Numbered from the stretch's first letter, positions 1-64,000 are shown. The stretch is DNA of 64,000 bases from Fibrobacter sp. UWB13 (GCF_900177805.1 NZ_FXAX01000001.1:1860001-1924000); one strand, 5' to 3'. Notes: generated by a model not told the origin, from the sequence alone. Program-made: numbers and translations.

Positions 1-2
1 AA

Positions 3-368
3 GTTGAATTTGTCTTTGAAGAAAAGCCCGAAGAAATCGAACTCGGTGAAGTTATCGGCAAGTCTCCGGTAGACGGCTCCGACGTTTACGAAACGCTCAC
101 GGGCTACGTTTCCGAAAGCTATGTGAAGAAGGAACCGAGCGGGCTTTCGCTTCCGAAGATTCTTCTCGGCAAAGAAATTCCACTCGACGACATCAAGAAA
201 TTGCTCGCCGGCGAAAAGACTTCGCTTATCAAGGGCTTCCGCAGCAACAAGACTCGCCGCCTGTTCGACGCCTACCTCACGCTCGTGAAAGGCAAGCTCA
301 AGTTCGAATTCCCGCCACGAGAATTCAAGCCCCGCCGATTCGGTGTGAAGAAAAAGAGTGAAGAGTGA
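3..368 (+). CDS. topB: DNA topoisomerase III-like protein, C-terminal end (5' partial)
   Basis: The frame is open from the window edge, so the start lies upstream; the GTG at 123 is internal. The visible 121 residues contain the pattern seen in type IA topoisomerase III tails: a short 'GKSPVDGSDVYE' segment where zinc-ribbon Cys would normally sit, then a segment reading roughly GKEIPLDDIKKLLAGEKT, SLIKGFRSNK and LFDAYLTL, and finally KFEFPPRE. The enzyme family relaxes and decatenates DNA through a catalytic Tyr that is outside this window. The Cys pairs of a classical zinc ribbon are absent, which is common for the accessory tail. The tail is basic (ends KKKSEE). Assignment rests on the tail only, so another topo IA paralogue is possible. 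Confidence 0.65.
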   Translation, partial: VEFVFEEKPEEIELGEVIGKSPVDGSDVYETLTGYVSESYVKKEPSGLSLPKILLGKEIPLDDIKKLLAGEKTSLIKGFRSNKTRRLFDAYLTLVKGKLKFEFPPREFKPRRFGVKKKSEE

Positions 369-487
369 TTGCAGGAACTTAGTCATTAGTAGTTAGTCAA
401 TAGTTTAATTTTGACGCCTTCGGCGTGGTTATACATCACTAATGACCATTGACCAATGACTATTGACATTTTCTTAGTTTCAGTCCC
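369..487. repeat. Degenerate TGACTAA-type intergenic repeat with GACGCC hairpin
   Basis: The spacer holds degenerate copies of a heptamer-like unit (AGTCATTAGTAGTTAGTCAA on the left; variants of CTAATGACCATTGACC on the right) around the near-palindrome GACGCCTTCGGCGT. The two flanks are roughly inverted relative to each other. Related strings recur at 1818-1846 and 34150-34183. No ORF with a ribosome-binding site is visible. Confidence 0.5.
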
Positions 488-1759
488 ATGCCTTTAAGAT
501 TTCTACTTACACTTACTCTTATCGCGGCTTGTTCTCTCTTTGCGCAAGATTACCAGATCGACCGGTATATACCGGAATCGAGTTCTTCCGAAGTTTCAAT
601 ATGCGTGATGATATCATCGTCTAGCGTACAGCAGATGACTCCTACCGTGAGCAGTTCTTCCGCAACCTCGCAGTCTTCATCAAGCGTTGCTAAGTCCGGC
701 AAAAATCCGTATAACTTGCCCGACGAACTCATGCCCTTGTGGAATTCCATGTCCATGCGCCAAAAGGCAGGCCAAATGATCATGGTGTTCCTCACCACTC
801 CACAATTCGTCATCGAAAACGAACTTGGTGGCGTGCTCATTACAGGCAAGCACCTCCGCAGTTTCGACAGTTACAAAGAACGAATGGACGAAATCGACAG
901 CAACCTGAAGATTCCTCTTTTCACGGCACTCGACCAAGAAGGCGGTCTCGTCAACCGCTTAGTATCGTATTCCAAGCAATGGGAATCCCTCCCGAGCGCC
1001 CGCGAAATGCGCCGTATGGACACCACGCAAATTCGCACACTTGCAAAAAAAATTGGACGCGCACTCAAGGATATCAGAATTAACATGAACTTAGCTCCCG
1101 TTTTGGATCCGTCCAAAGACCATCGGCAGTCTAATTCGTTCATGGAAGAGAGCCGCCGCTCCTGGGGTCACGACACTACAAACGCTTACAAAGTAAGAGC
1201 ATTCGTCAACGGCATGCGCGACAACGGCATCATTTGCGTTTCAAAGCACTTCCCCGGTTACGATTCCTGGACCAATAGCGATTTGCAAATCGCCATCAGC
1301 GCCTCGCCCAAGGAAAAAATCGAGCAGAACATAAGCTTCTTCAAGACGCTTTCCAAGGACATCCCCGTTACAATGATGTCAAGCGTTCACTTCTTGCGCA
1401 TTTCCAGCCGCCCCGCCGTCTTTGACGCCAACATCGTGAAAATGGCACGCAAATTCTCCCCAGACATGGTCATGCTTACCGACGACCTCTGGGGCACCTC
1501 GTTACGCACCTGGGCCAGCGGCAAAACGCAAATCGCTCCTCGCAAGACCTACCCGGACAAAGACTTCAAGCGCCTCGTCACCGCCATCATTGACGCGGGT
1601 AACGACATCCTCATGATTTCTTACACGTCCAAAGCCAAGGACATGCTCAACATCATGATGGAACTTTCAGACAAAAGCTCAAAATACAAGAAGCGCATCG
1701 AAGAATCCGCCGCCCGCATCTTGAAGCTGAAATACAAAGCTGGTATTTTGAAGTTATAA
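488..1759 (+). CDS. Secreted glycoside hydrolase family 3 protein (NagZ-like beta-N-acetylhexosaminidase fold)
   Basis: Residues 1-19 form a signal peptide (MPLRFLLTLTLIAACSLFAQ). Residues 25-75 are a Ser-rich linker with repeated SSSS runs, typical of Fibrobacter secreted proteins. The rest is a GH3 N-terminal TIM barrel: GGVLITGKHL, ALDQEGGLVNRL (substrate loop), NLAPVLDP, KHFPGY at 253-258 and TDDLWG with the expected nucleophile Asp332. NagZ enzymes cleave GlcNAc from muropeptides or glycans. The usual Asp-Ser-His of the KHFPGH...DSH loop reads NSDL (263-266), so the acid/base His is missing. The start at 488 has no clear Shine-Dalgarno but is the only one giving an intact signal peptide. 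Function as an active hexosaminidase is uncertain. Confidence 0.85.
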   Translation: MPLRFLLTLTLIAACSLFAQDYQIDRYIPESSSSEVSICVMISSSSVQQMTPTVSSSSATSQSSSSVAKSGKNPYNLPDELMPLWNSMSMRQKAGQMIMVFLTTPQFVIENELGGVLITGKHLRSFDSYKERMDEIDSNLKIPLFTALDQEGGLVNRLVSYSKQWESLPSAREMRRMDTTQIRTLAKKIGRALKDIRINMNLAPVLDPSKDHRQSNSFMEESRRSWGHDTTNAYKVRAFVNGMRDNGIICVSKHFPGYDSWTNSDLQIAISASPKEKIEQNISFFKTLSKDIPVTMMSSVHFLRISSRPAVFDANIVKMARKFSPDMVMLTDDLWGTSLRTWASGKTQIAPRKTYPDKDFKRLVTAIIDAGNDILMISYTSKAKDMLNIMMELSDKSSKYKKRIEESAARILKLKYKAGILKL

Positions 1760-1835
1760 ATTTTCGCGGCGTCTTGAGCAACAATTCCGCGCGCATCTCG
1801 CAGACACAATTTTCGCAATAGCCATTGACTAATGA

Positions 1836-2402
1836 CTACTTACTAAAAGCCTGCTTCTTGGCAACGGAGATATTCACGACGTTCTTCATCACGCCCGCCT
1901 CGCCAACTTTCTCCAACGCAGACCTCAAAATGGCAGCCGCCGCAAGCGTATCGTCCAAAGCGCGGTGATGATTAAAATCCGGGAGTCCCAGTGATTCCGT
2001 GAGTTTGTGCAAACTATAGCTCGGTTGCCCCGGGAACACACGCCGCGAAAGCTTTACCGTACAAAGTCTCGCAGGATTGAACTTAATGCAACAGCGTTTC
2101 AGTTCCGCAGTCATGTACTTGCAGTCGAACTGAACGTTGTGCGCTACAAAAATGCGGTCTTGCAATAAAGCAGCCACATGCTCAGCAATCACGCCAAATT
2201 GCGGTTGTCCACTAACCATCTCGTCGGTGATGCCCGTAAGCTCTCGCACAAACGGCGTTATCGGCTTTCCTGGGTCTACAAGCGCGTGGTACGTTTCAAC
2301 AATTTCGGAACCGTCCATCAGGGCGATTCCGATTTCCATTATTCGATTATCTTCACCATGTCCGCCGGTCGTTTCGAGATCGACTACCGCAAATTTTAGC
2401 AA
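1836..2402 (-). CDS. DnaQ-family 3'-5' exonuclease (DEDDh)
   Basis: A 188-aa stand-alone exonuclease domain. All DEDDh motifs are visible: Exo I DLETTG with Asp8 and Glu10, Exo II with Asp93 in AHNVQFD, and Exo III HRALDD with His146 and Asp151. The fold resembles the DNA polymerase III epsilon proofreading subunit, RNase T and the exonuclease part of PolC. The length lacks room for the extra domains of UvrC-DnaQ fusions. It converges on the GH3 gene and runs head-to-tail behind the 2409 gene, with only 6 bp between them, so the two are probably co-transcribed. Whether it proofreads replication or trims RNA cannot be told from sequence. Confidence 0.85.
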   Translation of the reverse strand: MLKFAVVDLETTGGHGEDNRIMEIGIALMDGSEIVETYHALVDPGKPITPFVRELTGITDEMVSGQPQFGVIAEHVAALLQDRIFVAHNVQFDCKYMTAELKRCCIKFNPARLCTVKLSRRVFPGQPSYSLHKLTESLGLPDFNHHRALDDTLAAAAILRSALEKVGEAGVMKNVVNISVAKKQAFSK

Positions 2403-2408
2403 TGCAAA

Positions 2409-2996
2409 TTACCTAACGGGGATATCGATATCGAGCGTCTCCATCCCGTCGCGAGCCTGCACACGCGCAAGCATCACATTAGACTTCGGGTGCCCGTAAA
2501 CAGGGACAACCATCAAATTAGACACGCCTCTCTGTTCACTCGGAACCGCTTCGGTATCGTAAGCTGTTTTCGTAAATATAGGTTTCTTACCGCCATCGTA
2601 AAGGGAGTAAGTCAGCTTACGCGGGAATCCTTTCTTGATTTGCGAAGTCTTGACCTGGAAATAGATGTATCCGCCCTGCGGAACTGCTCTTAAGCTATCT
2701 CTAATTTCTTGTTCGGTGGCGTATTCCGCTTCCATGGCAAGGCGAACGTTCTTGCGCACACGATCCGGAGATTCATATTCCACCATCACATTGAACTTGG
2801 CATCTTCAGGGATGGCGCTCTCACGCACATCACGGATTCTACTGTTATTCTGGTGATATTCCCAACGACCATTGTCGTGTAAAATAACGGTCGAGCCGTT
2901 AGAAGCCATTGCGACAACATCTTCAGCGAAGACATTTGCGGCAATCGCAAAGACAAGAGCCATGCAGGCTCTCGAAAGATTTTTCATTCCACCCAT
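2409..2996 (-). CDS. Secreted/periplasmic protein of unknown function
   Basis: About 195 residues. After MGGMKNLSRACMALVFAIA a signal peptide ends near NVFAED. The mature part has a short N-terminal motif (MASNGSTVILHDNGRWEY) found in small periplasmic proteins with an SH3-like or DUF3157-like opening, then a beta-rich domain without enzyme motifs that I recognise. The start is set at 2996 because ACGGAG lies 5 nt upstream; an in-frame ATG at 3020 has a weaker site and would put charged residues before the signal peptide. It is upstream of the DnaQ-like gene with a 6-bp gap. Function unknown. Confidence 0.7.
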   Translation of the reverse strand: MGGMKNLSRACMALVFAIAANVFAEDVVAMASNGSTVILHDNGRWEYHQNNSRIRDVRESAIPEDAKFNVMVEYESPDRVRKNVRLAMEAEYATEQEIRDSLRAVPQGGYIYFQVKTSQIKKGFPRKLTYSLYDGGKKPIFTKTAYDTEAVPSEQRGVSNLMVVPVYGHPKSNVMLARVQARDGMETLDIDIPVR

Positions 2997-3158
2997 AAGT
3001 ACTCCGTTTTTATAAAACATCCCTTTACCTATGAGTAATATATATCACAAAATCGATTTTATCGAAAAAAACAAAATATTTGTGAAAATTCATAAAAAAA
3101 ATGTGAGTTATGTAACAATTTTAAAACTTATTTTTGTACCGAAACCTAAATTTGCACC

Positions 3159-4019
3159 ATGTCCGGAAAAATTCGATTTGCACCAAGCCCCACAGGATAC
3201 CTTCACGAAGGCCATTTGCTTTCGGCACTTTATGTGTGGGCAGCGGCAAAAAAATGGAACTTAAAGATCCACTTGCGAATCGAAGACCATGACCAAAGCC
3301 GCGCACGACCCGCCTATATTGCTGGCATCCGAGAAGATTTGGCTTGGCTTGGGTTTAAATACGATTCCGAGAGCATACAAAGTGCACGCGGACAAGTCTA
3401 CGAAGCGGCCCTCCAAAAGTTAAAAGAAAAATCGTTAGTTTACCCGTGCTATTGCAGTCGCAAGCAGCTCCTCGCCGAAAACCCGCAAAGCGAAACCGGT
3501 GAAATCATTTACCAAGGGAAGTGTTTGCACGAAACGCGCGTCATCCCGCTCCCTCACAACCTCCGCTTTATTGTCCCGAATAAGTTTATTGACTGGCACG
3601 ACCTGCGTCTAGGGGACTTTCACGAAAACCCGAAACTCCAATGCGGAGACTTCCCCATCCGCGACCGCGACAACCAATGGACATACCAGTTCGCCGTCTG
3701 CGTAGACGACATCGACGAGCAAATCACGCACATCGTCCGTGGCGAAGACATTCGCAATTCCACCGCCCGCCAGATTGCGCTCATGGAAGCTCTAGGACGC
3801 ACAGAGCGTCCCATCTACCTGCACCACCCGCTCATCGTAGACGCGAACAACAAGAAGCTTTCCAAGCGCGAACTCGCCCACAGCCTACGCCAAGATAAAG
3901 AAGCGGGAATCACGCCCGAGATGCTTTTCGGACGCGTCTGTTACAAGGCTCACCTGACTGAAAACGACACACCCATAGCCCTCGTTGACGCGATATCCAT
4001 AATTATGGAAACTCTCTAG
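3159..4019 (+). CDS. gluQ: Glutamyl-Q tRNA(Asp) synthetase
   Basis: A 286-aa class I aminoacyl-tRNA synthetase fragment related to GluRS. It has FAPSPTGYLHEGH with the HIGH-type motif at 16-19, the RIEDHDQSRA segment, and KLSKR at 233-237. The zinc site is Cys97-X-Cys99, Tyr118 and Cys122. It lacks the C-terminal anticodon-binding domain of full GluRS, the hallmark of GluQ-RS (YadB). The family activates glutamate without tRNA and attaches it to queuosine at position 34 of tRNA(Asp). The length fits the family (about 290-310). Divergent from the 2409 gene across an AT-rich spacer. A truncated GluRS is unlikely because the zinc motif and spacing match GluQ-RS. Confidence 0.92.
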   Translation: MSGKIRFAPSPTGYLHEGHLLSALYVWAAAKKWNLKIHLRIEDHDQSRARPAYIAGIREDLAWLGFKYDSESIQSARGQVYEAALQKLKEKSLVYPCYCSRKQLLAENPQSETGEIIYQGKCLHETRVIPLPHNLRFIVPNKFIDWHDLRLGDFHENPKLQCGDFPIRDRDNQWTYQFAVCVDDIDEQITHIVRGEDIRNSTARQIALMEALGRTERPIYLHHPLIVDANNKKLSKRELAHSLRQDKEAGITPEMLFGRVCYKAHLTENDTPIALVDAISIIMETL

Positions 4020-4054
4020 CGTTTTATTAGTTAAAAAAAATTTATATTCATGAC

Positions 4055-7000
4055 ATGGCATCAACGTCCGTGTCCGCAACCATTGAAAAAATTCGTGAAG
4101 AGGCATCAGTCTTTGAAAGCAAAGACCGCTTGCTCTGTTTTTCGCAAAAAAATAAATTCCAGTCCCCACTGCTTTTAGGCAATGGCGACCAGTTTTTTGA
4201 AACATGGCAAAACGAGCCCTCCCCACGCGCGTTTTCACAATTCTTCCCCATCTCTGCAAAATACGATGAGGAAAAGCAAGCCGCCGACCTCGACAAGTTC
4301 CGCAAGGTTCTCAAAGCAAAGACCGAAGACTTTTGCAACCAGGACTTGTACATCGCAACGGGATTCATCAAGTGGGGCGAAAAGAGCCTCGCTCCAGCGA
4401 TCCTCATCCCGCTCGACTACGACGCTGAACACGACACGGTCGCCATTTCGGCACGCGCCCCAATAGAAAATATTGCTCTCTCGACACTTGATAAAGAAAT
4501 CAAGTTCCCTGTAGCACTTGACTTTTTCAAGAACGGGACTTTTGCCATCCAGAAATTTTTTGACGCCCTCGAAAAAAAGATAGCGTCCAAAGCCGATTGG
4601 AAATTTACACGTAACGGCTACTGCGTCACGTTCTACAGCACCAACAGACTTCTCCTCAAAAAGAAACTGGCGAATGAATGCTGGACAACCGCCAAAGCCG
4701 CCAACCACGATTTCTTCATCGCAACGATAGGCAATGAAGGCTTCATGCCGCAGCCATCGCTCTTTGAAGAAATCCCCTACGACCACGTTTACAGCCCTGC
4801 GGATCATTACTTCCCGTACACGACTGATTCGCAGACAAACAAAGCGGTTATCGACGCGCTCAATCCAAAATGTTCCGCCTTTGCCATACAAGCACTCCCC
4901 GGATCAGAAAAAGCAAAGGCAGCTGTCAACATCACCGCAGACCTTATCCAGCAAAAGAAAAAAGTTTGTGTGGTAAGCCGCCGTGCCATTTCCAAGCTCA
5001 ATTTTGAAAGCGCCTGGAAACCGCCATTCCGTTCGTTCCAAGGTCCTGACCGCGACACGCTTCAAACGCAGTTGAGCGAAACAAGGGCAAAGCTCGTCTC
5101 CTATTACGACGCCGTCAATTTTCCGCTCAAGCCCAGTGACGCTAAACTCACAGAACTGCTCGACGAAATTGCAAAGTTAAGACCTGTCAAGACAAAGTTT
5201 GCTAGCGACCTTTTCGAGAATATCGAAGACGTTCGCTATAAAAAGTTCAAGTCCATGCTCTCTAGCCTGGAACAAATGGAACAGCTGTTCTTCAACGAAA
5301 ACGGCATCGAAATTTACAACGCCTTTGAAGGGGTTACACGACCAGCCGCATCGCAAGAGCGCAAGAACCTGATTGGCGAAGACTTGATTCAGGCTAAAGC
5401 TCTTGTCGAAACAATCAAGCCTTTTGTCGCAAGCATCAACAAATCCAAGCTCTATCTGGATGGATTCAAGCTTTCTGACATTTTAGAACTTGTCTCTATT
5501 TTCAAGAAAAACTTTGACAAGGAAATGCCCGGCTTCGAAGATTGGGACCTCCATTCAAACGGATGGATTGCCTACCAGGACGATCTCAACGACTTGCCAA
5601 ACGCAGGCGCCCGCTGGTCCAGCTACCGTCGCAAGGGTTCCGACATCTTTACCGACGACGCCATCGAAGCAAACGTCCTTGCCGCACGCAAAGAATTTGA
5701 ACAAAGTTTGAGTTCCGCCCTCAAGGCGCTCTCGGACCATTACCGCAGACCCAAGCGTCAACTGCTCAGCGTATTCAAGGATCCCAAGAGCATCACCTCC
5801 GATAACATGCTCATGGAGCAAATCGATAAGCTTATCGAAATGCAGGAATACAAGCGCAAGTACACGGATTCTTCTGTACTCGCCGCCCGACTGTTCGGCA
5901 AAGACTGGAAATACGAAAAGACCGACTGGAAAGATTTGGCAGACAAGATTCGCCATTACTACGTGTTCCGCGCACACATCAAGAATAGCGAACAACACGA
6001 CTACTTGTTGCAATTGCTTTCCAAATGGCACTTGTTCAAACAATTCGCCGAAAGTCTGGACAAGATACAAATCAGCGCTCAAGAACTGCAAAAGAAGCTC
6101 CAGAGCATCAGCAAGTCTTTCAACTTGAGCGAATCGATGGATACTCAAACGGTCGACTCCTGGATTGACAAGATTGAACGCTGGTCTACATATTGGGATT
6201 CGCAAGACATTTATTTGCAACTTTGCGAGCACATCGAAAACATCTGCGATTCGCCCTGTGAAAACTTGGCACAATTTGTAAAGAGTTCCAAGAACGCAAG
6301 CAAAGACCTCGCCATGGCATTTGCACGCGCCTGGACGAACCGCCAAATGCAAGCCGCCTCTGCAGAATGCCCGGAATTGTTCAGCCCTTCCGCAAAGAAC
6401 AGGAAGCAGCAGGGCAAGCAATACAGAACCCTTTTGGACCAGTTCTGCAATGCTAACTTTAGAGAATCTCACGATTCCGTTGAAAAGAATCCCGACTTGC
6501 TCCGTAGTTTCAAGCTATCGCAAACTTACGAACAAGATTTCGATTCATTCGACGTTACGTTATTCCTAGATGCCGACTGCATGACCATCGCCGAAGCGAT
6601 GCCTGGAATTTTAAACTCAAAGAAGATTATCCTCTTTGGCAATCCTTGTGCGCCCACGCTCGAAATGCTCCCGATGGATGCCTGCAATATGGAAACCTCT
6701 TCGCAATCCATATTCTTCAAGGACAACGTTCTTTCGGCTGCACTGCGCAAGGGAATCCCCACACGCGTCATCGGCTACACAATGCAATATGCAGACCCGT
6801 CGTTATTCAGTTTCGCCAATAGCAGAATCTACAATAACGAAATGGCGCAGTTCCCGAACAGCAATTTGCCAACAGCCAAATTGCAGTCGCTCAAAATCGT
6901 TCGCGATAAGATTTTATCCATCGCCGAAAAGGCGGTGCAACATGCGACAAAGAACCCAAGCCAGACACTTGGGATTCTCGCCTCAAACCAATCTCTTTGC

Positions 7001-8137
7001 AACGAAATTGAAGAAGCCATCCAGAACCTTCTGAAGAAGTTCCCGAACGCATCGAGATTCTTTACGCAAGGGAATCTTACAAACAAGTTCTATATAAAGA
7101 CGATTGAACGCGCTATAGACTTGTACCGCGACGTCATCTTCGTCTGTGTCGACATTGATAACATGACAAGCATCGCCGGAGCATGCAAGCTTTCGATTTG
7201 CACAACACTTGCAAAACAGAGCCTGAGCCTGTTCATGACGAACGAAGATGCCGACAAGTTCGCCAATGCCAAGCTGAATCTTTTCCAAGAATGGGTCAGC
7301 TCGTTAAAGAGCAAAACGACAGCAGAAAACACCATTGCATACGTCCAAAGTTCTGTTCTCGACGAACAAATTAAAGAAGTTTTCAAAAACGAATCCATAG
7401 CCTACAAGGACTATATCGCTCAAGGCGATATTCCTATAGGTCCGGTCGTCATCGATGCAAACAACTCCAAGCGTTTTCTCGCCGTTATCGAGACCGATTG
7501 CAATTGCGCACCGTTCAAGGAATCCATCGAAGACCGCGAATACACGCGCCCGAACACTCTTTCGAGACTCGGCTGGAAGGTCCTCAACATGTGGCTCCCG
7601 CTATGGAACATCTCGAATGCAGACGAAAAGGAAAACTTGATTGCCACTATTGCGATTGAGCAAAGTGTCGCACCGCCACCGCAAGAAGACATTCCTCTCG
7701 ACGAAGCAGAACCGCACACCGAAGCCAAAATCGAACCGTACTGCGTCAAGCATCCGGCGATGACAGAAGCAAGCAGCAAGCCCATTACGGAGCTTTCGAT
7801 GGACACGATTATCGAAGAGCTCAAGTTCTATGTCGATAGCGAAACGCCCATCCATGGCGAGCTTTTGTTGCAGAGGCTTTTAGAGAGGCACCACGTCGAA
7901 CGTACTAGTACCAAGATAAACACCATCCTAAGTGAAGCGATCAAGCTTGCACTGCACCAGAAGCAGTTTATCAAGACGGGGCCGTTCTTCTACTCGCTCA
8001 CGAACAAGAATGTGGTGTTGCGCGACCGTTCCGGTAGACCCGACAGCGAACGCAAGATGGCTTACGTGCCTCCCGAGGAACGCGCCCTCCTGAAGCTCGA
8101 CGACCACAGCATCAAGCAAATGCTAGGCGTGCTGTAG
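4055..8137 (+). CDS. Giant DUF4011/DUF3320-type helicase-nuclease relative with degenerate ATPase motifs
   Basis: A 1360-aa protein whose order matches the DUF4011 - superfamily 1 helicase - endonuclease - DUF3320 architecture. Residues about 260-310 read TDSQTNKAVIDAL then ALPGSEKAKA, then KKKVCVVSRRAISKL, aligning with the Q motif, Walker A (GPPGTGKS) and motif Ia of that family. Walker A at 280-287 keeps Gly283 and Lys286 but has Ala, Glu and Ala at the other key positions. Motif II aligns at 832-841 (FDVTLFLDAD) without the DE pair. Residues about 1129-1186 (FLAVIETD ... LGWKVLNMW) resemble the restriction-endonuclease-like domain, and 1247-1330 resemble DUF3320. Long coiled-coil-like segments fill 340-800. 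It starts 35 bp after gluQ on the same strand. Probably no ATP-driven helicase activity; role unknown. Confidence 0.65.
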   Translation: MASTSVSATIEKIREEASVFESKDRLLCFSQKNKFQSPLLLGNGDQFFETWQNEPSPRAFSQFFPISAKYDEEKQAADLDKFRKVLKAKTEDFCNQDLYIATGFIKWGEKSLAPAILIPLDYDAEHDTVAISARAPIENIALSTLDKEIKFPVALDFFKNGTFAIQKFFDALEKKIASKADWKFTRNGYCVTFYSTNRLLLKKKLANECWTTAKAANHDFFIATIGNEGFMPQPSLFEEIPYDHVYSPADHYFPYTTDSQTNKAVIDALNPKCSAFAIQALPGSEKAKAAVNITADLIQQKKKVCVVSRRAISKLNFESAWKPPFRSFQGPDRDTLQTQLSETRAKLVSYYDAVNFPLKPSDAKLTELLDEIAKLRPVKTKFASDLFENIEDVRYKKFKSMLSSLEQMEQLFFNENGIEIYNAFEGVTRPAASQERKNLIGEDLIQAKALVETIKPFVASINKSKLYLDGFKLSDILELVSIFKKNFDKEMPGFEDWDLHSNGWIAYQDDLNDLPNAGARWSSYRRKGSDIFTDDAIEANVLAARKEFEQSLSSALKALSDHYRRPKRQLLSVFKDPKSITSDNMLMEQIDKLIEMQEYKRKYTDSSVLAARLFGKDWKYEKTDWKDLADKIRHYYVFRAHIKNSEQHDYLLQLLSKWHLFKQFAESLDKIQISAQELQKKLQSISKSFNLSESMDTQTVDSWIDKIERWSTYWDSQDIYLQLCEHIENICDSPCENLAQFVKSSKNASKDLAMAFARAWTNRQMQAASAECPELFSPSAKNRKQQGKQYRTLLDQFCNANFRESHDSVEKNPDLLRSFKLSQTYEQDFDSFDVTLFLDADCMTIAEAMPGILNSKKIILFGNPCAPTLEMLPMDACNMETSSQSIFFKDNVLSAALRKGIPTRVIGYTMQYADPSLFSFANSRIYNNEMAQFPNSNLPTAKLQSLKIVRDKILSIAEKAVQHATKNPSQTLGILASNQSLCNEIEEAIQNLLKKFPNASRFFTQGNLTNKFYIKTIERAIDLYRDVIFVCVDIDNMTSIAGACKLSICTTLAKQSLSLFMTNEDADKFANAKLNLFQEWVSSLKSKTTAENTIAYVQSSVLDEQIKEVFKNESIAYKDYIAQGDIPIGPVVIDANNSKRFLAVIETDCNCAPFKESIEDREYTRPNTLSRLGWKVLNMWLPLWNISNADEKENLIATIAIEQSVAPPPQEDIPLDEAEPHTEAKIEPYCVKHPAMTEASSKPITELSMDTIIEELKFYVDSETPIHGELLLQRLLERHHVERTSTKINTILSEAIKLALHQKQFIKTGPFFYSLTNKNVVLRDRSGRPDSERKMAYVPPEERALLKLDDHSIKQMLGVL

Positions 8138-8157
8138 GCGCCTCCAGTGTGACAATG

Positions 8158-8184
8158 GCGACCCCGGCACAAGGCCGGGGTGAC
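8158..8184. repeat. REP-like GC palindrome, intergenic copy
   Basis: GCGACCCCGGCACAAGGCC continues into GGGGTGACA, giving a CCCCGGC/GCCGGGG hairpin. The same core, with the same flanking GGCGAC and GTGACA, is present in reverse at 61068-61102, and variants sit at 16705-16733, 22194-22222, 21842-21866 and, as a terminator, 54674-54696. Confidence 0.7.
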
Positions 8185-8211
8185 AAGGCAAGAATGTATA
8201 AATACAAAACA

Positions 8212-8235
8212 AGAGCAGGCGGAGCCTGCTCTTTG
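8212..8235. terminator. Intrinsic terminator between convergent genes
   Basis: Perfect 9-bp stem AGAGCAGGC (8212-8220) / GCCTGCTCT (8224-8232) with a GGA loop; T-rich on the plus side and, on the minus side, followed by TGTTTTGT. It probably serves both the helicase-like gene and the SPOR gene. Confidence 0.7.
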
Positions 8236-8258
8236 TGCTTTAAGCGTTTGGACAAGCC

Positions 8259-8660
8259 TTAACGAAGCTTGACGACAAATGCGTTGATGTTATAAGCGGA
8301 AAGTTCGCGAGCCTTATCTTCGGCAACCTTGCGCTTTGTCCATCCACCGCCACGGAGCTTGTAGAACGGAGGATCGAACACCACCTGAATGGTGTAACCC
8401 GTGCTTGCAGAAAGCTGGGCTTTGCGTCTCTGAGCGGCATCAAAATCACCGACAGCTTCGAACTGGAGCATGTAGTAACCATCAGCCTTGTCGTTCTTGC
8501 CAGTCACCTTGGCAGGCACAGCAGAATTGCTTGTCGTATCGCGGAGCGATGCATTAAGCGTCGGCTTATACTCGTTACCGCGGAAAAGGGAATCCAAATC
8601 AGTTGGCGATCCGGCCCAAGCCATCGCGCATAAAGAAAGGGCAATTAAAATCTTTCGCAT
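8259..8660 (-). CDS. Secreted SPOR-domain protein
   Basis: 133 aa. Residues 1-16 are a signal peptide (MRKILIALSLCAMAWA). Residues about 60-133 form one SPOR domain: GYYMLQFEAVGDFDAAQRR, then a central VVFDPPFYKLRGGGW segment and the closing ARELSAYNINAFVVKL, matching the bab-bab pattern of the family. SPOR domains bind denuded glycan strands of peptidoglycan, often at septa. With no membrane anchor beyond the signal peptide, the protein is probably periplasmic. It lies downstream of the fibro-slime gene, separated by a terminator, so it has its own promoter. Confidence 0.85.
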   Translation of the reverse strand: MRKILIALSLCAMAWAGSPTDLDSLFRGNEYKPTLNASLRDTTSNSAVPAKVTGKNDKADGYYMLQFEAVGDFDAAQRRKAQLSASTGYTIQVVFDPPFYKLRGGGWTKRKVAEDKARELSAYNINAFVVKLR

Positions 8661-8675
8661 GTTCGAAATATAGAA

Positions 8676-8701
8676 AAAGCCTCCCCCTAAGGGGAGGCTT
8701 T
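8676..8701 (-). terminator. Terminator of the fibro-slime gene
   Basis: Stem AAAGCCTCCCC (8676-8686) / GGGGAGGCTTT (8691-8701) with a 4-nt loop; on the minus strand the stem runs into TTTTTCTA. It lies 21 bp after the stop of the 8722 gene. Confidence 0.85.
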
Positions 8702-8721
8702 AAAACCTTTACAGGTGCGTT

Positions 8722-11700
8722 TTATTCATTCGCAAGTGGAGGGAGGCTGCCAACTTCATTGGCGTTGTGACGGACACCCCACATTTCAGACTTTTCAAGC
8801 TTGTTCTTCTTGCCATACTTATCAAGCTGAACGAAAGTCTTGACCTTGGAGATGTAAGCACCGGAACCCACCATGCGGTTATCGTTGGACTTCATGTTCC
8901 AAACAAGGACGATGTTTCTACGATTCTTGACGCAGTTGCCACCGAAGAGGTCCTTGTCGTTGCAGTACACACGACCCTTCTGATTTGCGACAACGCCACC
9001 CAAGTTCGTGAAGAGCTGGAATTCGTAGTCGAAGTAGATATTGGCGAGATCTGCATCGGCGAATTCTTCCTTAGATTCCTTCAAGGCACCCATATCGCTC
9101 TTGACAAACCAGCCATGCGGAATATAACCATATGCATCATAGCCAGCACCACCAGCGCGGATATCCTTTCTGAAGTCATTTTCGTTCTTGTTAGCATCGT
9201 AGGTCATCACCGTGAACACCGGGAGTTTTTCGATTTCAGCCGGAGTATGGTTCGTCGGAATACCGCCCTTAGCACTCGGAATGAGTCTTACGATATAAGA
9301 GCTAACGTCACCAGTAATCAAGGCCCAAGGAGACGGGAGACGGTCCGTAGCATCGTAGCCAGGAGCAACGTTCCAGTTATGGGTTGCATCTTCAGCCGGG
9401 CGGAGAGTATCAGCACCAGGAGCAGAAGCGTAATCAGACTGGTCAGCAATCAAGCCTTCGCCATTCAAGCTTCTGAAGTGGATGTAGTCACCTGCCTGCG
9501 GGAATACAGCAGAACTCTGGCTATAACGGAGGTTCTGAGTTTCAAGATACTGTTCACCGTAGCTGATGTTTTCATCGACATCGATAAATTCTTCGTAATG
9601 ACGAGTCTTGCCGTTGTTGATGAAGAACGAGAACACCTTGTCACCTTCTGCAACACCTGCAGTGGTCTTCCTAACCGGTTCAGAGAAGCGAACCTTCAGT
9701 TCAACATTCTTACCCGATTCGCCAGCCATAGCAAGTGCAGAGACGATCACCGGAGCAATACGGTCGTAAATATCTTTTTTGAAAGCAGTCGTAATAGGAT
9801 CGCTTGTCGGAGTAGGCCTGTAGGTAGCCCAGGACCTAATTTGACCAATACCGCCAGTCTTTATGTCCTTGGAGAGGTTCTTGCCACCAAGCTTGATGAC
9901 CGGTTCGCAATAATCCGGTTCGACATTTGCGGTATTGCAAGCTGCACCAGCTGCGATTTCATCCTTTTCAAAGACCACGGAATCCGTTTCATTTTCCCAG
10001 AAGACTTCAATCTTATTCGGGAGAGAGTCCTTATGGAACGGACGATGGTAGTAAGCAACGAGGGAGTCACCGATACCATCAAGGTATTCCTTAGCCGGGT
10101 CAAAGTACGGAGATTCGATATTCATCGCCATGTCAGAGACCTTACCATGAACGTCGTAAATGTCGGCAAACTGTAATACAGGAACCTTCGGTTCTATGAA
10201 CTGCAAGTTCGTGTAGAGAGCATGCACATTACCAGCACCAGCGAGGCTTACATCAAGCGTAGCAAACTTCGGACTCTCATAAACCTGAGAAGATGTAACC
10301 ACAACTTTACCACGGCCATTAATAATTTCACCGCTGACCATATCAAGACCGGCAGAAGTTTCACCGCCCTGAGCGAGCATAAAGTTGCAGTCTTCTCCAC
10401 AGGGGGTATCATCAGGATTTAGAGCTAAGACATAAAACATTTCCGGAGACCCCTTCACACGCGTTGTGTCCGACCGGTCAGAGGAAATGATGTTCGTCGA
10501 AGTCGGGCCGTCCACAAAGACGAGCTGCGGCACGAAGAACTTGACCTTAGCGGCACGAGTGCTACCCACCACGTTCACAGAGACAGAGTCTTCCAACTTT
10601 GTACCCATGGAGCGAGCGAGGATCGTCACATAGACCGTATCGATACCATCATTCACTTCACGAGATGCACCCGGATTAGCAATCTGGGAAAGCTTGCCAT
10701 TCTTCATTTCGTAGAAGACGGCATTAGCATTAGAAGAGCTCAAAGAGTAGCTACCTGTAGAGGCTTGCATTTCGAGAGGATCAGTGCAATCAGGAGTGGT
10801 GCAAGGATCGCGGAGACCGGCAATGTAGAGCGGAACGAGCTGGTCGACGTCCACAGCGCCATCCTTCGGAACAGCAGCCATCTTGCGTTCGATAAATTCA
10901 TACGGGAGGCTATGGTTGCCAACATCGTCCACAACGACAGCGGTACGATTCGCAACACCAAGCTGACCGACAACATCAACCGTAATAGCCTTGAAATCAT
11001 TACCAATGCGGATGATCAAATAGTACGTGTCAGCAGGAAGGAAGTTCTTCAACACATCCTTATTGACAATCGGATCATACGAAGTGGACACATTTATGCC
11101 ATAATTCTTGCCGTCAAAATACTGTTTCGGATTGGCTTTTAAATCATCAACAGTAAGAACAACCTTGGTCGGATCCTGTCCGGTCGGGTCTTTGGTAAGT
11201 TCATAGTTAATTTCCATACCAGCGAGTTCCGCACCGCACATCGTCTTGTCACCACCAGCCGGATCTACTTCAGCAGCGCAGTTGCTTGCACTAGATTTCT
11301 TGTAGCAAATAGAGTAGTGCTGGTTACCATTATCAATGTAATCCGCATGGGCTTCACCCTTATTGTTCTTCTTATCAGTAATGCCTGTGGTCTGCTGGAT
11401 GTACATGTTTGTCTTGATATGGACGTTACTCATCGTCGTACGACGGTCGCAGAAGTAGATATCGATCTCATAGTTGGAACCAACATCGGCATCCGGCATG
11501 AACTTATCCAAGTCAACGTAACCCGGAGCGGCAAGGTGAGTACCACCAAGGTCCACAGCGAGCTTGTTATCAATAAAGACCCAAATGTCATCGTCACCAC
11601 GGAAACTGAACTTCAAGCCCTTCTTGAAGCGGAAGCTTGCATGAGATTCAAAGCAGAAGTGCTGGTTACGGCCACCCTTCGTAAGAACTTCGGAATCGCT

Positions 11701-13437
11701 AGCACCAGAAGTCCAACGAGGAACACCACCTGTAGGAACCTGATTCTTTTCGACAAGCTTGCCAGCAACAGTTTCAGTTCCTTCCTTAAAATAGGTCCAG
11801 CCGAGAGGTCCCATATTCGGGCAACCCCAACCCCAGCCGTCACCTTCCCAGGTCACGCCGAGCTTCTTCGTAATTTGAGCAGCGTCAGGAGTATCCTTGA
11901 ATTCTTCACCAGCAGCAAAGAGACCTTCGCAGTCAATACCGCCATCCCAACCCGGGCCATTGCAAATGAGGTCACTCATAGCAACACCTTCAGTCGCATG
12001 AATAGTACGGAGACCATCCGGAGACTTAGAAAGCTGGTTATTATAGTCAGCGCAGAAGAAAATCGGACCTTCAGCCTTGCGCTTGTTTTCAGCAGCAGCC
12101 AAACGGGCAGAGAGCATCACCGGTCTTTCACCCGGAGTCATGCCAGAATCCAGAGGAGGTTCTTCGGCAGGATAGAAGCCACCCACCACCGGAGCACCCG
12201 GGCTCTGGTAGGTATCGGATTCAAATTCAAACTTACCGTCAGAAACCTGATTAAAGGTCATGTTAAAGCAGTACTTTTCGTTCACGCCCGGGGTGTAGTT
12301 AAACATAGCCGTGAAAGCTTCTTCTGCCTGAGCACCAAAGCAGCTCTTACCCTTAGTAGTAAGCACCATTTTCTTTCTGCCTGTGGTAGCATCCCTTTGC
12401 AAAGTGCTTTCCACCATGCCCTTAGTCACACCGATACACGGAACTTCGCCACCAGCAGAAGCAACCTGATACTTAGCAGACGCAGTATAGCAAGCGTTAG
12501 CATGAGCCTGAGCAGGAGTCTGTCCAGGAGCCCAGTCCGGGTTGCAGGTAAATGCACCATGCAAAGAAGCGTCGGTATCGTAAATCAAAGCGGCCAAATC
12601 GTAGCTGCACTTGCCAACAACATTCGGGCGGGTGTCGTACCAACCCATTTCATCACTCGGGAGCTTAGTAGCTTCATCAGGGTCAGCCACAAAGAAAAGT
12701 TCATCAGAATCAAAGAGAGCGAACATGCCTTCCAAACCGATCGGTTCAGCAGCGGTGCCTTCAACCTGCCAGCCACCATCCTTACCGATAGCTTCCTTCA
12801 CTTCCGTATCATCATCGCGACGGATAAGGACCTTGGACGGGAGAGCTTCATCAATATAGCGTCTAAAATACCAACCGCACTGTTCGTCAAGTTCCAATTC
12901 ATGGTCCTTGCCATCTTCAACAAGCAGCGGAATAGCACTCTTCCACGTTTCATTATTCGGCAAGAATACGTAGAAATACTTGACGTCAGGAGGAGTCTTG
13001 CTCATGTAGGTGATGTTAGCCTTGTTCGGATCCGGATGAGCGGAGATCCACAATTCACCTGCAGAACCGAAATCGGAGCAAGTAAAAGCAGTAGCGCTGT
13101 TATCGCTTATCTGCAAATACTTGACGTTCATCGAGTCTTTTCTTGCGCAATGACCGCTATTACAGTCATTAGCACCGGTTTCTTCAATGACAAAGCCCTT
13201 AGCTGAGTTCGGACCGCCGATTTTAGAGGCGCTAACTTGGAGCCAGTTAGCAAAGGTGCTCTTTTCAAATTCAGCCTTTTGTCCACCGGCAACAGCATAA
13301 GCAGATGTCCAACCTTCGGGCAGCTTGAAATAAACAGTGCCCTCACAAGCCAATGCAGCAAAAGCACTCTGCGCACCGGCAAAGAGCATTATACAGCCCA
13401 ATACCCACCATTTTAAGGAGTTGATTCTGTTATTCAT
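8722..13437 (-). CDS. Large secreted fibro-slime family protein (adhesin-like)
   Basis: 1571 aa from the chosen ATG at 13437 (GGAAAG lies 6 nt upstream; in-frame starts at 13452 and 13479 would only lengthen the N-terminus). A signal peptide ends near AQSAFA. About residues 480-700 are the fibro-slime domain: FCADYNNQLSKSPDGLRT, GWGCPNMGPLGWTYF, HFCFESHASFRF, FRGDDDIWVFIDNKLAVDLG, then IYFCDRR. The Cys pairs and the GDDDIWVFI core are diagnostic; the fold is PA14-like. Beta-sandwich regions follow, and a C-terminal VLVWNMKSNDNRMVGSGAYI resembles the FlgD-type Ig strand used as a sorting or stalk module. Family members in Fibrobacter are linked to cellulose adhesion. Single-gene unit, with a terminator behind it and an operator-like region in front. 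Confidence 0.85.
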   Translation of the reverse strand: MNNRINSLKWWVLGCIMLFAGAQSAFAALACEGTVYFKLPEGWTSAYAVAGGQKAEFEKSTFANWLQVSASKIGGPNSAKGFVIEETGANDCNSGHCARKDSMNVKYLQISDNSATAFTCSDFGSAGELWISAHPDPNKANITYMSKTPPDVKYFYVFLPNNETWKSAIPLLVEDGKDHELELDEQCGWYFRRYIDEALPSKVLIRRDDDTEVKEAIGKDGGWQVEGTAAEPIGLEGMFALFDSDELFFVADPDEATKLPSDEMGWYDTRPNVVGKCSYDLAALIYDTDASLHGAFTCNPDWAPGQTPAQAHANACYTASAKYQVASAGGEVPCIGVTKGMVESTLQRDATTGRKKMVLTTKGKSCFGAQAEEAFTAMFNYTPGVNEKYCFNMTFNQVSDGKFEFESDTYQSPGAPVVGGFYPAEEPPLDSGMTPGERPVMLSARLAAAENKRKAEGPIFFCADYNNQLSKSPDGLRTIHATEGVAMSDLICNGPGWDGGIDCEGLFAAGEEFKDTPDAAQITKKLGVTWEGDGWGWGCPNMGPLGWTYFKEGTETVAGKLVEKNQVPTGGVPRWTSGASDSEVLTKGGRNQHFCFESHASFRFKKGLKFSFRGDDDIWVFIDNKLAVDLGGTHLAAPGYVDLDKFMPDADVGSNYEIDIYFCDRRTTMSNVHIKTNMYIQQTTGITDKKNNKGEAHADYIDNGNQHYSICYKKSSASNCAAEVDPAGGDKTMCGAELAGMEINYELTKDPTGQDPTKVVLTVDDLKANPKQYFDGKNYGINVSTSYDPIVNKDVLKNFLPADTYYLIIRIGNDFKAITVDVVGQLGVANRTAVVVDDVGNHSLPYEFIERKMAAVPKDGAVDVDQLVPLYIAGLRDPCTTPDCTDPLEMQASTGSYSLSSSNANAVFYEMKNGKLSQIANPGASREVNDGIDTVYVTILARSMGTKLEDSVSVNVVGSTRAAKVKFFVPQLVFVDGPTSTNIISSDRSDTTRVKGSPEMFYVLALNPDDTPCGEDCNFMLAQGGETSAGLDMVSGEIINGRGKVVVTSSQVYESPKFATLDVSLAGAGNVHALYTNLQFIEPKVPVLQFADIYDVHGKVSDMAMNIESPYFDPAKEYLDGIGDSLVAYYHRPFHKDSLPNKIEVFWENETDSVVFEKDEIAAGAACNTANVEPDYCEPVIKLGGKNLSKDIKTGGIGQIRSWATYRPTPTSDPITTAFKKDIYDRIAPVIVSALAMAGESGKNVELKVRFSEPVRKTTAGVAEGDKVFSFFINNGKTRHYEEFIDVDENISYGEQYLETQNLRYSQSSAVFPQAGDYIHFRSLNGEGLIADQSDYASAPGADTLRPAEDATHNWNVAPGYDATDRLPSPWALITGDVSSYIVRLIPSAKGGIPTNHTPAEIEKLPVFTVMTYDANKNENDFRKDIRAGGAGYDAYGYIPHGWFVKSDMGALKESKEEFADADLANIYFDYEFQLFTNLGGVVANQKGRVYCNDKDLFGGNCVKNRRNIVLVWNMKSNDNRMVGSGAYISKVKTFVQLDKYGKKNKLEKSEMWGVRHNANEVGSLPPLANE

Positions 13438-13622
13438 TGTTTTTCTTTCCATTTTCGGTTCTCTCTGACCGCGTTGCACATCAAGAAGAACAGCCTCCTC
13501 GATATACTACACCGAAACGAAATCTACTTTTTTAAATAAAAAAACGGAATTTTTTCTTTTAAATCCATGTGAAAAAAAATTTATATAAGGAAATCCACAG
13601 CTCTATTCACAAACTTTCAACA

Positions 13623-13676
13623 TTGTTTGTAAGTGTATTTTTACAAACAAGACTTTGTAACAAAAGATTTTACAAA
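13623..13676. promoter_or_regulatory. Two tandem operator-like dyads TTTGTAA-N8/9-TTACAAA
   Basis: Dyad 1 is TTGTTTGTAA (13623-13632) / TTACAAACAA (13641-13650), a 10-bp perfect inverted repeat with an 8-bp spacer. Dyad 2 is TTTGTAA (13654-13660) / TTACAAA (13670-13676) with a 9-bp spacer. Their centres are about 28 bp apart. The second overlaps the possible -35 of the FHA/GGDEF gene. This pattern fits a dimeric repressor or activator site. Confidence 0.5.
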
Positions 13677-13699
13677 AGATGTGATGTAAGCTGTATCAT
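13670..13699 (+). promoter_or_regulatory. Possible promoter of the FHA/GGDEF gene
   Basis: TTACAA (13670-13675), 18-bp spacer, TATCAT (13694-13699). The match is moderate; the overlap with the second dyad suggests regulation. Confidence 0.35.
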
Positions 13700-13826
13700 A
13701 GCCGTATTATAGAATTAGTGGTTAGAGGGTGGGGATTCCCGTTCGGAGTAGAGGAGGACAGTGCCGAGAGCAAGGACGACTTTTGCAAAAGGTCCTATAT
13801 TTGGGGCGGGATTAACAAGGGATTTT

Positions 13827-14642
13827 ATGGAAATTTTAAAACCGATGGTCGTTCACCCGCACTTGATAGTGCTGTACCCGCAAAGCGAGTTCGCAGAGCT
13901 TCCGCTCGAATTAGGGACCGTGGTGCTCGGTCGTGGGCAAGATGCCGACATCCGTTTTGAAGACGAACTGGTAAGCCGCAGGCATTGCGCGCTCACGTTT
14001 GACGGTCAGAGTGTGACGGTCGAAGACCTCGGCAGCACGAACGGAACGTTCGTCGACGGTAACTATATAAATAAGCAAATTCTCGATTCGGACAACAGGC
14101 TCCAGATTGGCAAGATGGTCTTGAAGGTCGCCTACAAGGACCAAAGCGAAGAAGCTTTTAGCCGCGAACTGTACGAAGCAGCGACGATGGACGAACTGAC
14201 GGGAGTTCTGAACCGCCAGGCGTTTATGGACCGCTCGGCAGGAGAACTTGTATGCGCCCGCCGCGGGGGCACATTTATCCATGTGGCGATGATTCGCGTG
14301 GATGAATTCAAACGTCTGACGGAATCCTGCGGTGAAATGTGCGGCGACCTAATTTTAAAGGAAGTCGCCAGGATCTTGAACGATGAGAAGCGCGATTCGG
14401 ATTTGCTCGCACGCTACGAGGGAGAAAAGTTCCTGCTCCTCATGAATGGGATTTCGCCCGAAGACGCCACGAAGCGCGCCGAGAAAATGCGTTTGGTCAT
14501 TGAACGCCACATATTCTCGTGGATGGATTCGAGAATCCCGGTGACAATTTCGATTGGGCTAGTGTCTCGACAGGGGGCCGAAGTTTCGCAGATGAACGAG
14601 TTCATCGCCGAAAGCGATGGATTGCTCAATACTGCGGGGTAA
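13827..14642 (+). CDS. FHA domain protein with a degenerate GGDEF domain
   Basis: 271 aa from ATG 13827 (AAGGGATTTT just upstream); the longer in-frame opening at 13761 lacks such a site. Residues about 10-105 are a forkhead-associated domain: LGRGQDADIRF, VSRRHCAL and DLGSTNGTFVDG, which bind phosphothreonine peptides. Residues about 115-271 form a GGDEF fold opening with TMDELTGVLNR. The signature loop that should read GGDEF or GGEEF is EGEKF (198-202), FKIND is FKRLTE, and the usual C-terminal AK-xx-GRN is missing because the protein stops at LLNTAG. A diguanylate cyclase is therefore unlikely; a structural or c-di-GMP/GTP-sensing role is more plausible. It converges on the MATE gene. Confidence 0.85.
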   Translation: MEILKPMVVHPHLIVLYPQSEFAELPLELGTVVLGRGQDADIRFEDELVSRRHCALTFDGQSVTVEDLGSTNGTFVDGNYINKQILDSDNRLQIGKMVLKVAYKDQSEEAFSRELYEAATMDELTGVLNRQAFMDRSAGELVCARRGGTFIHVAMIRVDEFKRLTESCGEMCGDLILKEVARILNDEKRDSDLLARYEGEKFLLLMNGISPEDATKRAEKMRLVIERHIFSWMDSRIPVTISIGLVSRQGAEVSQMNEFIAESDGLLNTAG

Positions 14643-14645
14643 ATG

Positions 14646-14662
14646 CGGCGAGAAGCGCCGCG
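14646..14662. terminator. Weak hairpin between convergent genes
   Basis: GCGGCG (14646-14651) / CGCCGC (14657-14662) with an AGAAG loop just after the FHA/GGDEF stop and 2 bp from the end of the MATE gene. There is no T run, so termination is uncertain. Confidence 0.3.
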
Positions 14663-14664
14663 CC

Positions 14665-16059
14665 TTAAATGCGCGGGATGTTCTTGAGTTCGGCGCGGAG
14701 CATGATGATGGCGATAACGGCCGTCACAAAGTCTGCAATGGGCTGTGCCATGAACACGCCACGAAGTCCGAAGAAACGCGGCATAATAAACAGGAACGGA
14801 ATCAGCAAAATGAGCTGACGGCAAGCGTTTAGGAACATCGAACGCCAGGCTTTGCCCGTTCCCTGGAAAAAGTTACCCGACACCATACCTAGCGGTACAA
14901 ACGGCATCATGCAAATGAAGGTGCGGAGAGCTTTGCTCGTGAGCTGTTGCATATTCTGGTCGTTCGGGACAAACGGCTTCACAAAAGCAAGCGTATTCGT
15001 CATCACGAGTAGCCATGCAACCACGATGAACGCAATTGCATAAAGCATGGTGAACTTGACAGTATCGCGCACACGGTTGTTGTACTTGGCACCGTAATTG
15101 TACCCGATAATCGGTTGAGAGCCCGTCACAAAGCCCATGAGCGGCAAAACAATCATGGAGACGATACTCATCAGAATTCCGAATGCGGCAATTGCCTGGT
15201 CTCCACCCGTCATACCGTTCACAATCGGCAAGTCACGAGTACCATACGATGTGAGGCTGCGTGCCAAAATGGCGTTCACAAGGCTGTTGCTAATCTGCAT
15301 AATGCTCGGCGGAAGGCCAAGAATGAAGATTTTGCGCACATACGGGAGGCGGAGCTTCATGTAACGGCGGTTGACCTTGATAGGCGTCGTCTTTTTCACG
15401 AAGAACTGCATCACGGCAAGGCCGCCGATGAACTGGCTCAAGACAGTCGCCCAAGCAGCGCCCTCAATGCCCCAGTTGAACTTCATGATGAAAAGCCAGT
15501 CTAGAATCACGTTACTGCCGGCACCAATCATCACACGGGTCATGGCCGTTTTCGGGTGGCCCATGCTGCGGATAAAGTGGTTCATGCCGGGGACAATCGT
15601 CTGGAAAATCGCACCGCACAAGATGATGCGCATGTAACTCGAAGCCACAGGCAAAAGCTGGTCGCTTGCGCCAAAGAGCTTGAGGAGTGGCACCATGAAA
15701 ATCTGACCAAGCGTAAAGGAGCTCACCGCCATGATGATGAGCAAAACAAAGGAGTTATTAAGGATGATAGCCGCCTGCTGGTACTTGCGTTCACCGAGGC
15801 GGATGGCAAAAAGCGTGTTGCCACCCACGCCAACCATCATAGACATCGCCATAATGAAAAGGGCAATCGGAAAGCAGATGGTGATGCCGCCGATGCCGAG
15901 GCTACCGACGCCCTGGCCTACGAAATAGCGGTCCACGATGTTGTAGAGCGCTTCGACGAGCATACTGATGATAGCCGGGACCGAAAACTGCATGACAATC
16001 TTCGGGATACTCGCCGTCCCCATCGCGTTAAGTTTTTTATTGTTTATTACATCTTCCAT
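14665..16059 (-). CDS. MATE family multidrug/sodium antiporter
   Basis: 464 aa, about twelve hydrophobic segments in two six-helix halves, as in MATE transporters. The N-terminal half carries IPKIVMQFSVPAIISMLVEA, LYNIVDRYFVGQGVG and GGNTLFAIRLGE; the second half repeats the pattern around LPPSIMQISNSLVNAIL and GSQPIIGYNYGA. These match the DinF/NorM-like branch that uses Na+ or H+ to export cationic drugs or metabolites. Start ATG 16059 chosen over an upstream TTG at 16089, which would add hydrophobic residues but has no ribosome-binding site. Single gene; substrate not predictable. Confidence 0.92.
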   Translation of the reverse strand: MEDVINNKKLNAMGTASIPKIVMQFSVPAIISMLVEALYNIVDRYFVGQGVGSLGIGGITICFPIALFIMAMSMMVGVGGNTLFAIRLGERKYQQAAIILNNSFVLLIIMAVSSFTLGQIFMVPLLKLFGASDQLLPVASSYMRIILCGAIFQTIVPGMNHFIRSMGHPKTAMTRVMIGAGSNVILDWLFIMKFNWGIEGAAWATVLSQFIGGLAVMQFFVKKTTPIKVNRRYMKLRLPYVRKIFILGLPPSIMQISNSLVNAILARSLTSYGTRDLPIVNGMTGGDQAIAAFGILMSIVSMIVLPLMGFVTGSQPIIGYNYGAKYNNRVRDTVKFTMLYAIAFIVVAWLLVMTNTLAFVKPFVPNDQNMQQLTSKALRTFICMMPFVPLGMVSGNFFQGTGKAWRSMFLNACRQLILLIPFLFIMPRFFGLRGVFMAQPIADFVTAVIAIIMLRAELKNIPRI

Positions 16060-16229
16060 AAACACACCCGTGAGGCCCGCAAGACGCAAATGGTTGGACT
16101 AGATGCGCGGAGCCGCTCAAGATAACCGCAAAATGCGGAAAACGTCGCAAAAACCTCGATTTTCGCGCGCAAAGATAGAAAATTTGGGGGCAAATGCCAA
16201 GCTTTTAATTTAGATAAGAAAAACGCCTT

Positions 16230-17072
16230 CTAGTGCTTTTTCTCAAGAATCTGGAGCGCCTGCTCGATGATGGCGGGCGACAATTTGAAAATGTCGCTGA
16301 GGGTTTGCACGCGGTCGGCGGGCTCAATGCGCTTCATTTGCGAGCCTGTGCTGCTGCGAACGACGAGGTTTCCCTTCTGGTAGTAATACTGGATGCCTTT
16401 TTCGCGGTCAAGGCGGTTCAAGACCGGGTAGGTCATCATTTCGCGGTAGAAACTCTCGTTCCAGTGGTGCTTGAATTCTTCGACGGAGACACCTTCGACG
16501 GGGTACTCGAAACGGAGCTTCATCGGGGCGCCAGCGCCACCTGTCCAGAGTTCCATCGATTCGAGCGTCGGGCGCACGAGACGCACGCAGTTCGGGGAAA
16601 GCGGGAAAAACGCTTCACCGGTGCCAAAAGGCTGCGGAAGCGGCATCTGGAGCGGGTCGAAAATCAAGTAACCCGGGTCAAGAAGGTAGGAATTAGACGA
16701 GAGAACCGACCCCAGCACGGAGGTCGGGGTGACATTCGTAGAAAAAAGTTGCCCCGGGGTGACAACGCTGTCGTCGGGGTCGGGCAAGATGAGGGCGCAG
16801 TGGATATTGCGTTCTTTGCGCTTGTGGCCCATGACAAGACGCGGTTTGAAGCCCATATCCGTGAGCGCCTGGTATAAGTGCCATGTCATGCTGAAGCAGG
16901 TGCCCCCGCCCATCCAGGAATCGATATCATTCTGGTCGCTATCGTCAAGCTTGCGCGCGCCGGTGGCGCTTCCCGTCTGTTCCAGACGGATGATTTTCGT
17001 CAAGTTTTCGTAGGTGATGTTCGAAATCTGGTTGCAGAGATCGACGACCTTTTTCATGTTCTCGGGGGTCAT
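16230..17072 (-). CDS. Arylamine N-acetyltransferase-like (Cys-His-Asp) protein
   Basis: 280 aa from ATG 17072 (AGGTG 6 nt upstream). The core resembles NAT and transglutaminase-like folds: GGGTCFSMTWHLYQALTDMGF with candidate Cys59, NIHCALIL with His91 and YLLDPGYL with Asp132. NAT enzymes transfer acyl groups from CoA. Between His91 and Asp132 the protein has about 26 extra residues (roughly 102-127) encoded by a REP-like palindrome (16692-16769). The C-terminal half is not recognised. It lies 8 bp behind the SAH-hydrolase-like gene, so the two form an operon. Substrate unknown; a transglutaminase-like cysteine enzyme is the alternative. Confidence 0.6.
   Translation of the reverse strand: MTPENMKKVVDLCNQISNITYENLTKIIRLEQTGSATGARKLDDSDQNDIDSWMGGGTCFSMTWHLYQALTDMGFKPRLVMGHKRKERNIHCALILPDPDDSVVTPGQLFSTNVTPTSVLGSVLSSNSYLLDPGYLIFDPLQMPLPQPFGTGEAFFPLSPNCVRLVRPTLESMELWTGGAGAPMKLRFEYPVEGVSVEEFKHHWNESFYREMMTYPVLNRLDREKGIQYYYQKGNLVVRSSTGSQMKRIEPADRVQTLSDIFKLSPAIIEQALQILEKKH
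16705..16765. repeat. REP-like palindrome plus half copy inside the NAT-like gene
   Basis: CCGACCCCAGCACGGAGGTC runs into GGGGTGACA (16705-16733), a close variant of the intergenic element at 8158. A half copy, GCCCCGGGGTGACAA, follows at 16751-16765. Both are read in frame on the minus strand. Confidence 0.65.
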
Positions 17073-17080
17073 TTTCGCAC

Positions 17081-18292
17081 CTAGTCCATTTCGGTGGGGA
17101 TACCACCGAGCATACTGCAAATTTCAGGACCAATGACACCATTTTGGATGGCGATGGTGAGCAAGCGCTGCTCAATTTCTTGCGGCGGGAAGCGAAGACC
17201 GACGGCATTTTCTGCAGAAGCCGCATCGGAAGAGTCTTCAAGAGTCGCGGCTTCTTGGACCAAGCGTTCGGCAAGGGCAGCATGGAGCGCAAGCGACGTA
17301 TCAATGTACTTTAAATGTGTCGGTTCTTCGAGAATGAAGTTCAGCGGACCTTTATCATTGAGCACTTTTTCTGCCGGGATAGCTTCGCCATATTCATCTT
17401 CGACCCCCATATTGGCAAGATTTGCCTGGGTCGAGAGAAGCGCTTCCGTCAATTCCGGGGCTGCAAGGGCATTTTTGACTCCCGTCGCCGTCACGACGAA
17501 ATCCGAATTTTCAATCAAGGAAGCGACAGTTGCATAGTCATGGCAATCCACGACAGCCACGTCATTTTGCTCAAGGACGGCAGAAAAATCGCCTGCGGGC
17601 ATTGTTTCAGGAGCCGCGGAATGTTCAGCATTTTCGGAATTCGCTGTTTGAGACTGCCCGCGTTTCAAGTCCGTCACAACGGTCACATTGCAGCCTCGGC
17701 GCACGCCTTGGAGCGCAATTCCCGAACCGACTTTGCCACTACCAAAAACCAATAACTTCTTGCCTTCGAAATCTCCACCAAAGCCCAGCTTTTCGAGAGC
17801 GCGGAAATAGCCATCGCCCGTGCCCAAGGAAGTCTCGATGCGCTTGACGATACCACTATCGGCAACGTAAACCGGTTTTTCTGCATTTTTATAATAGTGT
17901 ACACCCGAACGCGTGAGTTCCACAAAGCCAATTTTCGGGTGGAGCACCGCAAAAGGTCCCGCACAGTCGAGTACCACGTCTACAAACTCGCCGTGGGATT
18001 CAGCTTCGAGCATTTCGGCAGGCGTTACAACGGGCACGCCCCATTCCCTCATAAAGTCCACGACATCGGGGTCGTTAAATTCCGAAAAACCAACGAGAAG
18101 GTCGGCACCGCCCGCCACGAGAGCCCGGTATTCGGTCATGGTGTTGCGGTAAATCGGGGTTGCCACCAGCACGCGGAGGCCATCGAACGGACGGGTATGT
18201 GTCCATTCGCTTTCAAGCGCCGCAAGTGCGGGGTATTCGTTTTTTTCGTAAACTTCGTCTAGAACGGAGGAGAGAATCGACTGTAAATCCAT
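17081..18292 (-). CDS. S-adenosylhomocysteine hydrolase-like NAD-binding protein
   Basis: 403 aa. The Rossmann segment GKKLLVFGSGKVGSGIALQG (about 195-215) plus VVTDL resembles the NAD-binding core of SAHH, and SDFVVTATGVKNAL followed by ANLANMGVEDEYGE matches the SAHH stretch TTTG-x-K...NIGH. The N-terminal part (LRVLVATPIYRNTMTEYRAL, GGADLLVGFSEFND) matches the substrate domain, but the HMT and TKSKFDN catalytic motifs are replaced (PIYRNT; VKRIETSLGTGDG). A Ser/Ala-rich insert follows the Rossmann core. True SAHH activity is therefore doubtful; this looks like a diverged paralogue acting on an unknown substrate, possibly together with the NAT-like protein 8 bp downstream. Confidence 0.65.
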   Translation of the reverse strand: MDLQSILSSVLDEVYEKNEYPALAALESEWTHTRPFDGLRVLVATPIYRNTMTEYRALVAGGADLLVGFSEFNDPDVVDFMREWGVPVVTPAEMLEAESHGEFVDVVLDCAGPFAVLHPKIGFVELTRSGVHYYKNAEKPVYVADSGIVKRIETSLGTGDGYFRALEKLGFGGDFEGKKLLVFGSGKVGSGIALQGVRRGCNVTVVTDLKRGQSQTANSENAEHSAAPETMPAGDFSAVLEQNDVAVVDCHDYATVASLIENSDFVVTATGVKNALAAPELTEALLSTQANLANMGVEDEYGEAIPAEKVLNDKGPLNFILEEPTHLKYIDTSLALHAALAERLVQEAATLEDSSDAASAENAVGLRFPPQEIEQRLLTIAIQNGVIGPEICSMLGGIPTEMD

Positions 18293-18421
18293 GTAAGGAA
18301 ATATAGAATTTACCCCTCCCCTGTTGCATTACTATACAACAAAAAGAAATTTAACGTGGGACGGTTCTTTATATATGGGGGTAAATTATTTTCGCATAAT
18401 ACTATTAACAAGGTGTGGATA

Positions 18422-19744
18422 ATGAACTACAAAAAAATTTCTATTGCCTCTGTCGCAGTTGGAATGTTCGCAGCAGGCGCAGCTTTCGCTCAGAATGCAG
18501 AAATTGCAACCTGGTCGGGCTTCCGCAAGGGTGCCGCCTCCTTTACATTTGACGATGGCGCCCCGAGCCAAGTCAGCGATGCCGCTCCGGTATTCGACAA
18601 GTACGGCTACAAGGGTACCTTCAACCTGGTTTACAACTGGAACCCCAACTGGAGCGGTTTCCAGGGCATGGCAGACAACGGTCACGAAATCGCAAGCCAC
18701 AGCAATAGCCACGGTCAAAACATGAGTGGCGAAGAAGCCTCTTCAAAACAAAATATTAATGGAAAAATCAAGCAGAAGTACGGCATTATCACAGTCGCCT
18801 ACCCGAACTGCAACGTACCAAATGAAAGTGCAGTAAAAAGCAACTACATCGTAGGCCGTATCTGCAACGGCAGCTGGAAGGGCATGTCCGATGAAATGGG
18901 CAAGGACGGTCCCAGCAACTGGGCTCAGACTCCCGCTACCATGACCGGTGCCGAAGGCCAGATCAAGAGCACAAACGACTTTACCGGCAGAATGCAGAAA
19001 GTCATCCAGAGCAACGGCTGGGCCGCATTCCTTACCCACGGTTTCCAAGGCAAGAACAACGGCAACGCCACCTACTCCCCGACCGACCTCGGCGCTATCG
19101 AAGGAGCATTGAAGTGGGCAAAGGAAAACGACAAGGACATTTGGGTTGCCCCGATGGGCTTTGTCGCCATGTACATCAAGGAACGCAATGCCTCCAAGAT
19201 TGAACCGCAGGACGGTGGTGCAGCAAACACCATGACGTTCGAACTCAAGCACTCTATTGCAGATAACATTTCCAAGTACGACTACCCGCTTTCCATCAAG
19301 GTAAAAACCGACTGGACCAAGGTCGAAGTCACGCAGAGTGACGCCAAGCTCGAATCCAAAGTTGATGGCGGTTATGTTTACTTTGACGCTGTTCCGAACG
19401 CAGGCAAGATTGTCGTGAAGAACGCCAACGCCGCCGCAGAATCTTCTAGCAGCGCTGAACCGCCGGCAAGTTCCAGCTCCAGCGAACCGGCAGTTTCTTC
19501 GAGCAGCACAACAGCTCTCCCGATGCAATCACTTGACGGTCGCCACCTCGCTGCATACGTAGACGCAAGCGGCTATATCACCGTTCAGAACGCCCAGGGC
19601 TTGAACATCACCGTGTTCAACAGCCTCGGTAACGTTGTCCGTACCACCAAGGGTATCGGCATGTTGCAGAAAGTCTATACCGGTGCCAAGGGCATGTATG
19701 TCGTAAAAATCGGCAACAGAGCTTGGACAATGAACATCAAGTAG
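18422..19744 (+). CDS. Secreted polysaccharide deacetylase (carbohydrate esterase family 4)
   Basis: 440 aa from ATG 18422 (AAGGTG upstream). A signal peptide ends at AAFAQ. The NodB fold is shown by motif 1 SFTFDDG with Asp44-Asp45 and motif 2 HSNSH with His93 and His97, the metal-binding triad; FLTHGFQG is the likely later His motif. A beta domain (about 265-335), then a Ser-rich linker with several SSSS runs, leads to a C-terminal 60-residue module (GLNITVFNSLGNVV ... GMYVVKI) like the type IX secretion sorting or basic terminal domains of Fibrobacter enzymes. It should remove acetyl groups from plant xylan or chitin-like polymers outside the cell; the substrate is inferred. Confidence 0.88.
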   Translation: MNYKKISIASVAVGMFAAGAAFAQNAEIATWSGFRKGAASFTFDDGAPSQVSDAAPVFDKYGYKGTFNLVYNWNPNWSGFQGMADNGHEIASHSNSHGQNMSGEEASSKQNINGKIKQKYGIITVAYPNCNVPNESAVKSNYIVGRICNGSWKGMSDEMGKDGPSNWAQTPATMTGAEGQIKSTNDFTGRMQKVIQSNGWAAFLTHGFQGKNNGNATYSPTDLGAIEGALKWAKENDKDIWVAPMGFVAMYIKERNASKIEPQDGGAANTMTFELKHSIADNISKYDYPLSIKVKTDWTKVEVTQSDAKLESKVDGGYVYFDAVPNAGKIVVKNANAAAESSSSAEPPASSSSSEPAVSSSSTTALPMQSLDGRHLAAYVDASGYITVQNAQGLNITVFNSLGNVVRTTKGIGMLQKVYTGAKGMYVVKIGNRAWTMNIK

Positions 19745-19770
19745 TTCAAAAAAGTTTGTGGTTTAGGGAT

Positions 19771-19797
19771 AGCCCGCTCCGATTGGAGCGGGCTTCT
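19771..19797 (+). terminator. Terminator of the CE4 gene
   Basis: Stem AGCCCGCTCC (19771-19780) / GGAGCGGGCT (19785-19794), GATT loop, then TCTTGTTTATT. It lies 27 bp after the stop. Confidence 0.85.
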
Positions 19798-19824
19798 TGT
19801 TTATTGATAGGGTAAACATGAATA

Positions 19825-19848
19825 GCTCCCGCTCTCACGAGCGGGAGC
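19825..19848 (-). terminator. Terminator of the lipoprotein gene at 19874
   Basis: Stem GCTCCCGCTC (19825-19834) / GAGCGGGAGC (19839-19848), TCAC loop; on the minus strand it runs into TATTCATGTTT, a weak U tract. It follows the stop of the minus-strand gene by 25 bp. Confidence 0.7.
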
Positions 19849-19873
19849 GTGCTTATTTCAGGAGATATGGGAT

Positions 19874-20761
19874 TTAATCATTCATATCAGCACAGCTGTC
19901 AATAACATACTTAGCGTTTTTAGCCCAGTGAGGATCTTTGTATGTCGGAACACTATCAATCATCTCAGGTTTGACAAAACACATACCACCATGAGGAGGT
20001 TCTATTCCTGGATATCCCACATATTCTGGGAAATATTCCAGATAATCCATATATTCTCCATTTTCGAGAGCACAATCAGCTTTGAATTCCTCATACATTT
20101 CATGATCTTGACGAGTAACGAGACTTTTCAGAACAACAAGACCAGAGTCTTGCTCTCTAAAACCGATTGAATAACCTTTTGATTTTAATTCAAGTTGCGA
20201 GCATTGCAACCTCTGTTGTCCATAATTTCCATGCCCCCCATAGCTCATAAAAAGTGGCCAACGCATATGATTATGTTCTTTGTCAATCATCGCCACTTCT
20301 GTTTGGTAATATACTTGATTACAGGAAGTTACACCGGAACAAACAGAAGAATCGAAATCAAAATCGTTGATAATATCATTGACAACATAGCGAATGGAGC
20401 CTGCTTCAAGAATTTTTTCAACAACATCGTTATAAGTTTTATAGGCATCCACAGAATCGTAATGGAAGATGCTTCTATAGTTTCCCTGAGGATCGTTTGA
20501 TTGCGAGGTATCTCCAGCCACATGATAAATTGTCACTGCATGATTATTACCCACGCGATTAAGTAACGCAACAAGGTCACTAGATTCTCGATTTACGTCG
20601 AAAGAATTCGAAGACCCCGGCCCGACACCAGAGCTAGAGCTCAAAGCAACGGTATTCGCCTGTTCGTCCGCACCGACAACCTTGTTATCAGAGCAAGCGC
20701 TTAGCGCACCTGCGATACTCAACGCAGCAAGCGTATGCGGTATGATTTTTTTCATATTCAT
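19874..20761 (-). CDS. Fibrobacter-type lipoprotein paired with a TIGR02147 regulator
   Basis: 295 aa from ATG 20761. The signal peptide ends in a lipobox (AGALSAC), followed by SDNKVVGADEQANTVALSSSS, a stretch characteristic of Fibrobacter lipoproteins that sit behind TIGR02147 genes. The mature part is Asp/Tyr/Glu-rich, with four or more Cys that could form disulfides, and no enzyme motif that I recognise. Upstream lies a second in-frame start at 20794 with its own Shine-Dalgarno: the two initiation modules are near-copies. The stop of the TIGR02147 gene overlaps the first Shine-Dalgarno, so translation is probably coupled. Function unknown; surface location inferred. Confidence 0.8.
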   Translation of the reverse strand: MNMKKIIPHTLAALSIAGALSACSDNKVVGADEQANTVALSSSSGVGPGSSNSFDVNRESSDLVALLNRVGNNHAVTIYHVAGDTSQSNDPQGNYRSIFHYDSVDAYKTYNDVVEKILEAGSIRYVVNDIINDFDFDSSVCSGVTSCNQVYYQTEVAMIDKEHNHMRWPLFMSYGGHGNYGQQRLQCSQLELKSKGYSIGFREQDSGLVVLKSLVTRQDHEMYEEFKADCALENGEYMDYLEYFPEYVGYPGIEPPHGGMCFVKPEMIDSVPTYKDPHWAKNAKYVIDSCADMND

Positions 20762-20808
20762 AGGAATCCTCCTTTGAAATTTTTTCATATTCATAATGTT
20801 TCCTCCTT
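20759..20808 (-). promoter_or_regulatory. Duplicated Shine-Dalgarno/start module
   Basis: AAGGAGG occurs at 20802-20808 and again at 20768-20774; each is followed 7-8 nt later by ATGAATATGAAAAA. The two ATGs (20794 and 20761) are in frame. Only the second gives a compact lipoprotein signal peptide. Confidence 0.75.
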
Positions 20809-21622
20809 ACACTTTTTCCGTCAGCGGGAAAAGCTGTAGATTTAAACGATAAACTTGGTTGATTTTTTTGGATTCGCCAGCAATGGCAATAACTTGTTTG
20901 CGGAAACGGTCCACCTCTTCGGAGATGCGTTTCACAGCATTTTCGTCGACTCCGATGGTCACGCCCGATATGTTGCGTTCACCCGGAGCAATTTTTTCGA
21001 TAGCCTCGCGAGCAAGGTCAATCATCTGGCCGTTCATGGAGCGGAGCGCAAGCTTAAGCGCATCGCCCGAACCTGTAATGACTTTGTCAGTCTGCTCGTA
21101 GACGTTCTCGCCAAGCGACTTGAGCAAATCGAGCTTTACCAAGAGTTTTAACGAAACGCGGACTTGTTGCGCCGTAAACGTATGTTTGATTTTCTTAGCG
21201 ATTTCACCCGGAAGTGCTCCTGGCATCAACGGGGCAAGTTCACGAACAACGGAATTTACCGCTGATTCGTAATAGTCAAACGCATCAGCATTCAACACTC
21301 TAGCACGCTGTTCGTTTGCAAGCCTCTCCATTTCGAGAAAAGCTTCCTTTTTATAGCCATCGTCTTTGGCATTCGTGAATTCGACCATGAGCTTGAAATA
21401 TTCCCGTTCAAAGTCGTTCAGGTTCATCGCAGCAGCCACAAGCGGGACACCCACGCGGCTCAACGAGCTCTTGCCATCACATACAAGTTTTAGGTACGAT
21501 GGCGACGAGAATCCGGCGATCTTGGAAAATTCACGCCATGAGAACGCAGAACTTTTCTTTCGCCATTCAAAATAATCAAGCATGTACTTTCGGTAATCTT
21601 GATATTCTGTTATCGGTTTCAT
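20807..21622 (-). CDS. TIGR02147 family (DUF4423) protein, probable transcriptional regulator
   Basis: 271 aa, the normal length of the family. The N-terminus (ITEYQDYRKYMLDYFEWRKK, FSWREFSKIAGFSSPSYLKL) is a helix-turn-helix-like region; the C-terminal DUF4423 part includes NISGVTIGVDENAVKRISEE and VYRLNLQLFPLT. The family is expanded in Fibrobacter and nearly always precedes a lipoprotein gene such as the one at 19874, here with overlapping translation signals. Regulation of that partner or of a surface trait is inferred. SD CAAAGGAGG-like bases (GAAAGGAGGTT) lie just upstream of the start. Confidence 0.9.
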   Translation of the reverse strand: MKPITEYQDYRKYMLDYFEWRKKSSAFSWREFSKIAGFSSPSYLKLVCDGKSSLSRVGVPLVAAAMNLNDFEREYFKLMVEFTNAKDDGYKKEAFLEMERLANEQRARVLNADAFDYYESAVNSVVRELAPLMPGALPGEIAKKIKHTFTAQQVRVSLKLLVKLDLLKSLGENVYEQTDKVITGSGDALKLALRSMNGQMIDLAREAIEKIAPGERNISGVTIGVDENAVKRISEEVDRFRKQVIAIAGESKKINQVYRLNLQLFPLTEKV

Positions 21623-21841
21623 GTTTTAACCTCCTTTCGCAAACAAATATACCTCATTTGCGTAGGACTCGCAACAGATAAAATGATACAAAATTTTCGA
21701 TTTTTAACAGAATTACGAAAATTTTGCAAATTTCAAAAATTTTTAAAATTTAATGAATCAGTAGTAGATGTAGATGAATCAGGGAGAGACTTAACTGGAT
21801 CTTTCGCTACGCTCAAGATGACGATGCATAACGAGGGGGTG

Positions 21842-21868
21842 GTGCCCGCTCGGAGGCGGGCATGACAT
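21842..21868. repeat. Divergent REP-like palindrome upstream of the NUDIX gene
   Basis: GTGCCCGCTCGGAGGCGGGC followed by ATGACATTG: GCCCGC/GCGGGC hairpin with the conserved TGACA flank. A short 'GGATC..TCGCTACGCTCAAGATGAC' style string lies at 21799-21822, similar to one at 26540-26577 and, inverted, 35117-35155. The rest of the 21623-21889 spacer is AT-rich with no gene. Confidence 0.5.
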
Positions 21869-21889
21869 TGTATTTTCTAAATTTGGGGT

Positions 21890-22462
21890 ATGAAACCGTG
21901 GAAATTATTGGATTCTGAATTTTTGGTGGATGCGCCGTGGTTGAAGGTCGCAAAGGAAACATGCGAACTGCCAAGCGGCAAAGTCATCGATGATTTTTAT
22001 ACGTTGTGGCAGCCCGACTGGGTTTTGATTCTTGCCCGCACAAAGGAGGGCAAGTGGGTCATGACGGAACAGTACCGCCACGGGACGGGTAAGATTGCGC
22101 TTGAGTTCCCGGCAGGGATTATAGACAAAGGCGAAACGCCGGAAGAGGCTGCCGTCAGAGAACTGCAAGAAGAATGCGGGTACGGGGTAAAAGGCGCCCC
22201 CGGCACTGAGGCCGGGGTGACAATGTATCTCGGTTCCTTTCCGGTGAATCCAGATAGGCATCGCGGGAAGTTCCATGTGGTGTTCATCGACGGCGTGGAA
22301 CGCTTGGGCAAAACGAGCTTTGACGATACGGAAGATATCGAAACGTTCCTGTACACGGACGAAGAATTCCAGGCAAAAGTTGCTGATGGCACGTTCAATC
22401 ACCCGCTTCAAATCGCAGGCTACTTCAAGTGGAAATTATCGCAATCCGCCTCCCGATCTTAA
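21890..22462 (+). CDS. NUDIX hydrolase (ADP-ribose pyrophosphatase-like)
   Basis: 190 aa. A complete Nudix box lies at 76-98: GIIDKGE, seven residues, then REL-Q-EE-CGY, with the metal-binding Glu pair. The preceding WVMTEQYRHGTGKIALEFPAG matches the ADP-ribose/NDP-sugar pyrophosphatase subgroup (EQYR...ELPAG). These enzymes hydrolyse nucleoside diphosphates linked to another moiety. Residues about 100-111 (VKGAPGTEAGVT) are encoded by a REP-like palindrome inserted in frame right behind the box. The gene overlaps the downstream reductase-like gene by 34 bp. Substrate not proven. Confidence 0.9.
   Translation: MKPWKLLDSEFLVDAPWLKVAKETCELPSGKVIDDFYTLWQPDWVLILARTKEGKWVMTEQYRHGTGKIALEFPAGIIDKGETPEEAAVRELQEECGYGVKGAPGTEAGVTMYLGSFPVNPDRHRGKFHVVFIDGVERLGKTSFDDTEDIETFLYTDEEFQAKVADGTFNHPLQIAGYFKWKLSQSASRS
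22194..22224. repeat. REP-like palindrome inside the NUDIX gene
   Basis: GCGCCCCCGGCACTGAGGCC followed by GGGGTGACAATG. It differs from the intergenic copies at 8158 and 61068 at only a few positions and is read in frame as part of the NUDIX protein. Confidence 0.7.
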
Positions 22463-23508
22463 TTCTCGGGCTGAATGGCGTTCCCGGTTTTGCACTTTTT
22501 AGGCATTTCAATAAACTGTACGGCAACGTGGCCGTTCGCGGGGATGTACCCGGCGTTATCGGCGTTCGCCCCATCAAGCACCCGTGCGTTTTTGGCGACA
22601 ACGTTTTTGGCGTAGACGCCGAAGAAACGGAACGCTTGGGCGAGCTTTTCGAGCGTTTTCACTTTGGCACAGTCATCGACGCCAGCGGAAACTGCGCGCT
22701 GAAAGCCTGCGAATGCGACCCCGCGCGCAGCCGACTTTTGAATTACAGTCAAGGCGTTGATGCAGCCACGTTCGCCGCACGCTACAACGCAACACTCATC
22801 CGCATTTCCGCCGACATGGTCTTTAGTGGCAACGAAAAAACAAAGCCAAACCGCCCTTACGTCGAAACCGACCCCAAAGACCCCATCCACAATTACGGCA
22901 AGCACCAGGCCGAAGCCGAAGATGCGATTACCGCCATCAAGCCAGATGTGGTGATTCTCCGCGTGCCGCTCCCGATGGATTACGCTCCCGGCGGATGCGC
23001 CGGCGCTATCGACTGGATCACATACCGGTTCCGCCCCGGTCGCCCAGCAACCTTGTTCACCGATGAATTCCGCAACCCGCTTTCGGGTCCAGACCTTTGC
23101 CGCACCGTGCAATACATCTTGGAACACAAATTCCCCGCAGGCATTTACAACTGTGGCGGTCCACGTCGCGTTTCACTCTACAATGTCGGCCAAATCGTAA
23201 ATGCCGTCGGAGGCTACCCCGCCGAACTCCTCCACGGAGTGCCGCGCATCGAAGGTGGTCGCATGCCCCCACGCGTTGGCGACCTGAGCATCAATTCAGA
23301 AAAGCTCTACAAATTGCTGCCGCCAGGATTCATTAAGCCTTGGCCCGTCTTTGACGAACTCGTACCCGACAGTTTCGACTGGCACAAAACTTTTGGTCGC
23401 CACATAAAAGAAAAAAGCAAGATGGGTAGCGACGAGGCTATCACCAACTTGCTTGTTAACGGTGTAGATACGGGTTTTATCCGCGAGTTAGGCGGAACAA
23501 AAGACTGA
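22429..23508 (+). CDS. NAD(P)-dependent epimerase/dTDP-4-dehydrorhamnose reductase-like protein
   Basis: 359 aa from GTG 22429, the only start that keeps the first beta strand and its glycine motif ILILGLNGVPGFALF. Extended short-chain dehydrogenase features: DASGNCALKACECDPARSR, TLIRISADMVFSGNE and the active-site YGKHQAE (Tyr-x-x-x-Lys), then LRVPLPMDYAPGG and NPLSGPDLCRTVQYIL, as in RmlD. RmlD makes dTDP-rhamnose; here the length and the long C-terminal tail are larger than usual, so the substrate could differ. The start overlaps the NUDIX gene by 34 bp (translational coupling), and the end overlaps the converging barrel gene by 32 bp. Confidence 0.75.
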   Translation: MEIIAIRLPILILGLNGVPGFALFRHFNKLYGNVAVRGDVPGVIGVRPIKHPCVFGDNVFGVDAEETERLGELFERFHFGTVIDASGNCALKACECDPARSRLLNYSQGVDAATFAARYNATLIRISADMVFSGNEKTKPNRPYVETDPKDPIHNYGKHQAEAEDAITAIKPDVVILRVPLPMDYAPGGCAGAIDWITYRFRPGRPATLFTDEFRNPLSGPDLCRTVQYILEHKFPAGIYNCGGPRRVSLYNVGQIVNAVGGYPAELLHGVPRIEGGRMPPRVGDLSINSEKLYKLLPPGFIKPWPVFDELVPDSFDWHKTFGRHIKEKSKMGSDEAITNLLVNGVDTGFIRELGGTKD

Positions 23509-24247
23509 TCGTGTGACGGCTCGATTTATTGTGTTCATAATAGCCATCATCGTCGTCAATTACAAATAAATTTTTGTAGGCAAAAGCAACGCCTACTGAC
23601 CATGTGTCACTAACCCACCAATCTTTACCGATTTCATAGCGGTTAAAAATTCCGATAGCGTCGCCATCTTCATGATCTTCGACAAAGCCCGCGGCAAAAG
23701 CATCAAAGCCGCCAGCAAAGCTCACATAAAGCCCATTCAAAGGTGATGCCAGGTTACTGATCGGATAAACGGAAATTCCGAGTCCAAAAGAGAAATACAA
23801 ACCGACACCATCATCTTTACGATGTCTATAATCACGAATTTCGTCGCTTATCTTAACTAGCGTTCCATTTTGTTCACTGAATACTCTGCGATAATCCGTC
23901 TCAGAATACTCAGCCTCACCAGTAAACAAGCCCATGTCCCAAAGAGTATACAGAGCAACATAATTTGCGATAGACACACCCATTCTCAATTCGAATTTGG
24001 GAATGTCTACGCCACTAAATTTCCAGCTGCGCTCTTCATCGTCGCGAGTAACCTGACGATAGTAATCCAATTGCGCGGAAGTCCAATCATAACCATGAGT
24101 TTTTTCCGATTCAAAACTCGTGTACGCAAAGCCCACGCCCATGCTGTAAAAGAAGCCACGATGTTGACAAGGCGGACGGGAATTTCCTTGAGCCCAAGCC
24201 ATAACGGCGAAGGTCAAAATAACGATTAGCGCTTTAACCATCTTCAT
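23477..24247 (-). CDS. Outer-membrane beta-barrel protein, paralogue of the next gene
   Basis: 256 aa. The signal peptide ends at VMAWAQ. Alternating aromatic/glycine strands (GFFYSMGVGFAYTSF, GLYFSFGLGISVYP, LYVSFAGGFDAFA) and the terminal SLLFRLTRG fit a small 8-12 strand barrel of the outer membrane. It is a sequence relative of the 24254 gene, with shared blocks at the HRGF start, the YP...SPLNG loop, EIGKDWWV and the FRLTRG end. Start 24247 chosen (ATG after the upstream stop, 6-bp gap); another ATG lies 6 nt further in. The 3' end overlaps the reductase-like gene. Function unknown. Confidence 0.7.
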   Translation of the reverse strand: MKMVKALIVILTFAVMAWAQGNSRPPCQHRGFFYSMGVGFAYTSFESEKTHGYDWTSAQLDYYRQVTRDDEERSWKFSGVDIPKFELRMGVSIANYVALYTLWDMGLFTGEAEYSETDYRRVFSEQNGTLVKISDEIRDYRHRKDDGVGLYFSFGLGISVYPISNLASPLNGLYVSFAGGFDAFAAGFVEDHEDGDAIGIFNRYEIGKDWWVSDTWSVGVAFAYKNLFVIDDDDGYYEHNKSSRHTISLLFRLTRG

Positions 24248-24253
24248 CGTCAA

Positions 24254-25036
24254 TTATCCACGCGTAATACGGAACGAAATTGAAATGACATTATCAGAAT
24301 TATGCGAAGCCACCGTTTCCCAAATCAAGCTATTGTGTGCAAAGCCAAGCCCAACACCAATAGACATGTGGTCATTGACCCACCAATCCTTACCAATTTC
24401 CAGTTCAAAACCAATACCGCCATTTCCGGTAGCATCTTCAACATCGGCTTCTCCATCCAACAAAGTCAAAAATAGCGTATACCCGAAGGAGCCACCCACA
24501 AAGAATCCATTCATCGGCGAGTTTTTATCCTGGAACGGGTAAAGCGTCGTACCAAAGCCAAAATAAGTCCTGAAGCCATAAGCTGCGATTCCCGGTACAG
24601 ATTTCGGTTCACGTGCTCTAAGAGAGGTCTCTTCACAAATGTTACCTTCATAGCACCCATAATTATGCGTTTCATAGCGGTAATCGATGGACCCCGCATA
24701 GAATCCAAAATTGAAAACGGAATGGAGCGCAATTAAGTTTCCGAGAGCAACGCCAAACTTGAATTCAGTCAACGTAAAGGAGCCACCGCCGAACTCAAAG
24801 TAATCGGTTTCTTCTTCCTTTAAGGTCTTATAAGGATCCACATAGCCACTACGCCAATCGACATCGTTACGGCTATTTTTAAACCAGTTGTAGGCATAAC
24901 CAAACGACATGCTGCTATAAAAACCGCGATGTTCACGCGGGGCAGACTTGCCGATGGACGGAGCAGACGGGGCCGATTCTGCAAACGCAAAACCTGCAAC
25001 ACATAAAATAAGAGCGGCTATGATTTTATTTTTCAT
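24254..25036 (-). CDS. Outer-membrane beta-barrel protein, tandem paralogue
   Basis: 260 aa from ATG 25036. The signal peptide ends at GFAFAES. It shares with the 23477 protein EHRGFYSSMSFGYAYNWF, DWRSGYVDPYK, TTLYPFQDKNSPMNGFFVGG, ELEIGKDWWVNDH and the C-terminal ISISFRITRG. The last residue is not aromatic, unlike many porins. Probably co-transcribed with the 23477 gene, which starts 6 bp after its stop. An 85-residue loop with two Cys (GCYEGNICEET) is absent from the paralogue. Function unknown. Confidence 0.7.
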   Translation of the reverse strand: MKNKIIAALILCVAGFAFAESAPSAPSIGKSAPREHRGFYSSMSFGYAYNWFKNSRNDVDWRSGYVDPYKTLKEEETDYFEFGGGSFTLTEFKFGVALGNLIALHSVFNFGFYAGSIDYRYETHNYGCYEGNICEETSLRAREPKSVPGIAAYGFRTYFGFGTTLYPFQDKNSPMNGFFVGGSFGYTLFLTLLDGEADVEDATGNGGIGFELEIGKDWWVNDHMSIGVGLGFAHNSLIWETVASHNSDNVISISFRITRG

Positions 25037-25097
25037 AAATTCAATTATTATTAACAATGATGTAAAAATTTAGACAAATAATTTAAGTTTGTCTATA

Positions 25098-25601
25098 TTA
25101 ATCCTTCGCTGGTTGATCCCATGGGAACGGGGTTACAGAACCATCGCTTGCCCCTATAGGAATGGTCATATTTTTCGGAAGCGATCCAAGATTATCCGGA
25201 AGCATAAGAATAATAGGAAGGGCAAAAATGCCACCGACCAAAACAGCTCCACCTAGAAACAAATAAAGCATCGTATCGCCACGACCACTCGGGCTCATGA
25301 ACCCAAAAAGAAATTTTTCCGTATTGACAACAGTATGATACGTAGTACTAAGCGCACCGGAACCATGTTTGCTATCCTGACGTGCAACAAGCAAATGTCC
25401 ATACACAATGCTATCCTTGCGAGCTTCTAAAAGCATTTCCTTGCCACCAGACGCTCGGACCTTACAACTGTTCGTCGATTTGCAAACAAGCTCGCCATTG
25501 CGATAAATATCGTAACGTTCATTTCCCGGGACAGAAATCCAGGAACTGCTGCAACCTACCAGCAATACAGTCAACAACAACGCAATTATCTTTTTCATCA
25601 T
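25098..25601 (-). CDS. Lipoprotein with two short membrane-like segments
   Basis: 167 aa. The N-terminus MMKKIIALLLTVLLVGC is a lipoprotein signal with the lipobox LVGC. A PEGA-like beta segment (YDIYRNGELVCKSTNSCKVRA) is followed by a Gly-rich hydrophobic stretch (LYLFLGGAVLVGGIFALPIIL) and a Pro-rich end. Its ATG overlaps the stop of the 25601 gene as TAATG, so the two are translationally coupled. The partner is an outer-membrane barrel, which suggests a joint envelope role. No enzyme motif; function unknown. Confidence 0.7.
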   Translation of the reverse strand: MMKKIIALLLTVLLVGCSSSWISVPGNERYDIYRNGELVCKSTNSCKVRASGGKEMLLEARKDSIVYGHLLVARQDSKHGSGALSTTYHTVVNTEKFLFGFMSPSGRGDTMLYLFLGGAVLVGGIFALPIILMLPDNLGSLPKNMTIPIGASDGSVTPFPWDQPAKD

Positions 25602-26434
25602 TACCACCATACCTGTGCGCTGACACTCCACCCTTGAACAGGCATCCAACCTTTAGTGGAAATTTTCTGAATTTCATAGAAGTTATATAGATAGCGGAAA
25701 TCTATAGCAAAAATGGTTTTATAATCAATCGGCTTAAAAAGAATACCCGTTTTCAAAAATAAACTTAAGCCTTCCCCGCTCAAGTTTTCGCTAAATGAAT
25801 ACTCATCCGACTTGTACCCCATAAAGGACCAGCCAGCCCCCGCTCCCACAAAAGGAAATGCATAGCGACCATTAAACACGTAAGCAGGAGAAAAGAATAT
25901 TCCAAAATACCAGAAATCATCGTCACCTAATCCTTCGTCAATTCCCCAATTAAAATCTATAGAAGCAAGGAAGTTGCTATATAAGAACTGAAACGAAAAA
26001 TCGAGCAATGGCGCCGCCGCAAATTCAGGAACAGTCAAGACATGAGAGCCCAAGCCCAGACCAACCCTAAACCCATTCCATTGTCCAAACTTCATTGTAG
26101 TCACATCGACAATGGGAATCAAGTCATTGGGTGTATAAGCCATGTGCCTGTACGTCCAAACTTCTTTTTTGTTTTTGGAATTCATCAGCGTATAGACAAC
26201 GACAATGCCATCGTCTTTTCGCAACATCTTGATTTGCAAAATAAAATCGCTTTCGATTTCGTATTCGACCACGCGCACATCTTTTTTGTTTTCGATGTAC
26301 CCTTTAGTCCAACGGACAAGCTTATCGGCATAATCCTGATGCACACCATCCAATTCCACAGCGGGAATAAACACGCTAGGTTTTGCCCAAAGGGCAGCGC
26401 ACAAAACAGCAACAATAAACGCACTAAGTTTCAT
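25601..26434 (-). CDS. Secreted outer-membrane-like protein of unknown function
   Basis: 277 aa from ATG 26434 (the TTG 9 nt upstream is less likely). Signal peptide MKLSAFIVAVLCAALWAKP. The first 100 mature residues look like a soluble alpha/beta domain (DYADKLVRWTKGYIENKKDVRVVEYEI), followed by repeated amphipathic aromatic strands (LDFSFQFLYSNFLASIDFNWG, FFSPAYVFNGRYAFPFVGAGAG) and an end in SVSAQVWW, compatible with a beta barrel with a C-terminal aromatic residue. First gene of a two-gene unit with the lipoprotein at 25098. Function unknown. Confidence 0.65.
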   Translation of the reverse strand: MKLSAFIVAVLCAALWAKPSVFIPAVELDGVHQDYADKLVRWTKGYIENKKDVRVVEYEIESDFILQIKMLRKDDGIVVVYTLMNSKNKKEVWTYRHMAYTPNDLIPIVDVTTMKFGQWNGFRVGLGLGSHVLTVPEFAAAPLLDFSFQFLYSNFLASIDFNWGIDEGLGDDDFWYFGIFFSPAYVFNGRYAFPFVGAGAGWSFMGYKSDEYSFSENLSGEGLSLFLKTGILFKPIDYKTIFAIDFRYLYNFYEIQKISTKGWMPVQGWSVSAQVWW

Positions 26435-26486
26435 ATCTAACAAAATCTCTCATTCAACATTTGTTATAAAGATAGGAATAATAAAG

Positions 26487-26528
26487 GACATAAACAAAAA
26501 GACCGCAGCATTTTATTGCTACGGTCTT
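26487..26528 (-). terminator. Terminator downstream of carB
   Basis: On the minus strand, AAAGACCGTAGCA and TGCTGCGGTCTTT form a 13-bp stem with one mismatch, followed by TTTTGTTTATG. It lies about 180 bp beyond the carB stop, past the rearranged tail region. Confidence 0.75.
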
Positions 26529-26582
26529 TAAAGTTTTTGGATCCTATCGCGTCCTTACGGATGCTCCAGGATGACACGCTAA

Positions 26583-26708
26583 TTACACCTCTTCGATGCT
26601 TGCGTGGTATTGACGCCTACGGCGTCAGCGGCTTCGGCTCAGCCATGCCAGAGTGCAAGCACTCTGTCGCGGCATTCGCCTTGCACGCTACTCTTGCAGG
26701 CTCTTCAG
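26583..26708. repeat. Split extra copy of the carB 3' end around a palindromic element
   Basis: 26583-26609 matches the last 27 bp of carB (26709-26735) with three differences and would encode YHASIEEV-stop on the minus strand. 26689-26707 is an exact 19-bp copy of carB 26733-26751. Between them, 26610-26688 contains GACGCCTACGGCGTC and an inner AGAGTGCAAGCACTCT palindrome flanked by ATGCC/GGCAT, bordered on both sides by TA. Confidence 0.7.
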
Positions 26709-29700
26709 TTAAATCTCTTCAATGCTTGCGTGGTACTCTTGCAGGCTCTTCACTGCACCATGTCCGTTCCTTGCAGCGGCGATGCCCTTCACGGTGTTGT
26801 AAGCACCGGCGAGGGTCGTGATGTAAGGCACCTTGTACTTGATGGCGGCCTTGCGGATGGCGCTTTCGTCCTTGATGGCGTCGCGCTTTGCCCACGGCGT
26901 GTTGATGATGAGGTTCACCTGCTTGTTCAGGATGATGTCGAGAACGTTCGGGCGGCCTTCGGCGATCTTGTTCACCACTTCGCACTTGACGCCGGCCTTC
27001 TCGTAGAACTTGGCGGTGCCTTCGGTAGCGTAAATCTTGAAGCCGAGCTTCTGGAATTCCTTGCCGATTTCAATTGCCTGTTCAGACAAGTTAACCTTGT
27101 CGGAGAGGCTGATAAGCACGGCGCCTTCGTTCGGGAGGAAGGAACCTGCGGCTTCCTGGCTCTTGTAGTAAGCGAGGGCGTAGTCGTCGGAGAGGCCGAG
27201 CACTTCACCCGTGGAGCGCATTTCGGGGCCGAGAACCGGGTCCACCTTCGGGAACTTGTCGAACGGGAACACGGCTTCCTTGGCACCGTGGTGGTTGAAC
27301 TTCTTGTCCTTGAGCTTAAGGTCTTCGAGCTTGGCACCGAGCATCAGGCGGGTCGCGAGGCGGGCCATCTGGGTGTTACAAACCTTGGAGACCAGCGGCA
27401 CCGTGCGGGATGCACGCGGGTTGGCTTCGAGGACGAACACCTTGCCGTCTTCGATGGCGTACTGCATGTTCATGAGGCCACACACGTGGAGGGCTTCGGC
27501 AATCTTACGGGTGTAATCCTTGATGGTTGCCAAGTTTTCCTTCGTGATGGTCACCGGCGGGATAATGCAAGCGGAGTCACCGGAGTGGACACCGGCAAGT
27601 TCGACGTGTTCCATCACGGACGGGATGTAAACATGTTCGCCGTCAGAGAGGGCGTCGGCTTCGCATTCCAAAGCGTTGTGGAGGAAGCGGTCGATGAGGA
27701 GCGGACGATCCGGGGTCACGCCCACGGCCTTCGCCACGTATTCGCGGAGCATGTTCTCGTCGTAGATGACTTCCATGCCGCGGCCGCCAAGCACGAAGCT
27801 CGGGCGGATCATCACCGGGTAGCCGCCAATCTGCTTGACGCAAGCGAGGGCTTCGTCGATGTTCGTGGCCATGCCGCTTTCCGGCATCGGGATGCCGAGC
27901 TGATCCATCATCTTGCGGAACAAGTCGCGGTCTTCGGCGATATCGATGGAGTCGATGCTCGTACCGAGAATCTTGACGCCTTCGTCGCTAAGGGCGCGGG
28001 CGATGTTCAGCGGAGTCTGGCCACCGAACTGCACGATCACGCCGGCCGGCTTTTCCTTATGATAGATCTGCAGAACGTCTTCCAAAGAAACCGGTTCGAA
28101 GTACAGCTTGTCGCTGGTATCGTAGTCGGTAGAAACCGTTTCAGGGTTGCAGTTCACCATGATGGTTTCGTAACCCAGTTCGCGAAGAGCCATTGCAGCG
28201 TGGCAGCAGCAGTAGTCGAATTCGATGCCCTGGCCGATTCTGTTCGGGCCACCGCCGAGAATCATGATCTTCTTCGGGTTGTTGGAAGCGGTAGATTCGT
28301 CCTTGCAGTTGTAGGTGCTGTAGTAGTAGAACTGGTTTTCAACACCGCTCACCGGCACTGCACACCAGCCTTCGACCACGCCGAGTTCCGTACGCTTCTT
28401 GCGCACGTCCTTTTCACGGATGCCGAGGATCTTCGCGATGTACTTGTCGCTGAAGCCGTCTTTCTTGGCCTTGACGAGGAGTTCGTCAGCAGGCAGGCGG
28501 CCCGGAGTCTTGAGCATTTCTTCTTCGAGTTCCACGAGTTCGCGCATCTGCTGCACGAAGTAGGCCTTTTCGTAGGTGGCGGCGAAGATTTCTTCGTCGG
28601 TAGCGCCCTTGCGGATGGCTTCGTACATCTGGAAGTGGCGTTCGGAAGAAGCGGTCTTCATCATTTCGAGGAGCTCTTCCTTGCTCTTCTTGTTGAAGTC
28701 CTTCGCAAAGCCGAGGCCGGAGCGACCGTTTTCGAGACCGCGAATAGCCTTCTGGAGGGTTTCCTTGTAGGTCTTGCCGATAGCCATGACTTCGCCCACG
28801 GCCTTCATCTGGGTGCCGAGGCAGTCATCGACGCCGCGGAACTTTTCAAATGCCCAGCGAGCGAACTTGAGCACCACGTAGTCACCGCTCGGGGTGTACT
28901 TTTCGAGGCTTCCATCGCGCCAGTACGGAATCTGGTCGAGGGTGAGGCCTGCGGCGAGCTTTGCAGAAATGAGAGCGATCGGGAAGCCGGTAGCCTTCGA
29001 AGCAAGAGCGGAGGAGCGGCTGGTACGCGGGTTGATTTCGATAATCACCACACGGCCGGTCTTCGGGTCGTGAGCGAACTGCACGTTGGTACCGCCAATC
29101 ACGCCGATAGATTCCACAATCTTGAAGGCCTTTTCCTTCAGTTCTTCTTCGAGCTTCTTGTCGATGGTGAGGAACGGGGCTGCGCAGAAGGAGTCGCCGG
29201 TATGCACGCCCACCGGGTCGATGTTTTCGATGAAGCAGATGGCAATCATCTGGTTCTTGGAGTCACGCACGACTTCGACTTCCAGCTCTTCCCAACCGAG
29301 GATGGATTCTTCGATGAGGCACTGGTGCGTCATGGAGAGTTCAAGACCGTTAGAGCAAATGGTGCGGAGTTCTTCCACATTGTAGCAGAAACCGCCGCCT
29401 GCACCGCCCATGGTGTATGCCGGGCGAACCACAACCGGGTAGCCGATTTCGGAAACGATCTTTTCGGCTTCTTCCACAGAGTGGCAAATGCCGGAGCGCG
29501 GGGTGTCGATGCCGAGCTTCTGCATGGTTTCCTTGAAGATTTCACGGTCTTCGCCGCGTTCGATAGCGTCGAGGTTCACACCGATCACCTTCACGCCGTA
29601 CTTGTCCAGCACGCCGGCCTTGCTCAAAGCAGAGGCGAGGTTCAAGCCGGTCTGACCGCCCAAGTTCGGGAGGAGTGCCTGCGGGCGTTCCTTTTCGATA

Positions 29701-29927
29701 ATCTGGGTGAGGCGGGCGACGTTCAGCGGTTCGATGTAGGTGGCATCGGCCATGACCGGGTCGGTCATGATGGTAGCCGGGTTAGAGTTCACGAGCACAA
29801 TCTTGTAACCCTGTTCGCGCAGGGCCTTGCAAGCCTGGGTGCCGGAATAGTCGAATTCGCAAGCCTGACCGATCACGATCGGGCCAGAACCGATGATAAG
29901 GACTTTGTCGATGCCTTCAATCTTCAT
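26709..29927 (-). CDS. carB: Carbamoyl-phosphate synthase large subunit
   Basis: 1072 aa, full length. Two ATP-grasp halves are visible, each opening with a GSGP or GGGPNRIGQG motif (IIGSGPIVIGQACEFDYSG; ILGGGPNRIGQGIEFDY), ATP-grasp signatures EINPRTSRSSALASKATG and EANPRASRTVPLVSKV, and a C-terminal MGS-like allosteric domain from about residue 935. It forms carbamoyl phosphate from ammonia, bicarbonate and two ATP, feeding pyrimidine and arginine synthesis; carA is not in this window. The start ATG follows ACGGAGATAAACAAA. Highly biased codon use makes the opposite strand open over most of its length. An attenuator-like leader precedes it, and its last 40 bp are duplicated downstream. Confidence 0.98.
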   Translation of the reverse strand: MKIEGIDKVLIIGSGPIVIGQACEFDYSGTQACKALREQGYKIVLVNSNPATIMTDPVMADATYIEPLNVARLTQIIEKERPQALLPNLGGQTGLNLASALSKAGVLDKYGVKVIGVNLDAIERGEDREIFKETMQKLGIDTPRSGICHSVEEAEKIVSEIGYPVVVRPAYTMGGAGGGFCYNVEELRTICSNGLELSMTHQCLIEESILGWEELEVEVVRDSKNQMIAICFIENIDPVGVHTGDSFCAAPFLTIDKKLEEELKEKAFKIVESIGVIGGTNVQFAHDPKTGRVVIIEINPRTSRSSALASKATGFPIALISAKLAAGLTLDQIPYWRDGSLEKYTPSGDYVVLKFARWAFEKFRGVDDCLGTQMKAVGEVMAIGKTYKETLQKAIRGLENGRSGLGFAKDFNKKSKEELLEMMKTASSERHFQMYEAIRKGATDEEIFAATYEKAYFVQQMRELVELEEEMLKTPGRLPADELLVKAKKDGFSDKYIAKILGIREKDVRKKRTELGVVEGWCAVPVSGVENQFYYYSTYNCKDESTASNNPKKIMILGGGPNRIGQGIEFDYCCCHAAMALRELGYETIMVNCNPETVSTDYDTSDKLYFEPVSLEDVLQIYHKEKPAGVIVQFGGQTPLNIARALSDEGVKILGTSIDSIDIAEDRDLFRKMMDQLGIPMPESGMATNIDEALACVKQIGGYPVMIRPSFVLGGRGMEVIYDENMLREYVAKAVGVTPDRPLLIDRFLHNALECEADALSDGEHVYIPSVMEHVELAGVHSGDSACIIPPVTITKENLATIKDYTRKIAEALHVCGLMNMQYAIEDGKVFVLEANPRASRTVPLVSKVCNTQMARLATRLMLGAKLEDLKLKDKKFNHHGAKEAVFPFDKFPKVDPVLGPEMRSTGEVLGLSDDYALAYYKSQEAAGSFLPNEGAVLISLSDKVNLSEQAIEIGKEFQKLGFKIYATEGTAKFYEKAGVKCEVVNKIAEGRPNVLDIILNKQVNLIINTPWAKRDAIKDESAIRKAAIKYKVPYITTLAGAYNTVKGIAAARNGHGAVKSLQEYHASIEEI

Positions 29928-29956
29928 TTTGTTTATCTCCGTTGACTAATTATTTA

Positions 29957-30103
29957 TTAAAACTCGTATTTATTGTTTAAAAAAAGAGCTGAACCAAATG
30001 GCTCAGCATCTTTAAAAACAATATTGGAAATAGAAAGAGTAGCGAACGGCGCGACATGCATAATGTCGCAGTTGCGCTTAGCGTTTTTGAGCATTCCGTT
30101 CAT
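29957..30103 (-). CDS. Putative carB leader peptide (48 codons)
   Basis: Reads MNGMLKNAKRNCDIMHVAPF and onward to a stop at 29957, 30 nt before the carB start. AGGAAAG lies 5 nt upstream of the ATG. The reading frame passes through the intrinsic terminator at 29979-30007 (codons about 33-42), preceded by a pyrimidine-rich stretch. This fits a leader peptide whose translation prevents terminator folding, as in E. coli pyrBI. The peptide itself has no recognisable domain. An in-frame TTG at 30139 lies in the -10 box and is not credible. Evidence is architectural only. Confidence 0.5.
   Translation of the reverse strand: MNGMLKNAKRNCDIMHVAPFATLSISNIVFKDAEPFGSALFLNNKYEF
29979..30007 (-). terminator. 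Intrinsic terminator (candidate attenuator) upstream of carB
   Basis: Minus-strand RNA: GCTGAGCC, loop ATTT, GGTTCAGC (stem 30007-30000 / 29995-29988, one G-U pair), then TCTTTTTTT. On the plus strand the same position is an A-C mismatch, so the hairpin is made for the minus strand. It lies about 52 bp before carB. Confidence 0.85.
30051..30069 (-). promoter_or_regulatory. Pause-like hairpin in the carB leader
   Basis: GCGACAT / ATGTCGC 7-bp perfect stem with a 5-nt loop, 43 nt before the attenuator, followed on the minus strand by the pyrimidine-rich CTACTCTTTCTATTTCC segment. Confidence 0.5.
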
Positions 30104-30138
30104 CACTTTCCTATTTCGCAAAGACTTAAACTTGTGCA

Positions 30139-30167
30139 AATATAGAATAAGTGATAAATCCTTTCAA
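30139..30167 (-). promoter_or_regulatory. Probable carB leader promoter
   Basis: TTGAAA (30167-30162), exactly 17 bp, TATATT (30144-30139) on the minus strand. The start of transcription would be near 30132, giving a leader of about 205 nt. Confidence 0.65.
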
Positions 30168-30183
30168 TAGCGGGCTATAAAAA

Positions 30184-30360
30184 TTAGTCCTCATCCATCG
30201 AAGAATCGTCTTCCTGCACGTCATCCTGGCATTCCGGAAGCGACGGCTTATTCTTGCACTTTTCATGAAGCGTTTCGTAATCAGAGTCTGCCGGAGCGGA
30301 ACAAGCCATAAGACCCAGAATCGAAACAAGAGAGACCAAGCTCAAAATCCAACGTTTCAT
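30184..30360 (-). CDS. Small lipoprotein, 58 aa
   Basis: Too short for usual length cut-offs but well supported: GAGGTATTTT before ATG 30360, a lipoprotein signal MKRWILSLVSLVSILGLMAC with lipobox LMAC, then a mature chain of about 39 residues: SAPADSDYETLHEKCKNK, two further Cys (LHEKCK, PECQ) that could pair, and an acidic tail QEDDSSMDED. It stands alone between hup and the carB leader on the same strand. No homologous family is known to me; the acidic, Cys-paired layout suggests a periplasmic or outer-membrane-anchored peptide. Confidence 0.75.
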   Translation of the reverse strand: MKRWILSLVSLVSILGLMACSAPADSDYETLHEKCKNKPSLPECQDDVQEDDSSMDED

Positions 30361-30420
30361 AAAATACCTCTAAATCGTTATCCACCAATATAATAAACAA
30401 TTAAACAGAGACACGCGTTC

Positions 30421-30450
30421 AATACAAAATAGGGTCGCAAAAAGCGACCC
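30421..30450 (-). terminator. Terminator of hup
   Basis: GGGTCGC (30432-30438) / GCGACCC (30444-30450), AAAAA loop; minus-strand tract TATTTTGTATT. Follows the hup stop by 34 bp. Confidence 0.8.
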
Positions 30451-30483
30451 ATCCTTTGCAAAAAGCAAATCTAGCTCAGAGAA

Positions 30484-30786
30484 TTACTTCTTAGCCGGCT
30501 TGTTCTTAGCAGCGGTTTCCTTGAGAGCTGCACCAGCCTTGAAGCCAACAGTCTTGGAAGCCTTGATCTTGATGGTTGCACCAGTCTGCGGGTTACGACC
30601 AGTACGAGCAGCACGAGCCTTCACAGTGAAAGTACCGAAACCGATGAGCTGAACGTTGCCGTCCTTCTTGATGCCAGCAGCGATACCGTCGAGAACGGCG
30701 TCGATAGCACGAGCAGCAGCAGCCTTAGATTCAATGCCAGCTTCCTTGTTAGCGAGCACAGCTTCAATAAGATCTTGTTTGTTCAT
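30484..30786 (-). CDS. hup: DNA-binding protein HU
   Basis: 100 aa. MNKQDLIEAVLANKEAGIES and the IGFGTFTVKARAARTGRNPQTG signature of the HU/IHF family at about 45-68 are intact, including the DNA-minor-groove Pro in NPQTG. A Lys/Ala-rich tail of about ten residues extends beyond the usual 90-aa HU, as in some Bacteroidota and Actinobacteria. It bends and compacts DNA. AAGGAGTTATAAA before the ATG is a strong ribosome-binding site; TATAAT lies about 41 bp upstream. HU rather than IHF because it is a stand-alone homodimer-type sequence. Confidence 0.95.
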   Translation of the reverse strand: MNKQDLIEAVLANKEAGIESKAAAARAIDAVLDGIAAGIKKDGNVQLIGFGTFTVKARAARTGRNPQTGATIKIKASKTVGFKAGAALKETAAKNKPAKK

Positions 30787-30826
30787 TTTATAACTCCTTG
30801 AGTCAGATTTGTGAATTGTTGGTAAT

Positions 30827-30855
30827 ATTATACCTTTTTTTTCACGGGGAGGAAA
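30827..30855 (-). promoter_or_regulatory. Probable hup promoter
   Basis: Consensus TATAAT at 30832-30827 on the minus strand, 41 bp before the start codon; the -35 region (TTTCCT) is weak. Confidence 0.5.
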
Positions 30856-30892
30856 GCTTTTAAATGAAAAAAGTTTTTAAAACCGCATAAAA

Positions 30893-32020
30893 TCAAGCCT
30901 TGGGAGCCAGTCTGCCCGCATCTTCTACGTACTGGTCGGCTCTAGTCCTTAATTTCTCTACATAGACAAGGCATATGCACGTAAAGGGAATCGCCACCAA
31001 AAGTCCCAAAAAGCCAAGCAACTTGCCCCAAATCGAGAGCGACAGAAGGATCCCTACAGGCGGCAAATTCATGGACTTACCGACAATGTGCGGCACCAAA
31101 AAGAAGTCCTGGATAATCTGTACAACAAGGTAAATCGCAAGGATGATAATTGCCACTTCCCAAAACGGCATGCCCTTGTCCAAAGCGTAAACCACCGCCA
31201 GTAGTAAGGCGAGCGGGATAGTCGTGAGCTGCATGTAAGGGATCATGTTCAATGCCCCGGAGAAAAGTCCAAACGCCATCCCCATCGGGAGTCCCATCAC
31301 GCTAAAGCCAATTGCATACAAAACGCCAACCGTAAAGGCGACCATGGATTGAGCACGGAAGTACGTTCCCATAAATTTGTCCGTAGAGCTAGCGAATTCA
31401 CCAGCTTCACGGCGGTAACGTCTCGGGATCAAGCGGCGAATGCCCTTCCTGATTTTATGCATGTCAAGCATAATGAAGACAAGGTACATAAACACGACAG
31501 CCGCACTGGAAATACCCATGACAATCGTAGATGTCTTCGAAAGAATGTCCCAAGCGCCCGGAAGAATGCGGTCCGATACCGTCTGCACCACGCTCCACAC
31601 GTCAAGCGATTCCATCGCCTCGGCAATGCTATTCCAAGAAATCATCGTCTTCACAGATGCCCACATATCCGCAGGCAAGAACGTCATGATTCGATCACTC
31701 CAAGTGGAGTCCGTAAAGATTTTCGAAATGAGCGTTCCCAGATACTGGACTTCATGCATGACTTTCGGGATAAAGAAATACATACAACCGCCAATAATAA
31801 TAGCGGCACCCAAAAGCACGACCACCACGGCAATCACGCGATAACGGAATTTTATTTGCAACCGGCAAACAAGCGGGTCCATGATATAGGCAATCAAGAA
31901 CGCCGCAAAAAACGGGAACAAAACTCCACTCAGATAATTCAATACAACAAGAGTAACGGCGACTGCAGCTGCAATCAGCACATAGCGCATTACCCTATCA
32001 AGCGTCCAATTTCTTTGCAT
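30893..32020 (-). CDS. AI-2E family transporter (PerM/TqsA-like permease)
   Basis: 375 aa with about eight hydrophobic segments. The family pattern is clear: an N-terminal pair of helices (VLNYLSGVLFPFFAAFLIAYIMDPL), a cytoplasmic linker, then the core AFTVGVLYAIGFSVMGLPMG, FSGALNMIPYMQLTTIPLAL and QDFFLVPHIVGKSMNLPPVGILLSL. Members export AI-2 or act as Na+/H+ antiporters; the substrate cannot be assigned. Its start overlaps the end of the upstream gene (31998) by 23 bp, so it is the last gene of a four-gene operon with the zinc-ribbon protein and the two membrane-anchored paralogues. Confidence 0.9.
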   Translation of the reverse strand: MQRNWTLDRVMRYVLIAAAVAVTLVVLNYLSGVLFPFFAAFLIAYIMDPLVCRLQIKFRYRVIAVVVVLLGAAIIIGGCMYFFIPKVMHEVQYLGTLISKIFTDSTWSDRIMTFLPADMWASVKTMISWNSIAEAMESLDVWSVVQTVSDRILPGAWDILSKTSTIVMGISSAAVVFMYLVFIMLDMHKIRKGIRRLIPRRYRREAGEFASSTDKFMGTYFRAQSMVAFTVGVLYAIGFSVMGLPMGMAFGLFSGALNMIPYMQLTTIPLALLLAVVYALDKGMPFWEVAIIILAIYLVVQIIQDFFLVPHIVGKSMNLPPVGILLSLSIWGKLLGFLGLLVAIPFTCICLVYVEKLRTRADQYVEDAGRLAPKA

Positions 32021-32786
32021 CTTTTCTTCCCCTACTTCTCAAGACATAAACTAAAAACAGCATAAAGCCGAACAAAATACATGCCAAAACAACATGCATC
32101 ATTTTCTTTTGTTCTGCGCTATGCCCCCAAATGCGCACAAAGCGAACTTCCATTTCATCCGGAATGCCGCGAAGCGTCGAGGCGCCACTTACAATTTCAA
32201 AGAATGCGGCACGGTTCAAGTACGTTTTGCCATCGTCTTCTTCAAGTCCCTGCTGCGACAGCCACCATTCCGGAACTCGGAATTCACTGAGCGAAATTTT
32301 GCTTACCGCAAAGCGTTCCTTCGAGCCACCCATCAGTAAGTAAGGCGCCGACGGGATTTCCTTTTCCAGAACGCGAAGGTTCGCATAATCTCCATTCCGC
32401 GTATAGACCGGGTCATCCGTCAAAATGCGGAGTTTCATGGAATTCATGCGTTTCGAAGCAACACGCACTTCCATGGAATCGAACTTCGTCAGGTCAAAAA
32501 CTCCGGCAGGCCGTTTGTCCACAGACTTCAAGTTAAAGCCAACGCCCGCATACGTAAACGCCTTGCCCGAATGGATGACCACAGAAGAGGTCAAGAGCGT
32601 ATCCGTCAATTGGACTTCGCTTGTCGAGAATCCACCGACTGCGCTATCATTCAACGGAAAAATTTCAAAAGTCCGCTCAGGGAAAAGCTCCACCGCCACT
32701 CCCCCACAGCGTGAATAGAAAAAGCCCCAAGCAATCAGCAGGACTAGGAAAAACGAGATTCCAATCCACCTACTTTTTTTCATCAT
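31998..32786 (-). CDS. Membrane-anchored protein, paralogue of the upstream gene
   Basis: 262 aa. N-terminal transmembrane segment (WIGISFFLVLLIAWGFFY), a periplasmic beta-sandwich-like domain and a C-terminal transmembrane segment (VVLACILFGFMLFLVYVL) with a basic cytoplasmic tail. It shares a layout with the 32770 protein: FPLNDSAVGGFSTSEVQLTD against FDDNAAGGTSAVQFKASDSL, a single-strand FDSMEVRV against VDTLYMDL, and FRVPEWW against FYIPDFWY. The extracytoplasmic part may bind carbohydrate, like CBM-type sensor domains, but no kinase or regulator domain is attached. Overlaps 16-17 bp with its upstream neighbour. Function unknown. Confidence 0.7.
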   Translation of the reverse strand: MMKKSRWIGISFFLVLLIAWGFFYSRCGGVAVELFPERTFEIFPLNDSAVGGFSTSEVQLTDTLLTSSVVIHSGKAFTYAGVGFNLKSVDKRPAGVFDLTKFDSMEVRVASKRMNSMKLRILTDDPVYTRNGDYANLRVLEKEIPSAPYLLMGGSKERFAVSKISLSEFRVPEWWLSQQGLEEDDGKTYLNRAAFFEIVSGASTLRGIPDEMEVRFVRIWGHSAEQKKMMHVVLACILFGFMLFLVYVLRSRGRKDAKKLDA

Positions 32787-33501
32787 ACTCCTTCACAGGG
32801 TGGCTACGTCCAATCGCCACGATCATAAGCCCAAGAATCATGAACAAGAAGATTCCGTAAGCCGTATTGCTTATACCGCTTGCAAAAATTTCTCGGACAT
32901 TTACGACAAAGTTCTTTCCACGAGGCTGTTTCCACCCTGCAGAAATTTCCACACGCGCAACGCTTTCGTGATGCAAGCGGTTTTTCGAGCGCTTGACTCC
33001 AAGATCGTCATACCAAAAGTCCGGGATGTAGAAATGTTCAAACGGGATGGCAATCTTATTGCGTCCGGTCTTCACAGGGACTTCTTTCAATAGCAACTTG
33101 AACGTATTAGACTTCTGCAAATCCGTCACATCTGGGTCATACGTCCAGACTTTCACAAGGATTTCATCTGTCCCGGCGATATCAAGGTCCATATAAAGCG
33201 TATCGACATTTTTCCAGTTGTGGAATTTCTTTTCGCCCGCCGGGTCAAAGTCAAATACAAGTCCGCACCAAGTCGGTTTCTTTTCGTCAGTGCCAAGAGC
33301 ACACTGGAACGAGGTTAGGGAATCCGAAGCTTTAAACTGGACAGCAGACGTTCCCCCGGCCGCATTATCGTCAAATGCAGATACTTTTGCACCATCCCCT
33401 AGTGGAAACACCGTTTCAGCAAATCGCTCTTTCGGAAGCATTACATAGATGGCAACAACAATAATCGCAATGATTGCTAAAATCGTATAGGATTTTTTCA
33501 T
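32770..33501 (-). CDS. Membrane-anchored protein with periplasmic CBM-like domain
   Basis: 243 aa with the same plan as the 31998 protein: N-terminal transmembrane helix (SYTILAIIAIIVVAIYVML), beta-rich periplasmic domain, C-terminal transmembrane helix (AYGIFLFMILGLMIVAIG) and a short charged tail. The domain contains GGTSAVQFKASDSLTSFQC, WCGLVFDFDP and FYIPDFWYDDLG. Its ATG directly follows the stop codon of the 33502 gene, so translation is coupled. Two tandem paralogues of this form suggest a heteromeric envelope sensor or scaffold. No known family recalled. Confidence 0.7.
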   Translation of the reverse strand: MKKSYTILAIIAIIVVAIYVMLPKERFAETVFPLGDGAKVSAFDDNAAGGTSAVQFKASDSLTSFQCALGTDEKKPTWCGLVFDFDPAGEKKFHNWKNVDTLYMDLDIAGTDEILVKVWTYDPDVTDLQKSNTFKLLLKEVPVKTGRNKIAIPFEHFYIPDFWYDDLGVKRSKNRLHHESVARVEISAGWKQPRGKNFVVNVREIFASGISNTAYGIFLFMILGLMIVAIGRSHPVKEYDEKK

Positions 33502-34005
33502 TTACTCAAAAAATTTCCTTAAAGTTCTATTGTACTGGATGTAATCTAGCGGATCTTCTTCCACAGGTTTTTCACCAAAGAGCTTGTTCACAATCGAATC
33601 AATCCAATGGATAAAGAAGAAGTGGTGTTTGCCTTCTTTTGCCTGCGGAGCCGCCTTGATATCCAAGGACCACTGCAAAAGCTGTTTCACCGTCGAAGGC
33701 GGCATATGGAACGTTTCGCAGCAAGTCGTCACATAGCCATCAAAACCGTAATGCGGGAGTTTGCCCTTCACAAGCGGTTGACCATGATCGATGCATACCG
33801 GATTTTCGCAGGGCGGGTCCTGCACGTTTTTCTTATTCAAGTCGTTGAGCCACAATTCGCGCGTCTTGTCCGAGAGTCCACCGTAAAAGGCGAACGTCTG
33901 GTTGCACGGGAAATAAATGGAATAACACTTCGGACAAATCCTCAGATCAAGATTGACAATTCTGAGGGACTCGACTTCTGAACCGCAAAAAGAACATTTA
34001 CACAT
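33502..34005 (-). CDS. Zinc-ribbon protein of unknown function
   Basis: 167 aa. The N-terminus has Cys4/Cys7-type pairs: CSFCGSEV and, 18 residues later, CPKCYSIY, a TFIIB/rubredoxin-like zinc ribbon. A second Cys/His group (PPCENPVCIDHG, VTTCCETFH) may bind another metal. The C-terminal part (FIHWIDSIVNKLFGEKP, DYIQYNRTLRKFFE) is helical. No signal peptide, so cytoplasmic. First gene of the operon leading to the two membrane paralogues and the AI-2E-type permease. Function unknown; zinc binding is inferred from Cys spacing. Confidence 0.65.
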   Translation of the reverse strand: MCKCSFCGSEVESLRIVNLDLRICPKCYSIYFPCNQTFAFYGGLSDKTRELWLNDLNKKNVQDPPCENPVCIDHGQPLVKGKLPHYGFDGYVTTCCETFHMPPSTVKQLLQWSLDIKAAPQAKEGKHHFFFIHWIDSIVNKLFGEKPVEEDPLDYIQYNRTLRKFFE

Positions 34006-34024
34006 GTAGATTAATATAGATAAT

Positions 34025-34141
34025 AGACGAAAGACGAAAGACGAAAGACGAGAGAAAATAGTGTTTAGGGGAAAGCTTTCCCCTGGCTCGCACTTTGTTG
34101 CTCACCACCCCTTCAAGCGGGCACATCCCGCAACGCCCTGT
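34025..34141. repeat. Composite intergenic repeat: GACGAAA tandem, GGGG palindrome, CACCCCTTCAA module
   Basis: GACGAAA repeated about four times (34025-34054), then the perfect palindrome GGGGAAAGCTTTCCCC (34068-34083) and CACCCCTTCAAGCGGGC (34106-34122) with CCCGCAACGCC after it. The same order of modules occurs at 57410-57540. A TAGTAACTA-type repeat (34150-34183) follows. Confidence 0.6.
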
Positions 34142-34195
34142 TTTTACATATCACTAGTAACTAGTATCTAGTAACTATTAACTAAATTTACCAGC

Positions 34196-35020
34196 ATGGC
34201 TAAAGTAGTTCAAATTACAGCAGAAAATTTTGAAGAAGAGGTCATCAAGGCCTCTGAAACGCGCGCTGTCGCGATTCTTTTCTCCTCCGCAGAATACCCG
34301 GATTGCGCCCCGTACTCCCAGTTGGCAGGTCAGCTTTCCACAAGCATGGACTTTACGCTCGGCGTCGTAAGCTGCGATGACCGCGAAAACATGCGCCTCA
34401 TCCAGATGTTCCGCGTGCAGTCCGTCCCCGAAATTCACGTGGTCGATAAAGGCCAAATTGCAGACGTCATCCAGGGCGTGCTCCCCGAAGCCGATCTCAA
34501 GAAGCGTCTCGAAAAGTTCTACGTCTCCGAAGAAGCCCGTTTCCAGACGGCTCTTGAAGACGCCATTGCACAAAAGAACTTCGACCAAGCGCTCCCGATG
34601 CTTGACGAAGCTCTCGCCAAGAACCCAAACGACAAGAAGCTCCAGCTCCTGTGGGCAAAGGCAAGTCTTGGTCTCGGCGATACCGCAAAGGCAAAAGACA
34701 TTCTCTCCAAGTTTGTCGAAAGCGACGACCAGTACCGCGAAGCCAAATCGCTCTTGGAACTTCTCGACTTCCACGCCGAAGTCGCCAAGAAAGATGTCCA
34801 AGGTAAAGAAGCCATCGTCTATCACGAAGCTTGCAAGCTCGCCTGCGAAGAAGATTTCGAAAGTGCACTCCAGGCATTCCTGAACTTGTACGTCGAAGCT
34901 CCGGAATGGAACGACGGCGCCGCCAAGAAGGCAATGCTCACGCTCTTCGGCGTTCTCGGTCCGAAGCACGAACTCACCTGGAAGTACCGCGCAAAGCTCA
35001 ACACGATGATGTTTATCTAA
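34196..35020 (+). CDS. CnoX/YbbN-like thioredoxin-fold co-chaperone
   Basis: 274 aa. The N-terminal ~105 residues are a thioredoxin fold (AILFSSAEYPDC, VVSCDDRENMRLIQMFRVQSVPEIHVVDKG) with cis-Pro before EIHV. The CXXC pair is YPDC, so only the second Cys is left; E. coli CnoX likewise lacks the first Cys (SXXC). Residues about 118-274 are TPR repeats ending in KYRAKLNTMMFI, which matches the E. coli CnoX end (YRRQLYALLY). CnoX is a redox-sensitive holdase that hands substrates to DnaK and GroEL. It is a single gene with a strong terminator behind it. Confidence 0.85.
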   Translation: MAKVVQITAENFEEEVIKASETRAVAILFSSAEYPDCAPYSQLAGQLSTSMDFTLGVVSCDDRENMRLIQMFRVQSVPEIHVVDKGQIADVIQGVLPEADLKKRLEKFYVSEEARFQTALEDAIAQKNFDQALPMLDEALAKNPNDKKLQLLWAKASLGLGDTAKAKDILSKFVESDDQYREAKSLLELLDFHAEVAKKDVQGKEAIVYHEACKLACEEDFESALQAFLNLYVEAPEWNDGAAKKAMLTLFGVLGPKHELTWKYRAKLNTMMFI

Positions 35021-35070
35021 AGATAGAAGGGGCTACGCCCCTCTCATGATCTAGTTTGCAGAACTTAAAC

Positions 35071-35101
35071 AAGAAGCGCAGCTCAATGAGCTGCGCTTCT
35101 T
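35071..35101 (+). terminator. Strong terminator after the CnoX gene
   Basis: 14-bp perfect stem AAGAAGCGCAGCTC (35071-35084) / GAGCTGCGCTTCTT (35088-35101) with an AAT loop, then AATTTG. A second palindrome, GGGGCTACGCCCC, lies at 35030-35042. Confidence 0.8.
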
Positions 35102-35183
35102 AATTTGTTGATCCCGTCATCCTCGAACAGTCATCCTGGAGCGTAGCGACGGGAACCATTATTTCTCGCATTTAGCGGTTCTT

Positions 35184-37145
35184 TTATTTGCACTTAGAAT
35201 TAGCAAGGTTCAGCAAGTTCTTGTATGCCGCCATGCACCTTCTGTGGTCCTTAGAACCTTCCTGGTAAGAATAGCATTCGCCAAGCTTATTGTTCGCCAT
35301 GTCACGTTCCTTGCACTTCTTCGGAGCAGCTTCAGGAGCAGGCTGAGCCTTCTTCTGTTGCGGCTGAGCAGCCTGTGCCGGAGCATCATAGGAGTACACA
35401 AAGATTTCAATGCGGTTGTTCTTCATGCGGTTATCCGGAGTTGTATTCGGAACAAGAGGTTCATCGCCGCCCTTGCCCGTCGCAATGATATCCTGTTTCG
35501 AAAGACCTGCCGTCACCAAATAGCTCTTCACTTCTTCGGCACGCTTGAGAGCAAGCACACGGCTTCTTTCCGGGCGATCCAAGTTGTCCGTATGGGAGAC
35601 AATTTCAATCGTCTTGCCGTGATAGTTTCCTAAGTGACTTGCAAGTCTATTCAAGCCATCCGTAGATTCACGAGTGAATCTGGACTGTCCAACACCAAAC
35701 GTCACGCCCTGCAAAATGAACTTTTCAAGGACAGTCTTGTTGGCAGCGTTCTTCGCCGGATTTGCCTGAGCTGTAGGCTTTGCACCAGCCTGAGAAGTCG
35801 TTACCTGCGGCTTCGGAGCACCGTAAGACGAGCCATCCTTCACACAGCGGAGCTTGTTCGTATAAGCATCGCCATGTTTGAAGTACGGAGTACCCTTTTC
35901 GCGGATAGCATTGTACTTCCAGTCCACATAAGTCATTTCATTGCCGTTCTTCGAAGACGTCCAGTAGCCGCGCTTGAAGTCGAAATTCAAGCTGCACGGA
36001 TTTTCCTTAGCATCACGATTTTTTCTTGCACGCTTGTCGTTGGCATGGATGTCAAATTCAGAAGCCTTCGAGAAAAGCTGTTCGTATTCAGCCTGTTCCG
36101 GCACATGCCAGCCACGCGGGCATCCACGGTTAAGGTTTCTCGCTTCCATTTCGTCCAGACGGTCCAGAATCACGTCTTCAGCCATCCAAGTCTGGTCGCC
36201 CACCTTGAGCGTTCTGTAGGTCTTTCCAGAATTGTCCATCACGCTACCCAGACGGTCCTTGCAAGCCGCTTCCCAGTTCTGGATGCAACGCACAGAGTAA
36301 CCATTTGCCTTTCGGCCCTGGAACGAGAACGTTTCGAGATTCTGACCTCTAAAGCTCATCGCATCGGCGCGGTCACTACCCTTGTCATCGCCAAGCCAGA
36401 AGAAGGCGCGGTTGCCAATGTCAATGAAACGTTCGCCATCGACATAGTAGCCACCATCCAAAACTCTAAAACCATTCAGATTAAAGTCCTGGTAGTTGAG
36501 GTCATCGCCCATCGGCAGGCTCCAACCATCGGGGCAAGCCTTCCTTGCAGCATTCCACGTGTAAAGTCTACCGTAAGTTTCGCAATTCTGGGTATTGTTT
36601 TCATAGCAGTAGCTATCCGGCAAACGGAACTTCAAGTTTTCCGCCATCCAGACGCGACCACCAATCTTCACCGTCGTATAGCGTTCGCCATCGCGGTTAT
36701 CGATCAACAAATTTCTCGATTCGTCATACGTCGAAGTATTCTGGTACTTATTCGAAGCATACGTATTCTGCTGAACAGGCTGAGTCGGGCGCAACATCTG
36801 TGCCGCGCGTTCCTCTTCAGAAATACTGCAATCAAATTCCTGCGGAAGCTTTCCGAAATAGTAATTATACCTGTCCGGCGTAATCCAGATTTCACTACTG
36901 CCGACAGAAGAACGCATAAAAGAACGCGGATAATTGACGCATCTGTAAAGCACATTGGCACAACGATCGTCTTTCTTTTCCGTTCTATACGTATCCTCCA
37001 TATCCGGGCAGCGCCAATAGCACGAATTACCGAACATGTCGTCAAAGCTACAAGTAATCACAGTTCTGTCACCAGACTGAGCGGCAAACGCCGATCCAGC
37101 AGCAAGGAAAGTGGTAGCTACAGCTAGAGCGTACTTTTTATTCAT
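35184..37145 (-). CDS. Surface protein with two FISUMP domains fused to an OmpA C-terminal domain
   Basis: 653 aa from ATG 37145 (ACGGAG upstream). Signal peptide ends at GSAFAAQ. Two Fibrobacter succinogenes major paralogous domains (TIGR02145): one around VKIGGRVWMAENLKFRLPDS to SVRCIQN, one around LKVGDQTWMAEDVILDRLDE to KLRCVKDG, each with the ACPDGWSLP or GCPRGWHVP hallmark. The OmpA-like peptidoglycan-binding domain follows: FILQGVTFGVGQSRFT, IEIVSHTDN, LALKRAEEVKSYLV and NNRIEIFVYS. A Pro/Ala/Gln linker and a Cys-rich 45-residue tail end the protein. It should sit in the outer membrane or periplasm, tethering FISUMP units to the wall. Function of FISUMP is unknown. Confidence 0.9.
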   Translation of the reverse strand: MNKKYALAVATTFLAAGSAFAAQSGDRTVITCSFDDMFGNSCYWRCPDMEDTYRTEKKDDRCANVLYRCVNYPRSFMRSSVGSSEIWITPDRYNYYFGKLPQEFDCSISEEERAAQMLRPTQPVQQNTYASNKYQNTSTYDESRNLLIDNRDGERYTTVKIGGRVWMAENLKFRLPDSYCYENNTQNCETYGRLYTWNAARKACPDGWSLPMGDDLNYQDFNLNGFRVLDGGYYVDGERFIDIGNRAFFWLGDDKGSDRADAMSFRGQNLETFSFQGRKANGYSVRCIQNWEAACKDRLGSVMDNSGKTYRTLKVGDQTWMAEDVILDRLDEMEARNLNRGCPRGWHVPEQAEYEQLFSKASEFDIHANDKRARKNRDAKENPCSLNFDFKRGYWTSSKNGNEMTYVDWKYNAIREKGTPYFKHGDAYTNKLRCVKDGSSYGAPKPQVTTSQAGAKPTAQANPAKNAANKTVLEKFILQGVTFGVGQSRFTRESTDGLNRLASHLGNYHGKTIEIVSHTDNLDRPERSRVLALKRAEEVKSYLVTAGLSKQDIIATGKGGDEPLVPNTTPDNRMKNNRIEIFVYSYDAPAQAAQPQQKKAQPAPEAAPKKCKERDMANNKLGECYSYQEGSKDHRRCMAAYKNLLNLANSKCK

Positions 37146-37320
37146 TACAATACTCCGTATTCCAACACAATTCAATGTGTATAATATATGATTAGACCAA
37201 AAATACAAATTTCAATCTATGGTTTTATAAAACAGCACCGCCGTTCGAGCTTTTTTAGTCCAAAAGAGAGGATTTAGAACAACATTTTATTATATTAACT
37301 ATCCAAGCAAAAGGTTTTCT

Positions 37321-37857
37321 ATGAAAAATATCATATCCGTACTTTTACTCATCGCCTCAATCACACTCTTTACGGGCTGCACGGCTTCATACCAAAATGA
37401 GTTCATGAACCAGCCGTCAAAACTCGCCAACACATCGAGCCGAATCCTCTTAATTACTCCAGAAAACGGAACGTACGAAGACATCGAATACCCCACATCC
37501 GGAGACGATGTCATCTTTGCCCTGAAAAAAGAACTGAACCGCTATACACCAGTCATCGGCGTCATTCCCAACCCCATCCCTATCGAAAACCTCGAAGAAC
37601 AAGTTTTAGAACAAACGGACTATATCATATTGCCAAAGATTCTGCACTGGGAAGACCGCGCCACAGGATGGTCGTTCAGACCGGACCGTATCGAGATCCT
37701 ATTCGAGATATACAACAACAAGCGTGAACTCATTGACGCCTACCGAATCAAGGGCAGAAGCGCCTATGTCGTTTGGATTAGCAAGCAGCCAAAATCCCTC
37801 CTCCCCCGCCCCATCCGCACCATGTGCGAAGATCTTTTCGGAAAAATTCAAAATTAA
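37321..37857 (+). CDS. DUF4823-like lipoprotein
   Basis: 178 aa. Signal peptide with lipobox TGC (MKNIISVLLLIASITLFTGC). The mature part (ILLITPENGTYEDIEYPTSG, DYIILPKILHWEDRATGWSFR, YRIKGRSAYVVWIS) resembles DUF4823 lipoproteins, a small alpha/beta domain that often sits in the periplasm. No catalytic residues visible. The gene stands alone between the FISUMP/OmpA gene (divergent) and the carboxyltransferase gene. Function unknown. Confidence 0.7.
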   Translation: MKNIISVLLLIASITLFTGCTASYQNEFMNQPSKLANTSSRILLITPENGTYEDIEYPTSGDDVIFALKKELNRYTPVIGVIPNPIPIENLEEQVLEQTDYIILPKILHWEDRATGWSFRPDRIEILFEIYNNKRELIDAYRIKGRSAYVVWISKQPKSLLPRPIRTMCEDLFGKIQN

Positions 37858-37977
37858 GCTGTAAATTATCCCTCATTTTCCCTCGTCTCTCGTTTCTCTT
37901 CTCTCGTCTTTTCTATTTTTGACCCCGTATTTTATTGTACAGTAAAAACAAGGGATTAAATCCCACAGGAAAACATT

Positions 37978-39555
37978 ATGAAAAAGATTCTGTTCCAAGA
38001 CACCTCGTTCCGTGATGGCTTCCAGTCCATCTTCGGCGCTCGCGTGTTCATGAAGGACTTCATGCCTGCTGTTGAAGCAGCTGTGAAGGCTGGCATCACC
38101 CACTTCGAAGCAGGTGGTGGCGCCCGTTTCCAGGCTCTCTATCAGAACTGCGGTGAAGACGCATTCGACATGATGGACGAATTCCGTCGCGTTGTCGGTC
38201 CGAAGATCCGCCTCCAGACTCTCGCTCGCGGTATCAACGTGGTCGCTCTCGCTCCGCAGCCGCGCGATATGATCAAGCTCCATGCCGACATGTTCAAGAA
38301 GCACGGCATGACCCGTATTCGTAACTTTGACGCTCTCAACGACGTCAACAACCTCATTTACTCCGGTAAGTGCATCACGGACGCAGGACTTGAACACGAA
38401 GTCGTCGTCACCATGATGGAACTTCCTCCGGGATGCGACCTCAACGCCGCCCACAATCCGGAATTCTACGAACGCATCCTCCGCAACATCTTGGACGCCG
38501 GCGTTCCGTTCGCTTCCGTCTGCTTCAAGGACGCTTCCGGTACGACAAACCCGACCAAGGTCTACGAAACGTTCAAGCGCGCTCGTAAGCTCCTCGGCGA
38601 CAAGGTCGAACTCCGCATCCACAGCCATGACACTTGCGGTACTGGTGTGGCTCAGTACAAGGCAGCTATCGAAGGTGGCGCAGATGGCGTCGACCTCGGT
38701 CGCAAGCCGCTTTCTGGCGGTACGGCTCAGCCGGACCTCTTCTCCATGTTCCACGCCCTCAAGGGTACGGATTACAAGCTTGCCCTCGGTGAAGACAGCA
38801 TCGTCGACGATCACATTCCGGAACTCATGGAAGCTAACAACGTCGCTGTTGAATGCCTCAAGGACTACAACTTCCCGCCTGAAGCACGTCAGATCACTAC
38901 CGACGTTATCTTCAGCCCGATGCCGGGTGGCGCTCTCACGGCTAACACGCTCATGATGCGCGAAACCAAGACCTTCCACCTCTTCCCGAAGGTTATCGAA
39001 AACATGAGTGAATGCGTACGCCGCGGTGGCTTCGCTTCCTCTGTGACGCCGGTTTCTCAGTTCTACTTCCAGCAGGCTTACATGAACACCTTGAACCAGG
39101 CTGCCGGTCGCGGTACGTGGTTCAAGATGACCGAAGGCTACGGCAAGATGCTCCTCGGTTACCAGGGTAAGACTCCGTGCGAACCGGATCCGGAACTCGT
39201 GAAGATCGCAGCCGACCAGTTCAACATGAAGCCGTTCAAGGAAGCCTATCCGGGCGTCCAGTGCGCAGAAGAAATTCTTCCGCCGGGCATTCCTGCAGCC
39301 AAGAAGCTCCTCGAAGAAAATGGTCTCCCGGTCAACGACGAAACCATCTTCATCACGGGCTGCCTCCAGACGAAGGCTGGCAACAAGGGTATCGAATTCC
39401 TCAAGGGCAACCGCCACATTGGCGTGCCGAAGAAGGACCCGAATGCCGCTCCGGCTGTCGACACCAAGAACATGAAGGCTGGCGCTGCAAGCACCTACCG
39501 CATTGCCCTTGGCAACCAGAGCTGGGACGTCCAGGTTCAGACCCTCAGCAAGTAA
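37978..39555 (+). CDS. Pyruvate carboxylase subunit B / oxaloacetate decarboxylase alpha-like carboxyltransferase
   Basis: 525 aa. DRE-TIM barrel with the metal and substrate motifs: DTSFRDGFQS (opening), ASVCFKDASGT (active-site Lys), RIHSHDTCGTG (two metal His), GRKPLSGGTAQPDLF, then the C-terminal conserved carboxylase domain (PGGALTANTLMM ...). The end, STYRIALGNQSWDVQVQTLSK, is the beginning of a biotinyl domain without the AMKM Lys, so a separate BCCP is required. It moves CO2 between biotin and pyruvate/oxaloacetate. Direction (decarboxylation with Na+ pumping, or anaplerosis) cannot be told. Strong codon bias suggests high expression. Confidence 0.8.
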   Translation: MKKILFQDTSFRDGFQSIFGARVFMKDFMPAVEAAVKAGITHFEAGGGARFQALYQNCGEDAFDMMDEFRRVVGPKIRLQTLARGINVVALAPQPRDMIKLHADMFKKHGMTRIRNFDALNDVNNLIYSGKCITDAGLEHEVVVTMMELPPGCDLNAAHNPEFYERILRNILDAGVPFASVCFKDASGTTNPTKVYETFKRARKLLGDKVELRIHSHDTCGTGVAQYKAAIEGGADGVDLGRKPLSGGTAQPDLFSMFHALKGTDYKLALGEDSIVDDHIPELMEANNVAVECLKDYNFPPEARQITTDVIFSPMPGGALTANTLMMRETKTFHLFPKVIENMSECVRRGGFASSVTPVSQFYFQQAYMNTLNQAAGRGTWFKMTEGYGKMLLGYQGKTPCEPDPELVKIAADQFNMKPFKEAYPGVQCAEEILPPGIPAAKKLLEENGLPVNDETIFITGCLQTKAGNKGIEFLKGNRHIGVPKKDPNAAPAVDTKNMKAGAASTYRIALGNQSWDVQVQTLSK

Positions 39556-39596
39556 GAGCTTTCGCGAAGTCCTCTGGGCTTCGCTCAAGACTTTAC

Positions 39597-39632
39597 AAAA
39601 AAGACTTCGAGCATCCGCTCGAAGCCTTTTTT
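39597..39632. terminator. Bidirectional terminator
   Basis: AAAAAA-GA, stem CTTCGAGC (39605-39612) / GCTCGAAG (39617-39624) with an ATCC loop, then CC-TTTTTT. Serves the carboxyltransferase gene and probably the converging 39705 gene. Confidence 0.85.
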
Positions 39633-39704
39633 GTACGCTAATCAAACAAGGTTGCAAAGCAAGCCAAATGAAGCTTCACTTCACAATCTGTCAGAAACTA
39701 AATA

Positions 39705-40469
39705 TCAGAAGCTAAACGTCTTGCCGACATTCACACCATAGCCGACCTTTTCCGCTGCAAAGATACCGCCATGGAATCCAGACGGATGGAAGTAATTCAG
39801 CATGAATCCGATGTTCATCGTTTTGAGCCACATGACATCCGTATCAAAAGCGATCACGCCATACTGTCCAAGCCTAGCGCCAATGCGAGCCGAAGAATAA
39901 AGCTTTACGCCAAACCCTTCGTCGTCATTTTCAGCAAGACTCTTCCCAAGATAGTCGCGAACGTCATCAAAGTCGCCACCGCCTTCAAATAGCTGGACAC
40001 CAGCACCAAGTCCCAAAATCACAGGACCTACGTCAAAGTCAGCACCAACAGCGATACGTTCCTGGAAACTCCAGAACGAATACTTTTTCTTTCCTTCTGG
40101 AGTCGCAAGCCATGCCATATAGCCTTCATTGCACTTACCCGCTTCCGAGCAATCGAACGACGCTTTACCACCCTTGCCTCCCAAAGCAGCCTCTACGTAC
40201 AACGGTGTCATAGCACCAAGCAGTCTATAGTTCAATGATGCCGTTCCGCCAGCAGTAAAGCCGTCCTTAACATTACGCCCAGTCATCTTTGCACCGCCAT
40301 ACGCATCAACAGAAAGAGTCATCGGAGAAGATTCTCCATTGACAGCCAAGCGAGGCTGATGAGCCACAATCATCTGCGAGGATCCAATTGAACTCAAATG
40401 CGGATTCAAACAACCGCACAACGACAACGCCGCCGCAGAAAGCATACAGAAAAGAATTGATTTTTTCAT
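39705..40469 (-). CDS. Lipoprotein with a predicted outer-membrane barrel
   Basis: 254 aa from ATG 40469 (GGAG 6 nt upstream). Lipobox SLCGC after MKKSILFCMLSAAALS. The mature part is Gly- and aromatic-rich with alternating strands (LTLSVDAYGGAKMTG, GTASLNYRLLGAMTPLYVEAALG, IAVGADFDVGPVILGLGAGV) and ends in KTFSF, a typical C-terminal Phe. That layout fits a barrel of about eight strands. Both a lipid anchor and a barrel in one protein is unusual. Single gene; function unknown. Confidence 0.65.
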   Translation of the reverse strand: MKKSILFCMLSAAALSLCGCLNPHLSSIGSSQMIVAHQPRLAVNGESSPMTLSVDAYGGAKMTGRNVKDGFTAGGTASLNYRLLGAMTPLYVEAALGGKGGKASFDCSEAGKCNEGYMAWLATPEGKKKYSFWSFQERIAVGADFDVGPVILGLGAGVQLFEGGGDFDDVRDYLGKSLAENDDEGFGVKLYSSARIGARLGQYGVIAFDTDVMWLKTMNIGFMLNYFHPSGFHGGIFAAEKVGYGVNVGKTFSF

Positions 40470-40539
40470 CTTATTCTCCAACTTATTTGTTTTTGCGCCA
40501 AATAATATATCATAATTCATCAAACGCATCAAGAGACCT

Positions 40540-43035
40540 TCATTTCAACGAAATTGACTTTATAAGACAACGCTCATTAGCAACAACAGGCTGTAGATTC
40601 AAGCGGCGTGCGGATTTAGAGCCTTGCGGGGTAACATCCGTATCGATGATTTCGTCTAAAGGTAAAATTTTTTGAACAAATCCATTTTGCAAACTACCGT
40701 TATCAAGATTCATCTTCAGCAGCTTTTTAGAGTCAAAATAAGCGATCGAATTTTGGCAAGTTCCCGGCCAATAGTCTACAACAAGATTTTTGTAATCATC
40801 CATCGAAACCATCTTTCCAAAATCAAAATGCAACCCCTGTCGAGCCCTGTCAAACGTTATCTCAAGCCCTAAACCGAGTTCATCATGATATGGGTTTGCA
40901 TGGACCGATGCATCCCAAAGCGTATATTCATACGGACCCGGATAAATTTCCGACGATGCAATCTTTGGCGGAACCGCAGCATCCCCCTGCGTATTCAACA
41001 CAAGATGAGGATTCGACAACGTAACGTTCCCACCATCAGAATTAAGCACAAGACGAAACCAGTGCAAACCATTAAGAGCCCCATCATTTGCGGGCATCTG
41101 CCAACGCAATGTATGAGTTTTGCCATCAAGCGTCACCGGCAATTCATCTAACTGCAAATGACCAGAGCAACCCTTAACTCGGCAAACGAGAAGTTCCGCT
41201 TTCATCCAGTTTCCCTTAGGATTATCGACCTGAATATCCACCTCAAAAGAAGTATTCGCCTGAATATCGGTTCCATAATTCCAAGTCGCCACTTTTTTCC
41301 ATCCCGCCGGAAGATTAAACTTCACAGACTCATTCTTCTCCGTTGCTAAAGCGTTGTAGTCATAACGCGCATACGCAAAAGGAATCTGCTGGACAAAGCC
41401 GGCATAACGAATAACATCAGGCATCTTACTAGCATCCATGCAATTCGCATTCGGCGAGAAATATCCCACCAATTTCGGATTTCTAAACCGCCCTGCATCA
41501 GCATCGTAATCGTACTTTGCCACCTCGCATAAAATTCGCCACAAATCAACCTGCATCCCCTCCATCACGGTCTCGTTTATACGTCCGTTTTCAACAGGCA
41601 TTTCGACATGGCGACCGCTAATGGCTTCAGCATAACGCGGGTGCGTCGGATCCACGGCATAAGCCGCATTTGCCGTACTTCTGCTCCCCGGATTTTCAAA
41701 TGGGAAATCCTTATACGACTGTTTAAAACCGCATTCTGAGCGAATTGCCAAATCACCATTGCACTTCATATCCATAGCGCTTACCGTCGGGATAAACGTG
41801 CTGCGGTCCTGAATCAATTCGTCATAGCCCCAGGAAGTATTCAAGTTAATACTGAAAAAGAGAACCTCCTGTTTCATATCCTCTGGCATCGCATCCAAAA
41901 ATCCCTGCCGCAAGGAATTGTAAATAGTCCCCGCAAACGGATACGTAGAGCCCTGAATAAAATCATATTTAGAAGTCGAGCGGTAATCAACTTTTATAGG
42001 ATCATCCGTCGTTTCCTTTTTACGGTTATAAGAAATCGTTTCATTGTTATCGGAATAATGCATATGGCTTATCGCAGAACCAAGCGATGCCGGACCCTTT
42101 TTCACATGACGTTCGAGTCGGTAATAGTCATTTTTATGTTCAGGATTTTTTCCTTTCAACTGTCCTTGCGCAATAAGCACAACAGGGAACTTCTTGTATT
42201 CTGCAGCAAGGCGATAATCATCAAAAAGGAACCTGTCCCTTGTATTCACTTCTGAAGTGCATAAACCATCCGTGCACTTATTTTCATAAACAAGCAGATC
42301 TGCCGCTCCTTTCGAAAGCAAGATATTCTTGAACATTTCAGCAGACGCAGAGCCACCCTTATCGCCCCAGAATGCCACTGTATTGAATAATCCCATCGGC
42401 ATTACCGCCCCCTGATGCGGAGAATCCAGCGACGAGAACAAGCGAATCGGAGCATCGGATTCATTTCGATGCGTGTCATAAAGGTAAGAGGCGTAACGTC
42501 CAATAACGCCACCCTGACTTATGCCCATGATGACAAAACCATCTTCTTTTGCTCCCGGGAACGGGATATGCACATTATCATTCAAGAAGGCAAACAACTG
42601 GCTCAGCGCCTTAGAATTTTGTTGAAGCGAAACACGCACCGTTTCATCAAACTGCACTAGCACAGGAGTGTACCCTAAAGATTTAAGAATATTCGGAATA
42701 CCGACCTGAGTCACATCGCATTCCAAATCCGTCAAGGTTCTCTTTTCTTCAGGATCCAAATTGATGCCATCAATAATCATGAATGGACGTTCCAAGTAAA
42801 TGCCTGATGGAGAACTTGCATCTTGAGGGGCATCCATAATGCGGATACGGACCGACTGGTTATTACCGGTACACGAACTACCTACACGATCTAAGCCTTT
42901 CAAGGTCACCAAATTATTGCCATTTTCAACGCAAAGACGGTCTTTTTCATCCACAAAGAACGCATAATCCTTAGACGCCGCCATCGCATTAGTCGCTAAA
43001 AGCGAAGCAAGAGCAAACCAAAAACAACGCATCAT
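40540..43035 (-). CDS. Secreted alpha/beta-hydrolase (esterase or lipase-like)
   Basis: 831 aa. Signal peptide MMRCFWFALASLLATNAMA. Residues about 130-260 hold the hydrolase core: VLVQFDETVRV, FVIMGISQGGVIGRYASYL with the nucleophile in G-x-S-x-G, then SSLDSPHQGA. Downstream are beta-sandwich domains and a CBM-like C-terminal part ending in LKSISLK. The fold resembles secreted acylhydrolases acting on polymers; the substrate is unknown. It is translationally coupled (TAATG overlap) to the upstream gene at 43035 and so probably works with it. Confidence 0.7.
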   Translation of the reverse strand: MMRCFWFALASLLATNAMAASKDYAFFVDEKDRLCVENGNNLVTLKGLDRVGSSCTGNNQSVRIRIMDAPQDASSPSGIYLERPFMIIDGINLDPEEKRTLTDLECDVTQVGIPNILKSLGYTPVLVQFDETVRVSLQQNSKALSQLFAFLNDNVHIPFPGAKEDGFVIMGISQGGVIGRYASYLYDTHRNESDAPIRLFSSLDSPHQGAVMPMGLFNTVAFWGDKGGSASAEMFKNILLSKGAADLLVYENKCTDGLCTSEVNTRDRFLFDDYRLAAEYKKFPVVLIAQGQLKGKNPEHKNDYYRLERHVKKGPASLGSAISHMHYSDNNETISYNRKKETTDDPIKVDYRSTSKYDFIQGSTYPFAGTIYNSLRQGFLDAMPEDMKQEVLFFSINLNTSWGYDELIQDRSTFIPTVSAMDMKCNGDLAIRSECGFKQSYKDFPFENPGSRSTANAAYAVDPTHPRYAEAISGRHVEMPVENGRINETVMEGMQVDLWRILCEVAKYDYDADAGRFRNPKLVGYFSPNANCMDASKMPDVIRYAGFVQQIPFAYARYDYNALATEKNESVKFNLPAGWKKVATWNYGTDIQANTSFEVDIQVDNPKGNWMKAELLVCRVKGCSGHLQLDELPVTLDGKTHTLRWQMPANDGALNGLHWFRLVLNSDGGNVTLSNPHLVLNTQGDAAVPPKIASSEIYPGPYEYTLWDASVHANPYHDELGLGLEITFDRARQGLHFDFGKMVSMDDYKNLVVDYWPGTCQNSIAYFDSKKLLKMNLDNGSLQNGFVQKILPLDEIIDTDVTPQGSKSARRLNLQPVVANERCLIKSISLK

Positions 43036-44312
43036 TATTTCACCTCCACAAATAGATTTTGTTCAACATTATGCATACCGCTTTTCAGCTTGACCACGAT
43101 TTTCTGCAACCCCGACGACGGGAACTCCAGTTCAAGCCGTTCTTTGGGAGAAATCGATTTGCACGTTCCCGAAATGCAAACAGAAACAGAGGGCAATTCA
43201 CGCTGTTTCGTCACAACAAAGTACGGATCAAGCACAAAGCTTATTTTAGAGCTGCGCACAAAAGAGGTCGGAAGCCCCGCCATCAGCAAATGCGCATTCA
43301 CATTCTGAGTTGAACCGCACGTTTCATCGGCACACGCCTTATACACGTAATCTAAATCAGCTACAAGCAACGGAATCACTGTATAATCCGAATTTGCAGC
43401 AATCGCCTCCGCTTCAAAATAAAGCTGTTTCGGATTGGCAACTGCATTTTCTCGTAATCGATTACGAACGACCGAATACATATTATCGTACCATGTCAAC
43501 CGCGACTTTTTCGCAGGCATTTCCGATGCACTAATACTATTCACAATTTTCAAGTGTTCCAGTTCATTTACCAGAAAATCTGCATTCACTGTCGAAATGA
43601 GAGAATTCCGTTCTTGAGGCGTATATGCAGCACTGAATTCAGGCTCCAATGCAGGCAGCAATCGTGCCTCGCGTTTTTCGGACCAAGCTTCCACATTGGA
43701 AAATTCATATTCCCAATGTTTAGCACCATCTACACCAACCGTTGCAGAAGTCCCTCCCAAATTAGAGTCTCTCTTGACGCAACTGAATCCGATATCGTCA
43801 ATAAAGAGCGTCGTGTACTGGTTTTGCGGAACTTGGAAAAGTCCTACACCCAAATTTACAACATCGATTGCCCCCGTCACGCCCAAACTTGAGAGCGGAA
43901 TTTCTAGCGCATGCGTTTTATTCGCCGTCAAGTTCACATAATGGACTCGACTCTCAGAAAGCGCTCCCTTCAGCCAAACTCCAAACTTTGCGTTTTGCGT
44001 AGCGCGCACCTTCAAACGGAGCACGCCACCATCCACACGCAACGGAAGCGCTTGGAACGAAAGCAATCCCGTCCAGTCACCTTGCTCATTTTTCGAGCCC
44101 GACAACCGGATGTACGGAGCATTCATTCCATCGAAATTTCCCCAGTTCGCTTTCCATTCCGGCGACTCCGGGAAAGTCCTCCCCGATTCAATCATTTGAC
44201 CATTGTCGCTACCATCCGAATACAGTGCGACGCCCTTACATTCCTCGGCAAAGCCATCAAGAGCCAACAACGCTCCCGCTAAGGCAACGCCTTTAAACAT
44301 CCTACGCATCAT
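43035..44312 (-). CDS. Secreted protein with CBM-like domain, coupled to the esterase
   Basis: 425 aa. Signal peptide MMRRMFKGVALAGALLALDG then FAEECKG. Residues about 30-180 look like a beta-sandwich carbohydrate-binding module: PYIRLSGSKNEQGDWTGLLS, VLRLKVRATQNAKFGVWLKG and the TTLFIDDIGFSC ending typical of CBM11/CBM4-like folds. The middle is helical with no known domain and the C-terminus beta-rich. No catalytic motif. Stop overlaps the start of the esterase gene. Binding of polysaccharide is inferred. Confidence 0.65.
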   Translation of the reverse strand: MMRRMFKGVALAGALLALDGFAEECKGVALYSDGSDNGQMIESGRTFPESPEWKANWGNFDGMNAPYIRLSGSKNEQGDWTGLLSFQALPLRVDGGVLRLKVRATQNAKFGVWLKGALSESRVHYVNLTANKTHALEIPLSSLGVTGAIDVVNLGVGLFQVPQNQYTTLFIDDIGFSCVKRDSNLGGTSATVGVDGAKHWEYEFSNVEAWSEKREARLLPALEPEFSAAYTPQERNSLISTVNADFLVNELEHLKIVNSISASEMPAKKSRLTWYDNMYSVVRNRLRENAVANPKQLYFEAEAIAANSDYTVIPLLVADLDYVYKACADETCGSTQNVNAHLLMAGLPTSFVRSSKISFVLDPYFVVTKQRELPSVSVCISGTCKSISPKERLELEFPSSGLQKIVVKLKSGMHNVEQNLFVEVK

Positions 44313-44488
44313 AGGATTTTTCCTTTCTATTGATTTTGAGAATAAACAGGCTTACTCAGCCGTAACGGATATATTAATCGATGTAAGGAAAGGATATAAG
44401 TAAGAATATAATAAACCGCCTCGACAACATCGAAGCGGTAAATAAACTACAATATTTTTTTTACTGTGTAAAGGGGTTCAATAAATTT

Positions 44489-45712
44489 TTATGATTTTTC
44501 TTTTTTTAGCTGAATCACCAAATCACTTATATAAACTCCATCGACTATATTCACGGAATACGTATAAGCATCCAGATAAATCAAGTCCAATCGCTTTTCA
44601 AATGTAGAAAGTCCAAGCCCGCTTCCCTTGCGGCTCGACTTTCTCGGGAAATTAGAATTTTCAGAATGGAAGTGGAGAACATCCCCCGCCTGCGTAATGG
44701 TGATATGCGCAAAGCTCTTGCCGTTCGGATTCACGCAATGTTTCATCGCATTTTCCATCAAGGGCATTACCAACAACGGTTCTATCATCATTTTCGGATT
44801 TTCAAGATTCACGTTAAAGACAAAGTCAAAGCTTTCATCGAGACGGAGTTTTTCCAAGTCCGCATACTTTTGCAAAATATCCACATCTTCTTGCAACGTG
44901 ATATACTTGTCCTTGACCTGGTAAAGCATCATTCTCAAAAGTTGCGAAAGTTTGTTCATCGAACTTTCAGCCCGCTTCGGATCAATCTGGATTAAAGCAG
45001 AAATGTTATTCAAAGTATTAAAGAGAAAATGCGGACTCAGCTGGTTTTTCAAAAAATCCAGCTCGTACTGCAATTCCGAGCGTTTCTGTTCGCGCAAAAT
45101 AAACGCACGCACAATCTGTCGGAACATCACGTGGTACAGCACGCAAAGAATGCAAACAAACACAACAAGGATAGTAAACGATATAACGGGCCAAACGCCA
45201 AAGTGTCCTTTAACAAACGAGAAACAATAGGAACTAAAGAAGTCACCAACCCCTTCGTTCGGAGAACGTTCCATCACAAAGAACGCCACTTCTCTAAAGA
45301 ACAACGTTGCCACCACTAAAACGGAATTACAGACAAAATACGTCGCATAGCGTTTTTTAAACACAAGCTGCGGCACCAAAAACTTTTGGTTCAAGATAAA
45401 AACGAAAACCGTACTCAACATGGGCAAATAAAAGCCCACAAGCCCTTTAATGTTTACGCTCATATTCAACGCATTTGTCGGGTCCAGAATAAGCCCCAGC
45501 GGGAACAAAAGCATGAACAGCCAAACTAAAAATGCAGGCAAAAAGAGCGGAATAGGGAACTGAACCAAGTCGCGTTCGTCTTTCAAGAGCTCACGAAGCC
45601 TGTTTTCATTGCGTTCAAAGCCGATTTCTTGCAAAACGGCGAATTTGTTACGAGTTCTTTGGAAAAGACCTTCACACTTTTCAGTGTTATTTGTAGAAAC
45701 ATTGTCATTCAT
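44489..45712 (-). CDS. LytS-family sensor histidine kinase
   Basis: 407 aa from ATG 45712 (an in-frame ATG at 45754 is also possible; neither has a clear Shine-Dalgarno). Four or more transmembrane segments (PAFLVWLFMLLFPLGLIL, GFYLPMLSTVFVFIL, YFVCNSVLVVATLFF, FTILVVFVCILCVLYHVMF) precede the His_kinase domain LKNQLSPHFLFNTLNNISAL, with the phospho-acceptor His in QLSPHF, and the ATP-binding region MPLMENAMKHC and GSGLGLSTFEKRL. Such kinases usually pair with a LytTR response regulator, but none is adjacent. A 14-bp inverted repeat CGTGATTTTTGTCACG lies upstream at about 45766-45781. Confidence 0.88.
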   Translation of the reverse strand: MNDNVSTNNTEKCEGLFQRTRNKFAVLQEIGFERNENRLRELLKDERDLVQFPIPLFLPAFLVWLFMLLFPLGLILDPTNALNMSVNIKGLVGFYLPMLSTVFVFILNQKFLVPQLVFKKRYATYFVCNSVLVVATLFFREVAFFVMERSPNEGVGDFFSSYCFSFVKGHFGVWPVISFTILVVFVCILCVLYHVMFRQIVRAFILREQKRSELQYELDFLKNQLSPHFLFNTLNNISALIQIDPKRAESSMNKLSQLLRMMLYQVKDKYITLQEDVDILQKYADLEKLRLDESFDFVFNVNLENPKMMIEPLLVMPLMENAMKHCVNPNGKSFAHITITQAGDVLHFHSENSNFPRKSSRKGSGLGLSTFEKRLDLIYLDAYTYSVNIVDGVYISDLVIQLKKEKS

Positions 45713-45888
45713 ACTAAAAAATTTAGTCAAAAACCAGCCTATTTTGCCCGTCATGACAATTTCGTGACAAAAATCACGAACTTTTTTAACAAAAACTCAA
45801 TTTAACTTTTGCACGCACCATTCTAAGTAATGACACAAGGAATTCAATCTGGAGGTAAATTTGATAATGTAAAAATGAGGAGGTCACC

Positions 45889-46740
45889 ATGAAAACCCTT
45901 AACAATCGAGATCAGAAAGACATTTACATGCAATACTTAAACGACATTTCTCGTTACCCGTTGCTCACAAGAGAACAGGAAACAGTATTGCTCAAGAAGT
46001 CCGCCGAAGGCAACAAAGCCGCCTTGGACATGCTGGTCAACTCCAATCTTCGCTTCGTCGTGAACATCGCTAACCTTTATAAAGGTCGTGGTCTCGACAT
46101 CATGGAACTGATCAACGAAGGGAACATGGGACTCATCGAAGCGGCTCGCCGTTTTGACCGCTCCCTGAAAATCAAGTTTATCAGCTATGCAGTGTGGTGG
46201 ATTCGTCAGAACATCACCCGCGCTCTCTCCGAAAAAGGCCGCATGATCCGCATTAGCGCCGAAAAGGAACTGATGCTTCGCCGTTTCAACCGTCACGCTA
46301 AGGATGTTCAGCAGGTCATTGGCGGAACTTACACCGTCAACGCCCAGTCTCTCGAAGGTCTTTCCAAGTACAAGGCAAACGACATTGAAAAGATCCTGAT
46401 GATGGGCAACACGACTTCTTCGCTCGACACTCCGGTCAATGAAGATGGCGATGCAACGCTTGGCGATACCATTTCGGATACTCAGAACCGCACCGACGAA
46501 CTTGCCGATAACAACAACCGCGCTGAAGTTTTCGACAAGGTATTGGACAAGAACCTCTCCAGTCAGGAAAAGGAAATCATCAAGCTCTATTACGGTTTCA
46601 AGATGGATTCCGACCTGAACCTCAAGGAAATTGCTCCGATGGTGGGTCTCTCCAAGGAACGCGTGCGCCAGCTCAAGGAAAACGCCTTGAACAAGCTCCG
46701 CGAAGCGAACGTCGAACGCCTCCTCTGCGAAGCTGCATAA
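45889..46740 (+). CDS. RNA polymerase sigma-70 factor, primary-type (RpoD-like)
   Basis: 283 aa. Region 1.2 (DIYMQYLNDISRYPLLTREQE), region 2 (LRFVVNIANLYKGRGLDIMELINEGNMGLIEAARRFD, FISYAVWWIRQNITRAL), a region 3 segment and region 4 (APMVGLSKERVRQLKENALNKLRE) are complete; the N-terminal extension of E. coli RpoD is absent. Length and order fit the short primary sigma of Bacteroidota and Fibrobacterota. The ribosome-binding site GAGGAGGTCACC before the ATG is strong. It transcribes as a single gene with a terminator. Whether it is the main or a group 2 sigma cannot be told here. Promoters in this window of TTGAAA-N17-TATATT form fit it. Confidence 0.85.
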   Translation: MKTLNNRDQKDIYMQYLNDISRYPLLTREQETVLLKKSAEGNKAALDMLVNSNLRFVVNIANLYKGRGLDIMELINEGNMGLIEAARRFDRSLKIKFISYAVWWIRQNITRALSEKGRMIRISAEKELMLRRFNRHAKDVQQVIGGTYTVNAQSLEGLSKYKANDIEKILMMGNTTSSLDTPVNEDGDATLGDTISDTQNRTDELADNNNRAEVFDKVLDKNLSSQEKEIIKLYYGFKMDSDLNLKEIAPMVGLSKERVRQLKENALNKLREANVERLLCEAA

Positions 46741-46783
46741 CACCTTTATTGCTCCTAACAAGTTTCATACTCTCTCCTTTCAT

Positions 46784-46815
46784 AAAAAAACCGGCTATTC
46801 ATAGCCGGTTTTTCC
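46784..46815 (+). terminator. Terminator of the sigma factor gene
   Basis: AACCGGCTAT (46789-46798) / ATAGCCGGTT (46801-46810), 10-bp stem with a 2-nt centre, flanked by A7 and TTTTTCC. Confidence 0.85.
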
Positions 46816-46858
46816 TTATAAGGTGGCGATTTTTTATAGGAAATTGTATTTTTAGAGC

Positions 46859-48643
46859 ATGATGTTTAAACCTTTTAGTTTCCGCTCTGTATTTATGGCA
46901 ACGCTGTCCGCGCTTTGCATCGCGAACGCAGCAACCGACAAGAAAACTCCTCCCGGAGATTTTTACGACGAAGTTTCACGATTGAACAAGGTCCTTTCCG
47001 AAGTCAACCGCAAGTACGTTGAAAACGTCAACCCTACGGAACTCACGGACGCCGCCATCAATGGTATCAGAAACATTCTCGACCCGCACACAACGGTTTT
47101 CGCCCCCAAGGATTACGAAAGCCTCCGCGTCTCGATGGAAGGTAAGTTCGGTGGCGTGGGTATTACCATCAGCCTCCGCGACAACATCCTCACCGTTATT
47201 TCGCCGCTCTCCGGCACACCGGCATTCAAGCTCGGCATTCGCGCTGGTGACCGCATCCGCAAAATCGACGGCAAAGAAACGAAAGGCATGTCGCTCGATG
47301 ACGCAGTCAACAAGCTCCGCGGCAAGATTGGCACAGACGTGACGGTCGCTATCGAACGTGAAGGCGTTCCCGACCTCATGGACTACACCATCACCAGAGC
47401 TGAAATCATTGTTCACGCCGTTCCGTATTACGGCATGGTCACTCCGGAAATCGGCTATATCAAGCTCGCCACCTTCAGCGACAAGACGACAAGTGATGTC
47501 GAAAACGCCCTCCGCAGCCTCCAGAAGCAAGGCATGAAGAAGCTCATCCTCGACATGCGCTACAACCCGGGTGGACTTCTGAACCAGGCTATCGAAATCA
47601 GCGAACTTTTCCTCAAGCCGGGTAACGTCATCGTCAGCACCCGTGGCCGCACACAGAAGACCGAAAGTGCAGCCCGCAGAACTCCGCTCGTGAAGCCGGA
47701 AGTTCCGATGGTCGTCCTCGTGAACCAGGGTTCCGCCAGTGCCGCTGAAATTGTTTCCGGTGCACTGCAAGACTGGGACCGCGCTTTGATCGTCGGTAAG
47801 ACCTCGTTCGGTAAGGGTTCCGTGCAAACGATTTTCCCGCTGGACAATGCAGGCAACGCCCTCAAGCTCACAACTGCATTCTACTACCTCCCCTTCGGTC
47901 GTTGCATCAACAAGCCTGAAAACGGCATCAAGGGTCTCGCCCTGCAAGACGAAGAATATGAAGATGAAGAAAAAGACGCCGCCAAGACTGATTCCGTGAA
48001 GGCCGACACAGCCAAGCGCGACACGTTCTACACGAACAACGGCCGCATGATGTTCGGTGGTGGCGGCATCAAGCCGGACGTCGATGTGGAACTCGATCCG
48101 ATGCCGTGGGTTGTCCAAGTCCAGGAACGCATGGCCATGTACTTCAAGTTCGCCGTCAAGATTCGTCCGAGTCTCGAAAAAGCTGGCGTCAAGGTGAACT
48201 CCGAATGGGCAGTGCCTGATTCTCTCTTCACGCAGTTCAAGGCGTTCTGCAAGAAAGACACGAACTTCATGAAGGTCAAGAGCAACGCCCTCGTCGGTGT
48301 GGACCAGCTTGAAAAGAGCATCATCCGCGAACAGAACTACATGGGCGATAGCGCAAAGACAATCTCTGATTCTACGCTCGTGAAGCGCATCAGCGAAATG
48401 CGCAAGGCTCTTGAAGACAACCGAGATGCCCAGTTCGAAGCCAACAAGGATTACATCAAGGACGGCATCAAGCGTGAACTTCTCACTGCATTCGTGAACG
48501 ACTCCGTCAGCACCGCATTCTCGCTCAAGCGCGACAAGCAGCTGAACGAAGCCATCAAGTACCTGAGCGACACGCAGCTTTACAAGAAAGCCATCAGCGC
48601 TCCGCCGAAACAGAAGAAGAACGCTGCAAAGCCTAAGAAGTAA
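46859..48643 (+). CDS. S41 family C-terminal processing peptidase
   Basis: 594 aa. Signal-like N-terminus (FMATLSALCIANA). A PDZ domain at about 90-175 (GKFGGVGITISLRDN, GDRIRKIDGKETKG) lies inside the protease. The catalytic Ser is in QGSASAAEIVSG and the Lys in GKTSFGKGSVQT, the Ser-Lys dyad of the tail-specific proteases. The C-terminal 180 residues are helical. The family trims C-termini of envelope proteins or degrades misfolded ones. It runs head-to-tail with MlaE, DciA, GyrB and polyprenyl synthase genes; the 22-bp gap to MlaE suggests co-transcription. Confidence 0.92.
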   Translation: MMFKPFSFRSVFMATLSALCIANAATDKKTPPGDFYDEVSRLNKVLSEVNRKYVENVNPTELTDAAINGIRNILDPHTTVFAPKDYESLRVSMEGKFGGVGITISLRDNILTVISPLSGTPAFKLGIRAGDRIRKIDGKETKGMSLDDAVNKLRGKIGTDVTVAIEREGVPDLMDYTITRAEIIVHAVPYYGMVTPEIGYIKLATFSDKTTSDVENALRSLQKQGMKKLILDMRYNPGGLLNQAIEISELFLKPGNVIVSTRGRTQKTESAARRTPLVKPEVPMVVLVNQGSASAAEIVSGALQDWDRALIVGKTSFGKGSVQTIFPLDNAGNALKLTTAFYYLPFGRCINKPENGIKGLALQDEEYEDEEKDAAKTDSVKADTAKRDTFYTNNGRMMFGGGGIKPDVDVELDPMPWVVQVQERMAMYFKFAVKIRPSLEKAGVKVNSEWAVPDSLFTQFKAFCKKDTNFMKVKSNALVGVDQLEKSIIREQNYMGDSAKTISDSTLVKRISEMRKALEDNRDAQFEANKDYIKDGIKRELLTAFVNDSVSTAFSLKRDKQLNEAIKYLSDTQLYKKAISAPPKQKKNAAKPKK

Positions 48644-48664
48644 CGGTTCAATTTGATTTCTTTA

Positions 48665-49438
48665 ATGAACAAAATGGCAGAAGGTCTCGGACGAGCCGTA
48701 AGACGCTTCCTGAACAAGGTTGTGGGTTACGTGCTGTTTATCTGGGAGTTGTTCAAAAACATTCCCGGAGCCTTCACCAATCTTCACACGACTGTCGAAC
48801 AGATGCACCACGTGGGTATCACGAGTATTCCCGTGGTGTTCGCCGCATCGCTTGCTACAGGCGCCATCATGTCTTGGCAGCTCGCCTACCAGTTTGGCGA
48901 CATGATTCCCATGATGTTTGTCGGCATGGCTGTCGGCAAATCCGTGATGGTGGAACTCTGCCCAATTCTTACGGCGATGGTGCTTGCAGGCCGTATCGGC
49001 GCTTCGATGTGTTCGGAGCTTGGCACCATGGCAGTCACGGAGCAGCTTGATGCATATAAAGTATTAGGACTCAATCCTTACAAATACTTGCTTGCACCAA
49101 GACTGATTGCAACCGTCATCATGCTTCCGGTTTTGACCATTTTGAGCATCTTTATCGGCATTGTCGGCGGTTACGAAGTCGCCCACCTCTACAAGGAAGT
49201 TTCTTGGTCGGTGTTCTTTTATGGCGTACGCATGTTCTACCAGAACTGGGACTTGGTCGTGGGTCTTATCAAAGCAACACTTTACGGATTCTTCATTTCG
49301 AGTTACGCTTGCTTCTTCGGATTCTTTACCCATAGCGGTGCAGAAGGCGTGGGCAAGAGCACCAAGGCAACCGTGGTTGCCGGCATGACAAGCATCCTTA
49401 TTGGCGGGTTTACCCTCTCCAAATTGCTGCTTGTTTAA
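48665..49438 (+). CDS. MlaE-family phospholipid ABC transporter permease
   Basis: 257 aa from ATG 48665 (another ATG 9 nt later). Five or six transmembrane helices with the MlaE core: LGRAVRRFLNKVVGYVLFIWE, GAIMSWQLAYQFG, GRIGASMCSELGTMAVTEQLDAYKVLG and FYGVRMFYQNWDLVVGLIKA. The E-L-G-x-M-x-V-x-E-Q loop is diagnostic. The family is the membrane half of the Mla pathway, moving phospholipids between inner and outer membrane; the ATPase and MlaD are not adjacent, so they are elsewhere. It sits in a housekeeping run. Not an amino-acid permease, as the ELGTM loop fits only MlaE. Confidence 0.9.
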   Translation: MNKMAEGLGRAVRRFLNKVVGYVLFIWELFKNIPGAFTNLHTTVEQMHHVGITSIPVVFAASLATGAIMSWQLAYQFGDMIPMMFVGMAVGKSVMVELCPILTAMVLAGRIGASMCSELGTMAVTEQLDAYKVLGLNPYKYLLAPRLIATVIMLPVLTILSIFIGIVGGYEVAHLYKEVSWSVFFYGVRMFYQNWDLVVGLIKATLYGFFISSYACFFGFFTHSGAEGVGKSTKATVVAGMTSILIGGFTLSKLLLV

Positions 49439-49456
49439 TGCGATAAATTTGTACAA

Positions 49457-49780
49457 ATGTTCGAAACAAAACGCACGAGCAACAAGAGCTATACGGGGAA
49501 CAAAGTTCAGGACATTCAAGTCCTTTTAGAGCGTGTTCTCCAGAAGAACCATATCACCGAAGATATCAACTTCAAGACCATTTCGGAGCGGTTTTCGGAG
49601 GTGGTTGGTCCCCTCCTAATTGACCATGTAAAGCCTGAGAAAATCGACAAAAATATATTGGTACTCAAGGTCGCTAATTCGGCGTTAAAGTTCGAAATGA
49701 ACCTCCAAAAAAAAGCTATTATTGGTAAGTGTAATACCCTCTTAGGGAAGCCTTTTATTCAAGGAATACGATTCGTCTAA
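49457..49780 (+). CDS. DUF721/DciA-like protein
   Basis: 107 aa. VQDIQVLLERVLQKNHITE, then ISERFSEVVGPLLIDHVKPEKI and ILVLKVANSALKFEMNLQKK fit DciA (DUF721), the ancestral loader of the replicative helicase DnaB in bacteria without DnaC. The conserved W in the DciA core is replaced by F in RFSEVVG, but the VGP...H pattern is kept. Its place directly before gyrB supports a replication role. Start ATG at 49457. I infer the function from family and context. Confidence 0.8.
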   Translation: MFETKRTSNKSYTGNKVQDIQVLLERVLQKNHITEDINFKTISERFSEVVGPLLIDHVKPEKIDKNILVLKVANSALKFEMNLQKKAIIGKCNTLLGKPFIQGIRFV

Positions 49781-51742
<1,962 letters not shown>

Positions 51743-52747
51743 ATGAGTCCGACGAAAGCCGACTTCAAAGCTGTTTTATCACAGGCTCGCGACTTGGTAA
51801 AAGTCGAGCTTGACAAGACGGAACAAGTCATTATGCAGGTGGCAAAGAACGCCCCCGCAGGGATTAGTGACCGCCTTGTAACGCTCTTTAGCCGCAAAGG
51901 CAAGCGCATCCGTTCAACACTCCTTTGCCTGCTCGCAAACTGCGGCACGCAAAAGCCGGACATCGATCGTGTTGCACACGCCTGTGCAGCCGTAGAACTT
52001 TTGCACCTTGCAAGCCTCGTGCACGATGACATCATCGATGGTACGGACGTCCGCCGTGGGCAAAAGACAGCCCACCGCGAATGGGGTACGCAAGTAGCCG
52101 TGTTGATTGGCGACTATGTGCTTTCGCAGTCCATGCGCTGCGTCATTGACGAAGAAGCTCGCAACATTCCAGTCATCATCTCTGATGCCGCTGACAAGCT
52201 CATCATCGGTGAAATCATGGAACTCGACCATTGCGGCGACATGGGACTTTCTCGCAAGGCTTACAACGAAATCATCGATGGAAAGACAGCAGCGCTCATT
52301 GACGCCGCAGCACGCATCGGTGGCATTTTGGCCGGTTTCGATCAGCCGATGGTTGATGAATGCGCTAAGATGGGAACGCACTTTGGAATTGCCTTCCAGA
52401 TTATCGACGACCTGCTGGACTATGGCTATGGTTCCGTGAACATGGACAAGGCAAAGTTCACCGACCTTTCAAACGGTCTTATCACGCTTCCGCTCCTCTA
52501 TTACTTCGAGGACTGCACAGCTGAAGAACGTCGTGAAATGGAAGGCTTTATCGCAAAGGCATCTGCAGAAGGCATTCCCGAAAAGATTCAAGACCGCCTG
52601 TTTGCAAAGAAGAGCTTTGCGAAGGCAAAAGCCGAAGCCCAGGAACACTTGGAACAAGCGCTTGCCATTGCCGACAAATTCCCGAAGAGCAACTTCACCG
52701 AAGAAATTACCGCCATGTTCGCCAGCATGTCGGAACGCGGGAACTAA
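51743..52747 (+). CDS. Polyprenyl diphosphate synthase (octa/heptaprenyl type)
   Basis: 334 aa. Both aspartate-rich motifs are complete: FARM with HDDIIDGTDVRRG (DDxxD) and SARM with QIIDDLLDYG. The early KGKRIRSTLLCLLA (Lys-Arg pyrophosphate binding) and RRGQKTAHREWG are typical. It lengthens FPP or GGPP with isopentenyl diphosphate to the side chain of menaquinone. The exact chain length is set by residues before the FARM and cannot be read here. It is the last gene of the gyrB run; a terminator follows at 52802. Closer to IspB/HepS than to FPP synthase, as a long-chain enzyme. Confidence 0.92.
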   Translation: MSPTKADFKAVLSQARDLVKVELDKTEQVIMQVAKNAPAGISDRLVTLFSRKGKRIRSTLLCLLANCGTQKPDIDRVAHACAAVELLHLASLVHDDIIDGTDVRRGQKTAHREWGTQVAVLIGDYVLSQSMRCVIDEEARNIPVIISDAADKLIIGEIMELDHCGDMGLSRKAYNEIIDGKTAALIDAAARIGGILAGFDQPMVDECAKMGTHFGIAFQIIDDLLDYGYGSVNMDKAKFTDLSNGLITLPLLYYFEDCTAEERREMEGFIAKASAEGIPEKIQDRLFAKKSFAKAKAEAQEHLEQALAIADKFPKSNFTEEITAMFASMSERGN

Positions 52748-52801
52748 GGCGACTACGCCGCAGTAAAAAGCAGACAACAGCCACTTTTTACAACACTTTC
52801 T

Positions 52802-52830
52802 AAAAGACAACGTGCCAAACGTTGTCTTTT
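52802..52830 (+). terminator. Terminator of the gyrB/polyprenyl synthase run
   Basis: AAAAGACAACGT (52802-52813) / ACGTTGTCTTTT (52819-52830), 12-bp stem with a GCCAA loop, then ATATTATTTTC. Confidence 0.85.
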
Positions 52831-52876
52831 ATATTATTTTCTTTACAAGTGTTATGGGGCACAAGAAGGAGATCTT

Positions 52877-53581
52877 ATGAAAAACAAGCTTTGGGGGCTT
52901 GCCGTTTTGCCGTTATTATCGGCGTTATTCTCAGCATCATTCTTTACAGGCTGTGCACAAAATAATCCAACAGTATCTATAAACCCGAGCTGGACTGAAA
53001 AACCAACAAAAATTACCGTCGTCTTCACAGAACCTTTTGTCGACAATGTAGACGATCTCGAAGACGATTTAGAAGAATACACCGAAAAATTTGCAGACTG
53101 GTACAAAGCAGAGCTTCAAAAGAATTACGACAGCCTCACCCACAATTCCATCAATTTGGATTTCAAGCAAGTCAACATTGCAGGCATGAGCATTGAGCAC
53201 GATTCTGTAGGAGCAAAAGAATTCAACATTCCAAAGCCCTCAACAATCAACATGAATGAAGGCTACTACATCGCCATTTCAAATGCAGGATTCAGCCGCA
53301 AAGAAGAATCTTACGCCTACCAAGCCTATAATAATTCAAACTATCTATTCGAAAGTGCAAACGATTCAAGCTACGTTAAAAACTCAGGGAACGTCATTGT
53401 CGATAGAGGTCTCTGTTTCTTTGCCGATTACGCCATCTATAACCAGTCCGGTGAACGAGTCGCCTTCGGGCACGAAGCATTCCACAACAAGTTCCCATAT
53501 GCCATGCACCGTAAGCATTGGGAAAAATGCGTCGCTGAATTTGTGAAAAAGAGCCTCGAAGAGACCCCAATCCTGAATTAA
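52877..53581 (+). CDS. Lipoprotein of unknown function
   Basis: 234 aa. Lipobox TGCAQ after a long hydrophobic lead (MKNKLWGLAVLPLLSALFS). The mature protein is acidic with a helical stretch (DDLEDDLEEYTEKFADWYKA) and later alpha/beta segments (INMNEGYYIAISNAGFS, NVIVDRGLCFFADYAIYNQS). It may belong to the LPP20-like/penicillin-binding protein activator superfamily by its overall alpha/beta pattern, but I cannot support that assignment. SD AAGGAGATCTT precedes the ATG. Single gene between two terminators; its role is unknown. Confidence 0.7.
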   Translation: MKNKLWGLAVLPLLSALFSASFFTGCAQNNPTVSINPSWTEKPTKITVVFTEPFVDNVDDLEDDLEEYTEKFADWYKAELQKNYDSLTHNSINLDFKQVNIAGMSIEHDSVGAKEFNIPKPSTINMNEGYYIAISNAGFSRKEESYAYQAYNNSNYLFESANDSSYVKNSGNVIVDRGLCFFADYAIYNQSGERVAFGHEAFHNKFPYAMHRKHWEKCVAEFVKKSLEETPILN

Positions 53582-53586
53582 ACGAT

Positions 53587-53613
53587 AAAACGCGACCACA
53601 ACGGTCGCGTTTT
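53587..53613. terminator. Bidirectional terminator between converging genes
   Basis: AAAACGCGACC (53587-53597) / GGTCGCGTTTT (53603-53613) with an ACAAC loop. Serves the lipoprotein gene and the CorA gene. Confidence 0.85.
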
Positions 53614-53636
53614 CAATCCTAAAGCCAAAATCCAGT

Positions 53637-54569
53637 TTACTTCTTGCGCATCCAAACGGCAAGGAAGACGAACACTGATAAGAAGCAGATGGCGATGATA
53701 ATCCAAAACGCAACCGGAGAACCAACGGTCGCATCGCCGTTCATGCCAAAGGGGAGCTTCACGTTCATGCCAAACAAGCTTGCGAAGAACGTCGGGAGCG
53801 AAATAGAAATCGTCACGATAGTGAGGTTCTTCATCAACTGGTTCACGTTGTTGTTGATCACGCTTGCACGAGCATCCATCATAGATGTCAAAATGTTGGC
53901 GTAAATATTAGCCTGTTGCAAGCTCTGCCCGTTTTCAATTTGGATATCTTCCAAAAGTTCACGTTCAGCTTCGGTCCAGTTGAGGCTACGACCAAGCTGC
54001 AACTTGCGCAATAGCGTATCGTTACTGTTCAAGGCGCTCACGTAGTAAATCAAGCCCTTGTTCAAGCTGAACATCGAGAGCAAATACTTGTTTTCCATCG
54101 ACGTATTGAGACGGAGTTCCAAGTCGTCATTGATGCGGTTGATGATCTTCAAGTGTTCATTGAAGTGTGCAATCGCAAAGCTCAGCACGCGGAGCACAAA
54201 CGTATTCAGGCTGTCGATTTTCGAGAACTTGCGCTCATCCATCACTGGGATATCGCTGTCCGTAAGGAGCAAGACCCAGTCCTTGAAAATGAAAATTCCA
54301 AAAGATTCCACGCGGAACTGGAAATTATCCTCGGCAGAATAATTCTTGGGCTTCTTAAACACGATGGTCGTAAAATCATCGTCATATTCGATACGGGAAA
54401 GTTCGTCCGAGTCAAATGCGGAGGCAATCGTATGTTCCGTTATCTCATATTCCTTAACAAGGATGCTGCGCTGTTCCTGGCTTAAAGAACCCATCATAAC
54501 GATGTCAGCAGCTTCTTCGTTCGGAGCTACTGAGAGACGACCGGATTCGATTTTGTAATACTTGAGCAT
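53637..54569 (-). CDS. CorA-family Mg2+/divalent cation channel
   Basis: 310 aa from ATG 54569 (GGGGGC upstream; a start at 54596 is also in frame). The signature FGMNV occurs after a long helix in the C-terminal two-helix hairpin (LPTFFASLFGMNVKLPFGMNG ... FWIIIAICFLSVFVFLAVWMRKK). The N-terminal alpha/beta domain and the helical stalk (FAIAHFNEHLKIINRINDDL) fit CorA/MM0567-type pentamers. It mediates passive uptake of Mg2+, and in some members Co2+ or Ni2+. Not ZntB, which would differ in the stalk, although that is not fully excluded. Confidence 0.9.
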   Translation of the reverse strand: MLKYYKIESGRLSVAPNEEAADIVMMGSLSQEQRSILVKEYEITEHTIASAFDSDELSRIEYDDDFTTIVFKKPKNYSAEDNFQFRVESFGIFIFKDWVLLLTDSDIPVMDERKFSKIDSLNTFVLRVLSFAIAHFNEHLKIINRINDDLELRLNTSMENKYLLSMFSLNKGLIYYVSALNSNDTLLRKLQLGRSLNWTEAERELLEDIQIENGQSLQQANIYANILTSMMDARASVINNNVNQLMKNLTIVTISISLPTFFASLFGMNVKLPFGMNGDATVGSPVAFWIIIAICFLSVFVFLAVWMRKK

Positions 54570-54673
54570 ACCGCCCCCTTTATCGAACATGGGCAATATA
54601 GTAAAAAAGACCCTGTGCGAAAACCCGAGAAGAAAGAAAAGCTATTAAAAACAGCAGATAATAGCAATAGAAA

Positions 54674-54696
54674 AGCCCCGGCACTAAGCCGGGGCT
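54674..54696 (-). terminator. Terminator of secDF, made of the REP-like core
   Basis: AGCCCCGGC (54674-54682) / GCCGGGGCT (54688-54696), ACTAA loop; on the minus strand it runs into TTTTCTATTG. The core CCCCGGCACTAAGCCGGGG is the same as in the REP-like family. Confidence 0.75.
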
Positions 54697-54742
54697 CTCT
54701 AGTCTTAAATCTGTAGCCGCGTAGCGGCGTACTCTCGTCTAA

Positions 54743-57355
54743 TTACACACCCTTCTTGAACTTCTTGCTCCACCAGAGAACGATCGGAGAGCAGACGCAC
54801 ACAGAAGAGTAAGTACCGATGAGGATACCGAAGCACTGAACGAGACCGAAGTCGCGGATGGAAGAGCCACCCTTAACAGCGAGAACCACGCAAACGAAGA
54901 GCGTCGTGAGAGAGGTAATCACCGTACGGCTGAAGCACTGGTTCAAAGAGCTATTGATGGTCTGTTCGTACTTAGCAGAACCGAAGATAGCGGTATTTTC
55001 ACGGATACGGTCGAAGTTCACGATGGTGTCGTTGACAGAGTAACCAATCATCGTGAGGAGCGAAGCGATCAAGGCGCCATCGAAAGAAAGGCTGAAGGCA
55101 GAGATGAAGCCGAGCGTAATGATGGTATCGTGAATAAGGCCGAGCACAGCAGCAACACCGAAGCCAAGGCCGAGCTTGCCGAATCGGAACCACACATAGA
55201 GAGCGATGCCAAGCCATGCGAGAATCACAGACAAAATAGCATTGAAGCGGAGTTCCTTACCGATGGTCGGACCCACAGCGTCCTTAGCCACGATCTGGCA
55301 CTTCTGATTTGCAGCTTCGAAAGCCTTAGCCATGGCGAGTTCGAAGCTCGTGTCATCACCGCGAACGCTGATTTGGTAAGAGTTAGCAGATGTACCGCCG
55401 AGAGAGCGGACGCGAGCACCCTGAATGCCAGCCTTGCTCAAAGCCTTGTTCAAGTCGGTTTCGTGCTTGGCGTCATCCTGATACTGAATCGTATAGACCT
55501 GACCACCCGTGAAGTCGATGCTGAAATCAAAGCCCTTCACAGCGATGCAAGCGATACTTGCGATAATGAGAATCCAGGAGAGAACCCTGAACTTGCCGCG
55601 GTTCTTCATAATCTGGAGGTTAGCATTGTTCAAAGTCTTGAAGCCAGAACCGATAGAGAGCGTCGTTCTGTCGCGCTTAGCAAGTCTCCAGTCGAACACG
55701 GCACGGGAAATCGTGATAGCGCAGAAGAGAGAAGTGAGGATACCGATCGTAAGAGTAAGACCGAAACCCTTGACAGAACCCGTACCAATCTTGTACAAAA
55801 TAAGACCCGTCAAAACAGTCGTCAAGTTGGAGTCCAAGATGGCGCTGAATGCACGTTCGTAACCCTTGGCGACAGCGGCGCGAGCCGTGAGGCCGTTCTT
55901 GAGTTCTTCACGGATACGTTCGAAAATAATCACGTTCGCGTCGAGAGACATACCGACGACGAGGATGAAACCAGCAATACCCGGGAGAGTAAGCGTAGCG
56001 TTGAACACAGACATCACAGCGGCAGTCACGAGAGCGTTGACCATCACGCCGATACTTGCGATGAAGCCACCGAGACGGTAGTAAGCAACCATGAACACCA
56101 AGCAGAGCAAGAGGCCGATAGCACCGGAACCGAAGCCCTGCACAATGTTTTCTTCACCGAGAGTTGCACCGACGCTACGGCTTTCGATGATCTGCATCGG
56201 AGCCTTGAGGGCGCCAGCCTTGAGCACGACAGCGAGACGGTTAGCTTCAGCCATGTCGTCAAGACCCGTAATCTGAGCTTCACCGTTCGGGATACGGTCA
56301 CGGATGACCGGAGCGCTGATGACCTGGTTATCGAGAACGATGGCCATCTGCTTACCGACGTTAGCTGCAGTAACAGCAGAGAACTTCTTAGGACCGATGC
56401 CGCCGAACTTGAGGTTCACAGCAACTTCACCGGCGCTCATACCATCGCTGACGCGGTACGGACGAGCATCCGTGATATCGTCACCGCCCATTTCTGCACG
56501 GCGCTTGAGGAGGTAAAGACGCTTAGCCTTGATGTTTGCATCGCGGCGGAGTTTTTCGAGACCGCTACCGAAAGCAAATGCGACATCGCGCGGGATGAGC
56601 TTCTGGACACCTTCAGTGGCGAGGAGCTTCTTCACCTTTTCGATGCTTTCTTCAGCAATGAAACCGCCATTGCCGAAAGAGAGGAAGAAAGAGGAAAGGG
56701 ACTGTCCGACCACGTCTGCCGGAGCGGCTTCTGCAACAGCGGAATCCTTCTTTTCAGCAGCTTCAGTCTTTGCAACGCCACCAGCAAGGAGTTCATCGTC
56801 CGACAATGCTTCCTTCTTCACAGAGTCCGTCTTAGCAGAGTCTGTTGCAGCGGAATCAGCAATGATGTCAGTCGTCTGACGAGTCAGGTACTGGTCGATG
56901 AGGCTAACAACCTGCGTAAACTTTTCAGATTCAGCGAGAATCTTGAATTCGAGCTTTGCCGTAGAACCCACGAGAGCCTTTGCCGTGGAGTCATCCACAC
57001 CAGCCAGTTCAACGACAATGCGGTCGTCGCCGGTCGGGGAAATCTGCGGTTCAGAAAGACCGTACTGGTCAACACGGTTACGAATAATTTCAAGAGACTG
57101 AGCCTGGATATCCTTGATATCTTCACCATCCTTCAGGCTAGACTGGTCAATCTGGAGCGTGATGCTAGTACCACCAGCAAGGTCCAAACCGAAGTTGATG
57201 GACTTCGAGCCCAGTTTCGGATTTTCCTTGAGGAAGGTCTGCTTTGCTTCACCCTTCTTGGAGTGAACCTGAATAGAAGGCCATACAGTGTAGGCCGAAA
57301 GAATGATGACTGCGAGAATGATGAATTCTCGGAAGCCGAATTTATTTTTTTTCAT
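54743..57355 (-). CDS. secDF: Fused protein-export membrane protein SecD-SecF
   Basis: 870 aa from ATG 57355 (AAGGGATT upstream). SecD part: LDLAGGTSITLQID, the P1 region DDRIVVELAGVDD, then the transmembrane core VVGMSLDANVIIFERIREELKNG. An insert of Ala/Ser/Lys residues (about 160-225) lies within the P1 loop. SecF part: VKGFDFSIDFTGGQVYTI, RSLGGTSANSYQISV and TMIGYSVNDTIVNFDRIRENT. Twelve transmembrane helices in total. It uses the proton motive force to pull proteins after SecA translocation. The fused form is usual in Bacteroidota and Fibrobacterota. Single gene. Confidence 0.95.
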   Translation of the reverse strand: MKKNKFGFREFIILAVIILSAYTVWPSIQVHSKKGEAKQTFLKENPKLGSKSINFGLDLAGGTSITLQIDQSSLKDGEDIKDIQAQSLEIIRNRVDQYGLSEPQISPTGDDRIVVELAGVDDSTAKALVGSTAKLEFKILAESEKFTQVVSLIDQYLTRQTTDIIADSAATDSAKTDSVKKEALSDDELLAGGVAKTEAAEKKDSAVAEAAPADVVGQSLSSFFLSFGNGGFIAEESIEKVKKLLATEGVQKLIPRDVAFAFGSGLEKLRRDANIKAKRLYLLKRRAEMGGDDITDARPYRVSDGMSAGEVAVNLKFGGIGPKKFSAVTAANVGKQMAIVLDNQVISAPVIRDRIPNGEAQITGLDDMAEANRLAVVLKAGALKAPMQIIESRSVGATLGEENIVQGFGSGAIGLLLCLVFMVAYYRLGGFIASIGVMVNALVTAAVMSVFNATLTLPGIAGFILVVGMSLDANVIIFERIREELKNGLTARAAVAKGYERAFSAILDSNLTTVLTGLILYKIGTGSVKGFGLTLTIGILTSLFCAITISRAVFDWRLAKRDRTTLSIGSGFKTLNNANLQIMKNRGKFRVLSWILIIASIACIAVKGFDFSIDFTGGQVYTIQYQDDAKHETDLNKALSKAGIQGARVRSLGGTSANSYQISVRGDDTSFELAMAKAFEAANQKCQIVAKDAVGPTIGKELRFNAILSVILAWLGIALYVWFRFGKLGLGFGVAAVLGLIHDTIITLGFISAFSLSFDGALIASLLTMIGYSVNDTIVNFDRIRENTAIFGSAKYEQTINSSLNQCFSRTVITSLTTLFVCVVLAVKGGSSIRDFGLVQCFGILIGTYSSVCVCSPIVLWWSKKFKKGV

Positions 57356-57409
57356 TTGTAATCCCTTAAAAGGCATTATACATACTAGTTGCGGGACAAA
57401 GATAGAAAA

Positions 57410-57540
57410 GTAGGAAGTAGGAAGTAAGAAGTAAGAAGTAATTTTAGGCTCAAAAAGGGGGATGTTCCCCTGATTGCAGCCCCTACGGGTCTTCCATCAC
57501 CCCTTCAAACGGGCTTCAGACGCCAGCCCGTAACGCCTGG
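57410..57540. repeat. Composite intergenic repeat, second copy
   Basis: AGTAGGAA/AGTAAGAA tandem (57410-57441), GGGGGATGTTCCCC (57457-57470), CACCCCTTCAAACGGGC (57498-57514), then GCCCGTAACGCC. The module order is the same as at 34025-34141. Confidence 0.6.
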
Positions 57541-57541
57541 C

Positions 57542-58837
57542 TTATTTTATCTCAAACAAAGGATCGGTTTTTGCGGTCGAAACAACAAGAGTCATCTTCT
57601 TCTTGCCGAGGGTACGGATAATTTCTAGGCGACCTGCACGATAGGCAATCTCAAGCGAGCCCTCGCGAAGCACACGCTCCTTATTACGGAGTGCAATCAA
57701 CCCTTTTAAATAATCATAGACAGGCGTCTTCTGCATTTCCGCAAATTTATCCCACGGGAACGATCTACGGTTATCGGGGTCCTTGCCCCCCAACATGCCG
57801 ATTTCGTCGCCATAATATATACAAGGAGCGCCCGGTAAAAAGAACAACAGCGCAAGCGCAAGTTTCACGCGCTGCAAATTTGAGCACGGGAGCGAAGATA
57901 ACCGAATCGTATCGTGACTCCCGAGCAAATTCATCGGCACGCCGAAACGGCCTTCCGGGAACGCTTCACGCAAACGCTTTGCAAACTCGGCAAGTGCAAT
58001 TGGCTTTTCGTCAAAGAGATACGCAAGCACCGCCTTACGCAAGGGATAATTCATCACGCCATCAAACTGGTCGCCCTGCAACCAGCGCGAAGGCTCATCC
58101 CAAATCTCACCGACAATGTACGCTTCCGGGTTAATCGCCTTGATGCGGCGACGGAATTCCTGCCAAAAACTATCGTCATCAATCTCGTTCGGAACATCGA
58201 GGCGCCAGCCGTCAATACCGCGCTTCATCCAATATTCGCCCACCGAGAAAAGGTAATCGCGAACGTCAGGATTATCAGTATTGAACTTCGGGAGTGCGGG
58301 GTAACCCCACCAGCAATCGTAATTGGGCTTGCCCGAATACGCGTGGAGCGGCCAGCCGTGCACATGGAACCAATCTACATACGGAGAGTTTTTGCCCAGC
58401 TCCATCAAGCTGTTGAACTGGAAAAATCCGCGTGAGCAATGGTTGAACACGCCATCCAAAATCACTCGAAGCCCAAGCTTGTGCGCTTTCTTGACAAGCT
58501 TATCAAAATCCTTGAGAGTCCCCAAAACTGGGTCAATTTCAAAATAGTCAACCGTATGGTAACGGTGATTCGAATTGCTCTTGAAAATCGGGCAAAGGTA
58601 AATGGCATTCACGCCAAGCGACGCAATGTATTCAAGCTTTTCGCAAATGCCCGCGAGGTTTCCGCCGAACATGTTTTCACGGGTCGGGAGCGTATCCCAA
58701 TCCACAAACTTCCCGACCGCCTTGTACTTTGCACTACGGCAAAAGCGGTCCGGAAAAATTTGATAGAAAACGGCGTCCTTGCCCCAGGCGGGAGCGCTAA
58801 ATCTTCCAGAGGGCACGGGACTTACGTTCTTCGACAA
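57542..58837 (-). CDS. GH13 alpha-amylase family protein (maltodextrin/neopullulanase-like)
   Basis: 431 aa. All four GH13 regions are present: ILDGVFNH (region I), GWRLDVPNE with nucleophile Asp (II), VGEIWDE with acid/base Glu (III), and LGSHDT (IV). A neopullulanase-like GH13 core without the N-terminal starch domain; KDAVFYQIFPDRFCRS marks the beginning. It should cleave alpha-1,4-glucans in the cytoplasm (no signal peptide). It overlaps malQ by 41 bp; the start is TTG 58837 or GTG 58816, neither with a clear Shine-Dalgarno, so translation is likely coupled to malQ. Confidence 0.9.
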   Translation of the reverse strand: MSKNVSPVPSGRFSAPAWGKDAVFYQIFPDRFCRSAKYKAVGKFVDWDTLPTRENMFGGNLAGICEKLEYIASLGVNAIYLCPIFKSNSNHRYHTVDYFEIDPVLGTLKDFDKLVKKAHKLGLRVILDGVFNHCSRGFFQFNSLMELGKNSPYVDWFHVHGWPLHAYSGKPNYDCWWGYPALPKFNTDNPDVRDYLFSVGEYWMKRGIDGWRLDVPNEIDDDSFWQEFRRRIKAINPEAYIVGEIWDEPSRWLQGDQFDGVMNYPLRKAVLAYLFDEKPIALAEFAKRLREAFPEGRFGVPMNLLGSHDTIRLSSLPCSNLQRVKLALALLFFLPGAPCIYYGDEIGMLGGKDPDNRRSFPWDKFAEMQKTPVYDYLKGLIALRNKERVLREGSLEIAYRAGRLEIIRTLGKKKMTLVVSTAKTDPLFEIK

Positions 58838-60770
58838 GTTTGTTAATCTCCGAAATCAAGCCCGCATTGGCAAGCAAGTCCTCGACACTGCACGGAGTGC
58901 GATAAGTCCAGTTCTTGCCACCGACCGTTCCCGGAATGTTGACGCGTTCTTCCTTCGGGTCGCAATCAGAAAGCGAAGCCGAAAGTGCAAAGTAGTCCTG
59001 GATCGGCGGGATGCAGAACAAACTATTTGCAGTAAACACATGCGACAAAATGTCGTGCACCACCGGCGGCGTAAGCTTTTCAGGAGCAACACCCGGCAAG
59101 CCCGCATGAGACCAGTAGAAGCCCTTGTCAAAATCAGGTTCTTCCCAGAGACCGCGCAAGGTCGAAGTGTCGTGGCAGCTCGTTGTGCAAACGGAGAGAC
59201 GCGGGTATTCATCCATGCTGTAGTACGGAGAATACGGAACATTCCAGTTGCGAGCCCAGCGTTCAATACGCAACGACATGATATCGAGCTTCTTGAGCAC
59301 GGTCGGCACGCATGGCGGCACAGCGCCAAGATCTTCGGCACAAACGAGCATATCCGTTTCGTTGGCGAGTACAGACAAAAGCTTCATGGCATTCTGTTCC
59401 CAGAGTGCGTTCTGAGCCTGTTCATTTTGGCCAATCAAGTCATGCAATTTATCTTGTTCGTTCTGCGGGAGCGTAAAGAGCACCGGCTGGTTGTACCAGT
59501 ACCAGTACGGGTAGAACGTATTTTCGTCACCCGTCGGGATAAACACGCGGTTCCAGTAAACGCGGAGCATGGAATCCTTGACTTCTTGCGGTTCGTCAAG
59601 CGAAAGAATTGCGCGTTCCGACAAGTATTCCGGTTTGATGACAAAGCGGTCGAACTTTCCCGGCAAATTTTCAAAATACAGAGAGATAAGCCTGTCCGTT
59701 TCCTTGCCGAGGAACTCGCGCAGCTGGTCCACAGAGAAGTTCGGACGGCGCAAATATTCAAGCGTTTCACGGTAGAAACCCGCATTGCGGAGCACGTCCC
59801 ATGTAAGCGGGATGGACGGCTGGAAGCGGCCCAAGATACCCGTCGATTCAGATTCAGGAATGGCCCAAATGCGGAAGAATCCGAGCACGTGGTCAATGCG
59901 GTAAGCGTGATAGAACTTGCTAGCCTGAGCCAAACGGCGGCGCCACCAACCAAAGTCATCGGCTTCAAGCACGTCCCAACGGTAAGTCGGGAAGCCCCAG
60001 TTCTGGCCACCGTAGCTGAACATGTCAGGAGGTGCACCCGCGCGGTCGGCAAGCGAAAAATACTTGCGGTCAAACCACACGTCGGCACTGTCTTCGTTGA
60101 TGAGGATAGGCACGTCGCCCTTCAAACGGAGCCCAAGTTTGGAGACTTCGTTCACGGCGGCGGTAAACTGACCTTCGGCGGTGTACTGCATCCAGGCCTG
60201 GAACAGCACGTCCCTGTAGTTCTTCATCCAAAGCTTGTCGACATCGGCAGCGGAGGGGTTCTGGAACTTTTTCCAGTCTTTCCAGCTAGCTTCGTTATTC
60301 TGCGCCTTGAGCGTGCAATAAACGCAATAGGACTTGACCCAGGAATTCTTGTCAATCCATGCCAGGAGCTTCTTTGAAGACTTCAGGACGTCATACTGGT
60401 TATCAAAAATCTTGCGAAGGATGGCACGCTTCCATGTGGTAATGCGGTAGTAGTCCACACGTTCAATTTCAGCGAACTGTTCACGCGCCTTTTCGATTTC
60501 ATGTTCGAGGACGGTAGCGCCTTCAACGGACTGCACATTGATGAACACCGGGTTCAAGGCAAATGCGCTGCGAGCACTGTAAGGACTCGACTCGGAGCCA
60601 GTATCATTTACAGGCAAAAGCTGAATGATATTGAATCCGCAGAACTTTGCCCACTGGGCGAACGGAATCAAATCCAAGAATTCGCCAATGCCAATGCTGT
60701 GCTTGCTGTGAAGACTGAAAAGGGGAACGGCTACGCCGGTTTGAAAGGAAGTTAAATCACCATATCGCAT
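58797..60770 (-). CDS. malQ: 4-alpha-glucanotransferase (amylomaltase, GH77)
   Basis: 657 aa. GH77 motifs: QTGVAVPLFSLHSKHSIGIGEF, IQLLPVNDTGSESSPYSARSAFALNP, the catalytic region YRIDHVLGFFRIWAIP, CAEDLGAVPPCVP and CHDTSTLRGLWEE. It transfers glucan chains between maltodextrins, often in glycogen or starch metabolism. No signal peptide. Together with the overlapping GH13 gene it forms a two-gene maltodextrin unit. Length (about 650) agrees with the bacterial type. Start ATG 60770. Confidence 0.95.
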   Translation of the reverse strand: MRYGDLTSFQTGVAVPLFSLHSKHSIGIGEFLDLIPFAQWAKFCGFNIIQLLPVNDTGSESSPYSARSAFALNPVFINVQSVEGATVLEHEIEKAREQFAEIERVDYYRITTWKRAILRKIFDNQYDVLKSSKKLLAWIDKNSWVKSYCVYCTLKAQNNEASWKDWKKFQNPSAADVDKLWMKNYRDVLFQAWMQYTAEGQFTAAVNEVSKLGLRLKGDVPILINEDSADVWFDRKYFSLADRAGAPPDMFSYGGQNWGFPTYRWDVLEADDFGWWRRRLAQASKFYHAYRIDHVLGFFRIWAIPESESTGILGRFQPSIPLTWDVLRNAGFYRETLEYLRRPNFSVDQLREFLGKETDRLISLYFENLPGKFDRFVIKPEYLSERAILSLDEPQEVKDSMLRVYWNRVFIPTGDENTFYPYWYWYNQPVLFTLPQNEQDKLHDLIGQNEQAQNALWEQNAMKLLSVLANETDMLVCAEDLGAVPPCVPTVLKKLDIMSLRIERWARNWNVPYSPYYSMDEYPRLSVCTTSCHDTSTLRGLWEEPDFDKGFYWSHAGLPGVAPEKLTPPVVHDILSHVFTANSLFCIPPIQDYFALSASLSDCDPKEERVNIPGTVGGKNWTYRTPCSVEDLLANAGLISEINKLVEERKSRALWKI

Positions 60771-60823
60771 GCTTCAAATATAACTCTAATTTTGTAAAAG
60801 ATTCTTTTAAATTGCTAGCAAAT

Positions 60824-60849
60824 AAAAAAAGGCTCGGAAACCCGAGACC
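60824..60849 (-). terminator. Terminator of micro-ORF cassette 1
   Basis: On the minus strand: GGTCTCGG, GTTT loop, CCGAGCC (one bulged T), then TTTTTTTATT. It lies about 30 bp after the stop of the first micro-ORF. Confidence 0.8.
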
Positions 60850-60879
60850 AATTCTTATTCTTAATCGTTCTTTATAGAA

Positions 60880-60942
60880 TTAAGCGCGCTTTGCGTACTT
60901 CTTAAAGCTCTTGATCAAGAGGGCGGCGAGAATGCAGTACAT
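60880..60942 (-). CDS. Micro-ORF 1: 20-residue hydrophobic-cationic peptide
   Basis: Encodes MYCILAALLIKSFKKYAKRA then TAA. AAGGAG lies 8 nt before the ATG. The first half is hydrophobic, the second cationic (Lys x4, Arg x1), so it may lie across or on a membrane as an amphipathic helix. It has its own promoter (60973-61001) and terminator. An identical peptide is encoded by micro-ORF 2; the three nucleotide differences (ATC/ATT, AAG/AAA, GCA/GCT) are all silent. That pattern argues for selection on the peptide. It resembles type I toxins of the Ibs/Ldr kind or phenol-soluble-modulin-like peptides in plan only. No family recognised. Confidence 0.7.
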   Translation of the reverse strand: MYCILAALLIKSFKKYAKRA

Positions 60943-60972
60943 TATTTTGACTCCTTGTTTTTGACGGCGCCA

Positions 60973-61001
60973 ATATTAACAAAGTTTTACTAACACGTCA
61001 A
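60973..61001 (-). promoter_or_regulatory. Promoter of micro-ORF 1
   Basis: TTGACG (61001-60996), 17-bp spacer, TAATAT (60978-60973). From here to the ATG is a 28-nt leader, TGGCGCCGTCAAAAACAAGG then AGTCAAAA, identical to copy 2. Confidence 0.75.
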
Positions 61002-61067
61002 GGTATTTTAGTATATATTTCGGCAACTTTTTTGGACATTTCGTCCATACCAAAATGTCGCCCCGCA

Positions 61068-61102
61068 CTTGTCACCCCGGCCTCCGTGCCGGGGTCGCCA
61101 TA
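61068..61102. repeat. REP-like palindrome between the two micro-ORF cassettes
   Basis: CTTGTCACCCCGGCCTCCGT then GCCGGGGTCGCCAT. Its reverse complement matches the 8158 copy in ATGGCGACCCCGGCAC and GGCCGGGGTGACAAG. Confidence 0.7.
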
Positions 61103-61113
61103 CACATCTTCAT

Positions 61114-61142
61114 AAAAAAGCAAAGCCACGGAAAACCGTGGC
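61114..61142 (-). terminator. Terminator of micro-ORF cassette 2
   Basis: GCCACGG (61125-61131) / CCGTGGC (61136-61142), AAAA loop on the plus strand; on the minus strand followed by TTTGCTTTTTT. Confidence 0.8.
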
Positions 61143-61182
61143 ATCGCGTTCGTTAGTTGGAGAGAGAAAAATCTTTTTTCGA

Positions 61183-61245
61183 TTAAGCGCGCTTAGCGTA
61201 TTTCTTAAAGCTCTTAATCAAGAGGGCGGCGAGAATGCAGTACAT
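61183..61245 (-). CDS. Micro-ORF 2: identical 20-residue peptide
   Basis: Also encodes MYCILAALLIKSFKKYAKRA then TAA. Same ribosome-binding site and leader as copy 1, with a separate promoter (61276-61304) and a different terminator hairpin. The coding regions and leaders are near-identical while the terminators and the 3' flanks have diverged, so this is an old duplication, not a recent one. Located 303 bp from copy 1, and upstream of the divergent batD gene. No antisense RNA promoter could be identified by eye. Function unknown. Confidence 0.7.
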   Translation of the reverse strand: MYCILAALLIKSFKKYAKRA

Positions 61246-61275
61246 TGTTTTGACTCCTTGTTTTTGACGGCGCCA

Positions 61276-61304
61276 ATGATAACAATTTTTTACTAACGTT
61301 TCAA
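61276..61304 (-). promoter_or_regulatory. Promoter of micro-ORF 2
   Basis: TTGAAA (61304-61299), 17-bp spacer, TATCAT (61281-61276). Upstream AAATATATACT, and GTTAGTAAAA in the spacer, are shared with the copy 1 promoter. Confidence 0.75.
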
Positions 61305-61419
61305 GGGTAAAAAGTATATATTTCGCGAAAATTTTTCGAAACGAATCGGAGGGGGCAAAAGCACATTTTCACCCATTATATTGCAATCTCCGGGGTGGAA
61401 ATTTGGTAAATTATGGGCT

Positions 61420-63243
61420 ATGAAACGATTTTTGCTTTTATGTCTCGGTTTAACAGCATTTGTAAACGCAAAGCCATCTCTTCAAGTCGATAGCGACCGC
61501 ATCGAAGCGGGTCAGACATTCAATTTGCAGTTCATTGTTCCGACACAGGAACTGCCGCAGAACAGAGGCGCGCTCCGCCTCGAAACACGCAATAACTTTA
61601 AGCTCCTCGGGCTCGACAGTGCCGATCAGGTGATGCGCCCGGACATGGACGATATTTTCAACTCGTTTTTCGGCGGTGGCGGAAGAGCCTACAAAGCCCG
61701 CGTCTATTCTTTTAAGATTAAAGCCCCGAAAAAGACAGGTACACAAGACCTCGGAACGCTCACATGGATGATTAATGGCGAAGCCAACACCATCAGCAGC
61801 AAAATCCCGGTCAGCGTGCAGCGTTCCTATAACGACGACGCTCTCGCCGTAAGCCTTACCCCGAGCAAAAAGTCCATTTACGAAGGTGAACAGTTCAGCG
61901 TCACCCTCAGCCTCCACACTTTTGAGCACTTCCAGGGCGGCCTCCAGGCTACCGACATGAGCACCGGCAACGATTTCATCGTCCACCGCAACGACCTCTC
62001 GAATCTGGATTTCAAGCCGGTCGAAGGCGCCCGTCGCGAAATGAAGGCATCCGCCAAATACGCTTGGCTCAGCCCGACCAAGAACGGCACGCTCCAAATT
62101 CCGTCTTTCAAGTTCAAGTACACCAAGCTCGGTGAACCCAAAGTTGTCGAAGAAAAGAAGCAAATGGGAGGCATGTCGTTCTCGAGCCGCAGCGTAAAGC
62201 AGGAATCCATCGAAACGGAAACCTCCACCGCTCCGCTTTCCATTACCGTTCTCCCGCTCCCGACCGAAGGCAAGCCCGCCGATTTCTCGGGAATGGTCGG
62301 CAACTACAGCTTTAGCGCCGATTTCGACCGCACAAATCTCAAAGTTGGCGAGGCGTTGACGCTTGCGATTAGCATCAAGGGCGACGGCACTCCGGGCACC
62401 ATCACGGACCCGAAACTCCCCGACTTTAGCGAATTCCGCTCCGTACCGCCCGAAAACAGCATCAATAAGAAAGTCAAGGGAGCCAAGGTCATCACCTCGA
62501 AGGATATCAAGGTTTTCCTCTACCCGAAGAAAAAGGGAACTTTCGAAATCCCGGCCATTACCTATTCCTGGTTCAACCCGGCTAAAAAGAAGTACGAAAC
62601 CGCTTCGGCAGGCCCGTGGACCATCGAAGTTGAAAAGAGCGACGCCCCCACAGAACCCGTTTACCAAGCTCCGGTTTCCGCAGGCACTGGCACCTCGGCT
62701 CCTGTCGTTCAAAAGCAAGAAATTGAATTCCTCGGCAGCGACATCCGCTTTATCCACCCGATTACGGACAAGTCCGAAACGGCAGCCCCGCACAGGAGCG
62801 TGCTCTTCTGGATTCTATTTGCCGCAGCGATTCCATTCTACCTGATAGCAAACTTCGCCATCACGAGAAACCGCAAGCGCAACAGCAACACAGCACTCGT
62901 CCGCAAGGGCAAGGCCAACAAGCTTCTCAAGGAAAAGTTCGCGAACGCACGCGCCGCCCTCAAGAACGGCGACGGCAAGGCGTTCTTTGCAGCTCTAGAA
63001 AATGGCCTCATCGATTACCTCAGCAATTTGACAAACGTTGAATTCAAGGGTATGACCCGCCCACAAATGAAGCAGGAACTTTCAAAGCGCGGCGTCAAGG
63101 AAGAAACGATTGAAGCCATCAACAGTTGGCTTGAAAAATGCTCGTTTGTACGTTTTGCTCCGGTCACAGCTTCGACCGAAGAACAGTCCCAAATGCTCGC
63201 AGATGTCGAAAAGCTCTGCGAAAGCCTCGAAAAACTCAAGTAG
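61420..63243 (+). CDS. BatD-like protein (Bacteroides aerotolerance family)
   Basis: 607 aa from ATG 61420. Signal peptide MKRFLLLCLGLTAFVNA. Several beta-sandwich domains (SLQVDSDRIEAGQTFNLQFIVP, VSLTPSKKSIYEGEQFSVTL, GNYSFSADFDRTNLKVGEALTLAISIKG), a transmembrane segment (VLFWILFAAAIPFYLIANFAI) and a helical cytoplasmic tail. This matches BatD/BatD-like proteins, usually found with MoxR ATPase and von Willebrand BatA/BatB. The membrane-anchored complex is linked to envelope stress and oxygen tolerance. Its partners in this window are BatE (13 bp downstream) but not BatA/B, which would lie upstream on the other strand or elsewhere. Confidence 0.85.
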   Translation: MKRFLLLCLGLTAFVNAKPSLQVDSDRIEAGQTFNLQFIVPTQELPQNRGALRLETRNNFKLLGLDSADQVMRPDMDDIFNSFFGGGGRAYKARVYSFKIKAPKKTGTQDLGTLTWMINGEANTISSKIPVSVQRSYNDDALAVSLTPSKKSIYEGEQFSVTLSLHTFEHFQGGLQATDMSTGNDFIVHRNDLSNLDFKPVEGARREMKASAKYAWLSPTKNGTLQIPSFKFKYTKLGEPKVVEEKKQMGGMSFSSRSVKQESIETETSTAPLSITVLPLPTEGKPADFSGMVGNYSFSADFDRTNLKVGEALTLAISIKGDGTPGTITDPKLPDFSEFRSVPPENSINKKVKGAKVITSKDIKVFLYPKKKGTFEIPAITYSWFNPAKKKYETASAGPWTIEVEKSDAPTEPVYQAPVSAGTGTSAPVVQKQEIEFLGSDIRFIHPITDKSETAAPHRSVLFWILFAAAIPFYLIANFAITRNRKRNSNTALVRKGKANKLLKEKFANARAALKNGDGKAFFAALENGLIDYLSNLTNVEFKGMTRPQMKQELSKRGVKEETIEAINSWLEKCSFVRFAPVTASTEEQSQMLADVEKLCESLEKLK

Positions 63244-63256
63244 CGTCGGTAAAAAC

Positions 63257-64000
63257 ATGAAGAACTTTAAGCAGATTATTTTGACGATCGCCGCAGCGCT
63301 CTTCCTCACCTCCGCAGCAAGCGCCGCCGACAAATGCAACGGCCTCGAAGCCGGCACAAAGGCATATAACGAAAACGATTTTGAACGCGCAATTGACGAA
63401 TGGCGTACATGCGTTGACGAAGGCATCGTCAATGCGGACCTCTATTACAATTTGGGCAACGCCTATTACCGCAGCGGGAAACTCGGCTTTGCGATTTTCT
63501 ACTACAAGTCAGCACTCCGTTTGCACCCAAGCGATGACGATATCCAGCACAACCTGAATTTCGCACAGACTAAGACTCGCGACAAAGAAGGCGACGAAGA
63601 AGAGAACCCGATTCTCGAAGGATTGATGGACCTGCACCACGCACTTTCGCTCAAGAGCCAAATGAACATTTCACTCGTTCTCTTCTGGGCAATTGCGCTC
63701 GTAATTCTCGCCCGCCGTTTCGTGAACGGTAGTCGCGGCAAGAACATCTGCACAGGCGTCGTGTTTGGCTTAAGCGTCATCCTCTGCACGATTGGCGCAA
63801 GCGCTCTTTACAAAATGTACACGCTCGAAACGGACATCACGGGCGTCGTAACAGCCTCAAGCGCCGACGTGACAAGCGCCCCGAGCGACAAGTCGCAAAC
63901 GCTCAACACGCTCTCCGAAGGCACAAGCTTCGAAGTCATTGGCGAACAAGGGAACTTTGCCGAAATCCGTCTCGGCGAAAAAATCCGCGGATTCGTAAAG
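63257..64000 (+). CDS. BatE-like TPR protein (3' end outside the window)
   Basis: The open frame runs from ATG 63257 (13 bp after batD) to the window edge, 248 codons. Signal peptide MKNFKQIILTIAAALFLTSA then ASAADKCNG. TPR repeats: GTKAYNENDFERAIDEWRTC, DLYYNLGNAYYRSGKLGFAI and YYKSALRLHPSDDDIQHNLNFA. Two transmembrane segments follow (ISLVLFWAIALVILA; GVVFGLSVILCTIGASAL), then a segment starting an SH3-like domain (GVVTASSADVTSAPSDKSQT ... LSEGTSFEVIGEQGNFAEIRL). This is the layout of BatE. Partner of BatD. Confidence 0.85.
   Translation, partial: MKNFKQIILTIAAALFLTSAASAADKCNGLEAGTKAYNENDFERAIDEWRTCVDEGIVNADLYYNLGNAYYRSGKLGFAIFYYKSALRLHPSDDDIQHNLNFAQTKTRDKEGDEEENPILEGLMDLHHALSLKSQMNISLVLFWAIALVILARRFVNGSRGKNICTGVVFGLSVILCTIGASALYKMYTLETDITGVVTASSADVTSAPSDKSQTLNTLSEGTSFEVIGEQGNFAEIRLGEKIRGFVK

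What the first reader, a model, noticed from the sequence alone, without database searches (positions are those of the whole stretch)
4055..8137. Giant helicase-nuclease relative that has lost its ATPase motifs
The domain order (Q-like motif, Walker A position, motif Ia, motif II, REase-like domain, DUF3320) is that of DUF4011 proteins, a family with members implicated in phage defence. Here Walker A reads ALPGSEKA and motif II FLDAD, so ATP hydrolysis is unlikely, yet the 1360-codon frame is intact. A decayed but maintained scaffold could be a regulator, an inhibitor or a DNA-binding part of another complex. It sits next to gluQ, not in a defence island.
Basis: partly seen in the sequence, partly recalled or inferred. 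Interest (0 to 1): 0.6.

Follow-up and report, generated by a model that had tools for sequence, protein, structure and literature searches.

The report
Dead helicase-nuclease kept by Fibrobacter
Next to the gene gluQ, gut fibre-degrading Fibrobacter bacteria and their close relatives keep a giant protein that descends from phage-defence DNA-cutting helicases but has lost the residues needed to burn ATP and, probably, to cut DNA; because natural selection still preserves it in nearly every species, it has probably been turned into a structural or nucleic-acid-binding part with an unknown everyday job.

Summary
Window 4055-8137 (+) encodes an intact 1360-aa relative of the DUF4011/PDC-S37/ProA helicase-nucleases. 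An AlphaFold model of residues 240-1360 is a clear SF1 helicase fold, followed by a Vsr-like nuclease fold and a winged helix. It is not local decay. Orthologues of the same length occur in 93 of 111 genomes of the family (78 of 80 in the genus; 7 genera), and in 86 distinct sequences motif II never has D or E at the canonical positions, motif VI never has its Arg, and the first nuclease Asp is always gone. The gene is single copy, directly downstream of gluQ in 119 of 123 loci, and under purifying selection (dN/dS 0.07-0.12). It maps to one clade: one gain, one loss. All 66 loci from a scan of ~85,000 species genomes are Fibrobacteraceae. Intact DUF4011 paralogues occur in only 3 of 111 genomes, so it is not an inhibitor that needs one; RecBCD is complete, so it does not replace RecC. 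Best reading: a domesticated, doubly inactivated helicase-nuclease used as a nucleic-acid-binding scaffold, as RecC and AddB are. Binding and partner are inferred, not shown. Defence-gene finders will probably miscall it.

The parts
3159..4019 (+). gluQ (glutamyl-Q tRNA(Asp) synthetase), the conserved upstream neighbour, 35 nt before the giant gene; probably the same transcription unit
   Evidence: tRNA-synt_1c 2.7e-49; directly upstream and codirectional in 119 of 123 loci, most gaps 18-86 nt; no terminator-like site between the two genes
4055..8137 (+). Whole coding sequence, 1360 aa: doubly inactivated SF1 helicase / Vsr-like nuclease protein of the PDC-S37/DUF4011 kind
4055..4804 (+). N-terminal DUF4011-like region (residues 1-250)
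   Evidence: weak DUF4011 match at 66-128; 1.5e-10 in the g16 orthologue; SMUBP-2 profile match over alignment positions 175-313, which run on into the RecA1 lobe
4805..5089 (+). RecA-like lobe 1, first part (residues 251-345): Walker A position A-L-P-G-S-E-K-A; motif Ia with fixed R/K-R/K at residues 309-310
   Evidence: 86-sequence motif table; charge reversal E to R/K at 309 in 82 of 86
5090..6454 (+). All-helical insert (residues 346-800); its middle, residues 481-640, is among the most conserved parts of the clade
   Evidence: best PDC-S37 stretch 332-799; low-entropy blocks and near-invariant columns; helices with pLDDT mostly 85-93
6455..7339 (+). RecA-like lobe 1 end and lobe 2 (residues 801-1095): motif II L-D-A-D, motifs III-VI degenerate, only 'RD' of motif V kept
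   Evidence: SF1 fold
7340..7729 (+). Vsr-like (MTES_1575) nuclease domain (residues 1096-1225), first catalytic Asp lost, E1146 and D1148 kept
   Evidence: MTES_1575 matched in 29 of 29 members; Z 8.2-10.0 to NGO0050, I-Bth0305I and Vsr; D1129 0 of 86
7730..8134 (+). DUF3320 winged-helix region and conserved C-terminal tail (residues 1226-1360)
   Evidence: DUF3320 in 28 of 29 members; winged-helix matches, Z 6-7
8211..8233 (.). Terminator-like hairpin after the gene (10 pairs, T-rich on either side)
   Evidence: consensus scan only, number of sites not above chance

Best explanation
A PDC-S37/DUF4011-type anti-phage helicase-nuclease entered, or was fixed, downstream of gluQ in the ancestor of the crown Fibrobacteraceae, lost ATPase and (probably) nuclease chemistry, and was domesticated. 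It now works as a non-catalytic scaffold. The helicase fold, with a fixed pair of basic residues in the strand-contacting motif Ia, and the winged-helix C-terminus probably hold or recognise nucleic acid, while the conserved helical insert (residues 481-640) and C-terminal tail probably dock a partner, much as the dead helicase/nuclease-like folds of RecC and AddB scan DNA for an active partner. SHOWN here: the fold (by prediction), the loss of catalytic residues across the clade, the vertical core-gene inheritance, the purifying selection and the gluQ linkage. INFERRED: the domestication history, nucleic-acid binding, the existence and identity of a partner, and the housekeeping rather than defence role.
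For: Family membership by sequence: PDC-S37 8e-104 in this protein and 9e-161 in the g16 orthologue. AlphaFold pLDDT 85.5 for residues 240-1360; SF1 fold Z 18-20; AddAB is the top Foldseek hit by E-value, 3.8e-8, though with a low TM-score (0.2). Catalysis lost in 86 of 86 distinct orthologues: motif II Asp 0, Glu 0; motif VI Arg 0; nuclease first Asp 0. Intact DUF4011 relatives match the AAA_11/AAA_12 helicase models strongly, whereas this protein matches none. 93 of 111 family genomes carry it, single copy. GyrB tree: one gain and one loss. Same neighbourhood across genera. dN/dS 0.07-0.12 over the whole gene. More than 120 columns are at least 95% conserved across 7 genera, many of them not the canonical family's residues, above all in the insert and C-terminus: new constraint, not decay. 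Motif Ia charge reversal in 82 of 86. Precedent: RecC and AddB inactivated helicase/nuclease folds act as ssDNA scanner and hoop (PMC4824097, PMC1185551).
Against: No binding or expression data. Overall pI is about 6 and the nuclease domain is acidic, which does not suggest strong non-specific nucleic-acid binding. E1146 and D1148 of the nuclease are invariant, so residual or migrated metal chemistry cannot be excluded. One genus-g17 genome (G164) keeps gluQ but has lost the gene, so it is not strictly essential. No partner was found. No AddB- or RecC-specific feature such as the ionic latch was tested.
Confidence: 0.5

Rival explanations
1. It still serves phage defence, without catalysis: a fixed sensor that binds phage nucleic acid or proteins and signals or blocks by steric means.
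For: Its family is defence-linked: PADLOC PDC-S37 and Hhe, NCBIfam antiphage_ProA. Inactive folds can act as receptors.
Against: It is a core, vertically inherited, single-copy gene at one fixed housekeeping locus in 7 genera, with strong purifying selection, which is unlike the patchy, mobile distribution of defence genes. In contrast, the intact paralogues are present in 3 of 111 genomes.
Confidence: 0.15
2. It is a purely protein-protein scaffold or regulator (for example of a core DNA or RNA enzyme) and no longer touches nucleic acid.
For: The most conserved parts are the helical insert (481-640), the nuclease-fold core and the C-terminal tail rather than the helicase core. Basicity is low.
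Against: Motif Ia gained a fixed basic pair, 'RD' of motif V is invariant (85 of 85), and the winged helix is retained.
Confidence: 0.18
3. It has kept or re-evolved chemistry with migrated residues (Asp 839 and the following acidic residue, Lys 286; E1146 and D1148).
For: An acidic residue remains at 839 in 86 of 86, Lys 286 in 68 of 86, and E1146/D1148 are invariant in 84 of 84. Migrated catalytic residues are known in other pseudoenzymes (PMC10211241).
Against: Walker A Lys followed by Ser/Thr is absent in 83 of 86; motif II Asp and Glu, the motif VI Arg and the first nuclease Asp are absent in all 86, and the motif IV Arg is kept in one.
Confidence: 0.07
4. It is a dominant-negative regulator of an active DUF4011 paralogue.
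For: The window's genome also carries an intact 1955-aa paralogue.
Against: Only 3 of 111 family genomes have a strong DUF4011 paralogue, while 93 keep the dead gene.
Confidence: 0.03
5. It acts with GluQ on tRNA(Asp) or translation.
For: The gluQ linkage is nearly universal. The Vsr-like domain also resembles RAP-domain and mitoribosomal proteins.
Against: g13 keeps the gene without gluQ, and G164 keeps gluQ without the gene. Intact family members also show weak RAP similarity, so it is not a special feature here.
Confidence: 0.07

Closest known systems
PADLOC PDC-S37 (candidate single-gene phage defence) and its intact members in Fibrobacter (G128 C2, 1534 aa; G000 C1, 1955 aa)
   Same: Same domain order and length class; E 8e-104 to 9e-161 for the inactive clade; insert domain of the same length, about 450 residues
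   Different: Intact members keep GPPGTGKS, DEAS, the motif VI Arg and the nuclease Asp and are sporadic; the clade here has lost all of these, has about 26 and 80 fewer residues in the RecA1 and lobe-2 regions, and is a fixed core gene
NCBIfam antiphage_ProA (NF058533) and Hhe_antiphage (NF042953)
   Same: Local similarity in the insert and lobe 2 (195 and 57 bits)
   Different: Far below the equivalog cut-offs (1500 and 2000 bits)
[quoted passage not shown] PMC3710099)
   Same: SF1 helicase, Vsr-like nuclease and winged helix in the same order
   Different: No HEPN or transglutaminase part; catalytic residues lost
RecC and AddB (inactivated SF1 helicase and, in RecC, inactivated PD-(D/E)XK folds used as DNA scanner or hoop)
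   Same: Same logic: helicase-like and nuclease-like folds without motifs, kept as non-catalytic parts; AddAB is the top Foldseek hit
   Different: Different nuclease branch (Vsr-like), different lineage, no recB-type partner gene alongside; the genome has its own complete recC-recB-recD

Membership tests
SF1 helicase | Two RecA-like lobes of SF1 topology | tested here: met
   AlphaFold model pLDDT 85.5; Z 18-20 to UvrD, UPF1, IGHMBP2 and others over about 290-335 residues
SF1 helicase | Catalytic motifs: Walker A GK(S/T), motif II DE, motif VI Arg | tested here: not met
   Motif II D 0 and E 0 of 86; motif VI Arg 0 of 86; K followed by S/T 3 of 86
DUF4011 (PF13195) | Match over the Pfam gathering score | tested here: inconclusive
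   18.8 vs 22.2 bits for this protein; most orthologues with a listed match are over the cut-off, e.g. 41.7 in g16
MTES_1575 (PF18741) | Match over the gathering score; Vsr-like fold | tested here: met
   This protein 26.6 vs 38.2, but 57.3 in the g16 orthologue, and the model of the domain matches Vsr-type nucleases at Z 8-10
MTES_1575 (PF18741) | First catalytic Asp of the nuclease | tested here: not met
   0 of 86 have Asp, 1 has Glu
PADLOC PDC-S37 | Profile similarity over most of the protein | tested here: met
   E 8.2e-104, three stretches; 10 of 10 members of A2. PADLOC's own score thresholds were not available
PDC-S37 as an active defence system | Active ATPase and nuclease, sporadic distribution, shown anti-phage effect | tested here: not met
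   Motifs lost and core-gene distribution; the anti-phage effect itself was not testable here
antiphage_ProA (NF058533) | Equivalog cut-off 1500 bits | tested here: not met
   195 bits
Hhe_antiphage (NF042953) | Equivalog cut-off 2000 bits | tested here: not met
   57 bits
RecC/AddB | Adjacent recB/addA-type partner; fills the RecC/AddB slot of the genome | tested here: not met
   Neighbours are gluQ and unrelated genes; a separate complete recC-recB-recD operon exists
RecC/AddB-like mode of action | Dead helicase/nuclease fold binds nucleic acid for an active partner | not testable with these tools
   Needs biochemistry

The most novel reading that the evidence does not exclude
An independent instance, outside the RecC/AddB lineage, of a complete helicase-nuclease turned into a non-catalytic nucleic-acid reader, here recruited from a phage-defence family to become a core cellular component of a whole bacterial clade.
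Probability: 0.4. Interest if true: 0.72.

Novelty: new variant of a known kind. Interest (0 to 1): 0.52.

Why it matters
It looks like a clear case of a defence enzyme becoming a core gene after losing its catalysis, and it gives a testable protein in a major rumen cellulose degrader (Fibrobacter succinogenes, F. intestinalis). It also warns that profile-based defence finders (PADLOC PDC-S37, E 1e-104) would probably count a catalytically dead core gene as phage defence in nearly every Fibrobacter genome. If it binds nucleic acid for a partner, it adds a second evolutionary route to the RecC/AddB type of scanner.

Tried and rejected
Local decay or pseudogene: rejected; 86 distinct orthologues, nearly all 1345-1381 aa, dN/dS about 0.1. 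The few interrupted copies are in draft genomes: cut by contig ends, one TAG (G106) or one split frame (G107). Inhibitor of an active paralogue: disfavoured by co-occurrence. RecC replacement: the genome has recC-recB-recD. Obligate GluQ partner: disfavoured by g13 and G164. RNA-binding RAP domain: 9 of 29 members match weakly (best 7e-4), but intact family members match too (0.006-0.012), so it is a property of the Vsr-like fold and not evidence for RNA here. Phage origin: no relative in viral contigs; structural matches to viral helicases only reflect the SF1 fold. phmmer of the single protein against PDB found nothing useful; the family profile found SMUBP-2 at 1e-6. A first GyrB tree had one row translated in the wrong frame and was replaced. 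Literature: no paper on a degenerate DUF4011 protein or on PDC-S37 was found in the held library.

Full report
1. Observation. The frame 4055-8137 (+) is an intact 1360-codon ORF. Pfam finds, in order, DUF4011 (residues 66-128), MTES_1575 nuclease (1115-1199) and DUF3320 (1260-1288), each below its cut-off in this divergent protein, but no helicase model. PADLOC's PDC-S37 matches at 8e-104, and NCBIfam antiphage_ProA at 1.5e-57, far under its equivalog cut-off. The quoted motif strings are correct.

2. Conservation of the altered motifs. In 25 genomes of the genus (own one included) the gene is present, of constant length and 41-83% identical to the window's where whole. A family-wide profile search finds it in 93 of 111 genomes: 78 of 80 in the genus (the two without it are only 65% and 71% complete) and 15 in six further genera (two weaker hits, in G085 and G164, are other proteins). 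In 86 distinct orthologues, motif II never has the canonical Asp or Glu (Leu in 85, Asp in 86 of 86), Walker A Lys is followed by Ser/Thr in only 3, motif IV Arg is kept in 1, motif VI Arg in none, and the first nuclease Asp in none. In contrast, seven intact relatives from Fibrobacter, Haloferax and proteobacterial plasmids are invariant at these positions. The nuclease E1146 and D1148 are kept in all, so loss of nuclease activity is likely but less certain than loss of ATPase.

3. Fold. AlphaFold of residues 240-1360 with 29 orthologues gives pLDDT 85.5. VIA-align Z is 18-20 to UvrD, UPF1, IGHMBP2 and nsp13 over about 290-335 residues; AddAB heads the Foldseek list by E-value, with a low TM-score. 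The C-terminal part modelled alone matches Vsr-type nucleases (NGO0050 Z 10.0, I-Bth0305I Z 9.7, Vsr Z 8.2) and, more weakly, winged helices (Z 6-7).

4. Evolution. The gene is in one GyrB clade (genera g1, g11, g12, g13, g15, g16, g17), absent from g8, g9, g10 and g14, and lost once (G164): two changes on the tree. A scan of one genome each from ~85,000 species returned 66 loci, all named Fibrobacter or another Fibrobacteres/Fibrobacteraceae name; viral contigs gave none. That scan used peptide patterns from the conserved C-terminus, so a distant relative elsewhere could have been missed. gluQ lies directly upstream on the same strand in 119 of 123 loci, mostly 18-86 nt away, within a conserved block nagZ, exonuclease, unknown gene, gluQ, this gene, SPOR-like gene, fibro-slime gene; some loci come from the same genome fetched twice. 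dN/dS is 0.07-0.12 against eight relatives (dS is near saturation in several pairs). Many near-invariant columns in the helical insert (481-640) and the C-terminus are special to this clade. These facts show function under selection, not slow death.

5. What it does. Shown by sequence: a stable, vertically inherited protein without the residues of an ATPase. Inferred: a non-catalytic scaffold. Two dead helicase folds, RecC and AddB, work as ssDNA scanners, and the dead nuclease domain of RecC as a hoop for DNA (PMC4824097, PMC1185551); this protein has the same kind of parts. Retained 'RD' of motif V and a Glu to Arg/Lys reversal in motif Ia (82 of 86) fit nucleic-acid binding; the low pI does not add to it. 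A defence role is less likely because of the core distribution. A role tied to GluQ is less likely because each gene exists without the other. An inhibitor of intact DUF4011 proteins is unlikely because only 3 of 111 genomes have one. RecC replacement is excluded by the intact recC-recB-recD operon.

6. Comparison and novelty. By descent it belongs with PDC-S37/DUF4011 proteins; by defining activity it is not a member of the active defence families, and it fails the ProA and Hhe equivalog cut-offs. It is a new variant: a clade-wide, doubly inactivated, domesticated branch. No description of it was found in the held papers; subscription literature could not be checked.

Noticed in passing
L075:6131-11998 (own genome G000 C1, about 648-654 kb): The same genome carries an intact 1955-aa PDC-S37/DUF4011 protein with GPPGTGKS and DEAS; together with G006 and G128 it is one of only three such copies among 111 family genomes.
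   Followed up: partly
L074:1495-5211 (G128): The intact 1534-aa PDC-S37 copy of G128 sits beside an ORF that looks like an adenine methylase/restriction protein and an ATPase-like ORF, a defence-like neighbourhood, unlike the gluQ locus.
   Followed up: no
L248 (G164, genus g17): This genome keeps gluQ (56% identical) but has lost the giant gene at the locus, the only clear loss in the clade; it would be the natural negative control.
   Followed up: partly
G159 (g13) and G160 (g14): Both near-complete genomes lack gluQ; g13 keeps the giant gene without it, next to the 2409-3020 homologue.
   Followed up: partly
window 8722-13479 (-): A 1585-aa fibro-slime-type surface protein lies beyond the terminator-like hairpin; homologues keep this place in most genomes but diverge fast (about 28-66% identity within the genus).
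   Followed up: no
L106/L107 Walker A region (genus g17): Both g17 orthologues read PGTD(G/N)GKT, a GKT two residues out of register with the canonical P-loop; chance or a shifted P-loop is undecided.
   Followed up: no
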